Shown here piece after piece: positions 1 to 64,000 of a stretch of 64,000 nucleotides of DNA; the stretch's first letter is position 1, and every line of letters begins with the position of its first letter. This stretch comes from Bacillota bacterium (GTDB lineage Bacteria; Bacillota; Clostridia; Oscillospirales; Oscillospiraceae), in NCBI GenBank assembly GCA_029224785.1, contig JAQXVF010000001.1, positions 1-64,000 of the forward strand. Reading direction: 5' to 3'. Below the pieces are notes generated by a model. It saw only the letters and a program-made list of their open reading frames with translations, was not told the origin of the DNA and did no database searches. Made by a program: the position numbers and the translations under genes.

Positions 1-7
1 TTGATGC

Positions 8-40
8 AAAAACTGGGCCCCGCATTTCTGCGAGACCCAG
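8..40 (-). terminator. Intrinsic terminator on the minus strand
   Basis: Minus-strand CUGGGUCUCGCA-GAAA-UGCGGGGCCCAG: 12-bp stem including two G-U wobbles that pair only in minus-strand RNA, followed by UUUUUG. Confidence 0.6.
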
Positions 41-99
41 CCTTTCTTAACTTACTGACATTGGGCTCATTGCCTGACCCCAACATGTACTATAGAACC

Positions 100-140
100 T
101 AAAAAGAGCGTTCATAACGCAGATCCGTTATGAACACTCA
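100..140 (-). terminator. Intrinsic terminator downstream of tRNA-Leu
   Basis: Inverted repeat gagcgttcataac/gttatgaacactc followed on the minus strand by CTTTTTA. Confidence 0.7.
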
Positions 141-143
141 TTA

Positions 144-226
144 TGGTGCGGGCAACAGGACTCGAACCTGCACGCGTTGGCAGTGGAACCTAAATCCACC
201 GAGTCTACCAATTCCACCATGCCCGC
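144..226 (-). tRNA. tRNA-Leu (anticodon UAG), CCA encoded
   Basis: Reverse complement GCGGGCATGGTGGAATTGGTAGACTC...GTGGA-TTTAGGT-TCCAC...GGTTCGAGTCCTGTTGCCCGCACCA; acceptor stem, T-arm and loop TTTAGGT visible. Confidence 0.95.
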
Positions 227-275
227 AGATCTGCCTTTCGCAGCAGGGATATCCTAACACAAAGCAAGCCGTTTG

Positions 276-1439
276 TCAATGCAGGTTGGCGCGGCTTTGC
301 TTTCCGGCGGCCTTGGCCTGGTAAAGGGCCTTGTCTGCGGCCTGGATCAGGGCGGGGATAGAGGTATGCTCCGGGGTGCAGCGGGTGCAGCCGATGCTGA
401 TATGGATGGTATAGGGAGTCTCCATGGCTGCATTGTGCATTGCAAGGAAGCGCCGCAGCCCCTCCTGGAAGCGGGTCACCTCTTCTTCTGACTTTGGCTC
501 CATGGCCACGGCGAACTCATCGCCGCCGAAGCGGGCAATCAGGCATTTGCACTCGGCGGCGGCATCCTTTAGGGCATCCGCCAGGCAAATCAGCGCCCGG
601 TCCCCTTCCAGATGGCCATAGCGGTCGTTGATCTGCTTAAAATCATCGATATCGATCATGAAGAGGTAGAGCTGCCGCTCCGGGCTGCCCTTCTGGCGGG
701 CCAGGGCCTTGTCCAGGTGCTGCAAAAGCCGGGAGCGGTTATTGATCTGGGTCAGCGGGTCAATGGTGATCCGGCTCTGCTGGATATTGATGAACACCTG
801 CACCAGCGCAACAGTGCAGCCCATGCACAGAATGGAAAGGCCCGTGTGGAAAGACTGGATAAGGCCCGCAATCAGGGGGCAAACCACAAAGGAGGCCACG
901 GCGGAATAGGCGCGGCGGCGCGCAAAATTGCTCTTTCGGAACATCCCCGCAAGGGCCTTCACGCCAATGACCAGGAAATAGCCATAGCTCATCAGAGCCA
1001 TGAGCACATAGGCCGGTCCCTTGATGTAGCGGCCGTCGGAGCTGATATAGAAAAAGAAGCCGTATTGGAGGGTCAGTGGCAGGCAGACGACCAGCACCAG
1101 CAGCGGCAGCGCCAAAAGGCCAATCTTCTTCCTGTTTCCCAGCCAGGTCGCGCCAAGCTCATTTTCCGTATACAGGCAGGCAACGAACACCGTTGCTGCA
1201 GACACGCTGAAATACAGCACATTCAGTACTTCCACACACCAACGCGTCGGCCGGATGGCCCCGTTTTCCTGCAAGCCGCACAGCATATCCAGGACGGTGA
1301 AGGCCATCATGCCGATGACCATGGCACGAAACAGCCCGGTGGACTGGCGGGTATCCGGGCCGCGCAAATGGCAGACGAAAATAATTGCCATAATAAGCAG
1401 GCAGAACGAATTATTGATAAGGTAGCTCAGGGCATACAT
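276..1439 (-). CDS. Membrane-anchored GGDEF diguanylate cyclase
   Basis: Multiple N-terminal hydrophobic segments; C-terminal RFGGDEFAVAME motif and LTQINNRSRLLQ start of a GGDEF domain; start moved to MYALSYL downstream of GGAGG. Confidence 0.85.
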   Translation of the reverse strand: MYALSYLINNSFCLLIMAIIFVCHLRGPDTRQSTGLFRAMVIGMMAFTVLDMLCGLQENGAIRPTRWCVEVLNVLYFSVSAATVFVACLYTENELGATWLGNRKKIGLLALPLLVLVVCLPLTLQYGFFFYISSDGRYIKGPAYVLMALMSYGYFLVIGVKALAGMFRKSNFARRRAYSAVASFVVCPLIAGLIQSFHTGLSILCMGCTVALVQVFINIQQSRITIDPLTQINNRSRLLQHLDKALARQKGSPERQLYLFMIDIDDFKQINDRYGHLEGDRALICLADALKDAAAECKCLIARFGGDEFAVAMEPKSEEEVTRFQEGLRRFLAMHNAAMETPYTIHISIGCTRCTPEHTSIPALIQAADKALYQAKAAGKQSRANLH

Positions 1440-1712
1440 ATTGGGCACAATCCTCCTATGCACCGATTGCCTTTTTATTATAACACATCGTTTACCGAAA
1501 GGATATCTTTTTTTATCCAATAACACAATTTATTTTCGCATCGGACAATGGCTCCCATGAAAGGCAATGGCGGCAACTTAAAAATTCCAAAGGGGCCGAT
1601 GTGGGCATCGGCCCCTTCCAATTGTTGTGAGAAAATAGTACCGTCTATTGACTTTTTCCGTGATATGTGAGAAAATAGCGGCGTTAAATTTAGAAACAAG
1701 AGAGGCTTTTTT

Positions 1713-3485
1713 ATGAAGCAATCCAGAACAAATACCTGCGGCGAGCTGCGGCTCGGGGACGCAGGCAAGAAAGTGACCATCGTTGGCTGGCTGGAAAATG
1801 TCCGGGAAGTGGGCTCCAACTTTGCCTTCCTGGTGCTGCGGGACTACTACGGCACCACTCAGGTGGTGGTGGAGACCGAGGACATGATGAAGCTGGTCAA
1901 GACCATCAATAAGGAATCCACCATCTCCGTCACCGGCACCGTCCGGGAGCGGGAGAGCAAGAATTCCAAGCTGCCCACCGGCGACATTGAGGTCGTGCCC
2001 GAGAAGATCGAGGTGCTGGGCAAGTGCTTCCACAACCAGCTGCCCTTTGAGATCAACAAGAGCCGGGATGCCGATGAGAACACCCGGCTGAAATACCGCT
2101 TCCTGGACCTGCGGAACCCCGCCGTCAAGTCCAACATCGTGCTCCGCTGCCAGGTGGTGGCCGAGCTGCGCAAGCGGATGACGGACCTGGGCTTCCTGGA
2201 GATCACCACCCCCATTCTGACCTCCTCCAGCCCCGAGGGCGCAAGAGACTATCTGGTTCCCGCCCGGAACCACCCCGGCAAGTTCTATGCCCTGCCCCAG
2301 GCGCCCCAGCAGTTCAAGCAATTGCTCATGACTTCCGGCTTTGACCGCTATTTCCAGATCGCTCCCTGCTTCCGCGACGAGGACGCCCGGGCAGACCGTA
2401 CCCCCGGTGAGTTCTACCAGTTGGATATGGAAATGGCATTTGCCACTCAGGAGGATGTGCTGTCCACTCTGGAAGACGTACTGGTCCCCGTTTTTGAGAA
2501 ATTCGGCAAGTATAAGCGGATCTCCCAGGCTCCCTTCCGCCACATCCCCTTCAAGGAAGCCATGGAGCGCTACGGCTCCGACAAGCCGGACCTTCGCATC
2601 GACCTGGAGATCCGGGATATCACCTCCGTTGTTCAGGGCTGCGGCTTCGGTCCCTTTGAAAACGCCGTTGTCAAGGCGGTGGCTGTGGATGATTTCAATC
2701 AGGGCCGCAAGTGGATCGACAAGCTCCTGACGGATGTGGAGGTCCAGACCGGCAACAAGGCCTGCTGGGTCAAGGTGGACGAAAACGGCGCCCTCACCGG
2801 CGGCATCTCCAAATTCCTGGGTAACTGCAGTGAGAGATTTAAGGAAGCCCTGAATCTGAAGCCCGGCAGCTTCGTGTGCATGGCTGCCGGAAAGAAATCC
2901 GCTGCCCAGAAAACCGCCGGTGTCATCCGCACCATGATGGGCCGCCGGATCCCCGGACACTTCGACGAGGAGCAGTACGCCCTTTGCTGGATCGTGGACT
3001 TCCCCATGTACGAGATCGGAGAGGAATCCGGTGAGCTGGAATTCTGCCACAACCCCTTCTCTATGCCCCAGGGCGGACTGAAGGCTCTGGAAGAGGCAGA
3101 GGGCGATGTGGAAAAAGCGCTTGCCATCAATGCCGACCAGTATGATCTGGTGGTCAACGGCTATGAAAGCGCCTCCGGCGCCGTCCGCAACCACGACCCC
3201 GAGATCATGGTGAAGGCCTTCCGGATGGTTGGTCTGGGTGAAGAGGATGTAAAGGCCAAATTCCCCGCCATGTACAACGCCTTCACCTACGGCGCACCTC
3301 CTCATGCAGGCGCCGCCCCCGGTGTGGACCGTCTGATCATGCTGCTGACCGGAGAAGAATCCATCCGGGAAGTCATCACCTTCCCCATGAACAAGAACGC
3401 CCAGGATCTGATGATGGGCGCTCCCAGTGTGGTGGAGGAAAAGCAGCTCCGGGATGTGCATATCAAGCTGCGCACAGAAGAATAA
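1713..3485 (+). CDS. aspS: Aspartyl-tRNA synthetase
   Basis: Full-length class II AspRS (NTRLKYRFLDLRNP, FRDEDARADRTPGEFYQLDMEM, GAPPHAGAAPGVDRLIMLLTG). Confidence 0.97.
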   Translation: MKQSRTNTCGELRLGDAGKKVTIVGWLENVREVGSNFAFLVLRDYYGTTQVVVETEDMMKLVKTINKESTISVTGTVRERESKNSKLPTGDIEVVPEKIEVLGKCFHNQLPFEINKSRDADENTRLKYRFLDLRNPAVKSNIVLRCQVVAELRKRMTDLGFLEITTPILTSSSPEGARDYLVPARNHPGKFYALPQAPQQFKQLLMTSGFDRYFQIAPCFRDEDARADRTPGEFYQLDMEMAFATQEDVLSTLEDVLVPVFEKFGKYKRISQAPFRHIPFKEAMERYGSDKPDLRIDLEIRDITSVVQGCGFGPFENAVVKAVAVDDFNQGRKWIDKLLTDVEVQTGNKACWVKVDENGALTGGISKFLGNCSERFKEALNLKPGSFVCMAAGKKSAAQKTAGVIRTMMGRRIPGHFDEEQYALCWIVDFPMYEIGEESGELEFCHNPFSMPQGGLKALEEAEGDVEKALAINADQYDLVVNGYESASGAVRNHDPEIMVKAFRMVGLGEEDVKAKFPAMYNAFTYGAPPHAGAAPGVDRLIMLLTGEESIREVITFPMNKNAQDLMMGAPSVVEEKQLRDVHIKLRTEE

Positions 3486-3536
3486 TCCGGTATAAGACAG
3501 CCTCCCTGTGGAAATGATTCCCAGGGAGGTTATTCT

Positions 3537-3881
3537 ATGATGCTGTTGAAAACGGCCCTTGCCGGTGGGGCTGCCGGGGCGGTGTGCGGCCTGCTGGGTG
3601 CCTGCGGCGGTATGATCCTGGTGCCCCTGCTGCTGCTCCTTACCGACCTGAACGACCGGGAGGTCTTTTCCGCGTCAGTGTTCGTGATGCTGCCCATCTG
3701 CCTGGTATCCCTGACCCGTTCCTCGGTGGGCATCCCTCTTACGGAGCTGCTCCCCTACCTGGTGGGCAGTGCTGCGGGAGGCACCGCCGCAGGATTGTGG
3801 GGAAACAGGATCCCCACCGGCGTTCTGCACCGGGCAATGGGAATCCTGATCCTGTACGGAGGAATCCGGCTGATATGGTAA
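3537..3881 (+). CDS. TauE/SafE-like sulfite exporter family protein, half-length (N-terminal repeat)
   Basis: 114 aa hydrophobic; GGAAGAVCGLLGACGGMILVPLLLL motif typical of a TauE/SafE (DUF81) repeat. Confidence 0.7.
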   Translation: MMLLKTALAGGAAGAVCGLLGACGGMILVPLLLLLTDLNDREVFSASVFVMLPICLVSLTRSSVGIPLTELLPYLVGSAAGGTAAGLWGNRIPTGVLHRAMGILILYGGIRLIW

Positions 3882-4246
3882 ACTGCCTGTTCTCTTTCCT
3901 TCTCTCCACCGTGCTGGGCTTTCTGTCCGGCATGGGCATCGGCGGCGGAAGCCTGCTGATGCTTTGGCTGATTGCCGTTGTCCGCATGGAGCCGGCAGCC
4001 GCCAGAACCGCCAATCTGGCGTTTTTCCTTCCCGGTGCTATCGTCTCCAGCCTGTTTCATCGAAAGCAGGGCACCCTTCCGGTACGGAAACTGCTTCCCG
4101 CCCTGGTCGCAGGCTGCATCGCCGCCTGGGTCTTTTCCGGGCTGAGCCAGGACCTGGACACACGGATGCTTCGGAAGCTCTTCGGCTTTCTGCTGCTGGC
4201 TGTGGGCCTGAGGGAGCTGTTCTACCGCCCCCGGAACATGAGATAG
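3875..4246 (+). CDS. TauE/SafE-like sulfite exporter family protein, half-length (second repeat)
   Basis: ATG overlaps the preceding stop (ATGGTAA); LLSTVLGFLSGMGIGGGSLLMLWL repeat motif; 123 aa. Confidence 0.7.
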   Translation: MVNCLFSFLLSTVLGFLSGMGIGGGSLLMLWLIAVVRMEPAAARTANLAFFLPGAIVSSLFHRKQGTLPVRKLLPALVAGCIAAWVFSGLSQDLDTRMLRKLFGFLLLAVGLRELFYRPRNMR

Positions 4247-4635
4247 CCTTCCAGAATCAGGGAAGCCGCCACCGCATCCACCGTGTTTTTCCGTTTTTTT
4301 CCGTGGTAATTGTGGGCAGAGAGGATATTGTGGGCCTCTACCGTGGTTCTTCTCTCGTCCCAAAGCCTTACGGGCAGGCCGGAGGCTTCCTCCAGCCCGG
4401 CGGCAAACCGGCGGCAAAGCTCCGCCCTGGCACCTTCGGTGCCGTCCATATTCCTGGGAAGACCCACAACGATCTCTCCCACCTGATTCTCCTTCACCAG
4501 TTTCACGATTTCTTCCGTGGTTTTTTCCGGATTTCGGCTGTGGATCACCAGCGTGGTGCCCACCAGACTGCACGTCAGATCCGAGATGGCAATGCCGGTC
4601 CTGGCATCTCCGTAATCTACCCCCAAAACTCTCAT
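4222..4635 (-). CDS. ruvX: YqgF/RuvX-type Holliday junction resolvase-like nuclease
   Basis: MRVLGVDYGDARTGIAISD...IVVGLPRNMDGTEG...LWDERRTT; 137 aa. Confidence 0.93.
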   Translation of the reverse strand: MRVLGVDYGDARTGIAISDLTCSLVGTTLVIHSRNPEKTTEEIVKLVKENQVGEIVVGLPRNMDGTEGARAELCRRFAAGLEEASGLPVRLWDERRTTVEAHNILSAHNYHGKKRKNTVDAVAASLILEGYLMFRGR

Positions 4636-4708
4636 GGCAACCCCCTAAGACTTTCTTTGTTTCCCCCCATTATAACGCAAAAAAGCCAAAAAAGAAAGGA
4701 AATATTTG

Positions 4709-4737
4709 TTGACGGGAAAACAATTCTGTGATAGAAT
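4709..4737 (+). promoter_or_regulatory. Promoter of rpmG-secE-nusG
   Basis: TTGACG-17 nt-TAGAAT upstream of rpmG. Confidence 0.65.
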
Positions 4738-4750
4738 GGTTCTACCTGTG

Positions 4751-4779
4751 AAAAAGGCGCTGTATCTGTGCGCCTTTTT
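4751..4779 (+). terminator. Attenuator-like hairpin in the rpmG-secE-nusG leader
   Basis: AAAAAGGCGC-tgtatctgt-GCGCCTTTTT perfect 10-bp inverted repeat starting a few nt after the predicted start site. Confidence 0.5.
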
Positions 4780-4870
4780 CATCTGCGGAGCGGGCTGTTG
4801 TAGTTTGTCCGCTGTCTAAATCTTCATAGGCCGCAGTGATACAGGGAGGCAATTTTAAGGAGGTGCCGTT

Positions 4871-5020
4871 ATGCGCGTGAATGTCACTTTGAGATGCTCC
4901 GAGTGCAAGCAGAGAAACTACAATACCCGCAAGAACAAGAAGAACGATCCCGACCGTCTCGAGATGAAGAAGTACTGCAGATTCTGCAGAAAACACACTG
5001 TTCACAACGAGACGAAGTAA
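4871..5020 (+). CDS. rpmG: 50S ribosomal protein L33
   Basis: [49 protein letters not shown]; 49 aa, below the ORF-track cutoff; RBS AAGGAGG. Confidence 0.95.
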
Positions 5021-5032
5021 GGAGGCCCCCCA

Positions 5033-5263
5033 ATGGCAGAAGCTAAGAAGGAAAATTGGTTCAAAAGAGCCTGGGGTAAGACCTGTAAATACTTCCGTGA
5101 GCTGAAGAGTGAACTGAAGAAGGTCGTTTGGCCCACCCCGCAGCAAGTTCTGAAGAACGCCGTGGTGGTCGTCGCCTGCGTGATCGCAGTCGGCGTTTTC
5201 ATCTGGCTGTTCGACTTTGTAGCACAGGTCGGCATTGATGCTCTCATCAACGCTTTCCACTAA
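5033..5263 (+). CDS. secE: Preprotein translocase subunit SecE
   Basis: Small single-TM protein with ELKSELKKVVWPTPQQVLKN; position between rpmG and nusG. Confidence 0.93.
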   Translation: MAEAKKENWFKRAWGKTCKYFRELKSELKKVVWPTPQQVLKNAVVVVACVIAVGVFIWLFDFVAQVGIDALINAFH

Positions 5264-5280
5264 CCGGAAGGTGACAAGCT

Positions 5281-5811
5281 ATGGCTGAAGCTGCAAGATG
5301 GTATGTGGTGCATACCTATTCCGGGTATGAGAACACCGTGAAGGCCACCATCGAAAAGACCATTGAAAGCCGCAATCTGCAGGATCAGATTCTGGCGGTC
5401 AACATTCCCGTTGAGACCATTACCGAAATCACCGAATCCGGCAAAAGCAAGACCTACGAGCGCAAGGTGTACCCCGGCTATGTCCTGGTGAAAATGCTTT
5501 ACAGCGACGATACCTGGCATGTGATCCGGAACATCCGCGGCGTTACCGGCTTTGTCGGCACATCCAGCAACGACCCCATCCCCCTGTCTGAGGAGGAAGT
5601 CATTGCCATGGGTGTGGAAAAGCGGGAAATCATCGTCGGCTACAGCGTTGGCGATATTGTTCGGATTCTGGATGGTCCCTTCAGCACCTTTACCGGTACC
5701 GTCGAAGCAATCGATCCGGAGAAGAACCGCGTCAGCGTGGTGATTTCCATGTTCGGCCGCGAGACCCCCATTGCTCTGGAGCTGGATCAGGTAGAGGTCA
5801 TATCCCAATAA
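5281..5811 (+). CDS. nusG: Transcription termination/antitermination factor NusG
   Basis: WYVVHTYSGYENTVKATIEKTIE...KVYPGYVLVKM...GPFSTFTGTVEAIDPEKNRVSVVISMFGRETPIALELDQVE. Confidence 0.97.
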   Translation: MAEAARWYVVHTYSGYENTVKATIEKTIESRNLQDQILAVNIPVETITEITESGKSKTYERKVYPGYVLVKMLYSDDTWHVIRNIRGVTGFVGTSSNDPIPLSEEEVIAMGVEKREIIVGYSVGDIVRILDGPFSTFTGTVEAIDPEKNRVSVVISMFGRETPIALELDQVEVISQ

Positions 5812-5819
5812 CGCATCCA

Positions 5820-5900
5820 ACCGTAACTCGGTTAGACCGTGGGAGGGGTTCAAATGCCCCGCAAGAAGTGCGCAGTGCGCACATTACCACATTTTATTCA
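5820..5900 (+). promoter_or_regulatory. Candidate L1-responsive rplK-rplA leader
   Basis: Intergenic ccGTGGgaggggttcaaatgcccc...cattaCCACattt; position and GTGG/CCAC closing stem fit L11-operon leaders. Confidence 0.4.
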
Positions 5901-5913
5901 GGAGGTGCTTATC

Positions 5914-6339
5914 ATGGCACAGAAAGTCACCGGTATTATCAAACTTCAGATTAACGCCGCAAAGGCAACCGCTTCCCCCCCTGTTGGTCCTGCTCTGGGT
6001 CAGCACGGTGTGAATATCGCCGCATTTATCAAGGAATTCAACGCCCGTACTCAGGCAATGGAGGGTTACAAGATTCCCGTGGTCATCACTGTTTACGCTG
6101 ACCGCAGCTTCACCTTCATTACCAAGACTCCTCCGACCCCCATGCTGGTTATGAAAGCCATCGGCCTGCAGAAGGGTTCCGGCGTTCCCAACAAAACGAA
6201 GGTCGGCACCATCACCAAGGCTCAGGTCACTGAGATCGCCAAGACCAAGCTGCCCGACCTGAACGTCACCTCTCTGGAAGCCGCAGAGAGCCAGGTTGCT
6301 GGCACCTGCCGTTCCATGGGCGTCGTTGTTGTTGACTGA
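5914..6339 (+). CDS. rplK: 50S ribosomal protein L11
   Basis: [47 protein letters not shown]; start after GGAGGTGCTTATC. Confidence 0.97.
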
Positions 6340-6414
6340 TCATTGTGCATCCGGGCTGCGTCCCGGAAATGTGGGAGGATTTTTCCGCATCACCACTTTA
6401 AGGAGGATAAACAA

Positions 6415-7107
6415 GTGTTTAGAGGTAAAAAGTATCAGGAGAGCGCCAAGCTGTTTGACCGCTCCGTTCAGTATGATCCCGCAGACGCCCTGTCCTATGT
6501 CGTGAAGGGCGCTTCCGCCAAGTTCGACGAGACTGTCGAACTGCACATCAAGTTGGGTGTCGACTCCCGTCACGCTGACCAGCAGGTCCGCGGCGCCGTG
6601 GTTCTGCCCAACGGCACCGGTAAGGTGCGCCGCGTTCTGGTCTTTGCCAAGGACGCCAAGGTGGACGAAGCCAAGGCAGCCGGCGCTGACTATGTCGGCG
6701 GCATGGACATGGTGGAGAAGATCACCAAGGAAAACTGGTTTGAGTTCGACGTTGTCGTGGCTTCCCCCGACATGATGGGTATTGTTGGCCGTCTCGGTAA
6801 GGTCCTGGGCCCCAAGGGTCTGATGCCTTCCCCCAAGGCCGGCACTGTCACCCCCAACGTAGGCGCTGCCGTCAAGGAAATCAAAGCCGGTAAGGTCGAG
6901 TACCGTCTGGACAAGACCAACATCATCCACTGCCCCATTGGTAAGGTCTCCTTCGGACCCGAGAAGCTGGCAGAGAACATGGACAGCCTGGTGAGTGCAG
7001 TTGTAAAGGCAAAGCCCGCTGCTGCAAAGGGCCAGTACATCCGCTCCTGTGTGGTTGCTTCCACCATGGGCCCCGGTGTCAAGGTCAATACCAGCAAGTA
7101 CGTGTAA
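6415..7107 (+). CDS. rplA: 50S ribosomal protein L1
   Basis: GTG start after [24 protein letters not shown]...[33 protein letters not shown]. Confidence 0.96.
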
Positions 7108-7183
7108 TCCACGATATCCTGCCCGGAAGTTCCCCTTCCGGGCAGTTTTCCCGGAGATTTCCCGAAAAATCAGCAAAATCTGC

Positions 7184-7212
7184 TTGACAAGCAGCAGGTT
7201 CTTTGCTATAAT
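7184..7212 (+). promoter_or_regulatory. Promoter of rplJ-rplL
   Basis: TTGACA-17 nt-TATAAT, exact consensus. Confidence 0.88.
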
Positions 7213-7217
7213 ACAAA

Positions 7218-7332
7218 AGTTGCCAGAGACAGTAGGTGGCTGTGCCGTAAATCCTACCGAGGTTACGCTTCATGTCTTTATGTGATTTTGCGTGTCCTTC
7301 TGTCTTTTGGCAGAAGGACACTTATTTTTTTG
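7218..7332 (+). ncRNA. Ribosomal protein L10 leader with terminator
   Basis: gttgccagagacagtaggtgg...aaatcctaccgaggtta (L10-leader core), then GTGTCCTTCTG-tcttttgg-CAGAAGGACAC-TTATTTTTTT directly upstream of rplJ. Confidence 0.88.
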
Positions 7333-7345
7333 GAGGTGAAAATCC

Positions 7346-7864
7346 ATGCCCAACGCAAAGGTTCTTGAAAGCAAGAAAGCTGTGGTGGAAGCTCTGTCCG
7401 GCAAGATCAAGGAAGCTACTTCCGTGGTTTTCGTGGACTACAAGGGCATCACCGTGGCTCAGGATACCGAGCTGCGGAAGTCGTTCCGTGATGCAGGCGT
7501 CGAGTACAGCGTTGTGAAGAACACCCTGACCCGCTTCGCTGCAAAGAACAACGGCTACGATTTCGACGACCTTCTCAATGGCACCACTGCAATGGCCGTT
7601 ACCACCGGTGACCCCATCGCTCCCGCACGTGTTGTCTGCGAGTTTGCCAAGAAGAACAAGAACGTTCTGTCCATCAAGGGCGGTGTTGTTGAGGGTTCCG
7701 TTCTGACTGCTGATCAGCTCAACGGTTTCGGCGAACTTCCCAGCAAGAATGCTCTGGTGGCTCAGGTTCTCGGTACTTTCCTGGCTCCTATCTCCAGCCT
7801 GGCTTTTGTTCTGGATCAGATCCGCGAACAGAAGGAAGGCGGCGCTCCCGCTGCAGAAGCCTGA
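7346..7864 (+). CDS. rplJ: 50S ribosomal protein L10
   Basis: KVLESKKAVVEALSGKIKEATSVVFVDYKGITVAQDTELRKSFRDAGVEYSVVKNTLTRFA. Confidence 0.96.
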   Translation: MPNAKVLESKKAVVEALSGKIKEATSVVFVDYKGITVAQDTELRKSFRDAGVEYSVVKNTLTRFAAKNNGYDFDDLLNGTTAMAVTTGDPIAPARVVCEFAKKNKNVLSIKGGVVEGSVLTADQLNGFGELPSKNALVAQVLGTFLAPISSLAFVLDQIREQKEGGAPAAEA

Positions 7865-7922
7865 TTTCTGCAAATATTCGTTTACAAACAACTGAAATTA
7901 TTTATTTAGGAGGATTATTACC

Positions 7923-8297
7923 ATGGCAAGTGAAAAGGTCACTGCTCTCGTTGAGGAAGTTAAGGGTCTGACTGTTCTGGAGCTGTCCGAGCTGGTCCAC
8001 ACCCTGGAGGAAGTTTTCGGTGTTTCCGCTGCAGCCGCTGCTGTTGCCGGTCCCGCTGTCGCCGCTGCTCCTGTTGAGGAGGAGAAGACCGAGTTTGACG
8101 TTATCCTGAAGGCCGCCGGCGCTTCCAAGCTGAACGTCATCAAGGTCGTCCGTGCCGTTACCGGCCTGGGCCTGAAGGACGCCAAGGATCTGGTGGACAA
8201 CTGCCCCAAGACCCTGAAGGAAGGCATCTCCAAGGAAGACGCCGAGAAGATCGTTGCCGATCTGAAGGAAGCCGGCGCCGAGGCAGAGCTGAAGTAA
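7923..8297 (+). CDS. rplL: 50S ribosomal protein L7/L12
   Basis: Ala-rich hinge, [56 protein letters not shown]. Confidence 0.97.
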
Positions 8298-8319
8298 TTT
8301 CCCTTTCCCGCAGATACAG

Positions 8320-8350
8320 AACAGCCGCCAGTCTGGCGGCTGTTTCCTTT
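8320..8350 (+). terminator. Terminator after rplL
   Basis: AACAGCCGCCA-gtc-TGGCGGCTGTT followed by tcctttc. Confidence 0.7.
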
Positions 8351-8370
8351 CATCTCCCCAAGGAGGTCCT

Positions 8371-9168
8371 ATGACCGATATTCTGTCTTTTCTCAAGGGT
8401 TTGGAGCTGGGCAGGTATTTTCAGGTGGAGTATCTGAAATACCTTGCCGTTGTGTGCGCCGCCCTGTTTCTGCTTTCCCTGTTCGGACGGCGTGTTTCCG
8501 GCGGTCCATCCGTATTCTGCTCCGCCATCGGCACCGCCATCGGCATTTTCTTCATGTATATGATCGTCGTTGCCGTTCGGTTCGCGGATCTGGTCGTCCA
8601 GATCCCTACCCTCCCCTTTGTGGATGTGGTAGACGATCGTGTATATCTTCTCCCCATTACCAGCACCGATTTCCGCATCGTCTGTCTGGACTTTCTTCAG
8701 CTTCTCATCCTGGCGTTTTTTGTCGCCGTACTGGACGGTGTCATTCCCCGGTCGGAAAACCTGATTTTCTGGTCAATCCGCAGCATTTTCCTGCTGTTTC
8801 TTTCCTTCCTTTGCCAGTCCATGATCACCTACGGCTTCGTAACGTATGCTCCGGCGTTCATTTTGCAATACGCCCCCGTGATTCTGCTGGGATTTCTGGT
8901 GTTTGTCATGTTCCTGGGGCTGATTCGTCTGGTTTTGGGCGTTGCCCTTGCCGCCGTGAACCCTATTCTTGCAGGAATCTACGGTTTCTTCTTTATGCAC
9001 CGCATCGGAAAGAAGATCAGCACAGCCGTCATCGCCACCATGCTTCTGGGCGTCATCCTGGCACTTACGGATTATTTCGGATACTCCGTCATCTCCCTGG
9101 CTGGAGGAAACCTGCTGCTGTGCACGCCCTTTTTACTCCTGCTTCTGTTTTTCTGGTTTCTGGTATAG
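8371..9168 (+). CDS. Polytopic integral membrane protein of unknown function
   Basis: 265 aa, many hydrophobic segments, AAGGAGG RBS, flanked by terminators; no family recognised. Confidence 0.7.
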   Translation: MTDILSFLKGLELGRYFQVEYLKYLAVVCAALFLLSLFGRRVSGGPSVFCSAIGTAIGIFFMYMIVVAVRFADLVVQIPTLPFVDVVDDRVYLLPITSTDFRIVCLDFLQLLILAFFVAVLDGVIPRSENLIFWSIRSIFLLFLSFLCQSMITYGFVTYAPAFILQYAPVILLGFLVFVMFLGLIRLVLGVALAAVNPILAGIYGFFFMHRIGKKISTAVIATMLLGVILALTDYFGYSVISLAGGNLLLCTPFLLLLLFFWFLV

Positions 9169-9169
9169 G

Positions 9170-9200
9170 AAAAACCGTCAGCCAATCGCTGACGGTTTTT
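9170..9200. terminator. Bidirectional terminator
   Basis: AAAAACCGTCAGC-caatc-GCTGACGGTTTTT between convergent genes. Confidence 0.85.
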
Positions 9201-9202
9201 TC

Positions 9203-10024
9203 TTATACCATTTCGATTCTGTCCAGCACCGGTTCCATATCTTCGGTACTGATCTGCTCCATTTTGCCTGCATCGTAGCTCTCCGCCACCCTGGGATCGA
9301 TGGGCAGCCGGGCCAAAACAGGCAGACCAAACTGAGCGGCAATGTCATCCAGATGGCTCTTGCCGAACACTTCGATCCGCTTGCCGCAGTCCGGGCAGCT
9401 CAGGTAGCTGTAATTCTCCACGAAGCCCAAAACAGGGATCTTCATCATGTTGGCCATCTTCACAGCCTTGGTAACGATCATGGAGACCAGATCCTGGGGA
9501 CTGGTCACGATGATGATGCCGTCCACCGGAAGGCTCTGGAACACGGTCAGCGGCACGTCGCCGGTTCCGGGAGGCATATCCACGAACAGGTAGTCCACAT
9601 CTTCCCAGATCACATCGGTCCAGAACTGCTTGACAGCGCCGGCGATGACGGGTCCTCTCCAGACCACAGGGTCGGTGTTGTTGTCCAGCAGCAGGTTGAT
9701 GCTCATGACCTGGATTCCACCTTCCGTCAGCGCAGGATACAGACCGTCCTGGTCTGCCATCCGGCACTCCGTCACGCCAAAGGCAGTAGGGGCGGAGGGT
9801 CCGGTGATGTCCGCATCCAGCACACCCACCCGCCTGCCCCGACGGGACATGGCAACGGCCAGCATGGAGGTCACGGTGCTTTTTCCCACACCGCCCTTAC
9901 CGGAAACGACAGCAATCACCTTTTTGACTCTGGACTTGGGGTTCAGCTTTGCCAGCAGGGACTCTGCAGTACGATCTGCGCAGTCCGAGCCGCAGGAAGA
10001 ACAATTTCCATTACAAGAACTCAT
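9203..10024 (-). CDS. mrp: Mrp/NBP35-family ATP-binding protein
   Basis: VIAVVSGKGGVGKSTVTSMLAVAMSRRGRRVGVLDADITGPS; Cys-rich N-terminus MSSCNGNCSSCGSDC. Confidence 0.9.
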   Translation of the reverse strand: MSSCNGNCSSCGSDCADRTAESLLAKLNPKSRVKKVIAVVSGKGGVGKSTVTSMLAVAMSRRGRRVGVLDADITGPSAPTAFGVTECRMADQDGLYPALTEGGIQVMSINLLLDNNTDPVVWRGPVIAGAVKQFWTDVIWEDVDYLFVDMPPGTGDVPLTVFQSLPVDGIIIVTSPQDLVSMIVTKAVKMANMMKIPVLGFVENYSYLSCPDCGKRIEVFGKSHLDDIAAQFGLPVLARLPIDPRVAESYDAGKMEQISTEDMEPVLDRIEMV

Positions 10025-10102
10025 CGTATTACTCCTTTTGTCTGATCTTTCCTCATTATATTCTGCCAGGAATCCTCTGTCAACCATGAATCACGGATCG
10101 GG

Positions 10103-11968
10103 TCAGCTATATTGAAGCTGTTCCCACTGCTCCATCATTTCCAAAAGCCTGGCCTCCTCCGCTTCCTTTTCGCCAAGCAGACGGGTCAGCTCCTGGTAAT
10201 CCGCAGCCGCAGCCTCCACCTTGGCATCCAACTCCGCAAGGAGGGCTTCCTGCTTCTCGATTTCCCGCTCCAGCTTCCGGATCCGCTTCCCGTTTTCCTT
10301 GTCGTTGTCCCGGGGACGTTCCTTCCGGGGTTTTTCCGGCTGTTCCGGGGCAGGCTTTGCCAGCTTCTCATGTTCCAGAATGGAACGGTACTTGGCGTAT
10401 CCGCAGGGATAGTCCCGGATCTCCCCGTTTTCCAGCACCCAGATTCGCTCCGCGAATTTCTCAATGAAGTAACGGTCGTGGGAAACGAACAGCAGCACGC
10501 CTTCAAATTCCTCAATGGCCGCCTCCACCCATTCCCGGGATGCAATATCCAGGTGATTGGTAGGCTCGTCCAGGATCAGGAGATTGATTTTCTCATCCAT
10601 CAGCATGCACAGCCGCAGTCGGCTCTGTTCTCCGCCGGACAGCGTCCCAACGGTCTTGAACACATCGTCTCCCTGGAACAGGAACATTCCCAGCCGGTCT
10701 CTGGCCGCCTGTGGCGTGCAGTTCTTGTCATAGAGCATGGTGTCGTACAGCGTCCGTTCCGGATGGTCAAAATGGATAATCTGGGGCAGATACCCCCATT
10801 TCACGGTGGGGCCGAACTGGAGCTTTCCGCCGCAGGTCTCCTCTCCCAAAAGGCATTTGAGGAAGGTGGATTTTCCTGTACCGTTGTCACCCAGCAGGGC
10901 AATGCGCTCTCCGCCCTCCACCCGAAGGTTCACTCCGGAAAACAGCGTGCGGTCTCCATAGGATTTTTCCAGATTTTTCGCTGTGAATACCACATCCCCG
11001 GAAAAATCCTTTTGTCCGAAGCTGGCGTGCATGGTTTTTTCCTTTGTGGGACGTTTGGTCTTTTCGATGCGCTCCATTCGGTGCTGGATGGACATGGCCC
11101 GGCGGTACAGTGTCCGGTTGTTGATGCCCCAGCCCTTCATCCGCTCCACCGTGTAGCCAAGCTGCTTAATCTTGGCCTGCTCCTGCTCGTACTGCTTCAT
11201 CTGCAGGTCAAACCGGGCCTGGCGTTCGTTGATATAGAAAGAGTAGTTGCCGCTGTACTCCTCACCGTGGCCGTCCGTGATCTCAATGATCCTCTGGGCC
11301 ACCTGATCCAGGAAGTACCGGTCATGAGAAATGGTCAGCACCGTTCCCTTGAAGCTGCGGATGTATTCCTCCAACCATTCCACACTGGCAAGGTCCAGGT
11401 GGTTGGTGGGTTCATCCAGCAGAAGAATATCCGTCTTTTCCAGCAGCAGCCGGGCAAGGTTCATCCGGGTCCGTTCGCCGCCGGAAAGGCTGTCGAAAAG
11501 CTGCTGTCTCTGCTGCTGCGTAATGCCAAGGCCGTTGCAGATCTTGTCCGTTTCCACATCCATATCGTAGCCGCCCTGGGACTCATATCGGGCCGTCAGG
11601 GCATCATACTCCCGAAGCTGGGCATCCGTGGCCCCCTCGGACATGGCCGCCTCCAGCTCCTGCATTCTCCTGTGTGTCTTCATCAGGGGCAGAAACGCTG
11701 AGCGAAGCACGTCTTCCACTGTGTAGCCCTCCGGAAAATGAGGGATCTGGGAAATGAGTCCCAGCTTCTTATGCGGGTTGACAAAGACCTCTCCGCTGTC
11801 ATATTCCATTTCCCCGGTGATGATCTTGAACAGAGTAGTCTTTCCGCAGCCGTTTCTGCCCAGAATCGCCACCCGCTCTCCCTCCTGCACTTCAAACGAC
11901 AGGCCGTCCAGCAGATTCTCTCCGATAACAAAGAACTTCACCAGGTCTTTTACCGATATATCAATCAT
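10103..11968 (-). CDS. ABC-F family ATP-binding protein
   Basis: Two ABC ATPase domains (GRNGCGKTT / GDNGTGKST; LSGGERTRMNLARLLL / LSGGEQSRLRLCMLM; DEPTNHLD twice) without TM segments; C-terminal coiled coil. Confidence 0.93.
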   Translation of the reverse strand: MIDISVKDLVKFFVIGENLLDGLSFEVQEGERVAILGRNGCGKTTLFKIITGEMEYDSGEVFVNPHKKLGLISQIPHFPEGYTVEDVLRSAFLPLMKTHRRMQELEAAMSEGATDAQLREYDALTARYESQGGYDMDVETDKICNGLGITQQQRQQLFDSLSGGERTRMNLARLLLEKTDILLLDEPTNHLDLASVEWLEEYIRSFKGTVLTISHDRYFLDQVAQRIIEITDGHGEEYSGNYSFYINERQARFDLQMKQYEQEQAKIKQLGYTVERMKGWGINNRTLYRRAMSIQHRMERIEKTKRPTKEKTMHASFGQKDFSGDVVFTAKNLEKSYGDRTLFSGVNLRVEGGERIALLGDNGTGKSTFLKCLLGEETCGGKLQFGPTVKWGYLPQIIHFDHPERTLYDTMLYDKNCTPQAARDRLGMFLFQGDDVFKTVGTLSGGEQSRLRLCMLMDEKINLLILDEPTNHLDIASREWVEAAIEEFEGVLLFVSHDRYFIEKFAERIWVLENGEIRDYPCGYAKYRSILEHEKLAKPAPEQPEKPRKERPRDNDKENGKRIRKLEREIEKQEALLAELDAKVEAAAADYQELTRLLGEKEAEEARLLEMMEQWEQLQYS

Positions 11969-12611
11969 ATTTCTCTCCGTGATATGCATTCGGCATTTGC
12001 CGAATCTCCGTTTCCTTCTCCGTCCGGAGCTCCTGCAGAATCTCCGCAATCTCTTCCCGACAGCACAACAGATTCAATGCTTCCAGCAGCGCATTGGCCG
12101 AAAGGTGCTCCGGAAGATCCAGTCGCTTCTGTAGACGTTTGCGCAGCAGGCTGCTGTCCGCTCCGCCGGATAGTCCCCACTGCACAAAATCCTGCTTGGT
12201 GATCCCGCCGGAAACGGCAGAGGTCTCCTCCGAAAGGAACGTGGCGCCGGATCTTCTCAGCGCCTCCAGGATCACTTCCGGTGTCATTCCTTCCACTCCC
12301 AGCTTTCCCTCTTTTCCGGGAGAAGATTTCCGGCGCTCCTTCCCGGGCACATCCGGGATATAGGCATGCTTCAGATACTTTGCCGGAATGGCACCCTTGA
12401 GGTAGTTCCGGATCACAAAACCGGCCCCGTCCGAGTCGGTGAAAATGACCAGTCCGCGCCGGCAGGCAACCCTGCGGAACATCTGCAGCCGGGGCTTATC
12501 TTTCAGAATGCCGAAGCCGTTGGTTTCCAGAATAGGTGCTTTCACGATCTGGGACAGCGTGTTCTTGTCATACCGCCCCTCCACCACGATGGCTTCCCGG
12601 ATCTCAACCAT
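11961..12611 (-). CDS. rnmV: TOPRIM-domain ribonuclease M5-like protein
   Basis: IREAIVVEGRYDKNTLSQIVKAPILETNGFGI...GLVIFTDSDGAGFVIRNYL TOPRIM motifs. Confidence 0.75.
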   Translation of the reverse strand: MVEIREAIVVEGRYDKNTLSQIVKAPILETNGFGILKDKPRLQMFRRVACRRGLVIFTDSDGAGFVIRNYLKGAIPAKYLKHAYIPDVPGKERRKSSPGKEGKLGVEGMTPEVILEALRRSGATFLSEETSAVSGGITKQDFVQWGLSGGADSSLLRKRLQKRLDLPEHLSANALLEALNLLCCREEIAEILQELRTEKETEIRQMPNAYHGEKYD

Positions 12612-13650
12612 TGCGTGCCTCCTGTGCCATCTGCAGAATCAGCATCTCCAACAGGCGCTGAGGGTCGTCAAAGGAGGTTTTCAGTTTTCTGTCCGTCTCC
12701 ATCACCAGCATACAGGACTCCCGACAGAATGCCGTGGAGAAGTTCCTGGAGGTATCCATGGTCTTTCGCGCCGCAAAGTCAGACATTCCATAGAGCTTTG
12801 CCAGATCCTGATGGTTTTTCCCGTAGTCGTACAGGGTCCGGGCCGCACCCAGACGGCGGATGTGCGCGCCGATGGCTCCAAGGATCATCACCGGCTCCTC
12901 CTGCATTTTCAAAAGCTGCTGCAGCTTCTCCAGGGCCTGGCCGTATCTTCCCTGGCCCAGAAGGTCCGTCATCTGGAACACCACCGCATCCATTACCGGC
13001 TCCACGACGGCATCGATATCCGCTTTGCAGATCTCCTCCGCACCGGAATAGGCAGTGATCTTGGCGATCTCATTGTTCAGGGCCGTCATGGTGCCCCCCG
13101 TGAGCTCCATCAGATAGGTGCACAGATCCGGGGAGATGCGTTTTTTTCCGGCGGCAAAATGCCGGGTGATCCAGGCGACCAGTTCTTTTTGCCCCTGTTT
13201 TTCAAACTCCACGATGGTGCCGGCGGAGGAAACGGCTTCCCACAGCTTTTTCTGCCGTTTGTCCGGCTTCCAGGGCGTGGTCTCATAGAGGAACACCACG
13301 GTGCAGTACTCCGGAATATCCGTGAGGATGTCCACCATGGCATTCCGGCCGGATTCCTCCAGCTTAAACGGATCCACCTCGTCCACCTGGACCATGGTGC
13401 TCTCCGACATCATGGGAAGATTCTCCACGGAGTCTGCAAAGCTCCGCAGATCAAAGTTCTCCTGAGTAAACCGGTGAAAGTTGAAGGACTCGGTCACCGG
13501 ATCGATCCGCTGTTTTTTCAGAATCTCCAGGTAATGCCGGAGGAGAAACGTCTCCTCTCCGTAAAAGAAGTACAGTCTCCTGTGGATCTTGCTGCGAAGC
13601 TCCTTCTTCAGTTCCTGAAAGGAATCGTTGTCTTTAACGGCTTTTGCCAC
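12604..13650 (-). CDS. holA: DNA polymerase III subunit delta
   Basis: RLYFFYGEETFLLRHYLEILKK...LVAWITRHFAAGKKRISPDLCTYLMELTGGTMTALNNEIAKI. Confidence 0.9.
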   Translation of the reverse strand: MAKAVKDNDSFQELKKELRSKIHRRLYFFYGEETFLLRHYLEILKKQRIDPVTESFNFHRFTQENFDLRSFADSVENLPMMSESTMVQVDEVDPFKLEESGRNAMVDILTDIPEYCTVVFLYETTPWKPDKRQKKLWEAVSSAGTIVEFEKQGQKELVAWITRHFAAGKKRISPDLCTYLMELTGGTMTALNNEIAKITAYSGAEEICKADIDAVVEPVMDAVVFQMTDLLGQGRYGQALEKLQQLLKMQEEPVMILGAIGAHIRRLGAARTLYDYGKNHQDLAKLYGMSDFAARKTMDTSRNFSTAFCRESCMLVMETDRKLKTSFDDPQRLLEMLILQMAQEARNG

Positions 13651-13656
13651 AGGAAA

Positions 13657-15861
13657 TCACCTCCGTAATCTGATGGTTCCGTTTTGATCTGTCCGCATTA
13701 CCCGGCAGCCCCACGTTTCCAGCCGCTCCAGTACATCCCTTTGGGGATGGCCATAGGTGTTTCTGCCCACGGAGATCACCGCGGTCTCCGGCGTAGTTGC
13801 CTGCAAAAGGGCATCGCAGGTCGAGGTGGAAGCACCGTGGTGCCCCACCACCAGGGCAGTCAGATGGGGAAGCTCCGTCCTGCGCAGCAGGGCTCGTTCT
13901 CCCTCCGCTGTCAGGTCTCCAGTGATCAGTATATCACAGTTTTCCGTATGAAACAAGACACACAAGCTGCTTTCGTTGCTGCTTGCCGCGTTTTGGGGCA
14001 CAAAAACCGTCAGTTTACAGGACTCCGTCTCCAGCAGGAAGTCCTCCTCCGCCAGAAAGATACTGGCGGTCCCTCCGGTTTCTTTCAACGCCTCTGCCAG
14101 GGCTGCTGCACCGTCGTTGTTGGGAAGGAACACCGCATCCGCCTGAACCCTCGTCAGAAAATACGCCGCGCCGCCGCAATGATCCCGGTCCGGATGGCTG
14201 AGAATCAAGCCGTCGATCCGTTGGATCCCCCGGCTCAGGAGGGTCTCCGCTGCCAGATCCGCCGTAGAATCTCCATAATCCCCTCCGCAGTCCACCAGGA
14301 ACGCCCGGCTGCCGCTCTGCAAAAGGATGCACTGTCCCTGGCCCACATCCAGTACCAGTGCCTCATACTCCGCAGCCGCCGGAACCCACCAGGATGCCGC
14401 AACGGCTGTACACAGCAGCACCACAGCCGCTGCCGCAAAAGCCGCACCCCGTTTTCTTCCCACGGCAAACCAGATCCCCAGCAACAGATACGCGGCCACC
14501 AGCCACAGGACGATATAGGGGCTTTGGGTATACACGGCGGCAAAGGGCAGCCGTGCCAGGATCTGGGCTATATTCCGGATCAGGGCCAGCAGCCCTCCGG
14601 TGAGAAAGCCCAGCGCTTTTCCCAGGGGAAGAAATACCCATCCGGCAATGCAAGCCGTGAAGATGCTGTAAAACGCCAGACTGATGGGAAGCGTCAGCAG
14701 CAGGTTGGTAACGACCCCGATCAGGCTGACGCAGCCAAAATGATACGCGGAAATGGGCGTGGTGAATACCAGAGCACCCACAGCTGTAGCAACCGCCGCA
14801 AGGGCAAAGGACATCACTCTTCCCGGATCTCTCCCGGAAAAGAAGCCCCGGAGTTTTCTCAGGATTCCCCGGGAAAACAGCAGGATTCCCAGAACGCCTC
14901 CCACGGAGAGCTGGAACCCCACGGCGGTAATCCTGTAAGGGTTGTCCCACAGCATCAGCATCACCGCTACACCCAGGGCTGTCAGTCCATCATATTCCCG
15001 CCCGATCAGAAGGGCCAGCAGAAACAGAAGCATCATGATGAGCGCCCGGCTGACCGGGATGTTGAATCCCACCATGGCCGCAAAGGACACCAGCACCGGC
15101 AGGCACAGCAGCACCGTAAGCAGCCGCCGCTTGCCGGCAAACAGGAAGATCAGTGAAAACAGAATGGAAAGGTGCATTCCGGACACCGCCACGGCATGAC
15201 GAATTCCGCTGACCCGCAGAGCTGTCTCCAGCGGGTAATCCAACTGGGAGGTGTCCCCCAGGAAAAGACCCAGTGCCAGCGGCTGCCCGCTCTCCGGGAT
15301 CACCCGGCAGATCATGGCCTTTGTCTTTTCCCGGAGAATCGCTCCCCAGATCCAAAGGTCGGCTTTTCCCCCGGGAACGCTCTCTGCCTTCCCGGCCTGA
15401 GAGAGGATCAGGAAAATACCCTTTCCCGAAAACAGAGAACCGCTCTTTACACAGGAGACCTGAAAGGTTCCCCGCAGGGTGTCCCCCGGCACAGCCTCCC
15501 TTCCCCGAAGGTAGATACGGGCGGAATACGCTCTGCCTCCCACGGACACCCTGCCGTCCACGCTCTGCCCGCCGGATGTTTCCCTCACCTCCGAGCACAC
15601 CGTGACGGTCAGCTCCATGGTCTGCCCGTCCAGCACCCGGATTCTCTCCATGACGGACGCATCAAAAAACCGGCAGCTCAGAATCCCCGCCAGCAGTCCT
15701 GCCAGCAGGGTCAGGGGCAGACGGAAACGCTTTTTCCGGACAGCCTGCACCAAAACGGCAAGGACTGCCGCCGCCAGAGGAATCCATGCAAAGGGCAGTC
15801 CCCAGGCATAGTATCCGCAGGAAACCGCAAAACCCGCCGCCGTCCAGAATAGATATCGCAT
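13657..15861 (-). CDS. comEC: ComEC/Rec2 DNA-uptake channel with C-terminal metallo-beta-lactamase domain
   Basis: RVSGIRHAVAVSGMHLSILFSLIF competence domain; LVLDVGQGQCILLQSGSRAFLVDCGGD...LSHPDRDHCGGA. Confidence 0.93.
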   Translation of the reverse strand: MRYLFWTAAGFAVSCGYYAWGLPFAWIPLAAAVLAVLVQAVRKKRFRLPLTLLAGLLAGILSCRFFDASVMERIRVLDGQTMELTVTVCSEVRETSGGQSVDGRVSVGGRAYSARIYLRGREAVPGDTLRGTFQVSCVKSGSLFSGKGIFLILSQAGKAESVPGGKADLWIWGAILREKTKAMICRVIPESGQPLALGLFLGDTSQLDYPLETALRVSGIRHAVAVSGMHLSILFSLIFLFAGKRRLLTVLLCLPVLVSFAAMVGFNIPVSRALIMMLLFLLALLIGREYDGLTALGVAVMLMLWDNPYRITAVGFQLSVGGVLGILLFSRGILRKLRGFFSGRDPGRVMSFALAAVATAVGALVFTTPISAYHFGCVSLIGVVTNLLLTLPISLAFYSIFTACIAGWVFLPLGKALGFLTGGLLALIRNIAQILARLPFAAVYTQSPYIVLWLVAAYLLLGIWFAVGRKRGAAFAAAAVVLLCTAVAASWWVPAAAEYEALVLDVGQGQCILLQSGSRAFLVDCGGDYGDSTADLAAETLLSRGIQRIDGLILSHPDRDHCGGAAYFLTRVQADAVFLPNNDGAAALAEALKETGGTASIFLAEEDFLLETESCKLTVFVPQNAASSNESSLCVLFHTENCDILITGDLTAEGERALLRRTELPHLTALVVGHHGASTSTCDALLQATTPETAVISVGRNTYGHPQRDVLERLETWGCRVMRTDQNGTIRLRR

Positions 15862-15878
15862 CTTTCCCTCCGTTTGAG

Positions 15879-15908
15879 AAAAGGGTACCGCGGAAACGGT
15901 ACCCTTTT
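15879..15908 (-). terminator. Terminator after alaS
   Basis: AAAAGGGTACCG-cggaaa-CGGTACCCTTTT between alaS stop and comEC. Confidence 0.65.
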
Positions 15909-15912
15909 GAAG

Positions 15913-18552
<2,640 letters not shown>

Positions 18553-18574
18553 ATTGTTTACCTCCATTTTCTGT

Positions 18575-18800
18575 AAAAACAAACACCTCGCCCCCAATGT
18601 ATAGGGGCGAGGTCAATCGCGGTACCACCCTAATTCGCTGCAGTGCAGCATCTTAGCGGCTCTGTAACGGGAGCACCCGTCCCGGTCCTCCCGGGCTACT
18701 TGGAAATGGCTTGCAGGGCGTTTGGCAAGGGGCTTTCACCGTCTCCCCTCTCGCTGAGACCCGCCGCGTCTGCTTGGTTTCCGCATTGTCTTTGCATATC
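18575..18800 (-). ncRNA. T-box riboswitch upstream of alaS
   Basis: Minus strand AATTAGGGTGGTACCGCGA T-box sequence followed by ACCTCGCCCC...GGGGCGAGGT terminator and GTTTGTTTTT, directly upstream of alaS. Confidence 0.95.
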
Positions 18801-18806
18801 CATGAT

Positions 18807-18834
18807 ATTTTACCACACCGAAGAAAAAAGTCAA
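18807..18834 (-). promoter_or_regulatory. Promoter of T-box-alaS
   Basis: Minus strand TTGACT-16 nt-TAAAAT. Confidence 0.65.
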
Positions 18835-18845
18835 TATCTTTTTGA

Positions 18846-18876
18846 CGAAAAAGGGCACAGGATGGTCCTGTGCCCT
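18846..18876 (-). terminator. Terminator upstream of the alaS promoter
   Basis: AGGGCACAGG-atggt-CCTGTGCCCT followed on minus by TTTTTCG. Confidence 0.75.
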
Positions 18877-18897
18877 GTGGAAACCCAATTTCTCCCG

Positions 18898-19170
18898 TCA
18901 GATTCGCTCTTCCAGCCACGCCTTCATGCTCTGCCTTCCCTCTTCACTCATGGGAAAGGTCTCTTCGCCCTCCATGGTGCTCTTTTCATAGCAGAACGGG
19001 CCGTGCCAGTACTCCACCCGGATGCTGCTATTTTCCATATCCACCTCTTTGGGAGTGCGCATCACCACATTGGGGACCGCGCGAAAGCGGAAGCTCCCCC
19101 AGGAGCCGGTGAAGATGTTGTTCATGGCAAAGGTGTGCAGGGTGGGAATAAACAGTTCTGCCATACTCAC
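18898..19170 (-). CDS. Small conserved-looking protein of unknown function
   Basis: 90 aa ORF directly downstream of pepF (GTG overlaps the pepF stop; alternative ATG at 19164); followed by a terminator. Confidence 0.6.
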   Translation of the reverse strand: MSMAELFIPTLHTFAMNNIFTGSWGSFRFRAVPNVVMRTPKEVDMENSSIRVEYWHGPFCYEKSTMEGEETFPMSEEGRQSMKAWLEERI

Positions 19171-20969
19171 TTGACCAGTTCTTCCATCTCATCCAGCAGC
19201 TCGCCAAAGAGCTTCAGAGCCTCGTTCACCGGTGCCGGTGTTGCCATGTCCACTCCGGCTCCTCTGAGCAGCTCCATGGGGCTTCTGGAACAGCCGCCGG
19301 ACAGGAAATTCAGGTAGTCCTTCACCGCAGGTTCTCCCTCCCGAAGGATCCGCCGGGACAGGGCAATGGCCGCGGAATAGCCGGTGGCATACTGGTACAT
19401 ATAGTAATTGTAGAAGAAATGGGGGATCTTTGCCCACTCCACCGCAATGAAATCGTCGGTGACCATATCCGGGCCGAAGTACTCCGCATTCAGCCGCTTA
19501 TACTCCGCGCAAAGCGCTTCTGCGGTCAGGGTCTTTCCCTGGCCGATCATCCGGCCCATGACCAGCTCAAACTCGGCAAGCTGGGTCTGGCGGAACAGGG
19601 TTCCCTTGAACTGCTCCAGGAAATGGTTGATCAGGTAGGCCCGCTCCCGCTTGTCGGTGGTCCTGGAAAGGAGATGCTCCATCAACAGCGCCTCGTTGCA
19701 GGTTGACGCCACCTCCGCCACGAAAATCTTGTAGTTGGCGTCCACCGGGTTCTGGTGCTTGTTGGACAGGTAGGAATGCATGGCGTGTCCCATCTCATGG
19801 GCCAGGGTAAACTGGCTGTCCAAATCGTCCGTGTAGTTCATCAGCACATAGGGATGCACATCTGCACCGGCAGAGTAAGCGCCGCTGCGCTTGCCCTCGT
19901 TCTGGTACACATCCACCCAGCGGCTGTCAAATCCGGACTTCAGGATCCGGCAGTACTCCTCTCCCAAGGGGCGAAGGGCCTTGCATACGGTCTGCTGAGC
20001 CTCCTCATAAGGAATAACCTTATCCGCATCCGGCAGCAGGGTAGTATACACATCATACATATGCAGGGAATCCACTCCCAGAATCCGCTTGCGCAGGCGG
20101 ACATAACGGTGCAGCTTGTCCAAATTCTGGTGCACAGCCTCGATCAGGTTCCGGTACACGGAGGTGGGCACGTTGGTGGCATCCAGGGCGGCATCCAGTG
20201 TAGACGGATACTTTCTGGCATCGGCAAAGAACTTGAGCTGCTTGCCCTGGGCATCCAGGATGGCGGCAGAGGTGTTCTTGAAGGAGCTGTAGCCGGTGTA
20301 CAGCTTTTCATAGGCATCCTTCCGGAGCTGGCGGTCCGCGCTGCGCTCATAGCCCACAAAGGTCTCTTGTGTCAGCGGATAGGCATTGCCCTTTCCGTCC
20401 ACCGCATCCGGGAATTTCATATCCGCATCCACAAAGGAACCGAAGATAGAATCAGGCGCCTGGGCCATTTCTCCGGCAGCGGCCAGCAGGCGCTCCTCTG
20501 CCGGGGACAAAACGTGGTCCTTTCTCCGTCGCATATCCGTCAGCAGCCGACGGTAGCGCTCCAGCGCCGGGTACTCCCGATAGAAGGACTCCAGCTTCCC
20601 GTCGTCGATGGCCATGATCTCCGGGGTTTCAAAACTGGTTGCGGCATTCATCGCCACCATCGCCGTCATAAAGCGGCCGGACATTGCCTGGTATTTGGCT
20701 ACCCGGGTATCCTCGTCTGCCTTGCGCATACAGTAGTTGCCCAATCTCCTGGTCCGGACCCCCAGCTTCTCACTCTGCTCCAGGAAGCGGAACAGGCTCT
20801 CTCCGCTGTTTCCCAGAGTGCCCTCATAGGCTTTGAGGGCAGTTCCCTCGGCGCTGACAGCACTCAGCTCCTGCTCCCAGGCTTCATCCGTGGGATACAG
20901 ATCCTCAATGGCCCACTGATACCGGGCAGGGATCTCGCTGCGCTGGCGAATTTTCTTGGTTTCAGACAT
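19167..20969 (-). CDS. pepF: Oligoendopeptidase F (M3 family)
   Basis: HEMGHAMHSYLSNKHQNPVDANYKIFVAEVASTCNEALL zinc-protease motif; 600 aa. Confidence 0.95.
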   Translation of the reverse strand: MSETKKIRQRSEIPARYQWAIEDLYPTDEAWEQELSAVSAEGTALKAYEGTLGNSGESLFRFLEQSEKLGVRTRRLGNYCMRKADEDTRVAKYQAMSGRFMTAMVAMNAATSFETPEIMAIDDGKLESFYREYPALERYRRLLTDMRRRKDHVLSPAEERLLAAAGEMAQAPDSIFGSFVDADMKFPDAVDGKGNAYPLTQETFVGYERSADRQLRKDAYEKLYTGYSSFKNTSAAILDAQGKQLKFFADARKYPSTLDAALDATNVPTSVYRNLIEAVHQNLDKLHRYVRLRKRILGVDSLHMYDVYTTLLPDADKVIPYEEAQQTVCKALRPLGEEYCRILKSGFDSRWVDVYQNEGKRSGAYSAGADVHPYVLMNYTDDLDSQFTLAHEMGHAMHSYLSNKHQNPVDANYKIFVAEVASTCNEALLMEHLLSRTTDKRERAYLINHFLEQFKGTLFRQTQLAEFELVMGRMIGQGKTLTAEALCAEYKRLNAEYFGPDMVTDDFIAVEWAKIPHFFYNYYMYQYATGYSAAIALSRRILREGEPAVKDYLNFLSGGCSRSPMELLRGAGVDMATPAPVNEALKLFGELLDEMEELVK

Positions 20970-21090
20970 CGGTCTTTCCTCCTCATATGGGTTTTCTCCA
21001 TTATATCACAGGATCTGCAAATTGCAATCCAATAACATTTCCTTGTTTTTTGGAGAAATTCGTGCTATATTGTCATGCGGTGATGCTTGA

Positions 21091-21999
21091 ATGAATATGA
21101 AAAAAACAATCCGCGGCAGCCTCTCCCTGGTTTTTGCCACCGTCATCTGGGGCTCCGCATTCATTGCACAAAGCGTGGGAATGGATTTCATCGGCCCCTT
21201 TACCTTCCAGGCAGTCCGCTGCCTTCTTGCCGTTCTGATCCTGCTGCCCCTGACGGTCCTGATGGACCTGGCGAAAAAGGATGGAAAAACCTATCTCTCC
21301 CGATGGACGGACAAAGCACTTTGGAAGGCAGGCATTCTCTGCGGCATCCCCCTGTTTCTGGCCGTGAATTTCCAGCAGGTGGGGCTTCTGTACACCGGCA
21401 CCGGAAAAGCGGGATTCCTCACCGCCATGTACATCGTCATCGTCCCCGTCATCGGCTTTTTCCTGCGGAAAAAGACCTCCTTCTTTGTTCCCATCAGCGT
21501 CGCCATTGCCGTTGTGGGACTGTATCTGCTGTGCAGCGTGGGAGACAGCTCCGTAGGCTTGGGAGATCTTCTGCTTCTGATGTGTGCGCTGATGTTTTCC
21601 GTTCAGATCACAGTAGTGGATGCCGTGGCTGCCGATCAGGACCCTCTCCGGCTGAACGCCGTCCAGTTTCTGGTATGTGCCATCCTCTCCTCCGTCATCA
21701 TGGCAGTCCGGGAGTCCCCCACCTGGGATCTGATCCTTGCCTGCAAGGTTCCCCTGCTGTATGCCGGATTCCTTTCCAGCGGAATTGCATATTCTCTGCA
21801 GATTTTCGGTCAGAGGGATCTGGAAGCCACCGCCGCTTCCCTGCTGATGAGCCTGGAATCGGTATTCGCCGCTCTGTTCGGCTGGCTGCTGCTGAAGCAG
21901 GTCATGTCCCCGACGGAGATTCTGGGCAGCATACTGATCTTCATCGCCGTGATTCTCTCCCAGATCCCGACAAAGTCAAAAGCAAGGACCGCCGAATAA
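21091..21999 (+). CDS. DMT superfamily (EamA) transporter
   Basis: Ten-TM-like pattern, LVFATVIWGSAFIAQSVGMDFIGPFTFQAVRCLLA; LLMSLESVFAALFGWLLLKQVMSPTEILGSILI. Confidence 0.88.
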   Translation: MNMKKTIRGSLSLVFATVIWGSAFIAQSVGMDFIGPFTFQAVRCLLAVLILLPLTVLMDLAKKDGKTYLSRWTDKALWKAGILCGIPLFLAVNFQQVGLLYTGTGKAGFLTAMYIVIVPVIGFFLRKKTSFFVPISVAIAVVGLYLLCSVGDSSVGLGDLLLLMCALMFSVQITVVDAVAADQDPLRLNAVQFLVCAILSSVIMAVRESPTWDLILACKVPLLYAGFLSSGIAYSLQIFGQRDLEATAASLLMSLESVFAALFGWLLLKQVMSPTEILGSILIFIAVILSQIPTKSKARTAE

Positions 22000-22016
22000 C
22001 TCGACGGTCCTTATTT
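21984..22016. terminator. Terminator between convergent genes
   Basis: AAGGACCG...CGGTCCTTATTTTT. Confidence 0.6.
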
Positions 22017-22784
22017 TTAATGCTTCCGGTCCGCTTCAATGAGCCGTTTCACCGCTTCGATGCCCACGGCAATGGCGCCGGAGGTATCCTCTGTCATCGG
22101 CATGAACAATCCGGCCTTTTCACGTTCCTGATTCCACACAACATGGAAGCAAGATCCACAACGTACCTTCAAGGCAGATGCCAGGACGAACAGGGCTGCG
22201 GATTCCATCTCGCTGGCCTTCACGCCCAGGCGTTTCCAGGCTTCCCATTTCTGCAGAAGCTCATAGGAGACCGGGGAGCTTTCCGGGCTGTGCTGTCCGT
22301 AAAAGGAATCCTTGCACTGCACAACACCCATGTGGATCCGATAATTCAACGCCTGTCCGGCCTGCTGCAAAGCCTGTGCCACCTGAAAGTCCGGCACCGC
22401 CGGAAACTCGATGGGCGCATACTCCAGGGAGGTGTGCTCGTACCGGATGGCACCGGTTGCCACAACCACGTCACCCGGCATCACATCCAGGTCGATGCCG
22501 CCGCAGGTTCCCACCCGAATGAAGGTATCCGCACCGATGTTGTGCAGTTCCTCCATGGCAATGGCTGCGGACGGCCCCCCGATCCCGGTAGAGCACACGC
22601 TGACCTTCTCGCCCAGCAGCGTACCGGTGTAAATATTGTACTCCCGGTTCATTCCCACGTGTACGGGGTTGTCAAAATGGGCAGCAATGGCTTCGCACCG
22701 GCCCGGATCTCCGGGCAGGAGGCAATACCGCCCCACATCTCCTTCCACACACCGAATGTGAAACTGCTCTTTCATTTCCTGCAT
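22017..22784 (-). CDS. udp: Uridine phosphorylase-type nucleoside phosphorylase
   Basis: [20 protein letters not shown]...[32 protein letters not shown]...SEMESAALF. Confidence 0.85.
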
Positions 22785-22800
22785 TGTGATCCGTCCTTTC

Positions 22801-25800
22801 CTAAAACAAACTGATTTGGCTGGTGTCCGGCAAATCTCCGAATGCGCCGGCATCTTTCAGCATCTGAATATGGGTTTTGGATACTTTGGGACAGGCTGCG
22901 GCGAATTCCTCCACGGAAAGGAAGGTTTTCCCCTCCCGTCCGGTCTCAATGTCCCATGCTGCGCTTTCGCCCAGGCCGGAGATTGCCACAAAAGGAGGCA
23001 GGATCTGACCGTCCTGCACCACAAACCGGGTGGCACGGCTCTCATATATGCTGATGGGGCGGAAAGAGAATCCCCGCAGATAGAATTCGTAAACCACCTC
23101 CAGTGTGGTCAGCAGATCCTGATCCTTGTCAGAGGCATTTTCGTCCTCGTTGATCCGTTTGATGTGCGCCTTCACTTCATCCATTCCGTTGGTCATCATC
23201 ACCGCATCGAATCCACCCTTTTGGCTTCGGCGGTAGAAATAGGCGGAGTAGAATGCCAGCGGATGATAGACCTTGAACCAGGCAATGCGGAAAGCCATCA
23301 TGACATAGGCCACCGCATGGGCCTTTGGGAACAGATACTTGATCTTTTTACAGGAGTCGATGTACCATCCCGGCACACCGGCCGCGATCATCTCCTCCTC
23401 CGCGCCTTCCGGCAGGCCCCTGCCCTTTCGGACGGCCTCCATGATCTTGAAGGACCGCTTTTCCGGCATTCCGCAGGAGATCAGATAGATCATGATATCG
23501 TCACGGCAGCCGATGGCCTGATCAACCGATGCAGTTTTGGAGGTAATCAGGTCCTTCGCATTCCCCAGCCACACGTCCGTGCCGTGGGAGAAACCGGAAA
23601 GCCGCAGCAGCGTATCAAACCGGGTGGGCATGGTGTCCACCAGCATACCCCGGGTGAACTTGGTGTTGAATTCCGGAATGGCCACGGCGCCGGTGGGGCC
23701 CAGGATGGGGTCGTTTTCATACCCCAACACCTTGGACGACGTGAAAATGGACATGGTCTTTTTGTCATCCAGCGGAATCTTCTTCGCATCCACTCCGGTT
23801 TCGTCCTCCATCATACGGATCATGGTGGGATCATCATGGCCCAGCATATCCAGCTTCAGCAGGTTCTCCTCCATGGAGTGGTATTCGAAATGGGTGGTGA
23901 TCTGGTCGGAATTGGGATCGTCCGCAGGATGCTGCACCGGACAGAAATCCCAGATTTCGTTTTCCTGAGGAATGACCACCAGACCGCCGGGATGCTGTCC
24001 TGTGGTACGGCGAACCCCTACGCAGCCGGCTGCGAGACGATTTTCTTCCGCCCGGGAGGCTTTGATTTCCCGCTCAGAAAGATACTTCTTCACATATCCG
24101 AATGCTGTTTTTTCCGCCACGGTGCCAATGGTGCCCGCCCGGAAAACGTGGGATTTTCCAAACATTTCCACGCAGTAGGCATGGGCTCTTGCCTGGTATT
24201 CGCCGGAGAAATTCAGGTCGATATCCGGTACCTTGTCGCCGCCGAAGCCCAGGAAGGTCTCGAAGGGAATGTTGAATCCGTCCTTTTCAAAGGCGGTGCC
24301 GCACTTGGGACACACCGCGTCGGGCAGGTCCGCGCCGCAGCCGTAGCCTTTGGGCACATCAAAAGTGGTATACTTGCAGTTCGGATTGGGGCAGCGGTAA
24401 TGCGGCGGGAAGGAATTGACCTCGGTAATGCCGGACAGATATGCCACTATGGAGGATCCCACCGATCCCCGGGAGCCCACCAGATAGCCGTGCTCCAGGG
24501 AATTCTGCACCAGCTTCTGGGCAGACATATAGATCACGTCGTAATGGCAGTTGATAATGTCGTTCAGTTCCGTTTCCACGCGTTTGGTGATCAGCTCCGG
24601 CGGGTTCTCGCCGTAGAGCCGGTGGAGCTTTCCGTACACAAGGCTCTTCAGATCCTCCACGGAGTTTTCAATCTTGGGGGCAAACAGGTTGTGGGGAACA
24701 GGCCGCAGGGTCTCCACCATGTCGGCAATGTAATTGGTGTTCTCCACCACCACCTCATAGGCTTTTTCCTCTCCCAGGTAGGCAAACTCCCGGAGCATAT
24801 CATCGGTAGTCCGGAAATACAGGGGATTGGGCCGGTCACAGTCCTCAAAGCCCTTGGTGGCCAGCAGAATGTGACGGAAGATCTCATCTTCCGGGTTGAG
24901 AAAATGTACGTCTCCGGTGGCCACCACCGGCTTACCCAGCTCCTGGCCCAGCCGGACCACCTTGCGGTTGTACTCCCGCAGCTCCTCTTCATCCTTTGCC
25001 GTGCCCTTGGCGATCATAAAGCTGTTGTTGGCAATGGGCTGGATCTCCAGGTAATCATAAAACGAGGCCAGCCGGCGGATTTCGTCTTCGCTCTTTTTGT
25101 CCAGGATGGCCTGAAAAACCTCCCCCGCTTCGCAGGCGGAGCCGATAATCAACCCCTCCCGAAGTGCCATCAGCTGGGATTTGGGGATCCTGGGCACCCG
25201 TTTGAAATACTTCAGGTTGGAGTCCGAGATCAAATGATAGAGATTCCGCAGGCCCACCTGATTTTTGGCAAGAAGGATGATGTGCCTTGCGTGCCGGTCC
25301 CCGATCCGGCTCTGGGTCCGCAGACCCATCATCGCCGGGTTGATGCTCTGCAGGTCACAGACGCCCATCTCCTGAAGATCCTTGGTCAACCGGTCAAAGA
25401 TCAGGCCGCAGGTCACCGCGTCGTCCCCGGCACGGTGGTGCTGGAACTCCGGAAGACTCAGAGCGTTGGACACCAGATCCAGCTTGAATTTGCCAAGCTG
25501 CGGCATCAGATTCTGGGTCAGAATCAGGGTATCCGCCGAGGTAAAGGGATAGGCAATTCCCTGACGCTCGCAGGCAGCACGGATAAACCCAGTGTCAAAA
25601 TCCGCATTGTGGGCAACCAACACCCGGTCTCCGCAGAATTTCAGAAACTCCGGCAAAACCTCTTCGATGGAAGGGGCATCCACCAGCATTTCGTCGGTGA
25701 TTCCCGTCAGATCGATGATCTTCCGCTCCAGCCTTCTGTGGGGATTCACGAAGGTCTGGAACCGGTCCTTTTCCACGCCGTTCTGCAAAATGACTGCGCC

Positions 25801-27093
25801 GATCTCGATAATGACGTCGTCGGAAGACGACAAGCCGGTGGTCTCCAGATCAAATGCCACAAACTCCTCGTCAAAGCGCATATTCCGGCTGCCGTGGACC
25901 ACGATCCGGTCGTCCACATCGTTGATGTAGTAGCCCTCAATGCCATAGAGGATCTTGATATTCTCGTCGGTTCCCGCCACCTTGGCCTTGGATGCGGCTT
26001 TCATGGCATCCGGGAAGGATTGGGCAACACCGTGATCGGTGATGGCAATGGCCCTGTGGCCCCAGGCTGCCGCCTGTTTCACCGCGGCAGCCGTATCCGT
26101 GGTGGCATCCATGTTGCTCATGGTGGTGTGAAGGTGCAGTTCCACCCGCTTCTGTCCGGCGGCGGTGTCCTTCCGTTTCGGCATGGAGCCGGCCATGATG
26201 GCATAGGGCTGGAGAACGGTCTCGTTGTCAAACTGGTTGACCTTCAGCTTTCCCTGCACCTTCAGAACGGATCCCACCTGGACACCGTCCAGAATGGGCT
26301 TCGCCTCCCCCGCCTCCATGAACCGGTTGACCCGGATGGAGTTGGTGTTGTCGGTCATGTCAAAGCAGATGACCCATGCATTGCGCTTTTTCAGTTCCCG
26401 GTGCTCCACAGCGAAGACCCTGCCCTCCACGGTGACGACGCCCGAATCCAGGGAGACATCCTTCATGGGGATCGGTGTCGTCCGGAAGGGCTTGCCGAAG
26501 ATCGCCTCCTCCGGCTTTTCTTTCACCACAGGGCGGGGGGCCGCTGAGGTCGGGCAGGCAATCACCGCCTGGCTGCGCATTTTCTCCATGGCGTCAAAAA
26601 GTGCCTGTCCCTTTAGTTCGGCCCCGGCCTCGATTACAAAGTCTACATTCCTTGCAAACATTTGCCGGATTTGACTGCTCACTGCATGGGTGCACTCCTT
26701 CAGGGCATCCACACCGTTTGCCTGCAGGGAGATCTTCACCGTTCCTTCTCCCTGCCAGCTCCACTTTGCACCGGCAAGAATGCCCAGGCACATGGAATCC
26801 TCATCCACAAACAGGGACCGCATCTCTTCAAAGGGCATTTCGTGAAGCAGGCTTTCCGGATAAGTAGCGTAAATGCGGAGGGTTCGGATGCCGTAGCACT
26901 CGGCGATCTCCCGTTCCAGTTTTTCCAGGTCTTTTTTCCGGAGATAGGATTCCGAAAACACCGCCACCTCCACGGAAGAGAGGTTGGGATTTACGTCCGC
27001 CCCTTTCACCGTCAGTTCCTGCAAAAGGGCACTCATCGGGCCATCCGGGCGGTACTCGGAAAACATATCCCGCAGTAGGATTTTCTTTTGCAT
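22801..27093 (-). CDS. polC: DNA polymerase III alpha subunit, PolC type
   Basis: 1430 aa; internal DnaQ-like exonuclease ([24 protein letters not shown]) inside the PHP domain; [16 protein letters not shown]. Confidence 0.97.
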
Positions 27094-27102
27094 ACGGCTC
27101 CT

Positions 27103-28140
27103 TTACATCTTTTCGATCCGTTCCAGCAGCGCCGGCAGCAACTCGTCAAAGGGCCGCTTGTCCACCTGCTGTCCCTTTTCAAAGATCATGCCCCAGCCGT
27201 CTCCGCCGGCAATGCCGATGTCAGCCTCCCGGGCCTCCCCGGGACCGTTGACCACACAGCCCATTACCGCTACGGTGATGGGCTTTTCACAGTTTTTCAG
27301 TGCCTCGTCCACCTGATTCACCAGTCCGATCAGGTCGATCCGGGTCCTGCCGCAGGTGGGGCAGGAGATAATCTCCACACCATCCTTCCGAAGACCTGCA
27401 GCCTTCAGAATATCCTTCGCCGCATAGACTTCCTCCACCGGGTCATCCGTGAGGCTGACCCGAATGGTGTCTCCAATCCCATCCAGCAGAAGGGCGCCGA
27501 TGCCCATGGCGGACTTCAGCATGCCCATCCGCACCGGGCCGGTCTCTGTCACGCCGATGTGCAGCGGATAGTCGCACCGGCTGCGGAACAGCCGTGCCGC
27601 CGCTACCATGGTGGGCACATGAGAGGACTTCATGGACAGGCAGGTGTCGTAAAACCCGTATTTTTCCAGCAGCTCCAGGTGGGAAAAGGCGCTTTCCACC
27701 AGCGCTTCGGCAGTGGGATGGCCGTATTTCTCCAGAAGCCGGGGATCCAGGCTTCCACCGTTGACGCCGATGCGAATGGGGATCTTCCGGTCCTTGCACA
27801 CATCCACCACCGCTTTGACCCGGTCTTCACCGCCGATGTTGCCGGGGTTGATCCGGATCTTGGACGCACCGCCCTCCGCTGCCGCAATGGCAAGCTGATA
27901 ATCGAAGTGGATATCCGCCACCAGCGGAAGTGTACTTTCTCTGCATATTTCCGCAAAGCCACGGGCAGCCTCCATGTTGGGCACCGCCAGACGGACGATC
28001 TGGCATCCGGCAGCCTGCAGGCGCCGAATCTGTGCCAGGGATCCTTCCACATCCGTGGTTTTGGTATTCAGCATGGACTGGATGGATACAGGCTCCCCGC
28101 CGCCGATGGGCACATTTCCCACATAAATCTTTCTTGTCAT
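27103..28140 (-). CDS. ispG: 4-hydroxy-3-methylbut-2-enyl diphosphate synthase
   Basis: KIYVGNVPIGGGEPVSIQSMLNTKTTDVEGSLAQI...ISCPTCGRTRIDL...VMGCVVNGPGEAREADIGIAGG. Confidence 0.96.
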   Translation of the reverse strand: MTRKIYVGNVPIGGGEPVSIQSMLNTKTTDVEGSLAQIRRLQAAGCQIVRLAVPNMEAARGFAEICRESTLPLVADIHFDYQLAIAAAEGGASKIRINPGNIGGEDRVKAVVDVCKDRKIPIRIGVNGGSLDPRLLEKYGHPTAEALVESAFSHLELLEKYGFYDTCLSMKSSHVPTMVAAARLFRSRCDYPLHIGVTETGPVRMGMLKSAMGIGALLLDGIGDTIRVSLTDDPVEEVYAAKDILKAAGLRKDGVEIISCPTCGRTRIDLIGLVNQVDEALKNCEKPITVAVMGCVVNGPGEAREADIGIAGGDGWGMIFEKGQQVDKRPFDELLPALLERIEKM

Positions 28141-28145
28141 CTATG

Positions 28146-29207
28146 TTACCTCTGAAAAATCACAAATACGTCCTTGAAGGTGACCACCGCCATGAACACA
28201 AGCAGCACCACCATGCCGGCAGCATGGAGATAGGCCTCATACTTGGGATTCAGCTTCTTGCCGGTGACCGCTTCCGCCCCTGTGGTCAGCAGCAGGCAGA
28301 CAATCCGGCCTCCGTCCAGCGCAGGCAGAGGCAGCAGATTCATCACCGCCAGGTTAATGGCGATAAAGGAGCCGAAGGAGAGCAGATTCAAAAGGGCATC
28401 CACGGCCGTTTCCGATGCCGCGGTGGTCTGAGAGATCTGCTGGACAATGCCTACGGGGCCGGAAACATCCTTCATTCCCGCCTGGCCGGACAGCAGCATC
28501 TGCAGGCTCAGCCGCACACACCGAACCGTGTCCACCGCCTGATACCAGACGTGCCGCAGCTTCAGTCCCGGTGTGGCTTCCGTCACCCGGAAGGAAAAGC
28601 CATAGCGGTGGGATACCGTTCCGTCCTCTTCCACGAAATCGTGCTTCTCCATGACAAAGTCATCCAGCACCACCTTTTCCCCGTCCCGTTCCACCACCAG
28701 GTCATGAACCGTGCCGGGGTGTACGGAAAGCAGCAGGGAAAAATCGGACTCCACGTAGATGGCTTCCCCATCCAGCTTCAGGATCCGGTCACCCTCCCGC
28801 AGGCCGTTTTCCCCGTTCAGGGTGCACCCTGGGGCAAAGCTGTCGATCACCGGCAGGGCAAAGTAGTTTGCGCTGCCCATCACCAGGGCCAGCATCAACA
28901 GTCCGGCAACAAAGTTCATGGCAGCGCCGGCAGCCAGGATCAAAAACCGTTTCCACCAGGCTGCCGCCGTGAAGGACCGGGGACTATCACTGTCTCCGTT
29001 TTCTCCCTCCATGGCACAATAGCCGCCGATGGGGATACACCGAACCGCGTACAGCGTTTCCCCCACCTGCTTTTTGAAGATGGCAGGGCCCATAAAGATG
29101 GAGAACTCGTTGACCTGCACTCCGGAGAGCTTGGCGGCAACGAAGTGTCCCAGCTCATGGACAAAGATTAGAATACTGAATAACAGAATAGCAAAAAGAA
29201 CGCTCAT
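28146..29207 (-). CDS. rseP: RIP-family site-2 metalloprotease
   Basis: VHELGHFVAAKLSGVQVNEFSIFMGP (HExxH); NLLPLPALDGGRIV. Confidence 0.93.
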   Translation of the reverse strand: MSVLFAILLFSILIFVHELGHFVAAKLSGVQVNEFSIFMGPAIFKKQVGETLYAVRCIPIGGYCAMEGENGDSDSPRSFTAAAWWKRFLILAAGAAMNFVAGLLMLALVMGSANYFALPVIDSFAPGCTLNGENGLREGDRILKLDGEAIYVESDFSLLLSVHPGTVHDLVVERDGEKVVLDDFVMEKHDFVEEDGTVSHRYGFSFRVTEATPGLKLRHVWYQAVDTVRCVRLSLQMLLSGQAGMKDVSGPVGIVQQISQTTAASETAVDALLNLLSFGSFIAINLAVMNLLPLPALDGGRIVCLLLTTGAEAVTGKKLNPKYEAYLHAAGMVVLLVFMAVVTFKDVFVIFQR

Positions 29208-29213
29208 ATTTCC

Positions 29214-30371
29214 TCATTTCATGCTTACAAAGGCATCGTTGACAATTTGTCTTGCCAGGCGGTCCGCATCCAGAATCTCCTCCAGAGAGGGCTGTGGCAG
29301 GAACGGGACCTTGCTTACCGCCAGAGAAACCAGGCGATAAATGTCATAAAAGCCGATTTTGTCCTTTAGGAACAAGGCAACCGCCGCCTCGTTTGCCCCG
29401 TTGAGGGCAGGGCAGGCTGTTCCGCCGGCTTTTGCGCACTCCATGGCCAGCTTCAGACACGGAAAGGCCTCCGGATCCGGCTTGCAGAAGCTGAGGCTTC
29501 CGCAGGAGGTCAGATCCAGCCGCTCCACCGGGCATTCCAAGCGGTGAGGATAGGTCAGCGCAAGCTGGATGGGCAGGCGCATATCCGGAGTCCCCAGTTG
29601 GGCCAGCATGGCTCCATCCACGGTCTCCACCAGGCTGTGGACTACACTCTGCCGGTGGATTACCACCCCCACCTTCTCCAGCGGAAGGCGGTACAGGCGC
29701 ATGGCCTCGATGACCTCCAGGCCCTTGTTCATCAAAGTCGCACAGTCCACGGTGATCTTAGGGCCCATTTTCCAATTGGGATGCTTCAGCGCGTCCGCCT
29801 TGGTCACTTTGGATAGATCCTCCGGGGCCATGGCAAAAAACGGCCCGCCGGAACAGGTCAGAATCAGGCGTCGGATCTCCCTTCGATCCCGGATCCCCAT
29901 GATGCACTGAAAAATGGCGGAATGCTCCGAATCCACCGGAATGATCTCCGCACCGTGTTTCTCCGCCTCCGCCATCACCAGTTCTCCGGCGCAGACCAGG
30001 GTTTCCTTGTTGGCAAGGCCGATCCGTTTCTTTTCCCGGATGGCCGCCAGAGTGGGCTTCAGTCCCACCATGCCGACTACCGCCGTGATGACGCAGTCCG
30101 CCTCCGGCACGGTGGCCGCCTCAATCAGCCCCTTCTCCCCCCAGGAAATCCGGATAGGCAGGCCAGCAAGCTCTTTTTGCAGAGCCTCCGCCGCCTCGCG
30201 GGTGGCCATCACCGCCAGACGGGGGCGAAACCTGCGGCACTGCTCCGCCATGCGCTCCACGTTGCTGCCTGCCGTCAGGGCAGCCACCGAAATGGGGAGC
30301 TTCTCCAAAACATCCAGGCTCTGGCGGCCGATGGAGCCGGTGGAACCCAGAATACTGACACATTTTATCAT
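29214..30371 (-). CDS. dxr: 1-deoxy-D-xylulose 5-phosphate reductoisomerase
   Basis: SILGSTGSIGRQSLDVLEKLP...LANKETLVCAGELVM...PVDSEHSAIFQC. Confidence 0.97.
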   Translation of the reverse strand: MIKCVSILGSTGSIGRQSLDVLEKLPISVAALTAGSNVERMAEQCRRFRPRLAVMATREAAEALQKELAGLPIRISWGEKGLIEAATVPEADCVITAVVGMVGLKPTLAAIREKKRIGLANKETLVCAGELVMAEAEKHGAEIIPVDSEHSAIFQCIMGIRDRREIRRLILTCSGGPFFAMAPEDLSKVTKADALKHPNWKMGPKITVDCATLMNKGLEVIEAMRLYRLPLEKVGVVIHRQSVVHSLVETVDGAMLAQLGTPDMRLPIQLALTYPHRLECPVERLDLTSCGSLSFCKPDPEAFPCLKLAMECAKAGGTACPALNGANEAAVALFLKDKIGFYDIYRLVSLAVSKVPFLPQPSLEEILDADRLARQIVNDAFVSMK

Positions 30372-30372
30372 A

Positions 30373-31188
30373 TCATCTCACCGCCAGAGGCAACAGAATC
30401 AGCAGCAGCTCCATCATGGGGCCGACAACCATCATGGAATCGAATCGATCCAGGATCCCGCCGTGTCCGGGGATCAGATTGCCGTAGTCCTTGATGCCGG
30501 TCTGGCGCTTGATGACGGAAAAGCTCAGGTCTCCGAACACTGCACCCAGCGAGCCAAGGGTGCCGTATGCCAGTGCATACCCGTAGTTTACGCGGAATCC
30601 GAAAGCAAAATGCATCACCGCGCAGTACAGCAGCATCCCCAGGACCGCCGCTGCAATGCCGCCGACCACGCCCTCCACCGTTTTGTTGGGGCTGATCTTC
30701 GGAGCAAGTTTGTGTTTTCCCAACGCTCTGCCAGTAAAATATGCGCCGGTGTCCGACAGGAACGCCACAACGAAGGTGGTAAAGATCAGGTATTTTCCTT
30801 GGGTTCCGCTGTAGATTCGGACCAGGCTGGTCAGAAGATACGGAATCAGCAGCCCCGCAGCCATGCAGACAGCCGTTTGGGAGAAGGGAATTCCCTCCCG
30901 GTCCAGCATCATCTCCAGGAACAGGATTCCATACAGCACCAGCACGATCAGCAGGAACCAGGCCCGCTGGGCACCGAAAAAGCTCCACAGCGATACACAA
31001 AATGCCGCCGCCATGGACTCAATCACCAGTCTGGGACGGGTCACCATTCTGGTGCCGTACAGCAGTTCATAGGCAGCAATGGCCGCCATGACACCGAACA
31101 GCAGCGCCGTAACAATCTTTGGCAAAAACAGAATCACGATCAGCAGTGCCGGCAGCAGCACCGCTGCCGCAAGAACCCGTGTTTTCAT
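30373..31188 (-). CDS. cdsA: Phosphatidate cytidylyltransferase
   Basis: C-terminal KTVEGVVGGIAAAVLG...GDLSFSVIKRQTGIKDYGNLIPGHGGILDRFDSMMVVGP signature. Confidence 0.95.
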   Translation of the reverse strand: MKTRVLAAAVLLPALLIVILFLPKIVTALLFGVMAAIAAYELLYGTRMVTRPRLVIESMAAAFCVSLWSFFGAQRAWFLLIVLVLYGILFLEMMLDREGIPFSQTAVCMAAGLLIPYLLTSLVRIYSGTQGKYLIFTTFVVAFLSDTGAYFTGRALGKHKLAPKISPNKTVEGVVGGIAAAVLGMLLYCAVMHFAFGFRVNYGYALAYGTLGSLGAVFGDLSFSVIKRQTGIKDYGNLIPGHGGILDRFDSMMVVGPMMELLLILLPLAVR

Positions 31189-31189
31189 C

Positions 31190-31924
31190 TCAGACACCTC
31201 CAAAACGACGATCTCTTTTATGGTATTCTTCAATGGCATCATCCAGATCCTTGGGTCCGAAATCCGGCCACAGTACATTCATAAACACATATTCCGAGTA
31301 AGCGGACTGCCACAGCAGAAAATTGCTGATCCGCTTCTCACCCGAAGGCCGGATCACCAGTTCCGGATCCGGGATCCCGCCAGAATACAGATACTGCCCG
31401 AAAAGATTCTCATCCAGCTCCTCCGGACGACGGCTGCCTGCGGCTACTTCCTCCGCAAACTGCCGGGCGGCCTTCACGATCTCATCCCTGCCTCCGTAAT
31501 TCAGACAGAAATTCACCTGGACATCATGGTACTGGGAGGAACGTGCCTCCGCGTCCCGGCAAAGCTGCTTTAAATCCGGCGAAAGGCGGGAAAGGTCCCC
31601 GAAAAAGCGGAAACAGACATGGTTCTTTTCCATGTCCCGCATTGCTTCCTCCAGATACTGCCGGAGCAGGATCATGATTCCCTGGATCTCCTCCTCGGAT
31701 CGTTTCCAGTTCTCCGTGGAGAACGCATACACCGTCAGATACCGGACACCCAGGGTCCGGCAGTAATTGGCGGTCCTCCGAAATGCTTCCGCACCGGCGG
31801 CATGACCCGCAGTCCGGGGCATTCCCCGCTTTTTCGCCCATCGACCGTTGCCGTCCATAATGATAGCAATGTGCCGGGGCGGGGGCAGAATCCGTTTCTT
31901 TTTGGAAAACAGGCCCATACTCAT
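31190..31924 (-). CDS. uppS: Isoprenyl transferase (UPP synthase)
   Basis: HIAIIMDGNGRWAKKRGMPRTAGHAAGAEAF...LTVYAFSTENWKRS...RPSGEKRISNFLLWQSAYSEYVF. Confidence 0.96.
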   Translation of the reverse strand: MSMGLFSKKKRILPPPRHIAIIMDGNGRWAKKRGMPRTAGHAAGAEAFRRTANYCRTLGVRYLTVYAFSTENWKRSEEEIQGIMILLRQYLEEAMRDMEKNHVCFRFFGDLSRLSPDLKQLCRDAEARSSQYHDVQVNFCLNYGGRDEIVKAARQFAEEVAAGSRRPEELDENLFGQYLYSGGIPDPELVIRPSGEKRISNFLLWQSAYSEYVFMNVLWPDFGPKDLDDAIEEYHKRDRRFGGV

Positions 31925-31937
31925 CGTCCTTTCCATG

Positions 31938-31967
31938 AAAAAACATTGGGGGCATTCGCCCCCAATG
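31938..31967 (-). terminator. U-tract terminator-like hairpin between frr and uppS
   Basis: CATTGGGGGC-attc-GCCCCCAATG perfect 10-bp stem followed on minus by TTTTTT. Confidence 0.75.
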
Positions 31968-32001
31968 GAATGTCAGAAGCTTTCGCTTTCGGCAGACGGG
32001 A

Positions 32002-32556
32002 TCAGATCGCCATCAGTTCCTTTTCCTTTGCGGCCAGGGCTTCATCCACTTTCTTGATGTTCTTATCCAGCATATCCTGCAGGTCTTTTTCCGCCTTCTT
32101 CTGCTCGTCTTCGGTGATCTCGGACTTCTTCTTCAGGTTTTTCACATAGTCCATGCCATCCCGGCGGACGTTTCTCATAGCCACCTTGGCCTCTTCGGAG
32201 TATTTTCTGACCTGCTTGGTCAGATCTTTCCGGCGCTCCTCGGTAAGCTGGGGGAACACCAGGCGGATCACGCGTCCGTCATTCTGGGGGTTGATGCCCA
32301 GATCGGAAGACAGGATCGCCTTCTGGATGGCCTTGAGAAGGGAGCTGTCCCAGGGCTGGATCACCAGAGTGCGGGCATCCGGGGAGGAGATCTGCGCTAC
32401 GCCGTTGAGCGGGGTGGCAGATCCGTAGTACTCCACGGTAATCCGGTCCAGAACCTTGGCATTTGCCCGGCCGGCGCGGACGGCATCGAAGTTCTCGATC
32501 AGCACGTCCAGTGTCTTTTCCATTTTTCTGCTGTATTCCTTAAAATCTACGCTCAT
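32002..32556 (-). CDS. frr: Ribosome recycling factor
   Basis: KTLDVLIENFDAVRAGRANAKVLDRITVEYYGSATPLNGVAQISSPDARTLVIQPWD. Confidence 0.97.
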   Translation of the reverse strand: MSVDFKEYSRKMEKTLDVLIENFDAVRAGRANAKVLDRITVEYYGSATPLNGVAQISSPDARTLVIQPWDSSLLKAIQKAILSSDLGINPQNDGRVIRLVFPQLTEERRKDLTKQVRKYSEEAKVAMRNVRRDGMDYVKNLKKKSEITEDEQKKAEKDLQDMLDKNIKKVDEALAAKEKELMAI

Positions 32557-32559
32557 TTG

Positions 32560-33285
32560 TCAGCCCTCCTTAACGACTGTTCCGATTTTTTCACCGTGCA
32601 GCACACGGATGATGTTCTTGGGATCCTTCAATGCAAAGCAAACCAGGGTCATGTGGTTATCCATAGCCAGCGTCATCGCCGTAGTGTCCGTGGCTTTCAG
32701 GTGGCGGGCCAGGACCTCATCGTAGGTAAGCTCGTCAAACTTCACGGCCGTGGGATCCAGATTGGGGTCGGCAGAATAGATGCCGTCCACGTTCTTCGCC
32801 AGAAATACCGCATCCGCCTCGATCTCCACACCCCGCAGGACTGCACCGGTGTCAGTGGAGAAGTAGGGATTACCGGTGCCTGCCCCGAAGAAGACCACCT
32901 TCCCCTCGTTCAGATATCGGTCCGCCAGATCTCTTGTAAAATACTCTGCGAATTTCGGCATTTCCACGGCGGAAAGCACTCTGGCCGGCACGCCCTGCTG
33001 CTCCAGGGCATCCGCCACCGCAATGCAGTTCATCACGGTGCCCAGCATTCCCATGGAGTCGGCATGGGAGCGCTGCATTTTGTCCGCGCCGTCCTTTACG
33101 CCCCGCCAGAAGTTGCCTGCACCGATGACCACGCCCAACTGCACACCCAGATCCGCAATGTCCCGGATCATCCGGCACACCTCATGGACAACGTCAAAAT
33201 CCAATCCGCGGTGCATCTCCCCGGCAAGGGCTTCTCCGCTGATCTTCAGAAGAATACGCTTGTATTTGATTTCCGACAAGATCAC
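32560..33285 (-). CDS. pyrH: UMP kinase
   Basis: YKRILLKISGEALAGEMHRGLDFDVVHEVC...VIGAGNFWRGVKDG...FFGAGTGNPYFSTDTGAVLRGVEIEAD. Confidence 0.97.
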   Translation of the reverse strand: MILSEIKYKRILLKISGEALAGEMHRGLDFDVVHEVCRMIRDIADLGVQLGVVIGAGNFWRGVKDGADKMQRSHADSMGMLGTVMNCIAVADALEQQGVPARVLSAVEMPKFAEYFTRDLADRYLNEGKVVFFGAGTGNPYFSTDTGAVLRGVEIEADAVFLAKNVDGIYSADPNLDPTAVKFDELTYDEVLARHLKATDTTAMTLAMDNHMTLVCFALKDPKNIIRVLHGEKIGTVVKEG

Positions 33286-33309
33286 TCACTCCTTTTTGTT
33301 TTCCTGTTT

Positions 33310-33338
33310 ATTTTATAATAAGATCCTCAAATTGACAA
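33310..33338 (-). promoter_or_regulatory. Promoter of the pyrH-frr-uppS-cdsA-dxr-rseP-ispG-polC cluster
   Basis: Minus strand TTGTCA-17 nt-TAAAAT upstream of pyrH. Confidence 0.6.
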
Positions 33339-33430
33339 CAGGAAAATCTTCTTTTTCGGAATTGTTTCCTTTTTTTTCACAAACTCCCTGCTGCACAGGA
33401 AAGTTTTCCCGGACAGATGCGGATTCCATG

Positions 33431-33459
33431 TTGCAAAACGGCGCCAAATCGGTTATAAT
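33431..33459 (+). promoter_or_regulatory. Promoter of glnS
   Basis: TTGCAA-17 nt-TATAAT. Confidence 0.65.
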
Positions 33460-33494
33460 TTCAGGATAAACATCCTTTGAAGAGAGGTTACACT

Positions 33495-35174
33495 ATGGCT
33501 GAGGCTACTGAGAGCAGAAATTTCATCCACGCCTACATTGAAGAGGACATTGCGCCTTCCGGACAGTTCGCAGGCAAGACAGTCCACACCCGGTTTCCCC
33601 CGGAACCCAACGGCTACCTCCACATCGGTCACTGCAAGGCGCTGATCATCGATTTCGGCACTGCGGAAAAGTTCGGCGGCCTGTGCAACCTCCGCATGGA
33701 CGACACCAACCCCACCAAGGAAGATGTGGAATTCGTAAATGCCATCCAGGAGGACATTCACTGGCTGGGTTTTGACTGGGGTGACCGGTTCTATTATGGT
33801 TCCGATTACTTTGAAAAAGACTACGAGTACGCCGTAGAACTGATCAAAAAGGGCCTTGCCTACGTGTGTGAGCTGACACCGGAGCAGTTTAAGGAATACC
33901 GCGGCGACCTTACCACCCCCGCCACCTCCCCTTACCGGGACCGTCCCATGGAGGAGAGTCTGGATCTGTTTGCCCGGATGCGCGCCGGCGAATTCCCGGA
34001 CAACGCCATGACTCTGAGAGCCAAAATCGATCTGGCCTCCGGCAACTTCAATATGCGGGACCCGGTCATCTACCGGATCCGCCATATGCACCACCACCGT
34101 CAGGGAGACAAGTGGTGCATCTACCCCATGTATGACTTTGCCCATCCCATTCAGGATGCCCTGGAGGGAATCACCCACTCCCTGTGCTCTCTGGAGTTTG
34201 AGAACCACCGTCCCCTGTACAACTGGGTGGTGGAAAACGTGTCCGTTCCCAATCATCCCCGGCAGATTGAATTTGCCCGTCTGGGCATCGACCACACCGT
34301 TCTTTCCAAGCGGAAGCTCCGCCAGTTGGTGGAGGAGGGTCGGGTATCCGGCTGGGACGATCCCCGTATGCCCACGCTTTGCGGTCTCCGCCGCCGGGGC
34401 TACACCCCAAAGAGCATCCGGAACTTCTGTGATCGGGTGGGCGTGGCCAAATCCCCCAACACCATCCCCTATGCCTTCCTTGAATACTGCCTGCGGGAAG
34501 ATCTGAACGAAACCGCAGAGCGGGTCATGGCTGTGCTTCGCCCCGTGAAACTGACCATTACCAACTATCCCGAAGGACAGAGTGAAGTCTTTCAGGTGGA
34601 AAACAACCCCAATGACCCTGGAGCCGGCACCCGGGAAGTCACTTTCTCCCGGAATCTGTGGATCGAAAGTGACGATTTCCTGGCAGAGCCCATCCCCAAG
34701 TACAAGCGGCTGTATCCGTCGGGTCCGGAGTGCCGTCTGAAGGGTGCCTATGTGATTCAGTGCACCGGCTGTGTCCGGGATGAAAACGGCAATGTGGTGG
34801 AAGTGCTGGCCACTTATGATCCCGAAAGCCGCGGAGGAGACCCCGCAGACGGCCGGAAGATCAAGGGCGCAACAATCCATTGGGTGGATGCCGCCACCTG
34901 TGTGGACGCAGAGGTCCGTCAGTATTCCAACCTTTTCGACGATCCCGATCCCGATGCTGCCGGAAAGGACTTTCTGGCCTGCCTGAATCCCAACTCTCTG
35001 GAAGTTCTTACCGGATGTAAGGTGGAGGCCAGTCTGAAGGATATTCAGGCCCCTGCCTCTCTGCAGTTCATGCGCCTGGGTTACTTCTGCCCGGACAGTA
35101 AGGATTCCGCCCCCGGCCATCTGGTATTCAACCGCTCCGTCAGCCTGAAGGACAGCTTCAAGCCGGGTATGTAA
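33495..35174 (+). CDS. glnS: Glutaminyl-tRNA synthetase
   Basis: VHTRFPPEPNGYLHIGHCKALIIDFG...GWDDPRMPTLCGLRRRGYTPKSIRNFC...HTVLSKRKLRQLV. Confidence 0.95.
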   Translation: MAEATESRNFIHAYIEEDIAPSGQFAGKTVHTRFPPEPNGYLHIGHCKALIIDFGTAEKFGGLCNLRMDDTNPTKEDVEFVNAIQEDIHWLGFDWGDRFYYGSDYFEKDYEYAVELIKKGLAYVCELTPEQFKEYRGDLTTPATSPYRDRPMEESLDLFARMRAGEFPDNAMTLRAKIDLASGNFNMRDPVIYRIRHMHHHRQGDKWCIYPMYDFAHPIQDALEGITHSLCSLEFENHRPLYNWVVENVSVPNHPRQIEFARLGIDHTVLSKRKLRQLVEEGRVSGWDDPRMPTLCGLRRRGYTPKSIRNFCDRVGVAKSPNTIPYAFLEYCLREDLNETAERVMAVLRPVKLTITNYPEGQSEVFQVENNPNDPGAGTREVTFSRNLWIESDDFLAEPIPKYKRLYPSGPECRLKGAYVIQCTGCVRDENGNVVEVLATYDPESRGGDPADGRKIKGATIHWVDAATCVDAEVRQYSNLFDDPDPDAAGKDFLACLNPNSLEVLTGCKVEASLKDIQAPASLQFMRLGYFCPDSKDSAPGHLVFNRSVSLKDSFKPGM

Positions 35175-35176
35175 TC

Positions 35177-35205
35177 AACCGGCCCCGCATGATGCGGGGC
35201 CGGTT
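35177..35205. terminator. Perfect palindromic hairpin downstream of glnS
   Basis: AACCGGCCCCGCATGATGCGGGGCCGGTT; no clear U-tract on either side, so terminator activity is uncertain. Confidence 0.5.
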
Positions 35206-35428
35206 CAAACTGTCTTAGAACGATCTTTCCCTCCGGGAACGGCAGCGCGCAGTCTTTTCTCGAACGGATGCGGGCGGTGCATAAGCTGCATCGCCCGCCA
35301 ACTCTATTTATTTTGATTTCGTATTTCCACTGGCTTCCGCTTTCAGGATCAACGTGTCACAGGACCCGCCGTCGGCTTATCCGCAGATATTTCCGCGGCA
35401 TCGGCTGTCCTCATCGATCCTCCTGTGT
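35206..35428 (-). ncRNA. Candidate structured non-coding RNA, family not assigned
   Basis: No plausible CDS; minus TATAAT at 35435-35440; nested complementarity CACAGGA/TCCTGTG and GCGGGCG.TGCA/TGCA.CGCCCGC hairpin; downstream palindrome. Confidence 0.5.
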
Positions 35429-35506
35429 ACCTCTATTATACGATAACCTCCGGAAAAATCATTGCCAAATTATGAAGAAACCGGAAAAGATTTTTGAATG
35501 TCCCTC

Positions 35507-35556
35507 TTGACTTATACCCCATGGGGGTATATAATACGAATACCCCTATGGGGTAT
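35507..35556 (+). promoter_or_regulatory. csoR-copA promoter with two CsoR-type operators
   Basis: TTGACT-17 nt-TATAAT; the spacer is TATACCCCATGGGGGTA, and a second site ATACCCCTATGGGGTAT lies downstream of the -10. Confidence 0.85.
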
Positions 35557-35576
35557 TTTCTCAGGAGGTTCTGAAT

Positions 35577-35885
35577 ATGGAAGCGTTTGAATGCTGCTGC
35601 GGCTCCGGAAAGACCACCGTCCGCAGCGAAGAAGAGAAGAAGAAACTGCAGAATCGCCTCCGGCGCATCGAGGGGCAGATCCGGGGGATCGAAAACATGG
35701 TGGCACAGGATTCCTACTGCAATGATATCCTGGTGCAGTGTGCCGCGGTCACCGCCGCCGTCAATTCCTTCAGCCGGGAGATTTTGGCAAATCACATCCA
35801 CGGATGTGTGACCCGAGACATCCGCGATGGCAAAGACGAGGTCGTGGACGAGCTTCTGGCCACTTTGCAGAAATTGATGAAATAG
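35577..35885 (+). CDS. csoR: CsoR/FrmR-family metal-sensing repressor
   Basis: [52 protein letters not shown] with Cys-His-Cys arrangement; next to copA; matching operator. Confidence 0.9.
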
Positions 35886-35940
35886 CGCCCAATCGTGGGC
35901 ACAATATCCACAGGCAATCAAAAAAGGATGGGATAGAAAT

Positions 35941-38466
35941 ATGATTCAATACGATGTAACGGGCATGAGCTGTGCTGCCTGCAGCGCCCGGATTGAAAAG
36001 GCAGTCTCCCAGGTCCCCGGCGTCACGCAGTGCGCCGTGAACCTTCTGACCAACTCCATGAGCGTAGAGGGAACCGCCTCCCCGGAGGTGGTGATCCGGG
36101 CGGTCACCCAGGCCGGCTACGGTGCCAGCCTGAAGGGGCAGAATTCCCCTGATTCCGCCGGAGGCTCCCGGAAAGATGCCCTGCAGGATCGGGAGACTCC
36201 CGCTCTGCGCAGGCGGCTCATCGCCTCCTCCGGTTTTCTGCTTCTTCTGATGTATCTTTCCATGGGGCATATGATGGGTTCCTGGCCGGTCCCCGCATTT
36301 CTGCAGGGAAACCCCATGGCGCTGGGTCTCATGCAGCTTCTTCTCTCCGGTATCATTCTGGTTATCAATCAGAAGTTTTTCGTCAGCGGGTTTCAAAGCC
36401 TGTGGCGCAGGGCACCCAACATGGACACGCTGGTTGCCCTGGGTTCCGGGGCCTCCTTCGGTTGGAGCGTTGTCTGCCTGTTTCTGATGACAACCGCCCA
36501 GCTTCGGGGAGATGCCGATGCCGTCATGGAGTCTCTGCACAACCTGTATTTTGAGTCCGCTGCCATGATCCTGACGCTGATCACCGTTGGAAAAATGCTG
36601 GAGGCCCGTTCCAAAGGCAAAACCACCGACGCCATCAAAGCCCTGATAGAACTGTCGCCCCAGACCGCAGCCGTGGAACGGGAGGGCCGGGAAATCACTC
36701 TGCCTGTGGATCAGGTCACTGTGGGAGATGTATTCCTCGTCCGTCCCGGAGAGAGCATCCCGGTGGACGGTATCATTCTGGAGGGAAACAGCGCCGTCAA
36801 CGAGGCAGCCCTCACCGGGGAGAGCATCCCGGCGGACAAAGGTCCGGGAGACCTGGTATCTGCCGCCACCATCAATCAGTCCGGCTTCCTCCGCTGCCGG
36901 GCCACCCGGGTGGGGCAGGACACCACCCTCTCCCAAATCATCCGCATGGTCAGCGATGCCGCTGCCTCCAAGGCACCCATCGCCAAGGTAGCAGATCGGA
37001 TATCCGGCATCTTCGTCCCCGGGGTGATCTCCCTGTCCCTGATCACCCTGGTCGTGTGGCTTCTGCTGGGCCGGGAGTTCTCCTACGCTCTGGCAAGGGC
37101 CATCTCCGTTCTGGTCATCAGTTGCCCATGCGCTCTTGGCCTTGCCACTCCGGTTGCCATCATGGTCGGCAGCGGTGTCGGCGCACGAAACGGCATTCTT
37201 TTCAAAACTGCCGTGTCTCTGGAGGAAGCCGGCAAAACCGATGTGGTGGTACTGGATAAGACCGGTACCATCACCAGCGGACACCCCAAGGTCACTGATG
37301 TGGTCCCCGTTCCCGGTCAGACGGAGCAGTCTCTGGTGCAGCTTGCCCTGGACCTGGAGGCAAAAAGCGAGCATCCTCTGGCAAAAGCCATCCTCTCCTA
37401 CGGAGAAAGCCATGCCATGACTCCCAATGAAGTGGAGAATTTCACCGCTTTGCCCGGCAATGGGCTTTCTGCCGGAAAGGATGGTCAGATGCTTCTGGGG
37501 GGCAGCATGGAGTTCATCGCCTCCCGCGCTGCCGTTTCCAAAGAGATGGAGGAAAAGGCACTTCTGCTTGCTCAGGAGGGAAAGACGCCCCTGCTCTTCT
37601 GCCGCGGAAACACCTTCTGCGGCATGATTGCCGTGGCGGACACAATGAAAGAGGACAGCCCCGCTGCCATTGCCCGGCTTCACAGCATGGGCATCCATGT
37701 GGTGATGCTCACCGGTGACAACCGGCGCACCGCAGAGGCCATCGGCCGTCAGGCAGGCGTGGACGAGGTCATTGCCGGCGTGCTTCCCGAAGGAAAAGAG
37801 CGGGAGATCCGCAGGCTGAAGCAGTCCGGCAAGGTGACCATGGTAGGCGACGGCATCAACGATGCCCCTGCCCTCACCCGGGCGGACATCGGAATCGCCA
37901 TCGGTGCCGGCGCAGACGTGGCCATTGAGGCTGCCGATGTGGTGCTGATGAAAAGCAGTCTGATGGATGTTCCCGCCGCCATTTCCCTTTCCCGGGCGGC
38001 CCTGAAAAACATCCACCAGAACCTGTTCTGGGCCTTTTTCTACAACGCCATTGGAATCCCCCTGGCTACCGGCGCCTTTACCGCCTTTGGCCTGACGCTG
38101 AGTCCCATGTTCGGCGCTGCAGCCATGAGTCTGTCCAGCTTCTGCGTGGTCTCCAATGCCCTCCGGCTCAATTTCTTCAAGCCCTACAAGACAAATCCCG
38201 GCAGAAAGCCATCCGTCCGGAAACCAGCGCCTCAAAAGCCCCTGCTTCGAACCATGGTCATCGAAGGGATGATGTGTTCCCACTGTGAAAACGCCGTCCG
38301 GAGTGCCCTGGAGGCCCTCCCTCAGGTGCAATCCGCCCAGGTCAGCCATACGAAGGGCACCGCAGTGGTCACTCTTCGGTCTGACATCGTCGATGAAGCT
38401 CTGAAAAAAGCAGTGGAAGCAGAGGATTACACGGTCGTCTCCATCTGTCCTTCCCGGGAGAAATAG
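35941..38466 (+). CDS. copA: Copper-translocating P1B-type ATPase with N- and C-terminal heavy-metal-associated domains
   Basis: GMSCAAC (N-term), [28 protein letters not shown], and C-terminal [11 protein letters not shown]. Confidence 0.95.
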
Positions 38467-38618
38467 AGAAAGATCGGGCAGCGCCGCCGCAGCAGCCCTG
38501 AGGGAAGTCCGTTTTCACTTTTTCGAAAAAATGCAAAAAATATCCCCCCGGGGGGCTTAAAAACCCATTCCACGCCTGCTACAATAGGATCATCCTGAAC
38601 AAAGTGAGGTCCTTCTTC

Positions 38619-39695
38619 ATGCATATGGCGGATGCTTTGCTGGCTCCCGCAGTTGCGGCTACCATGTACGCTGCCACTGCCGTCACAGTCGGCGCTTCGG
38701 TAAAAACTCTGAAAAAAGATGAAAATGCGGAAAAACTGCCCATGATGGCTGTTACATCCGCTCTGGTATTTGCCGGACAGATGATCAACTACACCATTCC
38801 CGGCACCGGCTCCTCCGGTCACCTGTGCGGCGGCATGCTGCTGTCCGCCATTCTGGGTCCCCAGGCAGGCTTTTTGTCCATGGTGGTCATTCTGGCCATT
38901 CAGGCTCTGTTCTTTGCGGACGGCGGACTGCTGGCCCTCGGCGCCAACTGCTGGAACATGGCATTCTACGGCTGCTTCGCAGGGTATTATCTGATCTGGA
39001 AGCCCATTCTGCACAGTAGACTGTTCGCAGCCGCCTCGGAAAAAACCGCCGGACGGCGGAAGATCCTTTTGGCCTCCGTTCTGGGATGCGTGCTTACCCT
39101 GCAGTTGGGTGCCTTTTCGGTGGTGCTGGAGACTTCCCTTTCCGGAATCACGGAGCTTCCCTTCGGGCCCTTTGTCAGTGTGATGCAGCCCATTCATCTG
39201 GCCATCGGTCTGGTAGAAGGACTGATCACCTCGGCTGTTCTGCTGTTCCTTTATGAGACCCGGCCGGAGCTGATCATGGATGTTTCCTCCGAACATTCTC
39301 CGGTGCAGGGAAAGCATTCCCTGAAGTCCACGCTGATTGTTCTGACCGTGGTGGTAGCTGTGGTAGGCGGCGGACTGAGCCTGCTGGCAAGTTCCAACCC
39401 CGATGGTCTGGAGTGGTCCATGTTCGGCAATACCGACGCAGGTTACAGCGAAAATATGGGTCTTGACGAGGAACACTACGGCACGTCCAGCAATGCGGCG
39501 GAGGCAGCTGCCTCCATCCAGGACAAAACCGCGTTCCTGCCCGATTACGCTTTTGCTGACAGCGACAGCGCTGTGGGAACCACGGTCTCCGGCCTTGTGG
39601 GATCTGCCATGGTGGCAGCAGCCGCGGCTCTTGTTTGTCTGGCAGGCGGTTTCTTCCGAAAGAAAAAAAACGGTGCAAAAAACAAAGTTTTATGA
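38619..39695 (+). CDS. cbiM: Cobalt/nickel ECF transporter substrate-binding component, CbiM-CbiN fusion
   Basis: MHMADALLAPAVAA N-terminus (start trimmed so that Met-His are residues 1-2), SSGHLCGGMLLSAILGPQAGFL; C-terminal TM segments resembling CbiN. Confidence 0.85.
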   Translation: MHMADALLAPAVAATMYAATAVTVGASVKTLKKDENAEKLPMMAVTSALVFAGQMINYTIPGTGSSGHLCGGMLLSAILGPQAGFLSMVVILAIQALFFADGGLLALGANCWNMAFYGCFAGYYLIWKPILHSRLFAAASEKTAGRRKILLASVLGCVLTLQLGAFSVVLETSLSGITELPFGPFVSVMQPIHLAIGLVEGLITSAVLLFLYETRPELIMDVSSEHSPVQGKHSLKSTLIVLTVVVAVVGGGLSLLASSNPDGLEWSMFGNTDAGYSENMGLDEEHYGTSSNAAEAAASIQDKTAFLPDYAFADSDSAVGTTVSGLVGSAMVAAAAALVCLAGGFFRKKKNGAKNKVL

Positions 39696-39747
39696 TATGA
39701 TTTCAGAGGCATCTTTATGCCTCTGAATCTTTTTTAAGGAAACCGAT

Positions 39748-40551
39748 ATGGATAGATTATCTCAGGCCCAATCCGAGCTGCGGGAGATGGACGCTTTGGC
39801 GGCCATGGACTCCCCCGTTCACCGGATCCACCCGATGTGCAAGCTGTATGTGACCATTTTGTACATCGTCACGGTGGTATCCTTCCCCAAATACAATTTC
39901 TCCGGCCTTCTGGTCATGGTGATATTTCCGGTCCTCCTGTTTCAGGCTGCAGGAATCTCCGTGAAGCTGTGCTTTTACAAGCTCCGGATCGTCCTGCCTC
40001 TGGTCTGTGCCGTAGGACTGGCCAATCCGTTTCTGGATCACACCCCCGTTCTCCGGATGGGAGGGCTGGTCCTCACCGGAGGCGTTCTTTCCATGGTGAC
40101 GCTGATGATGAAGGGAGTCTTCTCCCTGATGGCATCCTTTCTGCTCATCTCCACCACCTCCATCGATTCTCTGTGTGCCGCTTTGCGGAAACTGCATCTT
40201 CCCGGGATCCTGACCACCCTGCTCCTGCTGACCTACCGATACATCGGTGTCATGATCCAGGAGGTTGCCGTCATGACCCAGGCATACCGCCTCCGTGCCC
40301 CGGGCCAGAAGGGCATCCATATTTCCGCCTGGGGTTCGTTTCTGGGTCAGCTTCTTCTGCGAAGCGCCGACCGGGCAGAAGAGCTGTATTCCAGTATGCG
40401 GCTCCGGGGCTTTCAGGGGGATTTCCACTATGCAGACGTTCCTGCCTGCCGTGTCTCTTCCCTTCTGTTTGCCGTCGGTGCAACCATCCTGATTCTCGCT
40501 GCAAGATACTTAAACATTGCCGGGTTGCTGGGCAGTCTCGTTATGAGGTGA
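39748..40551 (+). CDS. cbiQ: Cobalt/nickel ECF transporter T component
   Basis: Polytopic; HRIHPMCKLYVTILYIVTVVSF and ...ADRAEELYSSMRLRGFQGDF coupling motif; between cbiM and cbiO. Confidence 0.88.
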   Translation: MDRLSQAQSELREMDALAAMDSPVHRIHPMCKLYVTILYIVTVVSFPKYNFSGLLVMVIFPVLLFQAAGISVKLCFYKLRIVLPLVCAVGLANPFLDHTPVLRMGGLVLTGGVLSMVTLMMKGVFSLMASFLLISTTSIDSLCAALRKLHLPGILTTLLLLTYRYIGVMIQEVAVMTQAYRLRAPGQKGIHISAWGSFLGQLLLRSADRAEELYSSMRLRGFQGDFHYADVPACRVSSLLFAVGATILILAARYLNIAGLLGSLVMR

Positions 40552-40556
40552 TCAGA

Positions 40557-41282
40557 ATGATAGAATTTCAAAACGTATCCTTCTCCTACGGAGAGGGGAA
40601 GCCGGTTGTGGAGCACCTTTCCTTTTCCATCCAAGAAGGAGAAACCGTTGGTCTGATCGGTGCCAACGGCGCCGGTAAATCCACCATTATGAAGCTGCTG
40701 CTGGGTCTGCTTTCCGGATCCGGAGATATTTTGGTAGATGGGCTTCCGGTCAGCAAACAGAACCTTCCGGCAATCCGAAAGAAAGTGGGATTTGTCCTGC
40801 AGGATTCCGACAATCAGATGTTTATGCCTACCGTCTATGAGGACATGATCTTCGGCCCCCGGAACTACGGTCTGAGCCGGGAGGAAACGGAGAAACGAGT
40901 GGATTCCGTGCTCCAAACACTGGGGCTTACGGAGCTGAAGCACCGGTACAACCACAAGATCTCCGGCGGTGAAAAGCGCATGGCCGCCATTGCCACCATC
41001 CTTGCCATGGAGCCGGCCATCATTCTGATGGACGAGCCGTCCACCGCACTGGATCCGGTAAACCGCCGGACCGTCATCAACACCATCCGTTCCCTCCCCC
41101 AGACAAAGCTCATCGCCTCCCACGATCTGGACATGATTCTGGACACCTGCCAGCGAGTGATTCTCCTGTCCCACGGAGCCATCGCCGCCGACGGTGACGC
41201 AGAGGTCATCCTGCGGGACAAAGCCCTTCTGGAGGCAAACCGCATGGAGCTTCCCTTCTGCCTTCAGGGATGGCATCGATAA
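40557..41282 (+). CDS. cbiO: Cobalt/nickel ECF transporter ATPase
   Basis: MIEFQNVSFSYGEGKPVVEHLSFSIQEGETVGLIGANGAGKST...SGGEKRMAAIATILAMEPAIILMDEPSTALDP...ASHDLDMILDTCQRVILLSHG. Confidence 0.92.
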   Translation: MIEFQNVSFSYGEGKPVVEHLSFSIQEGETVGLIGANGAGKSTIMKLLLGLLSGSGDILVDGLPVSKQNLPAIRKKVGFVLQDSDNQMFMPTVYEDMIFGPRNYGLSREETEKRVDSVLQTLGLTELKHRYNHKISGGEKRMAAIATILAMEPAIILMDEPSTALDPVNRRTVINTIRSLPQTKLIASHDLDMILDTCQRVILLSHGAIAADGDAEVILRDKALLEANRMELPFCLQGWHR

Positions 41283-41290
41283 CCGTAAAA

Positions 41291-41325
41291 AAACAGACGG
41301 CGCTTCACAGCAGCGCCGTCTGTTT
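41291..41325. terminator. Bidirectional terminator
   Basis: AAACAGACGGCGCT-tcacagc-AGCGCCGTCTGTTT between cbiO and nat. Confidence 0.85.
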
Positions 41326-41350
41326 TTGTCCTCCGTCAACGAAGGGGCAT

Positions 41351-42136
41351 TTATACTTCCATATGGAAATGGGTTTTCAGAATCTCCGGAAACTCCTCTT
41401 CCGTAAAAGTGCGTTCCCGATGTTCTCCGTTTTCCGTCACCGTCAGCACATCTCCCCGGATGTTGATATTGCCGCGCTCCGTCCGGAGATTGACCAACCT
41501 TGTTGTCCGGAAAAGGGTGGCAGGGCTGCTGATGAGGGCCCGGCACAGAGGTACAAAATCCGTTGGCAGGAAGGGCTGAGGCGCAAAAATGATCACGTTT
41601 CCCTCGGTGCCCTGGGAGGTCAGCCGCTTCTGCAGATACCAGCCCTCGTAGGTAGGCTCGATCCAGTAGGTCTCCCCATGCCGGGTCTGGCGGGTCTCGG
41701 AAACCTCCACAGCGAAGGGCGCCATGGGGCCGCCCAGACCCACGTCACACAGATACATCCGGCCGTCCAGGCGGACCAGACAGGCGCGGTGGGACAATCC
41801 GCCCAGTACCGGCCGGTTGGCCGCCACCCGGCACATACAGGAATAAGCATCAAAGCCCATGGCGCGCAGCAGCAGAACAAACAATCCGTTCAGTTCGAAG
41901 CAGAATCCTCCCCGTCGCCGTCCCACGATCTTTTCAAACAGAGCCTCTCCGTCCAGAGGCAGATCGGGAACCCCGACTACCAAATCCAGATCCTCAAAGG
42001 GCACCGTGCACTGATGCTGATACACCAGCGTATCCAGTGTCTGCCTGCTCAATTCCCGGATCCCCTGGCAGCCGATCCGCTCCAGGTAGGCGTTCTTTTG
42101 CTCCGTCGTCAATTCTTCATAGACAAATTCAAACAT
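41351..42136 (-). CDS. Arylamine N-acetyltransferase family protein
   Basis: YLERIGCQGIRELSRQTLDTLVYQHQCTVPFEDLDLVVG...GRRRGGFCFELNGLFVLLLRAMGFDAY...HRACLVRLDGRMYLCDVGLGG (Cys-His-Asp). Confidence 0.92.
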   Translation of the reverse strand: MFEFVYEELTTEQKNAYLERIGCQGIRELSRQTLDTLVYQHQCTVPFEDLDLVVGVPDLPLDGEALFEKIVGRRRGGFCFELNGLFVLLLRAMGFDAYSCMCRVAANRPVLGGLSHRACLVRLDGRMYLCDVGLGGPMAPFAVEVSETRQTRHGETYWIEPTYEGWYLQKRLTSQGTEGNVIIFAPQPFLPTDFVPLCRALISSPATLFRTTRLVNLRTERGNINIRGDVLTVTENGEHRERTFTEEEFPEILKTHFHMEV

Positions 42137-42166
42137 TTTCTGTCCTCCCCATATACTGCGTTCGAT

Positions 42167-43039
42167 CTATCGGTAAAACTTCCCCATAGAGAATCCTCTT
42201 CCTCTGACCTCACTGACCCTGGCCACGATCAAAAAGCTCTCCGGATCAATGGAATGGATCAGCCGCTGGATCCGGGGCACCTCCCGATTGGACACCACGC
42301 TCAGTACGATCTGGGTCTTCTGTCTCAGGTATCCCCCTTCTCCGTTGATCAGGGTAACGCCCCGGTCGATCTCCTGAAGGATCCGCTGCCGGATCTCTTC
42401 CGATTTCTGGCTGACCACGGTGATCTGGGTCTTGGTTGTGCCGATCAGCAGGAACCGGTTCAGCACCATGGTGTAGATCAGGATCAGAAGGATCCCGTAA
42501 AGGACATCCTCCAGGGAATGGTAGAGCAGCTGAAACAGGAGAATACAGACATCAAACACATTCAGGCTCAAGGAAACCGGGATCCCGAAAAAATGCTTCA
42601 GGATCAGCGGCGGAATGTCCATTCCGCCGGTGGACGCGCCGCACCGGATCACAATGCCCAGAGATACCCCGAGGCCCAGCCCGGAAAACACCATGCAAAG
42701 CAGGGGATCCCGGGTAATGACCACATCCCCCAGCAGCCAGTTGAGCATCTGCAGCGCCGCGGGATAGGCAAAGGTACTGATAATCGTGGTCATGGCAAAC
42801 CGCTTTCCCAGAACCAGATATCCCAGAAACAGCATGGCCACGTTAAAGATCAGCACAAACGTCGGTATGGACATTCCGGTATAGTGATTGACCACCAGAG
42901 CAATGCCGGTGGTACCGGCTGTGATCAGCCCGGACGGAAGCAAAAACAGCTTTACCGTCAGCGCGTAGAGGATCTCCCCCGCCAGAATCAGCAGCACATA
43001 TCCCACGTTTTGCAGAATCTTTTCCCGTTTTTCTGTCAT
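42167..43039 (-). CDS. YitT family membrane protein (copy 1)
   Basis: N-terminal TM domain plus DUF2179-like C-terminus (INGEGGYLRQKTQIVLSVVSNREVPRIQRLIHSIDPESFLIVARVSEVRGRGF); alternative upstream start 43054. Confidence 0.9.
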   Translation of the reverse strand: MTEKREKILQNVGYVLLILAGEILYALTVKLFLLPSGLITAGTTGIALVVNHYTGMSIPTFVLIFNVAMLFLGYLVLGKRFAMTTIISTFAYPAALQMLNWLLGDVVITRDPLLCMVFSGLGLGVSLGIVIRCGASTGGMDIPPLILKHFFGIPVSLSLNVFDVCILLFQLLYHSLEDVLYGILLILIYTMVLNRFLLIGTTKTQITVVSQKSEEIRQRILQEIDRGVTLINGEGGYLRQKTQIVLSVVSNREVPRIQRLIHSIDPESFLIVARVSEVRGRGFSMGKFYR

Positions 43040-43084
43040 TTCCCCATCCCCCAAGAAGCGAGTTCGAAGCTGCCGGACGGTTTG

Positions 43085-43957
43085 TCAGCCGCCTGCCACT
43101 CTTGTGATCCGGAAGCCCTCTCCCTGGACCTCCTTGGACTCCATCACGATGATAAAGGCCTCCGGGACCTTCTCCTTCAGGATCCGCTGGACCCGGTAGA
43201 TGTCCTTCGCGCTCCCCGCCACCATGACCACGTCCTTTTCGTCCTCCTGGTAGCCGCCCTTGGCAGGGAAGATGGTGGAACCGCGTTTTGTACTGTCATC
43301 AATCATGTCGCAGATCATCTTTCCCATTCCGCTGGGGGCCACGATCAGGGCCATTTGCCCGATATTCATGCCCAGAATGATCCGGTCGATGAGTGCAGAG
43401 CAGAGGAAGCTCACGATCAGGCCGTACACAATGCCGTCCAGATCCTGAAACAGGAATGCGCCTGCCAGGATGATCCCCAGGTCCAGACTGAAGGTAATGG
43501 TGCCCAGATGGACATGGGGGCGCAATGCCTTAATTGCCATGGAAATGAAATCCAGGCCGCCGGTGGAAGATCCCTCCAGGTACACAATGGCATATCCGAT
43601 GGCGCACAGGGTGCCGGTCAACAGGGCGGCGATCATACGGTCCCCCTGATACACCGGCAGCAGCGGCGCCACATGGTCCAGCATCACCGAGCAGAGGATC
43701 ATACAGCGGAAGGATTTCAGCAGAAAATTCCTGCCGATCAGCTTCCAGCACAGAAAAACCAGCGGAAGATTCAGAAGCAGAGAGCTGACACCCATGGGAA
43801 TCCGGAACAGCCTGTATAGGATCAGGGCAATGCCCGAAAATCCCGTCATGGGAAACTTGGCGTACAATGCCACATTGTAGGTCGCCAGTGCAACCAAAAA
43901 CGCACCCACCGCCTCCAAAGCCGTTTGTTTCAAAAAACCGCAGATCGCCTTTTTCAC
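43085..43957 (-). CDS. YitT family membrane protein (copy 2)
   Basis: GSSTGGLDFISMAIK; TIFPAKGGYQEDEKDVVMVAGSAKDIYRVQRILKEKVPEAFIIVMESKEVQGEGF; GTG start overlapping the upstream stop. Confidence 0.9.
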   Translation of the reverse strand: MKKAICGFLKQTALEAVGAFLVALATYNVALYAKFPMTGFSGIALILYRLFRIPMGVSSLLLNLPLVFLCWKLIGRNFLLKSFRCMILCSVMLDHVAPLLPVYQGDRMIAALLTGTLCAIGYAIVYLEGSSTGGLDFISMAIKALRPHVHLGTITFSLDLGIILAGAFLFQDLDGIVYGLIVSFLCSALIDRIILGMNIGQMALIVAPSGMGKMICDMIDDSTKRGSTIFPAKGGYQEDEKDVVMVAGSAKDIYRVQRILKEKVPEAFIIVMESKEVQGEGFRITRVAGG

Positions 43958-44442
43958 AGGTCCGTCTCCTTTGTTCCGTCTTGTTTCATCCTGCCCTCAT
44001 GGAACGCGTTCTGCCTTTCGGCCCACTGCCGGAATTGGGGCACCGTCACGGGACAGTGCTCCAGGCCGGGATGAATCGCTTCCGCTGCCTGCCAGACCCA
44101 GGGCTTCCGCAGCCCCGACTGATGGAGCAGGTCCTGGTTGGAAAAAATCCGTTCCATTTCGCAGTCCTCCGCCAGTTTCCCATGGGAAAACACAAGCCCC
44201 CGGCGGGCAAAGCGAGCGGCGAAATTCACATCGTGGGTGCTGCCCAAGAAGTACAGGCAGCACACTGCGCCCATGGCCTGAAAGAACAGCGTCACAGCCC
44301 GGTGCAGGCTGCTTTTGGTGATACACAGATAGACGCTGCCAAATCGCAGTTGCATTAGCCCCACTATCTCCCGGAGGATTTCAAGCAGAATCACAAGACA
44401 ACTGATCTGCGCTCCCAGTTGGTGAGTTTGGTTTTCATTCAA
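43954..44442 (-). pseudogene. Remnant of a CbiO-like ECF ATPase (C-terminal part only)
   Basis: STHDVNFAARFARRGLVFSHGKLAEDCEMERIFSNQDLLHQSGLRKPWV matches the post-Walker B/H-loop tail of CbiO; no Walker A, no SGG signature, unrelated N-terminal 60 or so residues. Confidence 0.65.
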
Positions 44443-44549
44443 AAACCCCGTAAAAACAAAAAATAAGCAGCCAACGGCAGCCTAATAACAGGGCATGTCT
44501 GCCCAATTATCCAGAGACTGAGCACCGCAATCTTGGTTCCACAAATCGG

Positions 44550-44712
44550 CATAAGCAGGTTTCCTGGCTCCAGTTCACCGCTTTGCATGTCTTCTCAGGC
44601 AAGGCTGCCCAATGACATTTTTACGCTTTGCTCCCTGTTACAGTGACGGGTTCGCTTCGGACTTGCACCGAATTCCCTTTATCCCTCGCGGGACTCACAC
44701 CGGATAGGATAT
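44550..44712 (-). ncRNA. Cobalamin riboswitch
   Basis: Minus strand TCCGGTGTGAGTCCCGCGAGGG...TTCGGTGCAAGTCCGAAGC...CCGTCACTGT...GAGCCAGGAAACCTGCTTATGCCG, cobalamin aptamer core. Confidence 0.88.
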
Positions 44713-44769
44713 TCATTTCTTCCATAGAATACCAGATTTCGAAAGTGTTGTCAAATCTTTTTGTTTTTT

Positions 44770-44805
44770 CGAAAAACCACCTGCAATTCCGGATTGCAGG
44801 TGGTT
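44770..44805 (-). terminator. Terminator after the ABC permease gene
   Basis: AACCACCTGCAAT-ccgga-ATTGCAGGTGGTT followed on minus by TTTTCG. Confidence 0.75.
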
Positions 44806-44810
44806 ATGAA

Positions 44811-45596
44811 TCAGGCAATGTCCTTTTTTGTGTACTTCCGGAAGGCCGCCAGGATCCCCGCGGCGCCCAACGCCATTCCGACTGCCAGAAGACTCCCATT
44901 CAGAGTGCACTCCGAAATGATATCTGCGCTGTCCGTATAGCCGAAGGGTGTGAAATACTTCAAAAATCTGGCCTTTTCGGTCAGGTTGGCAACGATGTTC
45001 AGGAAATAAAACACAGCCGCCAGTCCCAGTCCGATTCCCAGGCCGCTGTGCCGAACGAATGCGGAGATCCCGAAGGTCACGGCGCAGATCTCAAGCTGCA
45101 TCAGCAGATTCGCCGTCAGAACCAGCGCCAGAGGCTTCCACTCCACATCCTCCCCGATCCACCGGATACACCCCGCACAAACCGCGGCCACCACGGCGTT
45201 GAGGATGAGGATCTGAAGAACAACCGCCAGCAGCTTTTCGGCGAGGACCCGGGTCCTGGAAATGGGATGGGTCAGAAGGAACTCCGCCGTGTGCTCTTTT
45301 TCCTCCTTGGCCAAAGCAGAAATGCCAATGAGTGCCGCAAAAAAAGCACCACCCAGTCCCAAAACGTTTCCGCACTCCACTCCGAAAAACCCGATAAACT
45401 CACCGAAATTGATCTTATCCATGCCAAATGCTGCCGTAAAGCTGCCCATATCGGCAAAAATGGCGCTGAAATCCTCCATCTGGGACCCCATTTCCGGATA
45501 GATCAGGATACACAGGCCGATCATCAGTGAAATGGCTGCGGTCCAGATGACAAGGGACAGTCTCCCCTGCTTCAGCTCATGTTTACAGACCGTCAT
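44811..45596 (-). CDS. ABC-2 type permease
   Basis: Six-TM-like hydrophobic profile; overlaps the downstream end of the ABC ATPase gene. Confidence 0.82.
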   Translation of the reverse strand: MTVCKHELKQGRLSLVIWTAAISLMIGLCILIYPEMGSQMEDFSAIFADMGSFTAAFGMDKINFGEFIGFFGVECGNVLGLGGAFFAALIGISALAKEEKEHTAEFLLTHPISRTRVLAEKLLAVVLQILILNAVVAAVCAGCIRWIGEDVEWKPLALVLTANLLMQLEICAVTFGISAFVRHSGLGIGLGLAAVFYFLNIVANLTEKARFLKYFTPFGYTDSADIISECTLNGSLLAVGMALGAAGILAAFRKYTKKDIA

Positions 45597-46473
45597 CGCA
45601 GGTTTCCTCCTTTTCATAGTAGTGCAGGAAGATCTCTTCCAGATCCGGCTCCGTGATGGTAATGTCCCGGATGGGAAGCTCCGCCATTTTCCGCATCAGT
45701 TCCGCAGGTTTCCCGTCATACAGGAAGCTGATCCCGTCTTCCAACGGCTTCACATCCTTGGCATGGTCTATCTCCGGCAGCTCCCGGATCCCCCGGACGG
45801 TGACCCGCTTTGCCTCAGTATGGCCCAGGTTTTCCACGCTGTCGCTGATCAGCAGTCTCCCCTCCCGAATGACCGCCGCGTGTGTGCAGTATTTCTGCAC
45901 CTCCGACAGCACGTGAGAAGAAAGGAACACCGTGGCGCCGTCCCGGTTTCGCTCCTTCAGCAGCTCAAAAAACTCCCGCTGCATCAGCGGATCCAGTCCG
46001 CTGGTCGGCTCGTCCATGATATACAGTATGGGTTTGTGCTGCATGGCGCAGACGATGCCCACTTTTTTCCGGTTTCCCAGAGAAAGTTCCTCCACTTTCC
46101 GGTTTGGGTCCAGCTCCAGCCGGCTGCAAAGACGCTGGGCCTCCTCCCTGCAGTCCTTTTTATGCAGATCCGCGGAAAACCGCAGCACATCCTTCACCCG
46201 CATTCCGCTGTAAAACATGGTTTCGGAGGGGAGATACCCTACCTGGGACAGAATCTGCTGTTTTTCCCGGCGGATGTCGTGCCCCAGGACCCGGGCTGCG
46301 CCTTCCGTAGGGGTGATCAACCCCAGCAGTGTCCGGATCGTGGTGCTCTTCCCTGCACCATTGGGGCCGATAAAACCATAGAAGGCTCCCTGCTCCACCG
46401 AAAGGCTCAGGTCGACGATCCCCCGGGACTTGCCGTAATACTTGGTCAGATGCTCTGTTTGGATTGCTTTCAT
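45583..46473 (-). CDS. ABC transporter ATP-binding protein
   Basis: GFIGPNGAGKSTTIRTLLGLI...LSLGNRKKVGIVCAMQHKPILYIMDEPTSGLDPLMQ...SSHVLSE. Confidence 0.95.
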   Translation of the reverse strand: MKAIQTEHLTKYYGKSRGIVDLSLSVEQGAFYGFIGPNGAGKSTTIRTLLGLITPTEGAARVLGHDIRREKQQILSQVGYLPSETMFYSGMRVKDVLRFSADLHKKDCREEAQRLCSRLELDPNRKVEELSLGNRKKVGIVCAMQHKPILYIMDEPTSGLDPLMQREFFELLKERNRDGATVFLSSHVLSEVQKYCTHAAVIREGRLLISDSVENLGHTEAKRVTVRGIRELPEIDHAKDVKPLEDGISFLYDGKPAELMRKMAELPIRDITITEPDLEEIFLHYYEKEETCDDGL

Positions 46474-46477
46474 ATTG

Positions 46478-47095
46478 TCACTCCTTCTTCCGATATATGG
46501 ATTTCCAGAATTGAATCAGCCTGCAAAAGTCCTGCTCCATCCGGCACCGGTCCACTCTGTCTCCCTGAGTCATTTCCCAGAGATAGCCTTCCGATGCCCA
46601 ATACATTTCCCGGCACATCATTTCCAGATCCAGTCCGGGCCGAAAATCCTCCGGGTCCAGCCTTGCCAGGGTGCCGGAGGCGCCTGCCGTCACTTTTTTC
46701 CGATAGTTCCGCTGTACCTCCGGGCGGACCGCCTCGTCCTTTTCGTAAAATGCCCGGATGGCAAATTGGGCGACGTGAGGGTACTGCTCCATGATCCGGA
46801 TCTTGGCAACCATCCCCCGTTCCATCATCTCGAACAGGTCATCTGTTTCCCGGCACCGGTGTTCCTCCAGGTATCTTTCTGTGATCTCCGACGCCTTCTC
46901 CCACAAAAACAGGTACAGTTCTTTCTTGTTGCGGAAGTAGAAAAACAGCAGCGATTTGCTGATCCCCGCCGCATCTGCGATCTCCTGCATGGAGCATTTC
47001 CTGTATGGACTCCCCGAAAACACCCGGAACCCCCCGTTGATGATCCTCTGCAGTTTTTCCTCCGGCAAACGGAAAAACTTCTCGTTCATAGCCAT
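46478..47095 (-). CDS. TetR/AcrR family transcriptional regulator
   Basis: RIINGGFRVFSGSPYRKCSMQEIADAAGISKSLLFFYFRNKKELYLFLWEKASE HTH; upstream of the ABC pair. Confidence 0.92.
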   Translation of the reverse strand: MAMNEKFFRLPEEKLQRIINGGFRVFSGSPYRKCSMQEIADAAGISKSLLFFYFRNKKELYLFLWEKASEITERYLEEHRCRETDDLFEMMERGMVAKIRIMEQYPHVAQFAIRAFYEKDEAVRPEVQRNYRKKVTAGASGTLARLDPEDFRPGLDLEMMCREMYWASEGYLWEMTQGDRVDRCRMEQDFCRLIQFWKSIYRKKE

Positions 47096-47101
47096 CCCTC
47101 C

Positions 47102-47134
47102 TGACCGAACCGGTCAATACTCATTATACTCCAT
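47102..47134 (-). promoter_or_regulatory. Candidate TetR operator and -10 region
   Basis: Perfect palindrome arms TGACCG-aac-CGGTCA (47102-47116) between tetR start and minus-strand TATAAT. Confidence 0.6.
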
Positions 47135-47290
47135 TGACCATTTGGGGGAAGACCCTATTTGGCCTTTTCTGTTCCGATTGTAAACCATCCGCCAGGGGGA
47201 ATGTCAAGAAGAATATCTCTTTTTCGCAGAACACCCGCATTGACAATGACGTGCTGCCTTTCTATAATGGAAAAAACGGAGGTGACTTCC

Positions 47291-47848
47291 ATGCGTTACG
47301 AAAAAACCGTGATTCTGAAGAACGGAAAAACCTGTCTTCTCCGCGGGGCCGACGGAGACGATGCCGGAGCCGTGTATTCGGTTTTCGTGCAAACCCACGC
47401 CCAGACGGATTTTCTGCTGAGCTATCCGGATGAGATCACCATGACCGAGGAGGAAGAACGGCAGTATCTGGAGGAGCAGGCGAAGAGCAGCAATTCTATT
47501 GAGATCTGCGCTTATGTGGATGGCATCCCGGCAGGCACCGGTGGAATCTCCCCCGTAGGGACCTGCAGCAAGCTTGCCCACCGGGCTTCCTTCGGTGTTG
47601 CAGTGGACAAGTCCTTCTGGGGATTGGGCATTGGCCGTGCGCTGACACAGGCCAGCCTGGAATGCGCGAAAGCAGCCGGGTATTCCCAGGTAGAGCTGGA
47701 TGTGGTTGCGGAGAACCAGTCCGCCTGCAGCCTGTACCGCAGTCTGGGCTTCCGGGAATACGGCCGGAATCCCAAGGGCTTTCGCTCCCGCTCCGGCCAA
47801 TGGCAGGAGCTGATCCTGATGTATCTGGATCTGGATGATCTGCATTAA
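47291..47848 (+). CDS. GNAT family N-acetyltransferase
   Basis: ASFGVAVDKSFWGLGIGRALTQASLECAKAAGYSQVELDVVAENQSACSLYRSLGFREYGR. Confidence 0.92.
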   Translation: MRYEKTVILKNGKTCLLRGADGDDAGAVYSVFVQTHAQTDFLLSYPDEITMTEEEERQYLEEQAKSSNSIEICAYVDGIPAGTGGISPVGTCSKLAHRASFGVAVDKSFWGLGIGRALTQASLECAKAAGYSQVELDVVAENQSACSLYRSLGFREYGRNPKGFRSRSGQWQELILMYLDLDDLH

Positions 47849-47880
47849 TGGCACAGATTCAAGCATCTTCCATCATGCGA

Positions 47881-47913
47881 AGCACCCCCGATGGCTTTTC
47901 CATCGGGGGTGCT
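47881..47913. terminator. Hairpin between convergent genes
   Basis: AGCACCCCCGATGG-ctttt-CCATCGGGGGTGCT. Confidence 0.75.
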
Positions 47914-47977
47914 GTGATCTTTCAGAGGCGGAGCGGATACCCACTCCGCCTCATGATTGAATTCTCGTAATCTGCTC

Positions 47978-49774
47978 TCACCGACTGAATTCTACCAGTT
48001 CCACGGTGTATCCCGCTTCCCGCAGGCCATCTACCAGGTTCTGGTCTCCCAGGACGTGGGCCAGGCCCACGCAGTAGAAGATTACTCTGCCGCTTTCCAG
48101 GAAATCGATGGCCTTCTGCAGCATCAGGGGATTCCGGTCCCCGATCATGTAGGTATCGTATTCCTGGTTCAGCGTCTCCATTTCCTCCTCGGTGTATCCC
48201 TCGGGGATCCATTCGTCCTCCGGATCCTCCTGGTCTTCCTCTTGGAAATAGGCAATAATCTCGGCTTCGTCGCCTCTGCACCAGATCTCAAACATTTCCA
48301 GGCAGGAATCCAGATATTCCACCGGATCCTGCTCCAGGCTGCTGATCAGCAGAAGCTGCTGCAGCCGGTCGGAACAGCCCAATCCGATTGCCAGGTGGTC
48401 TTCAAACGCTTCCAGGCTGATGACCTCTTTCTCCTGGGCATAGGCCCGGCTGATCAGACGGGAATCCACGCCGAAATCGTACTTCAGCTCACACAGATCC
48501 ATCAGGGAGTTGTCTAATTCAGAGGACCACACCGCTGCGGTCAGACTGTCCAGATAGAATCGGTACAGGCCGGCGCGCTTCATGGCCTCCACCGCGTCCT
48601 CATAAACGGACTCCTCGATATGATCGGTGATCTCACTGCCGTCCTCATAGTAGAAGTTGCCCCGCATTTCGTCGGCGAACTCCTCGTCCTCGTCCATCAG
48701 CCGGCTCATCCGCTCCGTGTCCACTTCCACTGCCAGGGCATCCGCATTGTCGAAGGCCTGATACAGCTCCTCCGGCAGGTAGCTGGTCCGTTCGTCACCG
48801 ATGTGGATGGTTCCCAGCAGCCACATCTCCTGACCGGACTGTCCGGTCACATGATAGAACACAGGCGTTGCCTTTTCCTCCGGCTCCGCTACGGGGCCGT
48901 CGGTATCGGTGATCTCCTTGTAGGCCGAGTAGCTGTCCGGCTCCACCTGAAGAAAGAAATCATAGATCTGGGGAATGGTCTCCCCTTCGTACGCATACTC
49001 GAACGTAATGTTCTCGTTAAAGGCCAGCAGGGCTCCCGTTGCCTTATCCACCAGCGCATAACCGCCGGCACTGGTCAGGGCATGGCTTTCGGTGAGAACA
49101 TCCACCGCTTTCCGGTTGATGCCCACCGCATCGCAGAAGAAGTCCGCCAGCTTGGTGTAGGCATCCTCGCCGTATGTAAACGCCATGTAATACCGGCTTC
49201 CCAGATCCTCCACCGTCACGTCGGAAACATATTCCCACCGAACGGTCAGATCGTCCAGCTCCTTCAGAAAGCTCTTTTCCAGATTCGCCGGATCCAGGGA
49301 GTCGTCCTCATAGGACTCTTCCGTATCATCCCGGAAATACGTATACAGCCCATCCTTGTAGGTCTCGGTGACGGTAAACTCCGTAATCTCCCCGCCTGTG
49401 TTTTCCGTGATGTTCTGTTCCAACTTGCCGATGTAGTCCGCTCCATGGCCATAACTGTACAGGCTGTTGCTGACCTCCGCCACATATCCGGCCAGATATG
49501 CCAGATACAGCGTATCGGAATAATAGGAATAGGTGTGGGATTCGAGCGCCTTGGCCAAAGCACCTGCCACCAGCTCTTCCGGTTCGGGAATCGGAGGCTC
49601 CGTTTCCTCCGAAGGCTCTGTCGCAGGCTCTGTGGGTGCAAAGGTGGCCTCCGTTGTGCTTTCCGAAGGGGCTGCCGTGGTCTCCGTGGTCACCGCCGGG
49701 CCTGCTTTTCCGCCGCAGGCCGTCACAGACAGGCAAATTGCAAGTACAAGCACGATGCAGATCGTTTTTTTCAT
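47978..49774 (-). CDS. TraB/GumN-family lipoprotein
   Basis: MKKTICIVLVLAICLSVTACGG lipobox; WLLGTIHIGDERTSYLPEELYQAFDNADALAVEVD and C-terminal FYCVGLAHVLGDQNLVDGLREAGYTVELV. Confidence 0.85.
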   Translation of the reverse strand: MKKTICIVLVLAICLSVTACGGKAGPAVTTETTAAPSESTTEATFAPTEPATEPSEETEPPIPEPEELVAGALAKALESHTYSYYSDTLYLAYLAGYVAEVSNSLYSYGHGADYIGKLEQNITENTGGEITEFTVTETYKDGLYTYFRDDTEESYEDDSLDPANLEKSFLKELDDLTVRWEYVSDVTVEDLGSRYYMAFTYGEDAYTKLADFFCDAVGINRKAVDVLTESHALTSAGGYALVDKATGALLAFNENITFEYAYEGETIPQIYDFFLQVEPDSYSAYKEITDTDGPVAEPEEKATPVFYHVTGQSGQEMWLLGTIHIGDERTSYLPEELYQAFDNADALAVEVDTERMSRLMDEDEEFADEMRGNFYYEDGSEITDHIEESVYEDAVEAMKRAGLYRFYLDSLTAAVWSSELDNSLMDLCELKYDFGVDSRLISRAYAQEKEVISLEAFEDHLAIGLGCSDRLQQLLLISSLEQDPVEYLDSCLEMFEIWCRGDEAEIIAYFQEEDQEDPEDEWIPEGYTEEEMETLNQEYDTYMIGDRNPLMLQKAIDFLESGRVIFYCVGLAHVLGDQNLVDGLREAGYTVELVEFSR

Positions 49775-49951
49775 AGTACCCAGTCCTTTCCTTTGTATCT
49801 GCCTTCCAAAAACGGCAGCGTGGGGCTGTATATGCTCAGTATACCGTATTCCCCGGAAAAACACAAGAAAATGTGTTAATCTTTCATGTTTTCCCAAATC
49901 TGCCAACTTTGGGGAAGTAATTCAGCCGCTGCCACGGCAGCGGCTGATGAA

Positions 49952-51844
49952 TTACAGGGAATCGGCCTTTTCGGAGGGAGAACGCTCTGCCTCTCCTTCA
50001 AAGAAGGAGACAGCGGAAGCTTCTTCAATGGGCCGGCCTTCCATGCAGGCCCGGAACTGTTCTCCGGTCATGGTTTCCTTCTCCATCAGGAAACGGGCCA
50101 CCTGCTTCAGCTTTTCCCCATCTCTCGTCAGAATCTCCTGACACTGGCGGTACGCCTTGTCTATGAGCAGCTTCACCTGCTCGTCAATGATCCCGGCTAC
50201 CTGCTCGGAATAGCCCTTGGTCTTTTCGTAGTCTCTGCCGATGAACACCTCGTCATCGCTGAGATAGGAGACGGTACCCAGCTTATCGTTCATACCGTAC
50301 TGGGCCACCATGCTGCGGGCCAGCTTGGAAGCACGGTCGATGTCGTTGGAAGCACCTGTGGAAATGTCATGGAGGAACAGAGCCTCCGCCACCCGTCCGC
50401 CCAGAAGTCCCACGATGTTTTCGTACATCTCATTGCGGGTCATATGGGTGCTTTCCTCCCGGGGCATACTCCAGGTCAGTCCCAGGGCCTGGCCTCTGGG
50501 AATAATGGAGATCTGGGTCACCGGGTCATGGGTGGGCAGGCTGTACATAGCCACGGCATGACCTGCCTCATGGACGGCAGTCAGCCACCGGTCCTTCTCC
50601 AGCCGCATACGGCTGCGCTTTTCCGGGCCGGCAAGGATCTTCATCATAGCCTCGTTCAGGTCTTCCATGGTCAGCACCGGTCGATTGTTCCGGATCGCCA
50701 GGATCGCTGCCTCGTTGAGAAGATTTGCCAGGTCCGCTCCGGTAAAACCGGAGGTCCGGGCAGCAACCGTCTTCAGATCCACGGAGCCGTCCAGCCGTTT
50801 CCCTCTGGCATGGACCTTCAGGATCTCTTCGCGGCCCTTGGCATCCGGGGCGCCCACATAGATCTGCCGGTCAAACCGGCCGGGACGCAGCAGCGCCTTG
50901 TCCAGAATGTCCGGACGGTTGGTAGCCGCCATGACGATGACGCCCTCGTTCTTGCCGAAGCCGTCCATCTCCACCAGAAGCTGGTTCAGGGTCTGCTCCC
51001 GTTCGTCGTGGCCGCCGCCCAGACCGGAACCGCGTTTCCGGCCCACCGCATCGATCTCGTCAATGAAAATGATGGCGGGGGCTGACTTCTTCGCCTGGTC
51101 AAACAGGTCCCGAACCCGGCTCGCACCGACGCCCACATACATCTCCATGAAATCCGAGCCGGAAATGGACAGGAACTGGACGCCTGCCTCCCCGGCCACT
51201 GCCCGTGCCAGCAGGGTCTTGCCGGTGCCCGGAGGGCCCACCAGCAGGATGCCGTGGGGGATCTTGGCGCCGATGGCGGTGTATTTATCCGGATTCCGGA
51301 GGAAATCCACCACTTCCTGAAGCTCTTTCTTCTCTTCCTCCGCACCGGCCACATCCTGGAAGGTGGCAGGCTTACCGTCGGCACCCAGACTGACCCGGGC
51401 TTTGCCGAAGTTGTTCATGGGATTGGAATTGTTCATCCGCCCCACCAGCACCAGCCAGAGGAACAGCAGAACCAGGCCCACCAGCAGGGCAGGCAGCACA
51501 TAATCATAGGGACTTCTTTCCTCTGCGGGAATGAAGTCGTAGGAAAGCAGGATGCCGTCCGTCTTCTGCCGGGTGATCATCGGCATCATTTCCTCCCGGA
51601 AGCTGGCCTCATCGGAGAGGTTGGCAACCAGGGTGGTTTTTCCGTTTACGTTTTCCCAAAGCTCCATGGAGATCAGGTGATCCTTCACCACAAAGCTCTT
51701 CACCTTTTCCTGTTCAAAAAGGTCCACCACCTGGGAGTAGCTCAGGCCGTCGGTGCGGCTGTCAAAAATGCCCAACACCCAGGAAAAAGCGGTGATCAGC
51801 ACCACCGCATAGACAACGGTAACAAGGATTCTGCGATTATTCAA
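49952..51844 (-). CDS. ftsH: ATP-dependent zinc metalloprotease FtsH
   Basis: [59 protein letters not shown]. Confidence 0.97.
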
Positions 51845-51855
51845 TGGGTGCCTCC

Positions 51856-52395
51856 TTACAGATATGCTTCCGGCTTCAGAATGCCCACATAGGGAAGATT
51901 CCGGTACTGCTCCCGGTAATCCAGGCCATAGCCCACCACAAACTCGTTGGGGATCACAAAGCCCACATAATCCGGCTTGACGGTCACGCCGGATCTGCGG
52001 CGTTCCGGCTTATCCAGAAGTGTGCAGATCTTCAGCGAAGCAGGCTCCTTGGCCAGCAGATGGTCATAGGTAAACTGCAGGGAGCTTCCGGTGTCAAATA
52101 TATCCTCCAGAATCACCACATGACGGCCCTTGATGTCCTCGGAAACGTCTCTCTTGACCACCATATTCCCGGTGGATTCCGTTCCGGCATAGGAGGAAAT
52201 CCACATGAAATCGATCTGGCAGGGCACCCGGATTTTTCGAATCACATCCGAAAAGAACACCACAACACCCTTCAGGACGCCGACAAAAATCGGATTCTTC
52301 CCCTCATAATCCCGGCTGAGCCGGTCCCCCAGCTCTGCCACCTTGGCTGCGATCTCCTCTTCGCTCAGCAGGACACGCAAAATTTCTTCTTCCAT
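51856..52395 (-). CDS. hpt: Hypoxanthine phosphoribosyltransferase
   Basis: FVGVLKGVVVFFSDVIRKI...VVILEDIFDTGSSLQFTYDHL...KPDYVGFVIPNEFVVGYGLDYREQYRNLPYVGIL. Confidence 0.95.
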   Translation of the reverse strand: MEEEILRVLLSEEEIAAKVAELGDRLSRDYEGKNPIFVGVLKGVVVFFSDVIRKIRVPCQIDFMWISSYAGTESTGNMVVKRDVSEDIKGRHVVILEDIFDTGSSLQFTYDHLLAKEPASLKICTLLDKPERRRSGVTVKPDYVGFVIPNEFVVGYGLDYREQYRNLPYVGILKPEAYL

Positions 52396-52406
52396 TTTTT
52401 CCTCCG

Positions 52407-53693
52407 TTATTCTGTATCATTCTCTCGATCCGCCGGCAAAAAGAGGATCTCCGCCGCCGGGAGGTTCTTTTGAATTCGGTCCAGATTTCCGCCGATGCCG
52501 AAAACGGCAATGATGCCGGCATCATCCTCCGCCACCGGGATCCGGCAGCGCAGATGAGCCGGGATCTTCCGGTCAATCATCAGCTTCTTCAGTGTTTTGG
52601 TCCCGCCGGGAAGGCGGATGGTGTCTCCTGTTTTCCGGCTGCGCAAACGGATCTGTCCGCAGGGAGAAAAGGGGATCCTGTCTGTTCCGCTGCAGATCTC
52701 ATGGGCCTGACGGCAGATTACAGACACGTTCCACTCCGGAACGGTCAGCGTTTCGCCCACATTCAGGAGATACTCTCTGTTTTCCTCCGGCTCCGGCAAA
52801 GCCTCCAGCCTGCCGTACACCCTGCCAAGGGTCACACCCCCGGGAAAGGAAGCCCGGGCCGAGGGATTCTCCGAAAAAACCAGCCGGTCCGCCAAACGCA
52901 GATGCTCTGCCTCCGGTTCCCGGACGCCGTTTTCCTTCAGCAGCTTCTCCAGCGCCCGGTACCGAACCGGCATCGGCAAAGTGCGCAGCGCTGCACAATC
53001 GCCTCCTGCCGTTTCCGCCGTCTGCGACAGAAACGCTTCGTCCTCCCGCAGAAGCAGCGCCATCCGGGAGACATTTCCCGAAAACCGGGGATTTTCCTGC
53101 TGAAGCAGCGGCAGCACCCCATGACGGATCCGATTGCGCAGGAACGTATCAGACGCGTTGCTGCTGTCCTCCACGTGAGGGATGAAATACTCCTTCAGAA
53201 ACCGGTCCACTTCTTCCCGGGTCACCGTCAGCATGGGGCGAATCAGGTTTCCCCGGCTGGGAGCGATTCCTCCCAGCCCTTTCAGACCGGTTCCGCGGAC
53301 CAGATGCATCAGAACCGTTTCCGCGTTGTCATCCGCCGTGTGGGCTGTGGCGACTTTTCCGTCCAGAGAAGAGAAAAATCCGTATCTTGCTTCCCTGGCG
53401 GCAGCCTCCAGTCCCTTCTTCCCCGGCAGCACCTCTGCCTCGCCGCATAGAAACGGGATCCCATGTCCGGCACAGAAGTCCCGGACAAATGCCTGATCCC
53501 GATCCGATTCCTCATGGCGAAGATGGTGATTGAAATGGGCGGCAGACACGGAAATACCCAGATTTTTCCGCAGCAGGACCATGCACCACAGCAGCGCCAT
53601 GGAATCCGCCCCGCCGGACACGGCGCAGATCACATGATCTCCGGGAGCCACAAGATGGCGGCTGCGGAGAAACCCGGCAACTTTATTCAGCAT
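52407..53693 (-). CDS. tilS: tRNA(Ile)-lysidine synthase
   Basis: VICAVSGGADSMALLWCMVLL; HTADDNAETVLMHLVRGTGLKGLGG. Confidence 0.95.
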   Translation of the reverse strand: MLNKVAGFLRSRHLVAPGDHVICAVSGGADSMALLWCMVLLRKNLGISVSAAHFNHHLRHEESDRDQAFVRDFCAGHGIPFLCGEAEVLPGKKGLEAAAREARYGFFSSLDGKVATAHTADDNAETVLMHLVRGTGLKGLGGIAPSRGNLIRPMLTVTREEVDRFLKEYFIPHVEDSSNASDTFLRNRIRHGVLPLLQQENPRFSGNVSRMALLLREDEAFLSQTAETAGGDCAALRTLPMPVRYRALEKLLKENGVREPEAEHLRLADRLVFSENPSARASFPGGVTLGRVYGRLEALPEPEENREYLLNVGETLTVPEWNVSVICRQAHEICSGTDRIPFSPCGQIRLRSRKTGDTIRLPGGTKTLKKLMIDRKIPAHLRCRIPVAEDDAGIIAVFGIGGNLDRIQKNLPAAEILFLPADRENDTE

Positions 53694-55020
53694 GCTTCCA
53701 CTCCCTGTCGGTAAAGGTGGTATACTGCGGAATCCATTGCAGCTTCACGGTACCGGTCTCTCCGTGACGGTTTTTGGAGACGATGCACTCCGCCACGTTC
53801 TTTTCTTCGGAATTGGGATTATAGTAGTCGTCCCGGTAGAGGAACAGGACTTCGTCTGCATCCTGCTCGATGGCGCCGGATTCCCGCAGATCCGACAGGA
53901 TCGGACGCTTATCCTGCCGACCTTCCGTAGCACGGGACAACTGGCTCAGGCAGATTACGGGAACATTCAGCTCCTTGGCCATAATCTTCAGCGCCCGGGA
54001 AATCTCGCCCACGATGGTGACACGGTTTCCATCGTTTTTGCCGTAGCCGGAGCCGGTCATCAACTGCAGGTAATCGATGATTACCAGGCCCAGGTTATCC
54101 AGCCGTCGGCACTTGGCATTCATTTCCGCAACGGTGATGGAAGGGTTGTCATCCACCCGGATGTCGGTCTGGCTCAGGGCCGCAGCCGCCTGGCAGAGCT
54201 TTCCCCACTCCTCATCCGTCAACTTACCGGTGGCCAGCTTCTGGCTGTCCACAAAACTCTCTCCGGAGATCAGACGCATGGCAAGCTGCTCCCGGGACAT
54301 TTCCAGGGAGAAGAACGCCACGGTTTTTTTGTATTTTTTGGCCACGCTCAGGCCGATATTCAGGGCAAAGGAGGTTTTCCCCATGGCAGGACGGGCGGCA
54401 ATCAGAAGCAAATCGGACTTGTTCAGGCCGTTGATTTTGCTGTCCAGGTCCCGCAGTCCGGTGGACAGGCCGGGAATGGCAGAGTCGGAAAGGCTCAGCT
54501 CCCGCAAGTGATCAAACACCTTGTGCAGCACCGGGCCGATATGTTCCAGACTGTCCCCTCTTTCCCCTTTTCGCAGGGCGTAGATCTTCTTCTCCGCGCT
54601 TTCCAGCATTTCCGCAGGGGTTCCCACCTGGGAATACACCGTATCGGAGATCTCCCGGGCTGCCTGGGCAAGGCCGCGAAGCATGGACTTATCCCGGACG
54701 ATATTGGCATACTGCACCACGTTGGCAGCCGTAGGCGTGATTTCCATTAGCTGCACCAGATAGTTCGGCAGCACGTCCTGATAGGTGCCGTTTTCCTTCA
54801 TTTTGTTGAGCACCGTCACCGGATCGATCTGCTGGGAGAAGTTGAACATGGAATACATGGTCTCATAGATCGCCCGGTTCTGCTCCTGATAAAAGTCCTC
54901 CGGTCTCAGAATGCCCACCACCTCGGCAAAGCACTTATCCTCCATCAGGATGGCACCCAAAACGGCCTGTTCAGCCTCCAGCGACTGGGGCTGCTGCCGG
55001 GGGATCAGCTCTTCTTCCAT
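53683..55020 (-). CDS. dnaB: Replicative DNA helicase
   Basis: QSLEAEQAVLGAILME...LLLIAARPAMGKTSFALNIGLSVAKKYKKTVAFFSLEMSREQLAMRLIS. Confidence 0.97.
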   Translation of the reverse strand: MEEELIPRQQPQSLEAEQAVLGAILMEDKCFAEVVGILRPEDFYQEQNRAIYETMYSMFNFSQQIDPVTVLNKMKENGTYQDVLPNYLVQLMEITPTAANVVQYANIVRDKSMLRGLAQAAREISDTVYSQVGTPAEMLESAEKKIYALRKGERGDSLEHIGPVLHKVFDHLRELSLSDSAIPGLSTGLRDLDSKINGLNKSDLLLIAARPAMGKTSFALNIGLSVAKKYKKTVAFFSLEMSREQLAMRLISGESFVDSQKLATGKLTDEEWGKLCQAAAALSQTDIRVDDNPSITVAEMNAKCRRLDNLGLVIIDYLQLMTGSGYGKNDGNRVTIVGEISRALKIMAKELNVPVICLSQLSRATEGRQDKRPILSDLRESGAIEQDADEVLFLYRDDYYNPNSEEKNVAECIVSKNRHGETGTVKLQWIPQYTTFTDREWKHAE

Positions 55021-55053
55021 ATTCTTCCTCCTTTCTCTTTCTTTTGCGGAGAG

Positions 55054-55503
55054 TTATTTCCCTTCTTCGATCTTCACCGTAAGCTGCTGGCTGATCTCGT
55101 AGCCCAGCTTACAGGTCACCGTGTAGGTGCCTACGTTCTTGATGGGGTCAGACAGGACGATCTTCCGCTTATCCAGCACAATGCCGGACTGGGCCTTCAG
55201 CGCATCGGCAATTTCCTGGTTTGTCACGGAGCCGAACAGCCGGCCGTTTCCGCCTCCCTTGGCCGTTACGGTCAGGGTCATATTCTTCAGCTTCCCGGCG
55301 GTTTCCAGAGCGGCGGCGCGCTCCTTGGCAGCTTTTTCCGCAGCAGCCTTATCGTTCATCCGCATGGTATTGACCGCATCGGCAGTTGCCTCTATAGCCA
55401 TTTTCCGGGGCAGCATATAGTTGCGGGCATATCCGTCGGAGACCTCCAGCATCTGGCCCTTCTTTCCCTTGCCCTTCACATCCTGCAGCAAAATCACTTT
55501 CAT
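55054..55503 (-). CDS. rplI: 50S ribosomal protein L9
   Basis: [40 protein letters not shown]. Confidence 0.96.
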
Positions 55504-55508
55504 ATTCT

Positions 55509-57524
55509 TCAATCCTTTCCTGTCGTACGCTTTTTCAAAGATTCTTCTTTCAGATCGTAAAAACGGTCAATGTTGGCAATCAGCTTATCCAGCACATCCT
55601 TCACATCCGCATTGGGCACCTGTGCACCGGCTGTTGCGGAGTTTCCGCCGCCGCCCAGCGGCTCCAGAATGATCTGCACGTTCACATCACCGATGGATCG
55701 TCCGGATACCACCACCTCGGTCCCCTGGGCATACAGCACAAAGGAGGCAGATATTCCGGAGATGTTCAGCAGCTCATCCGCTGCCTGGGCGGCGAGTACC
55801 CGGGTCGTCCCGGTGCTTAGCGCGGCAATGGCGATCTCCTGCCGGTACAGCCGGGCAGACTTGATGATCTGGTACTTGGCCATGGTATCCTGGAAATCGC
55901 TTTGCAGCAGTTTTTTCACCTCGATGGTATCGGCGCCCGCACGCTTGAGCAGGGCCGCCGCCTCAAAGGTCCGGTCTTCCGTTCGGATCTGGAAGCTCTT
56001 GGTATCCAGGAAAATGCCGGCAAGAAGGGCCTTTGCCTCAATTTTCAGAATATCGGCGGACTCCACCGTATACTGAAGCAGCTCCGTCACCAGCTCGGAA
56101 GCGGAGGAAGCGGAGGTCTCGTGGTAGTTGAGCACCACGGAGGAGATATAATCCGCGGCGCGGCGGTGGTGGTCGATGATGCAGACCTTGCTGATGGCCT
56201 CCAGCAGCGGCTGGCTCTCCACCTGATCCGGCCGGTTGGTATCCACAACGATCAGCAGGCTGCGGCTGTTGCAGTGCAGCAAAGCCTCCTGGCCGCTGAT
56301 AAACACATTCTGGTATTCCGGCACCTGCATGGCCTGCTCCAGCAGGGCGCCGGCGGCATTTTTTTCCATATCCAGCACAACGCTGGCTTTCTTTCCCTTT
56401 TTCCGGCAGAGACAAGCCACACCCATGGCTGCACCCACGGCATCCAGATCCGCATTCCGGTGTCCCATGATGTAGATATGCTCGCTCTGGACGATCAGAT
56501 CCGCCAGGGTATCGGCCATCACGCGGGAGCGCACATTGCTGCGATTGGTGCTCTTGTGCTCCATTCCGCCGAAAAAGCTGAATTCATAGCGGTTCCTCAG
56601 CACCGCCTGGTTGCCTCCACGGCTCAGCGCCATTTCCAGCGACAGGGAGGCAAAGTTGTATCCCTGTTCAAAGCTCTCGCTTTCCATACCGATTCCGCAG
56701 GAAATGGATGCCTGAATCCCCGTGGGACTGGTCACCTGGTGGATGTCCTCCAAAATAGAGAATTTCCCCTCTTCGGCATCCCGGAGATAGCGGTGCTCAA
56801 ACAGGAACAGGTAACGGTTCCGCTCCAGCCGGCGCAGCAGGCCATGGTAGTTTTCGCACCACTTGGCGATCAGGTCATCGATCTGGGCATTCAGGGCCGA
56901 AATGGCACCCTCCTGCAGGTTTTTGGTCAGCTCATCGTAGTTGTCCACCAGGATGATGGCCACCACCGGGCGGGAGCGGATATATTCGTCCCGCACCTGG
57001 TACAGCTCCGTCAGATCCGAGAAATACAACATAGAGAGAACCGTGCGGTCCCCGTCGCTTGCCCGGAACGACGATCCCGAGATCCGGTAGCGGCGATCTT
57101 TCATGGTGACATCATAGGCATATTCATTCTTTCCGGAGATCAGCCAGTCCACGCTGAAATTGGGGATATAATCCCGGATCTTCTGGGAATCCATTTTGTC
57201 ATGATAGCCGGCTGCCTTGGAAAACAGGTCGTTGGCCCAGAGGATGGTGCCATCTCCCGGCCGGATCAGCACCATGGGCACGGGGACATCTGCGCTGTCT
57301 GCCTCCTCCCGCACGGAAACCGCCCTCCGGGAATAAGCCTGAAGCTCCCTGCGGCGGCTTTCCCGCCCGAACCGGTGAAGCACCATCAGACCTATGGTGA
57401 CAGCAGCTTCCACTCCGGCAAGAAGATAGTCCTGCCGCAGGACCGCCAGCGCCGCAAAGCAGAAAAGGAAACCAAAAAACAACCCCACACCGGGCTCCAG
57501 AAGTCTGCTCAGCTTTTTCTTCAT
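55509..57524 (-). CDS. gdpP: GdpP-type DHH/DHHA1 cyclic-di-AMP phosphodiesterase
   Basis: Two N-terminal TMs, PAS-like and degenerate GGDEF regions, [44 protein letters not shown]-terminal [13 protein letters not shown]. Confidence 0.93.
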
Positions 57525-57832
57525 ACCATACGCCTCCCTGCCGGCTAAATTCCACAGTACAGTCATTATAACGGATATTATAACAAATTCCCACCGCCTG
57601 TGCAACCGGTTTTTCCTCTTTTCCAGGCTCCCCAGAAAAAAAAGTATACTTTTCCCCATAAATGTGTTATACTGATTGCAAAGCGTTGGGTGGGCAGACC
57701 CAAGCAATCCAAATACACACAGATAATCGTGCGATCGGAACGGGAATGACGGCGATTCAGGGCCGAAACTTCCGGGATGATTGCTGTATTGTTGCGGCCA
57801 TTTTATGGCATTATTTGAAAGGAGTATCTTTT

Positions 57833-59488
57833 TTGGCTGAAAAATTGAAAATTATTCCCCTTGGCGGACTGGACGAGATCGGAAAGAATATGACCGTCCT
57901 GGAATACGGCAAAGACATGATCGTGGTGGACTGCGGCATCGGCTTCCCGGATGAGGAGATGTACGGCGTGGATCTGGTGATCCCCGACTTCAGCTATCTG
58001 GTGAAAAACGCCGCCAAGCTCCGGGGGATGTTCATCACCCACGGTCACGAGGACCACATCGGTTCCATTCCCTACTGTATGCAGGAGGTGAACTGCCCCA
58101 TTCACGGCACTGCCATGACCAATGGCCTGATCAAGCTGAAGCTGGACGAGCACCGGCTCTCCGACAAGGTCAAGCTGGTGACCCATAAGCCCGGCGACGT
58201 TGTAAAAGCGGGCTGCTTCTCCGTGGAGTTCATCCATGTGAACCATTCCATCGCCGATGCTGTGGCCTTTGCCATCCGCACGCCGGCAGGAACCGTGGTC
58301 ATGACCGGAGACTTTAAGATCGATCCCTCCTCCACAGACGGCATGACGGATCTGGCACGGTTCGGACAGCTTGGCAACGAAGGCGTGCTGGCACTTCTGT
58401 GCGACTCCACCAATGTGGAGCGTCAGGGCTACACCCCCAGCGAGAACACCGTGGCAGAGAGTCTGGACCGGCTCTTCAAGGGCTGTGATCAGCGGATTGT
58501 GGTCACCACCTTTGCTTCCAATATGTACCGGATCCAGGCGGTGCTGAACACCGCGCAGCGCTACGGGCGGAAGGTGGCCGTCACCGGACGGAGCATGGAA
58601 AACATCCTGAAGGTCGGTCAGGAGCTGGGATACCTGAAGGTTCCCGAAGGCCTGATCGTGGAGCTGGGCACCATCAAGAACCTGCCCAAAAATAAGATCG
58701 TCATCGTTTCCACCGGCTCCCAGGGCGAGAATATGTCCGCCATGTACCGCATGGCCTTCTCCACCCACAAGCAGGTGGACATCATGGCCGGTGACCGCAT
58801 CATCATTTCCGCCTCTGCCATTCCCGGAAACGAAAAGGCCATCTCCAAGATCATCAACGAGCTGTACCGCAAGGGCGCCGAGGTGGTATACGAAAAGAGC
58901 GAAGGACTTCATGTGTCCGGTCACGCCTGCCAGGAGGAGCTGAAGATCATTCATGCCCTGTGCAAGCCCAAATTTTTCATCCCCATTCACGGAGAACAGC
59001 GCCATCTGCAGATCCACGGCAAGCTTGCCGTGCAGATGGGCATGAACCGCCGGAACGTCTTTATTGCCGAGCTGGGCAATGTGCTGGAGCTGACCGCCAA
59101 AAGCTGCAAGTTCAACGGCAGCGCTCCCGTGGGCATGGTCCTTGTGGACGGCTATGGCGTGGGAGACGTGGGAAGCGTGGTGCTGCGGGACCGGAAGCAT
59201 CTTGCCCAGGACGGCATGATCGTGGTCTGTGTCAATCTGTCCGGTCAGGACGGATCCGTGATTACCGGACCGGATATCATCACCAGAGGCTTCATCTATG
59301 TAAAGGAATCCGATGAGCTGATCGAAGAGATGCGTCAGGTGGCCATGGAGGCCATTGACCGCTGCCGTGCCAAGCACGTTCGGGACTGGTCTGCCATCAA
59401 GTCCGCCATCAAAAATGACCTGTCGGGCTTCCTGTACAAGTCCACAAAACGGAACCCCATGATTCTGCCCATTCTCATGGAGATCTGA
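57833..59488 (+). CDS. rnj: Ribonuclease J
   Basis: LAEKLKIIPLGGLDEIGKNMTVLEYGKDMIVVDCGIGFPDEEMYGVDLVIPDF...THGHEDHIGSIPY; TTG start after AAAGGAG. Confidence 0.95.
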   Translation: MAEKLKIIPLGGLDEIGKNMTVLEYGKDMIVVDCGIGFPDEEMYGVDLVIPDFSYLVKNAAKLRGMFITHGHEDHIGSIPYCMQEVNCPIHGTAMTNGLIKLKLDEHRLSDKVKLVTHKPGDVVKAGCFSVEFIHVNHSIADAVAFAIRTPAGTVVMTGDFKIDPSSTDGMTDLARFGQLGNEGVLALLCDSTNVERQGYTPSENTVAESLDRLFKGCDQRIVVTTFASNMYRIQAVLNTAQRYGRKVAVTGRSMENILKVGQELGYLKVPEGLIVELGTIKNLPKNKIVIVSTGSQGENMSAMYRMAFSTHKQVDIMAGDRIIISASAIPGNEKAISKIINELYRKGAEVVYEKSEGLHVSGHACQEELKIIHALCKPKFFIPIHGEQRHLQIHGKLAVQMGMNRRNVFIAELGNVLELTAKSCKFNGSAPVGMVLVDGYGVGDVGSVVLRDRKHLAQDGMIVVCVNLSGQDGSVITGPDIITRGFIYVKESDELIEEMRQVAMEAIDRCRAKHVRDWSAIKSAIKNDLSGFLYKSTKRNPMILPILMEI

Positions 59489-59493
59489 CAACC

Positions 59494-59518
59494 GGGCCGC
59501 CCCTTCGGGCGGCCTTTT
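59494..59518 (+). terminator. Terminator after rnj
   Basis: GGGCCGCCC-cttc-GGGCGGCCTTTTTC. Confidence 0.85.
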
Positions 59519-59530
59519 TCCGGAGGTACC

Positions 59531-60460
59531 ATGGAACTGTATTTCGCACCCCTGGAGGGCATCACCGATGCCCTGTTTCGAAAGGTCCACCACCGCTGCT
59601 ACCCCGGTGCCGACCGGTATTACACCCCGTTCTTTTCCCCTACGGTACACCGGAGTCTGACGCCCCGGGAGCATCGGGAGCTTCCCCGGGTGGAAAAGGG
59701 GGATCCGCTTGTCATCCCCCAGCTTTTGACCAAAAACGCCGAGGACTTTCTCTGGGCCGCCGGTCAGTGCGCGGAACGGGGATACACCGAGGTGAATCTG
59801 AATGCAGGATGTCCCTCCGGAACCGTGTTTTCCAAGGGAAAGGGGGCCGGGATGCTGTCAGATCCGGACAGTCTGGACCGGTTCCTGGAGACCGTCTTTG
59901 CGTCGACACCCCTTCCCATCTCCGTAAAGGCGAGGATCGGTGTCACGGATCCGGCGGAGTTTCCTGCCCTTTTGGCGGTTTTCAACCGGTATCCCATCTG
60001 CCGTCTGATTCTTCACCCCCGTGTCCGGAAGGCCTTTTACACAGGGACGCCGGATATGGAGCGTTTTTCCTACGCCGTCAGCCACAGCAAAGCTCCCCTC
60101 TGCTATAACGGCGATGTGCAGGCCCTTTCCCAGGTCGAGGCACTGCAGCATACATATCCTTCCCTGAACGCCTGCATGATCGGCCGTGCGCTGGTCGGCA
60201 ATCCGGGTCTGCTTTCCGGAGACCGGGATGTGGAAAAGCTGCGTTCCTTCCACGATGAGCTGTTCGACGGATATCTGCAGCTATTCGGCAGTCCGAAAAA
60301 CACCATGTTCCGGATGAAGGAGCATTGGAATTACCTGCTGCCGAATTTCAAAGGCAGCGAAAAGCTGGCAAAAAGCCTGCGGAAAACCACGGATCTCCGG
60401 CAGTTCCGAAGCATTACCCGGGAGATTTTCCAAACCCTCCCTTTCGAGCCTCCAGAATAA
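59531..60460 (+). CDS. tRNA-dihydrouridine synthase
   Basis: LYFAPLEGITDALFRKVHHRCYPGADRYYTPFFSP...EVNLNAGCPSGTVFSKGKGAGML...PISVKARIG...MIGRALVGNPGLL. Confidence 0.92.
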   Translation: MELYFAPLEGITDALFRKVHHRCYPGADRYYTPFFSPTVHRSLTPREHRELPRVEKGDPLVIPQLLTKNAEDFLWAAGQCAERGYTEVNLNAGCPSGTVFSKGKGAGMLSDPDSLDRFLETVFASTPLPISVKARIGVTDPAEFPALLAVFNRYPICRLILHPRVRKAFYTGTPDMERFSYAVSHSKAPLCYNGDVQALSQVEALQHTYPSLNACMIGRALVGNPGLLSGDRDVEKLRSFHDELFDGYLQLFGSPKNTMFRMKEHWNYLLPNFKGSEKLAKSLRKTTDLRQFRSITREIFQTLPFEPPE

Positions 60461-60476
60461 TACTGCAATCAGCATA

Positions 60477-60502
60477 GGCCGGTGTTCACACCGGCCTCTT
60501 GT
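60477..60502. terminator. Hairpin between convergent genes
   Basis: AGGCCGGTG-ttca-CACCGGCCT then cttgtttt. Confidence 0.65.
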
Positions 60503-60686
60503 TTTCCATGGATCCATTCGCAAGGGAATCCACGATTCTGTGCATCTCCTGTTTCGAACGGGCATTGTGTGCCTGATTCAGAATTCTCCGTTTTTCCTCC
60601 TCGGACATGGCAGCATACACATTCATCGCCGGCTCATTCATAGCCAGCGCCATACCAAATCCAAGGGGAAGCATGTCGTAATCCAT
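60486..60686 (-). CDS. Small conserved-looking protein of unknown function
   Basis: 66 aa MDYDMLPLGFGMALAMNEPAMNVYAAMSEEEKRRILNQAHNARSKQEMHRIVDSL; strong AAAGGAGG RBS. Confidence 0.7.
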   Translation of the reverse strand: MDYDMLPLGFGMALAMNEPAMNVYAAMSEEEKRRILNQAHNARSKQEMHRIVDSLANGSMENKRPV

Positions 60687-60698
60687 TCTTTTCCTCCT

Positions 60699-60822
60699 TT
60701 ACCCTGCAGCGTCCAGCATGTTTTCAATGAAGATACCATATCCGGTTTGCGGATCATTCACCAGCACATGGGTCACTGCACCGATGAGCTTGCCATTCTG
60801 AATGATGGGACTTCCGCTCACT
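60699..60822 (-). pseudogene. Truncated 3' copy of spoIVB
   Basis: Minus frame [40 protein letters not shown] nearly identical to the intact SpoIVB C-terminus ([40 protein letters not shown]). Confidence 0.9.
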
Positions 60823-60937
60823 TCTGTGTCAAGTATGGGGCAAAAGAATTCTGTGCTTTTCTGCAGTTTTTATGCGTTTTTTCAGGTAATTGGCAGGTTT
60901 TTACACCTATCAATCGCTGTCCTTAACTTGACATAGA
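60823..60937. mobile_element. 115-bp MITE or IS-remnant candidate
   Basis: Terminal inverted repeats TCTGTGTCAAGT / ACTTGACATAGA (11/12 match); left end abuts the spoIVB homology breakpoint; no ORF. Confidence 0.45.
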
Positions 60938-60941
60938 TAAA

Positions 60942-60985
60942 TTGTCGAAAAAGGAGACTTTTAATTTTTCCTTCTTTTTCGACAA
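60942..60985. promoter_or_regulatory. Inverted pair of Spo0A-box-like sequences
   Basis: TTGTCGAAAAAG ... CTTTTTCGACAA; the core TGTCGAA equals the 0A-box consensus. Confidence 0.5.
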
Positions 60986-61024
60986 ATTCTGATATTTACC
61001 AGACCGTCGGTTTTGGTTTCTTCA

Positions 61025-61061
61025 ATAGAAAGCGCAAGTGGGAGATTACTCCCACTTCGCT
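61025..61061 (-). terminator. Terminator after spoIVB
   Basis: AGCG.AAGTGGGAG-atta-CTCCCACTT.CGCT immediately after the stop; minus-strand continuation TTTCTATT. Confidence 0.6.
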
Positions 61062-62030
61062 TTATGCCGCCGCGTCCAGCATGTTTTCAATGAAGATGCC
61101 ATAACCCGTTGTGGGGTCATTCACAAGGACGTGAGTAACAGCGCCCACTAATTTGCCGTTTTGGATGATGGGACTTCCGCTCATTCCCTGAACGATGCCA
61201 CCCGTTTTTTCCAGCAGTGCCGGATCCGTCACCTTCAGCAGCAGGTTCCGCTGGCTGTTTTGACCGGAGGGATAGATTTTGAGAATTTCCACAGAATAAT
61301 CCCGCGGCATATTCCTGCCTACGGTGCTGCGGATCACCGCTTTTCCCGTGGTGATCTCTTTCCAATCCGCCACCGGCAGCGCCTGGCCCGAAAAACCGTT
61401 TTCCAGATGCCCGAATACTCCCTTTTCCGTATTGCGGTCCAGGATCCCCATCCCATCCGTCATGGCACCGATGAGCTGTCCCGGCGATCCGGAAGTACCT
61501 TTTTTCACGGACACCACGCTGGCCTCATAAACCTTCCCAGCCGTCATCTTCAGCAGCGAACCCTGCCGGCTGTTGACACCGTGACCCAGCGCACCGAAGG
61601 CTCCGGTTTCCGGATCATACCAGGTCACCGTTCCGATGCCGCTGATACCCTGCCGAAGATAGATGCCGAGCTGCGGCCCCCGGGCTGTTGCCTCCGGGTG
61701 TAGCTTCAGCTCATGAACCCGTCCTCCCCGCAGTACCTTCAGGATTACTGTTCCGTCAGATCTTTGCAGGATCTTTTTCACGTCTTCTGCTGTTCTGACA
61801 GGCCTGCCATCCATTTCCAGCAGCTCGTCCCCCGGCATCAGGCCCGCTTTTTTGGCAGAGATTCCCATAAAATCGTCAATTGCCGCCACGCAGACGCGGT
61901 CACTCTCCATCTCGATCCCGACCACCCTGCCTACCGGCACCAGCTCCCGGGCGGCAAACACCGGAATCACAAGCATCCATAAAAACAGCAGCATGGCGGC
62001 GCCGCGTCTGATTCTCTTTATCATGTTCAT
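61062..62030 (-). CDS. spoIVB: SpoIVB peptidase
   Basis: PDZ region (GLMPGDELLEMDGRPVRTAEDV), [53 protein letters not shown] catalytic region. Confidence 0.95.
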   Translation of the reverse strand: MNMIKRIRRGAAMLLFLWMLVIPVFAARELVPVGRVVGIEMESDRVCVAAIDDFMGISAKKAGLMPGDELLEMDGRPVRTAEDVKKILQRSDGTVILKVLRGGRVHELKLHPEATARGPQLGIYLRQGISGIGTVTWYDPETGAFGALGHGVNSRQGSLLKMTAGKVYEASVVSVKKGTSGSPGQLIGAMTDGMGILDRNTEKGVFGHLENGFSGQALPVADWKEITTGKAVIRSTVGRNMPRDYSVEILKIYPSGQNSQRNLLLKVTDPALLEKTGGIVQGMSGSPIIQNGKLVGAVTHVLVNDPTTGYGIFIENMLDAAA

Positions 62031-62147
62031 TCCTCCTCCCTTCCCACGTTCTTAATATTCCGCAGGATCGGTTTTGTAACCCATGGAAAAGACGAAAAAG
62101 ATGGGAGATTCCGGAAAATCGATTGCCATATGAAAAGCTTCTGCCTA

Positions 62148-62188
62148 TTGACAAAGTAGGTAAATCATGTTATACTCGGTTTACCTAC
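62148..62188 (+). promoter_or_regulatory. iscS-iscU-rrf2 promoter with overlapping inverted-repeat operator
   Basis: TTGACA-17 nt-TATACT; GTAGGTAAA (62156-62164) and TTTACCTAC (62180-62188) flank the -10. Confidence 0.8.
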
Positions 62189-62240
62189 AAAACTACTATG
62201 CAAATATGTATGTGCTTATTTTACAGGAGGTCCTATTTCC

Positions 62241-63428
62241 ATGCAGATATATGCCGATAATGCCGCCACCACAAAAATGAGCAAGATCGCCCTGGATACC
62301 ATGGTTTCCGCACTGAATGACCTGTACGGCAATCCCTCCAGTCTCCATTCCGTCGGTCAGCAGGCCAAGGAAGCTCTGGAAGAGGCCCGTGCCACCGTGG
62401 CATCCTGCCTGGGCTGTGAGCCCCGGGAGATCTACTTTACTTCCGGCGGCAGCGAAGCCGATAACCAGGCTATCCGCTCTGCCGCCCATCAAGGTGCAAA
62501 AAAAGGCAAAAAACACATTATCTCCACCGCTTTTGAGCATCACGCCGTTCTCCACACCCTGAAAAGGCTGGAAAAGGAGGGCTTTGAGGTCACGCTTCTG
62601 GATGTGCATGAAAACGGCATGGTGTCCGCCCAGCAGGTAAAGGAGGCCATTCGGCCCGACACCTGCCTGGTCACCATTATGTACGCCAACAACGAGATCG
62701 GCTCCGTCATGCCCATTGCGGAGATCGGTGCCGTCTGCCGGGAGGCCAAGGTTCCCTTCCACACCGATGCCGTCCAGGCTGTAGGCCACCTGGCAATTGA
62801 CGTAAAGGCGCAAAACATTGATATGCTGAGCCTTTCCGGCCACAAGTTCCACGGTCCCAAGGGCATCGGCGCCCTGTATGTCCGCCGGGGTATCCTGCTG
62901 GAGAATCTGATCGACGGCGGCGCTCAGGAACGGGGCAAGCGGGCCGGCACCGAGAATCTGCCTGCCATCTGCTCCATGGCTGCTGCCTTGAAGGATGCCT
63001 GTGACCATCTGGAGGAAAACGCCGCCAAGGTCTCCGCCCTGCGGGACAGATTGATCGCCGGTCTTTCCACGATTCCCCACTGCGCCCTCAATGGAGATCC
63101 GGTTCACCGGCTGCCCGGCAACGTAAGCTTCTGCTTTGAAGGCATCGAGGGAGAGTCCCTGCTGCTTCTGCTGGATGCCAAAGGGATCTGCGCATCCTCC
63201 GGCTCCGCCTGCACCTCCGGTTCTCTGGATCCCAGCCATGTGCTGCTGGCCATCGGCCGTGTCCACGATGTGGCCCACGGCTCCCTGCGGCTTTCCCTGT
63301 GTGAGACCAACACCCGGGAGGAAGTGGACTATATGATCCGGGAGATCCCCCAGGTGGTGTCCTACCTGCGCGGCATGAGTCCGGTCTGGCGTGACCTGCA
63401 GACCGGAAAACGTCAGTATATTCTTTGA
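62241..63428 (+). CDS. iscS: Cysteine desulfurase (IscS/NifS type)
   Basis: [21 protein letters not shown]...[44 protein letters not shown]...[21 protein letters not shown]. Confidence 0.96.
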
Positions 63429-63445
63429 TAGGAGTCGATAATCAT

Positions 63446-63874
63446 ATGGCACTGTACAGCGAAAAAGTAATGGATCATTTCACCCATCCCAGAAACGTGG
63501 GCATCATCGAAAACGCCGACGGCGTCGGCGAAGTGGGCAACGCCAAATGCGGCGACATCATGAAGATCTATCTGAAGATCGACAACGACATCATCACCGA
63601 TGTGAAATTTGAGACCTTCGGATGCGGTTCCGCCATTGCCTCCTCCTCCATGGCAACGGAGATGATCAAGGGCAAGAACATCAAGGACGCCATGGCCCTG
63701 ACCAACAAGGCCGTGGCCGAGGCTCTGGACGGCCTGCCTGCCCACAAACTGCACTGCTCCGTTCTGGCAGAAGAAGCCATCAAAAACGCATTGAAGGACT
63801 ACTATGACCGTCACGGGATCGCTTACGACGAAAGTCTCTTCCCCGAAAGCGATCACGACCACGAGGAAGCATGA
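63446..63874 (+). CDS. iscU: Fe-S cluster scaffold protein (IscU/NifU N-terminal type)
   Basis: YSEKVMDHFTHPRNVGIIENADGVGEVGNAKCGDIMKIYLKI...FGCGSAIASSSMATEMIKGK...HKLHCSVLAEEAI. Confidence 0.95.
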   Translation: MALYSEKVMDHFTHPRNVGIIENADGVGEVGNAKCGDIMKIYLKIDNDIITDVKFETFGCGSAIASSSMATEMIKGKNIKDAMALTNKAVAEALDGLPAHKLHCSVLAEEAIKNALKDYYDRHGIAYDESLFPESDHDHEEA

Positions 63875-64000
63875 TCGTCTCCACCAAGGGGCGTTACGCT
63901 CTGCGGGTCATGGTGGGTCTTGCGGGACACAGCGGTGAAGAATACATTCCCCTGAAGGAAATTGCCGAGGAAGAGGGCATTTCCCAGAAGTATCTGGAGT
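63871..64000 (+). CDS. Rrf2-family transcriptional regulator (truncated by window end)
   Basis: MIVSTKGRYALRVMVGLAGHSGEEYIPLKEIAEEEGISQKYLE; overlaps iscU stop. Confidence 0.9.
   Translation, partial: MIVSTKGRYALRVMVGLAGHSGEEYIPLKEIAEEEGISQKYLE

Follow-up and report, generated by a model that had tools for sequence, protein, structure and literature searches.

Organization of the locus and its leader

The locus raises the question of what a cobalamin riboswitch controls once the cobalt-uptake genes behind it have been reduced to fragments. The window (the whole stretch of DNA analysed, 64,000 nucleotides) carries on its minus strand, in order of transcription, a promoter, a cobalamin riboswitch, a 162-aa composite ORF, two YitT genes (yitT1 and yitT2), and an arylamine N-acetyltransferase gene (nat). 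The original prediction was that a cobalt ECF operon had been deleted down to its last segment, leaving the riboswitch ahead of the two YitT genes, and that the remnant might be kept by translational coupling to yitT. The leader elements are as follows.

44726–44754, minus strand: sigma-70-type promoter TTGACA-17-TATTCT with extended −10 TG, 10/12 matches, ahead of the riboswitch
44537–44713, minus strand: cobalamin riboswitch aptamer, RF00174, 100.1 bits, E 8e-24
44511–44536, minus strand: platform hairpin CCAAGAUUG...CAGUCU.UGG, 98.6% of cells paired in 8 sequences
44491–44504, minus strand: second small hairpin GGGCAGACATGCCC, two pairs with compensatory changes among relatives
44452–44484, minus strand: intrinsic-terminator hairpin and U tract (helix 3), two pairs with compensatory changes

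The minus-strand aptamer proposed from the sequence was recovered by the covariance model, which matched 44713–44537 over the whole model (1–189/189) with 100.1 bits against a gathering score of 31.5. The promoter upstream of the aptamer was the only promoter-like site that the promoter scan gave in 43000–44900, and its −35 and −10 positions were conserved in seven relatives. The three platform helices showed 98.3% of cells paired across eight leaders with four pairs changed on both sides, compared with at most 48% for slid controls; these pairing figures are favoured because the structure was derived from the very alignment on which it was scored. The platform hairpin at 44511–44536 had no both-side changes among the 8 sequences. 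The riboswitch is thus followed by a conserved terminator hairpin with a U tract, but this hairpin folded with −8.6 kcal/mol in the window, compared with −14.6 to −18.3 kcal/mol in the three relatives folded. Read-through may therefore be high and control weak.

The composite ORF and the deletion junctions

An intact riboswitch-cbiM-cbiN-cbiQ-cbiO operon was present in seven relatives (L105–L110 and L087), as the suggested comparison with close relatives had anticipated. Another intact copy was observed in Oscillibacter valericigenes An860, where it is followed by corrin-synthesis genes (assigned by sequence). The window aligned with the intact loci at 70–84% nucleotide identity from the promoter through the aptamer and platform to cbiM codon 11. 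At the first junction (44406/44405) the alignment leaps from cbiM to cbiQ, and at the second (44242–44236) from cbiQ to cbiO. Relative to L106, these two internal deletions removed ~1.29 kb and ~0.97 kb. The resulting segments are listed below.

44406–44438, minus strand: cbiM remnant, codons 1–11 (MKTKLTNWERR) from ATG 44438, by alignment to the relatives' cbiM starts
44236–44405, minus strand: cbiQ remnant, ~55 codons of central CbiQ sequence, 62–77% aa identity to most relatives' CbiQ; TIGR02454
44236–44242, minus strand: CAGCACC deletion endpoint, found in both cbiQ and cbiO of L105 and L107
44017–44242, minus strand: cbiO remnant, C-terminal ~75 codons from STHD on, 56–64% aa identity to relatives' CbiO
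43957–44016, minus strand: ORF tail without CbiO homology or terminator, containing the yitT1 ribosome-binding site AAAGGAG; in the relatives CbiO stops at or just past this point

That L105 and L107 carry CAGCACC at each end of the missing stretch fits a deletion between short direct repeats. Of cbiM, cbiQ, and cbiO just fragments are left, and cbiN is entirely gone. The predicted loss of a cobalt ECF operon ahead of the YitT genes is therefore borne out, except that pieces of three genes survive and not just the last segment.

The ORF at 43954–44442 (minus strand, 162 aa) is open, as reported earlier. The Pfam search of this ORF gave no significant domain. NCBIfam gave two weak adjoining matches, one to CbiQ (TIGR02454, residues 32–72, E 0.0026) and one, at residues 69–123, to the C-terminal part of the ECF/CbiO ATPases (TIGR04521, E 1.6e-4). 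In congeners, residues 13–67 were 62–77% identical to CbiQ; in five of these genomes, residues 12–72 matched CbiQ at 63–73% and residues 64–145 matched CbiO at 58–63%, the CbiO matches having E values of 1e-27 to 1e-31. The CbiO-like tail had been recognized before, and so had the missing Walker A and ABC signature motifs; similarity to CbiO starts with the STHD (H-loop) segment, and the preceding ATPase motifs, Walker B included, were deleted. CbiQ and CbiO pieces were joined in none of the genomes searched except that of the window. In the five congeners CbiQ and CbiO were two separate genes ~1 kb apart, and every one of these genomes had a cobalamin riboswitch upstream of the pair. Separate cbiQ and cbiO matches with a riboswitch upstream were observed in G129, G131, and G151. 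Besides the CbiQ piece and the cbiM start, the present analysis adds the nat gene and a second cbiM-Q-O set at 38604–41282 (plus strand) to the earlier description.

The cbiM remnant (the first 33 nt from ATG 44438) lies in a different frame from the 162-aa ORF. Its frame ends at TGA 44393–44391 and gives a 15-residue peptide, MKTKLTNWERRSVVL. As the authentic cbiM ATG yields just 15 residues, the 162-aa frame from TTG 44442 is a mosaic pseudogene with an arbitrary upstream start. The end of the 15-aa peptide and the remnant frame form a second GTGA overlap (44391–44394, minus strand), which echoes the GTGA of yitT1. Re-initiation into the remnant frame at this site is possible from the sequence.

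The downstream genes

43085–43957, minus strand: yitT1, 290 aa, GTG start; PF02588 E 3.7e-44, PF10035 E 1.2e-14
42167–43039, minus strand: yitT2, ATG 43039; PF02588 E 1.3e-46, PF10035 (DUF2179) E 2.2e-19
41351–42136, minus strand: nat, arylamine N-acetyltransferase; PF00797 E 4.4e-44

The stop of the remnant ORF overlaps the GTG of yitT1 as GTGA, and a second YitT gene follows the first, both as originally described. Both proteins are full-length and carry the YitT membrane domain (PF02588) together with DUF2179 (PF10035). The yitT1 ribosome-binding site AAAGGAG is located 8 nt ahead of its GTG. The nat gene starts 30 nt past yitT2 and has its own ribosome-binding site, and no minus-strand terminator was found between yitT1 and nat; nat is probably the end of the yitT1-yitT2 transcript.

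In L106, L107, L108, and L087 an inverted repeat followed by a T-run (intrinsic terminator) was observed after cbiO, and in L109 the next gene stands directly after cbiO. No terminator structure was found between the cbiO tail and yitT1 in the window. With the post-cbiO terminator missing, the intact promoter and riboswitch immediately precede the yitT1-yitT2-nat genes. The locus is thus a decayed cobalt ECF operon in which promoter, aptamer, and terminator are conserved and the path into yitT1-yitT2-nat is unbroken.

Among 60 relatives the closest match to yitT1 was 51% (G001). The yitT2 orthologues of congeners showed 49–61% identity, and in the seven loci read they occupied other contexts without B12 surroundings. 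No YitT gene was located near cbiMNQO in the relatives' loci examined. By-eye comparison across 136 congeners gave, among the matches listed, no other cobalamin riboswitch with a YitT gene at 5 kb or less in operon orientation; in G028 and G031 a YitT gene and a riboswitch are ~1 kb apart, but the two are divergent. On this evidence the YitT-riboswitch pairing appears private to the lineage of the window.

Two further ideas on the origin of the pairing were discarded. A role of YitT as a B12-controlled substitute cobalt transporter does not agree with yitT2 orthologues that lack a B12 context, nor with the absence of any other operon-orientation pair among the matches listed. An ancestral cbiMNQO-yitT operon does not agree with the lack of a YitT gene around cbiMNQO at the loci inspected in relatives. 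Elsewhere in the genome, a YitT gene fragment at 943–1158 (minus strand) of L091 (G000 contig C36) was 47% identical to yitT1 residues 119–190, and it is apparently a decayed paralogue.

B12 genes elsewhere in the genome

The genome has one CbiM copy left, at 38604, and G009 and G019 have two each. This copy belongs to the second complete cbiM(N)-cbiQ-cbiO set (38604–41282, plus strand), which has no cobalamin riboswitch and whose end is convergent with nat. A heavy-metal P-type ATPase gene with HMA domains is located upstream of this set (35941–38466, plus strand).

Contig C75 (L137, 1–2510) carries broken B12 genes. CbiB lacks its first half (model positions 153–281 of 282 matched), and CbiC stops at residue 152/207 in mid-contig. 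CobQ is apparently present only as its two ends, with the C-terminal fragment (a weak profile match, E 4e-4) between CobD and CbiC. The damage to cbiB, cobQ, and cbiC indicates that B12 synthesis is decaying, and the loss of the cbiMNQO operon probably followed from the lineage losing B12 synthesis. One corrinoid methyl-transfer protein persists in the genome. The only other cobalamin riboswitch was detected in L090 (contig C79, 5557–5761, minus strand) before a DUF4430 protein; a CbiQ-like gene is divergent from this DUF4430 gene. As the corrinoid protein and the second riboswitch remain, the genome probably still senses B12. The simplest reading is that the lineage abandoned B12 synthesis together with this cobalt importer, yet would still use B12.

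Changes in the leader and in the remnant

A private change was counted where the window differs at a column invariant in the seven relatives. The aptamer showed 1/102 private changes and the platform 2/47 (3/149 together), compared with 18/185 in the coding remnant. Fisher p was 0.003 for aptamer against remnant and 0.005 with the platform added; these values are uncorrected, belong to eight comparisons, and take linked sites as independent. Pairs with the window showed pN of 0.224 against 0.170, with similar pS. The same private-change test on the relatives gave a similar tendency in L105 and the opposite bias in L107. These results are only suggestive of selection that is relaxed on the remnant and retained on the leader. 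As no stop codon has yet arisen in the remnant frame, the deletions may be recent, and the conservation of the riboswitch may just mean that little time has elapsed.

Proposed regulation and alternative explanations

The most probable reading, to which we give good though not full confidence, is that the locus is what remains of a cobalt-uptake operon whose still-working riboswitch was captured by deletion, so that B12 would lower yitT1-yitT2-nat by transcription termination. Two deletions stripped nearly all of the cbiMNQO genes and spared the promoter and riboswitch. When B12 is absent, transcription would get past the terminator hairpin and run through the dead remnant into yitT1-yitT2-nat. 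When B12 is present, the aptamer-bound form would permit the hairpin at 44484–44464, and transcription would mostly halt. Translation of yitT1, yitT2, and nat would begin at a separate ribosome-binding site for each gene. Control of yitT by B12 is plausible, and we infer the same regulation for the whole yitT1-yitT2-nat unit. It is a more tentative suggestion, and rather a doubtful one, that B12-dependent expression of the YitT proteins and the acetyltransferase is useful and that selection keeps the switch, i.e., that this is a young regulon expansion via operon deletion.

The deletions could be real and the riboswitch a dying fossil, with a weakened terminator that controls nothing and yitT1-yitT2-nat expressed constitutively from the riboswitch promoter or from promoters missed by the scan. 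The weak terminator hairpin (−8.6 kcal/mol, where relatives have −14.6 to −18.3 kcal/mol) and the decaying B12 pathway of the same genome agree with this, and since the deletions the riboswitch may have had too little time to decay. However, the aptamer is nearly free of private changes, unlike the coding remnant, the promoter hexamers and U tract are retained, and the corrinoid protein and second B12 riboswitch suggest that B12 is probably still sensed; we therefore regard a fossil as unlikely. A still lower probability, very low in our estimate, falls to the composite ORF having become a new gene with a function of its own, coding for a CbiQ-CbiO fusion peptide, or being kept through translational coupling to yitT1. 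Its 162 codons without stops, its GTGA overlap with yitT1, and the GTGA at 44394–44391, which could let ribosomes re-initiate into the remnant frame, are in keeping with such a function. Against it, ATG 44438, which has the best placement of the starts (a few nt behind a GGGG), opens a frame that differs from that of the ORF and stops after 15 codons, the ATPase motifs are all gone, and the remnant has more private changes than the leader and a raised pN at equal pS. Since yitT1 also carries its own ribosome-binding site, the coupling part of the original prediction was not upheld.

The deletions might also be an assembly artefact, the real chromosome having an intact cbiMNQO. The source assembly is a draft of 89 contigs with 3% contamination, and the species is represented by this one genome. 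The junctions, however, share ~7 bases at most, far under the usual assembly overlap, the missing cbiM has no other copy (the one CbiM of the genome is that at 38604), and further B12 genes are broken too. An artefact is thus extremely improbable, and the captured riboswitch remains our preferred reading.

Comparison with known systems

The published cobalamin regulon comprises B12 biosynthesis, B12 transport, cobalt transport, and isozymes (PMC3766115), and YitT and arylamine N-acetyltransferase lie outside these categories. In the paper library searched, no paper linked YitT with a cobalamin riboswitch, or YitT with riboswitches. Like the RF00174-cbiMNQO systems, the window has the aptamer, promoter, and terminator platform of the seven relatives' intact leaders; it differs in that the genes once served are gone and YitT and acetyltransferase genes stand downstream instead. 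The cobalamin riboswitch is of a known kind, and its putative present targets are new. YitT has a predicted fold that is partly aquaporin-like, and a transport database places it in a novobiocin-exporter family (PMC8761152). The window proteins share the full domain pair of the YitT family (PF02588 and DUF2179), but the relatives' YitT genes occur in other contexts with no adjoining cobalamin riboswitch, whereas those of the window stand behind one. The second junction, whose CAGCACC occurs on either end of the deletion in two relatives, resembles operons pseudogenised by deletions between short direct repeats; here the cis-regulator survives and passes to the downstream genes, which is the difference.

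The relatives' intact operons, the exact deletion endpoints, the conserved leader, and the rotting genes together give a stepwise view of how a metabolite-sensing RNA can switch to another target. The locus is a testable example of regulatory rewiring that needs no new regulatory sequence. It also cautions that a riboswitch beside an uncharacterised gene need not disclose the function of that gene; annotation of YitT here as a cobalt or B12 transporter is unwarranted on this evidence.

In other genomes, back-to-back divergent cobalamin riboswitches ~90–130 bases apart were observed at G146:C5:31093–31576, G132:C12:80175–80699, and G099:C22:98327–98848. The window also contains an ordinary ribosomal protein L10 leader (RF00557) at 7205–7334 (plus strand).
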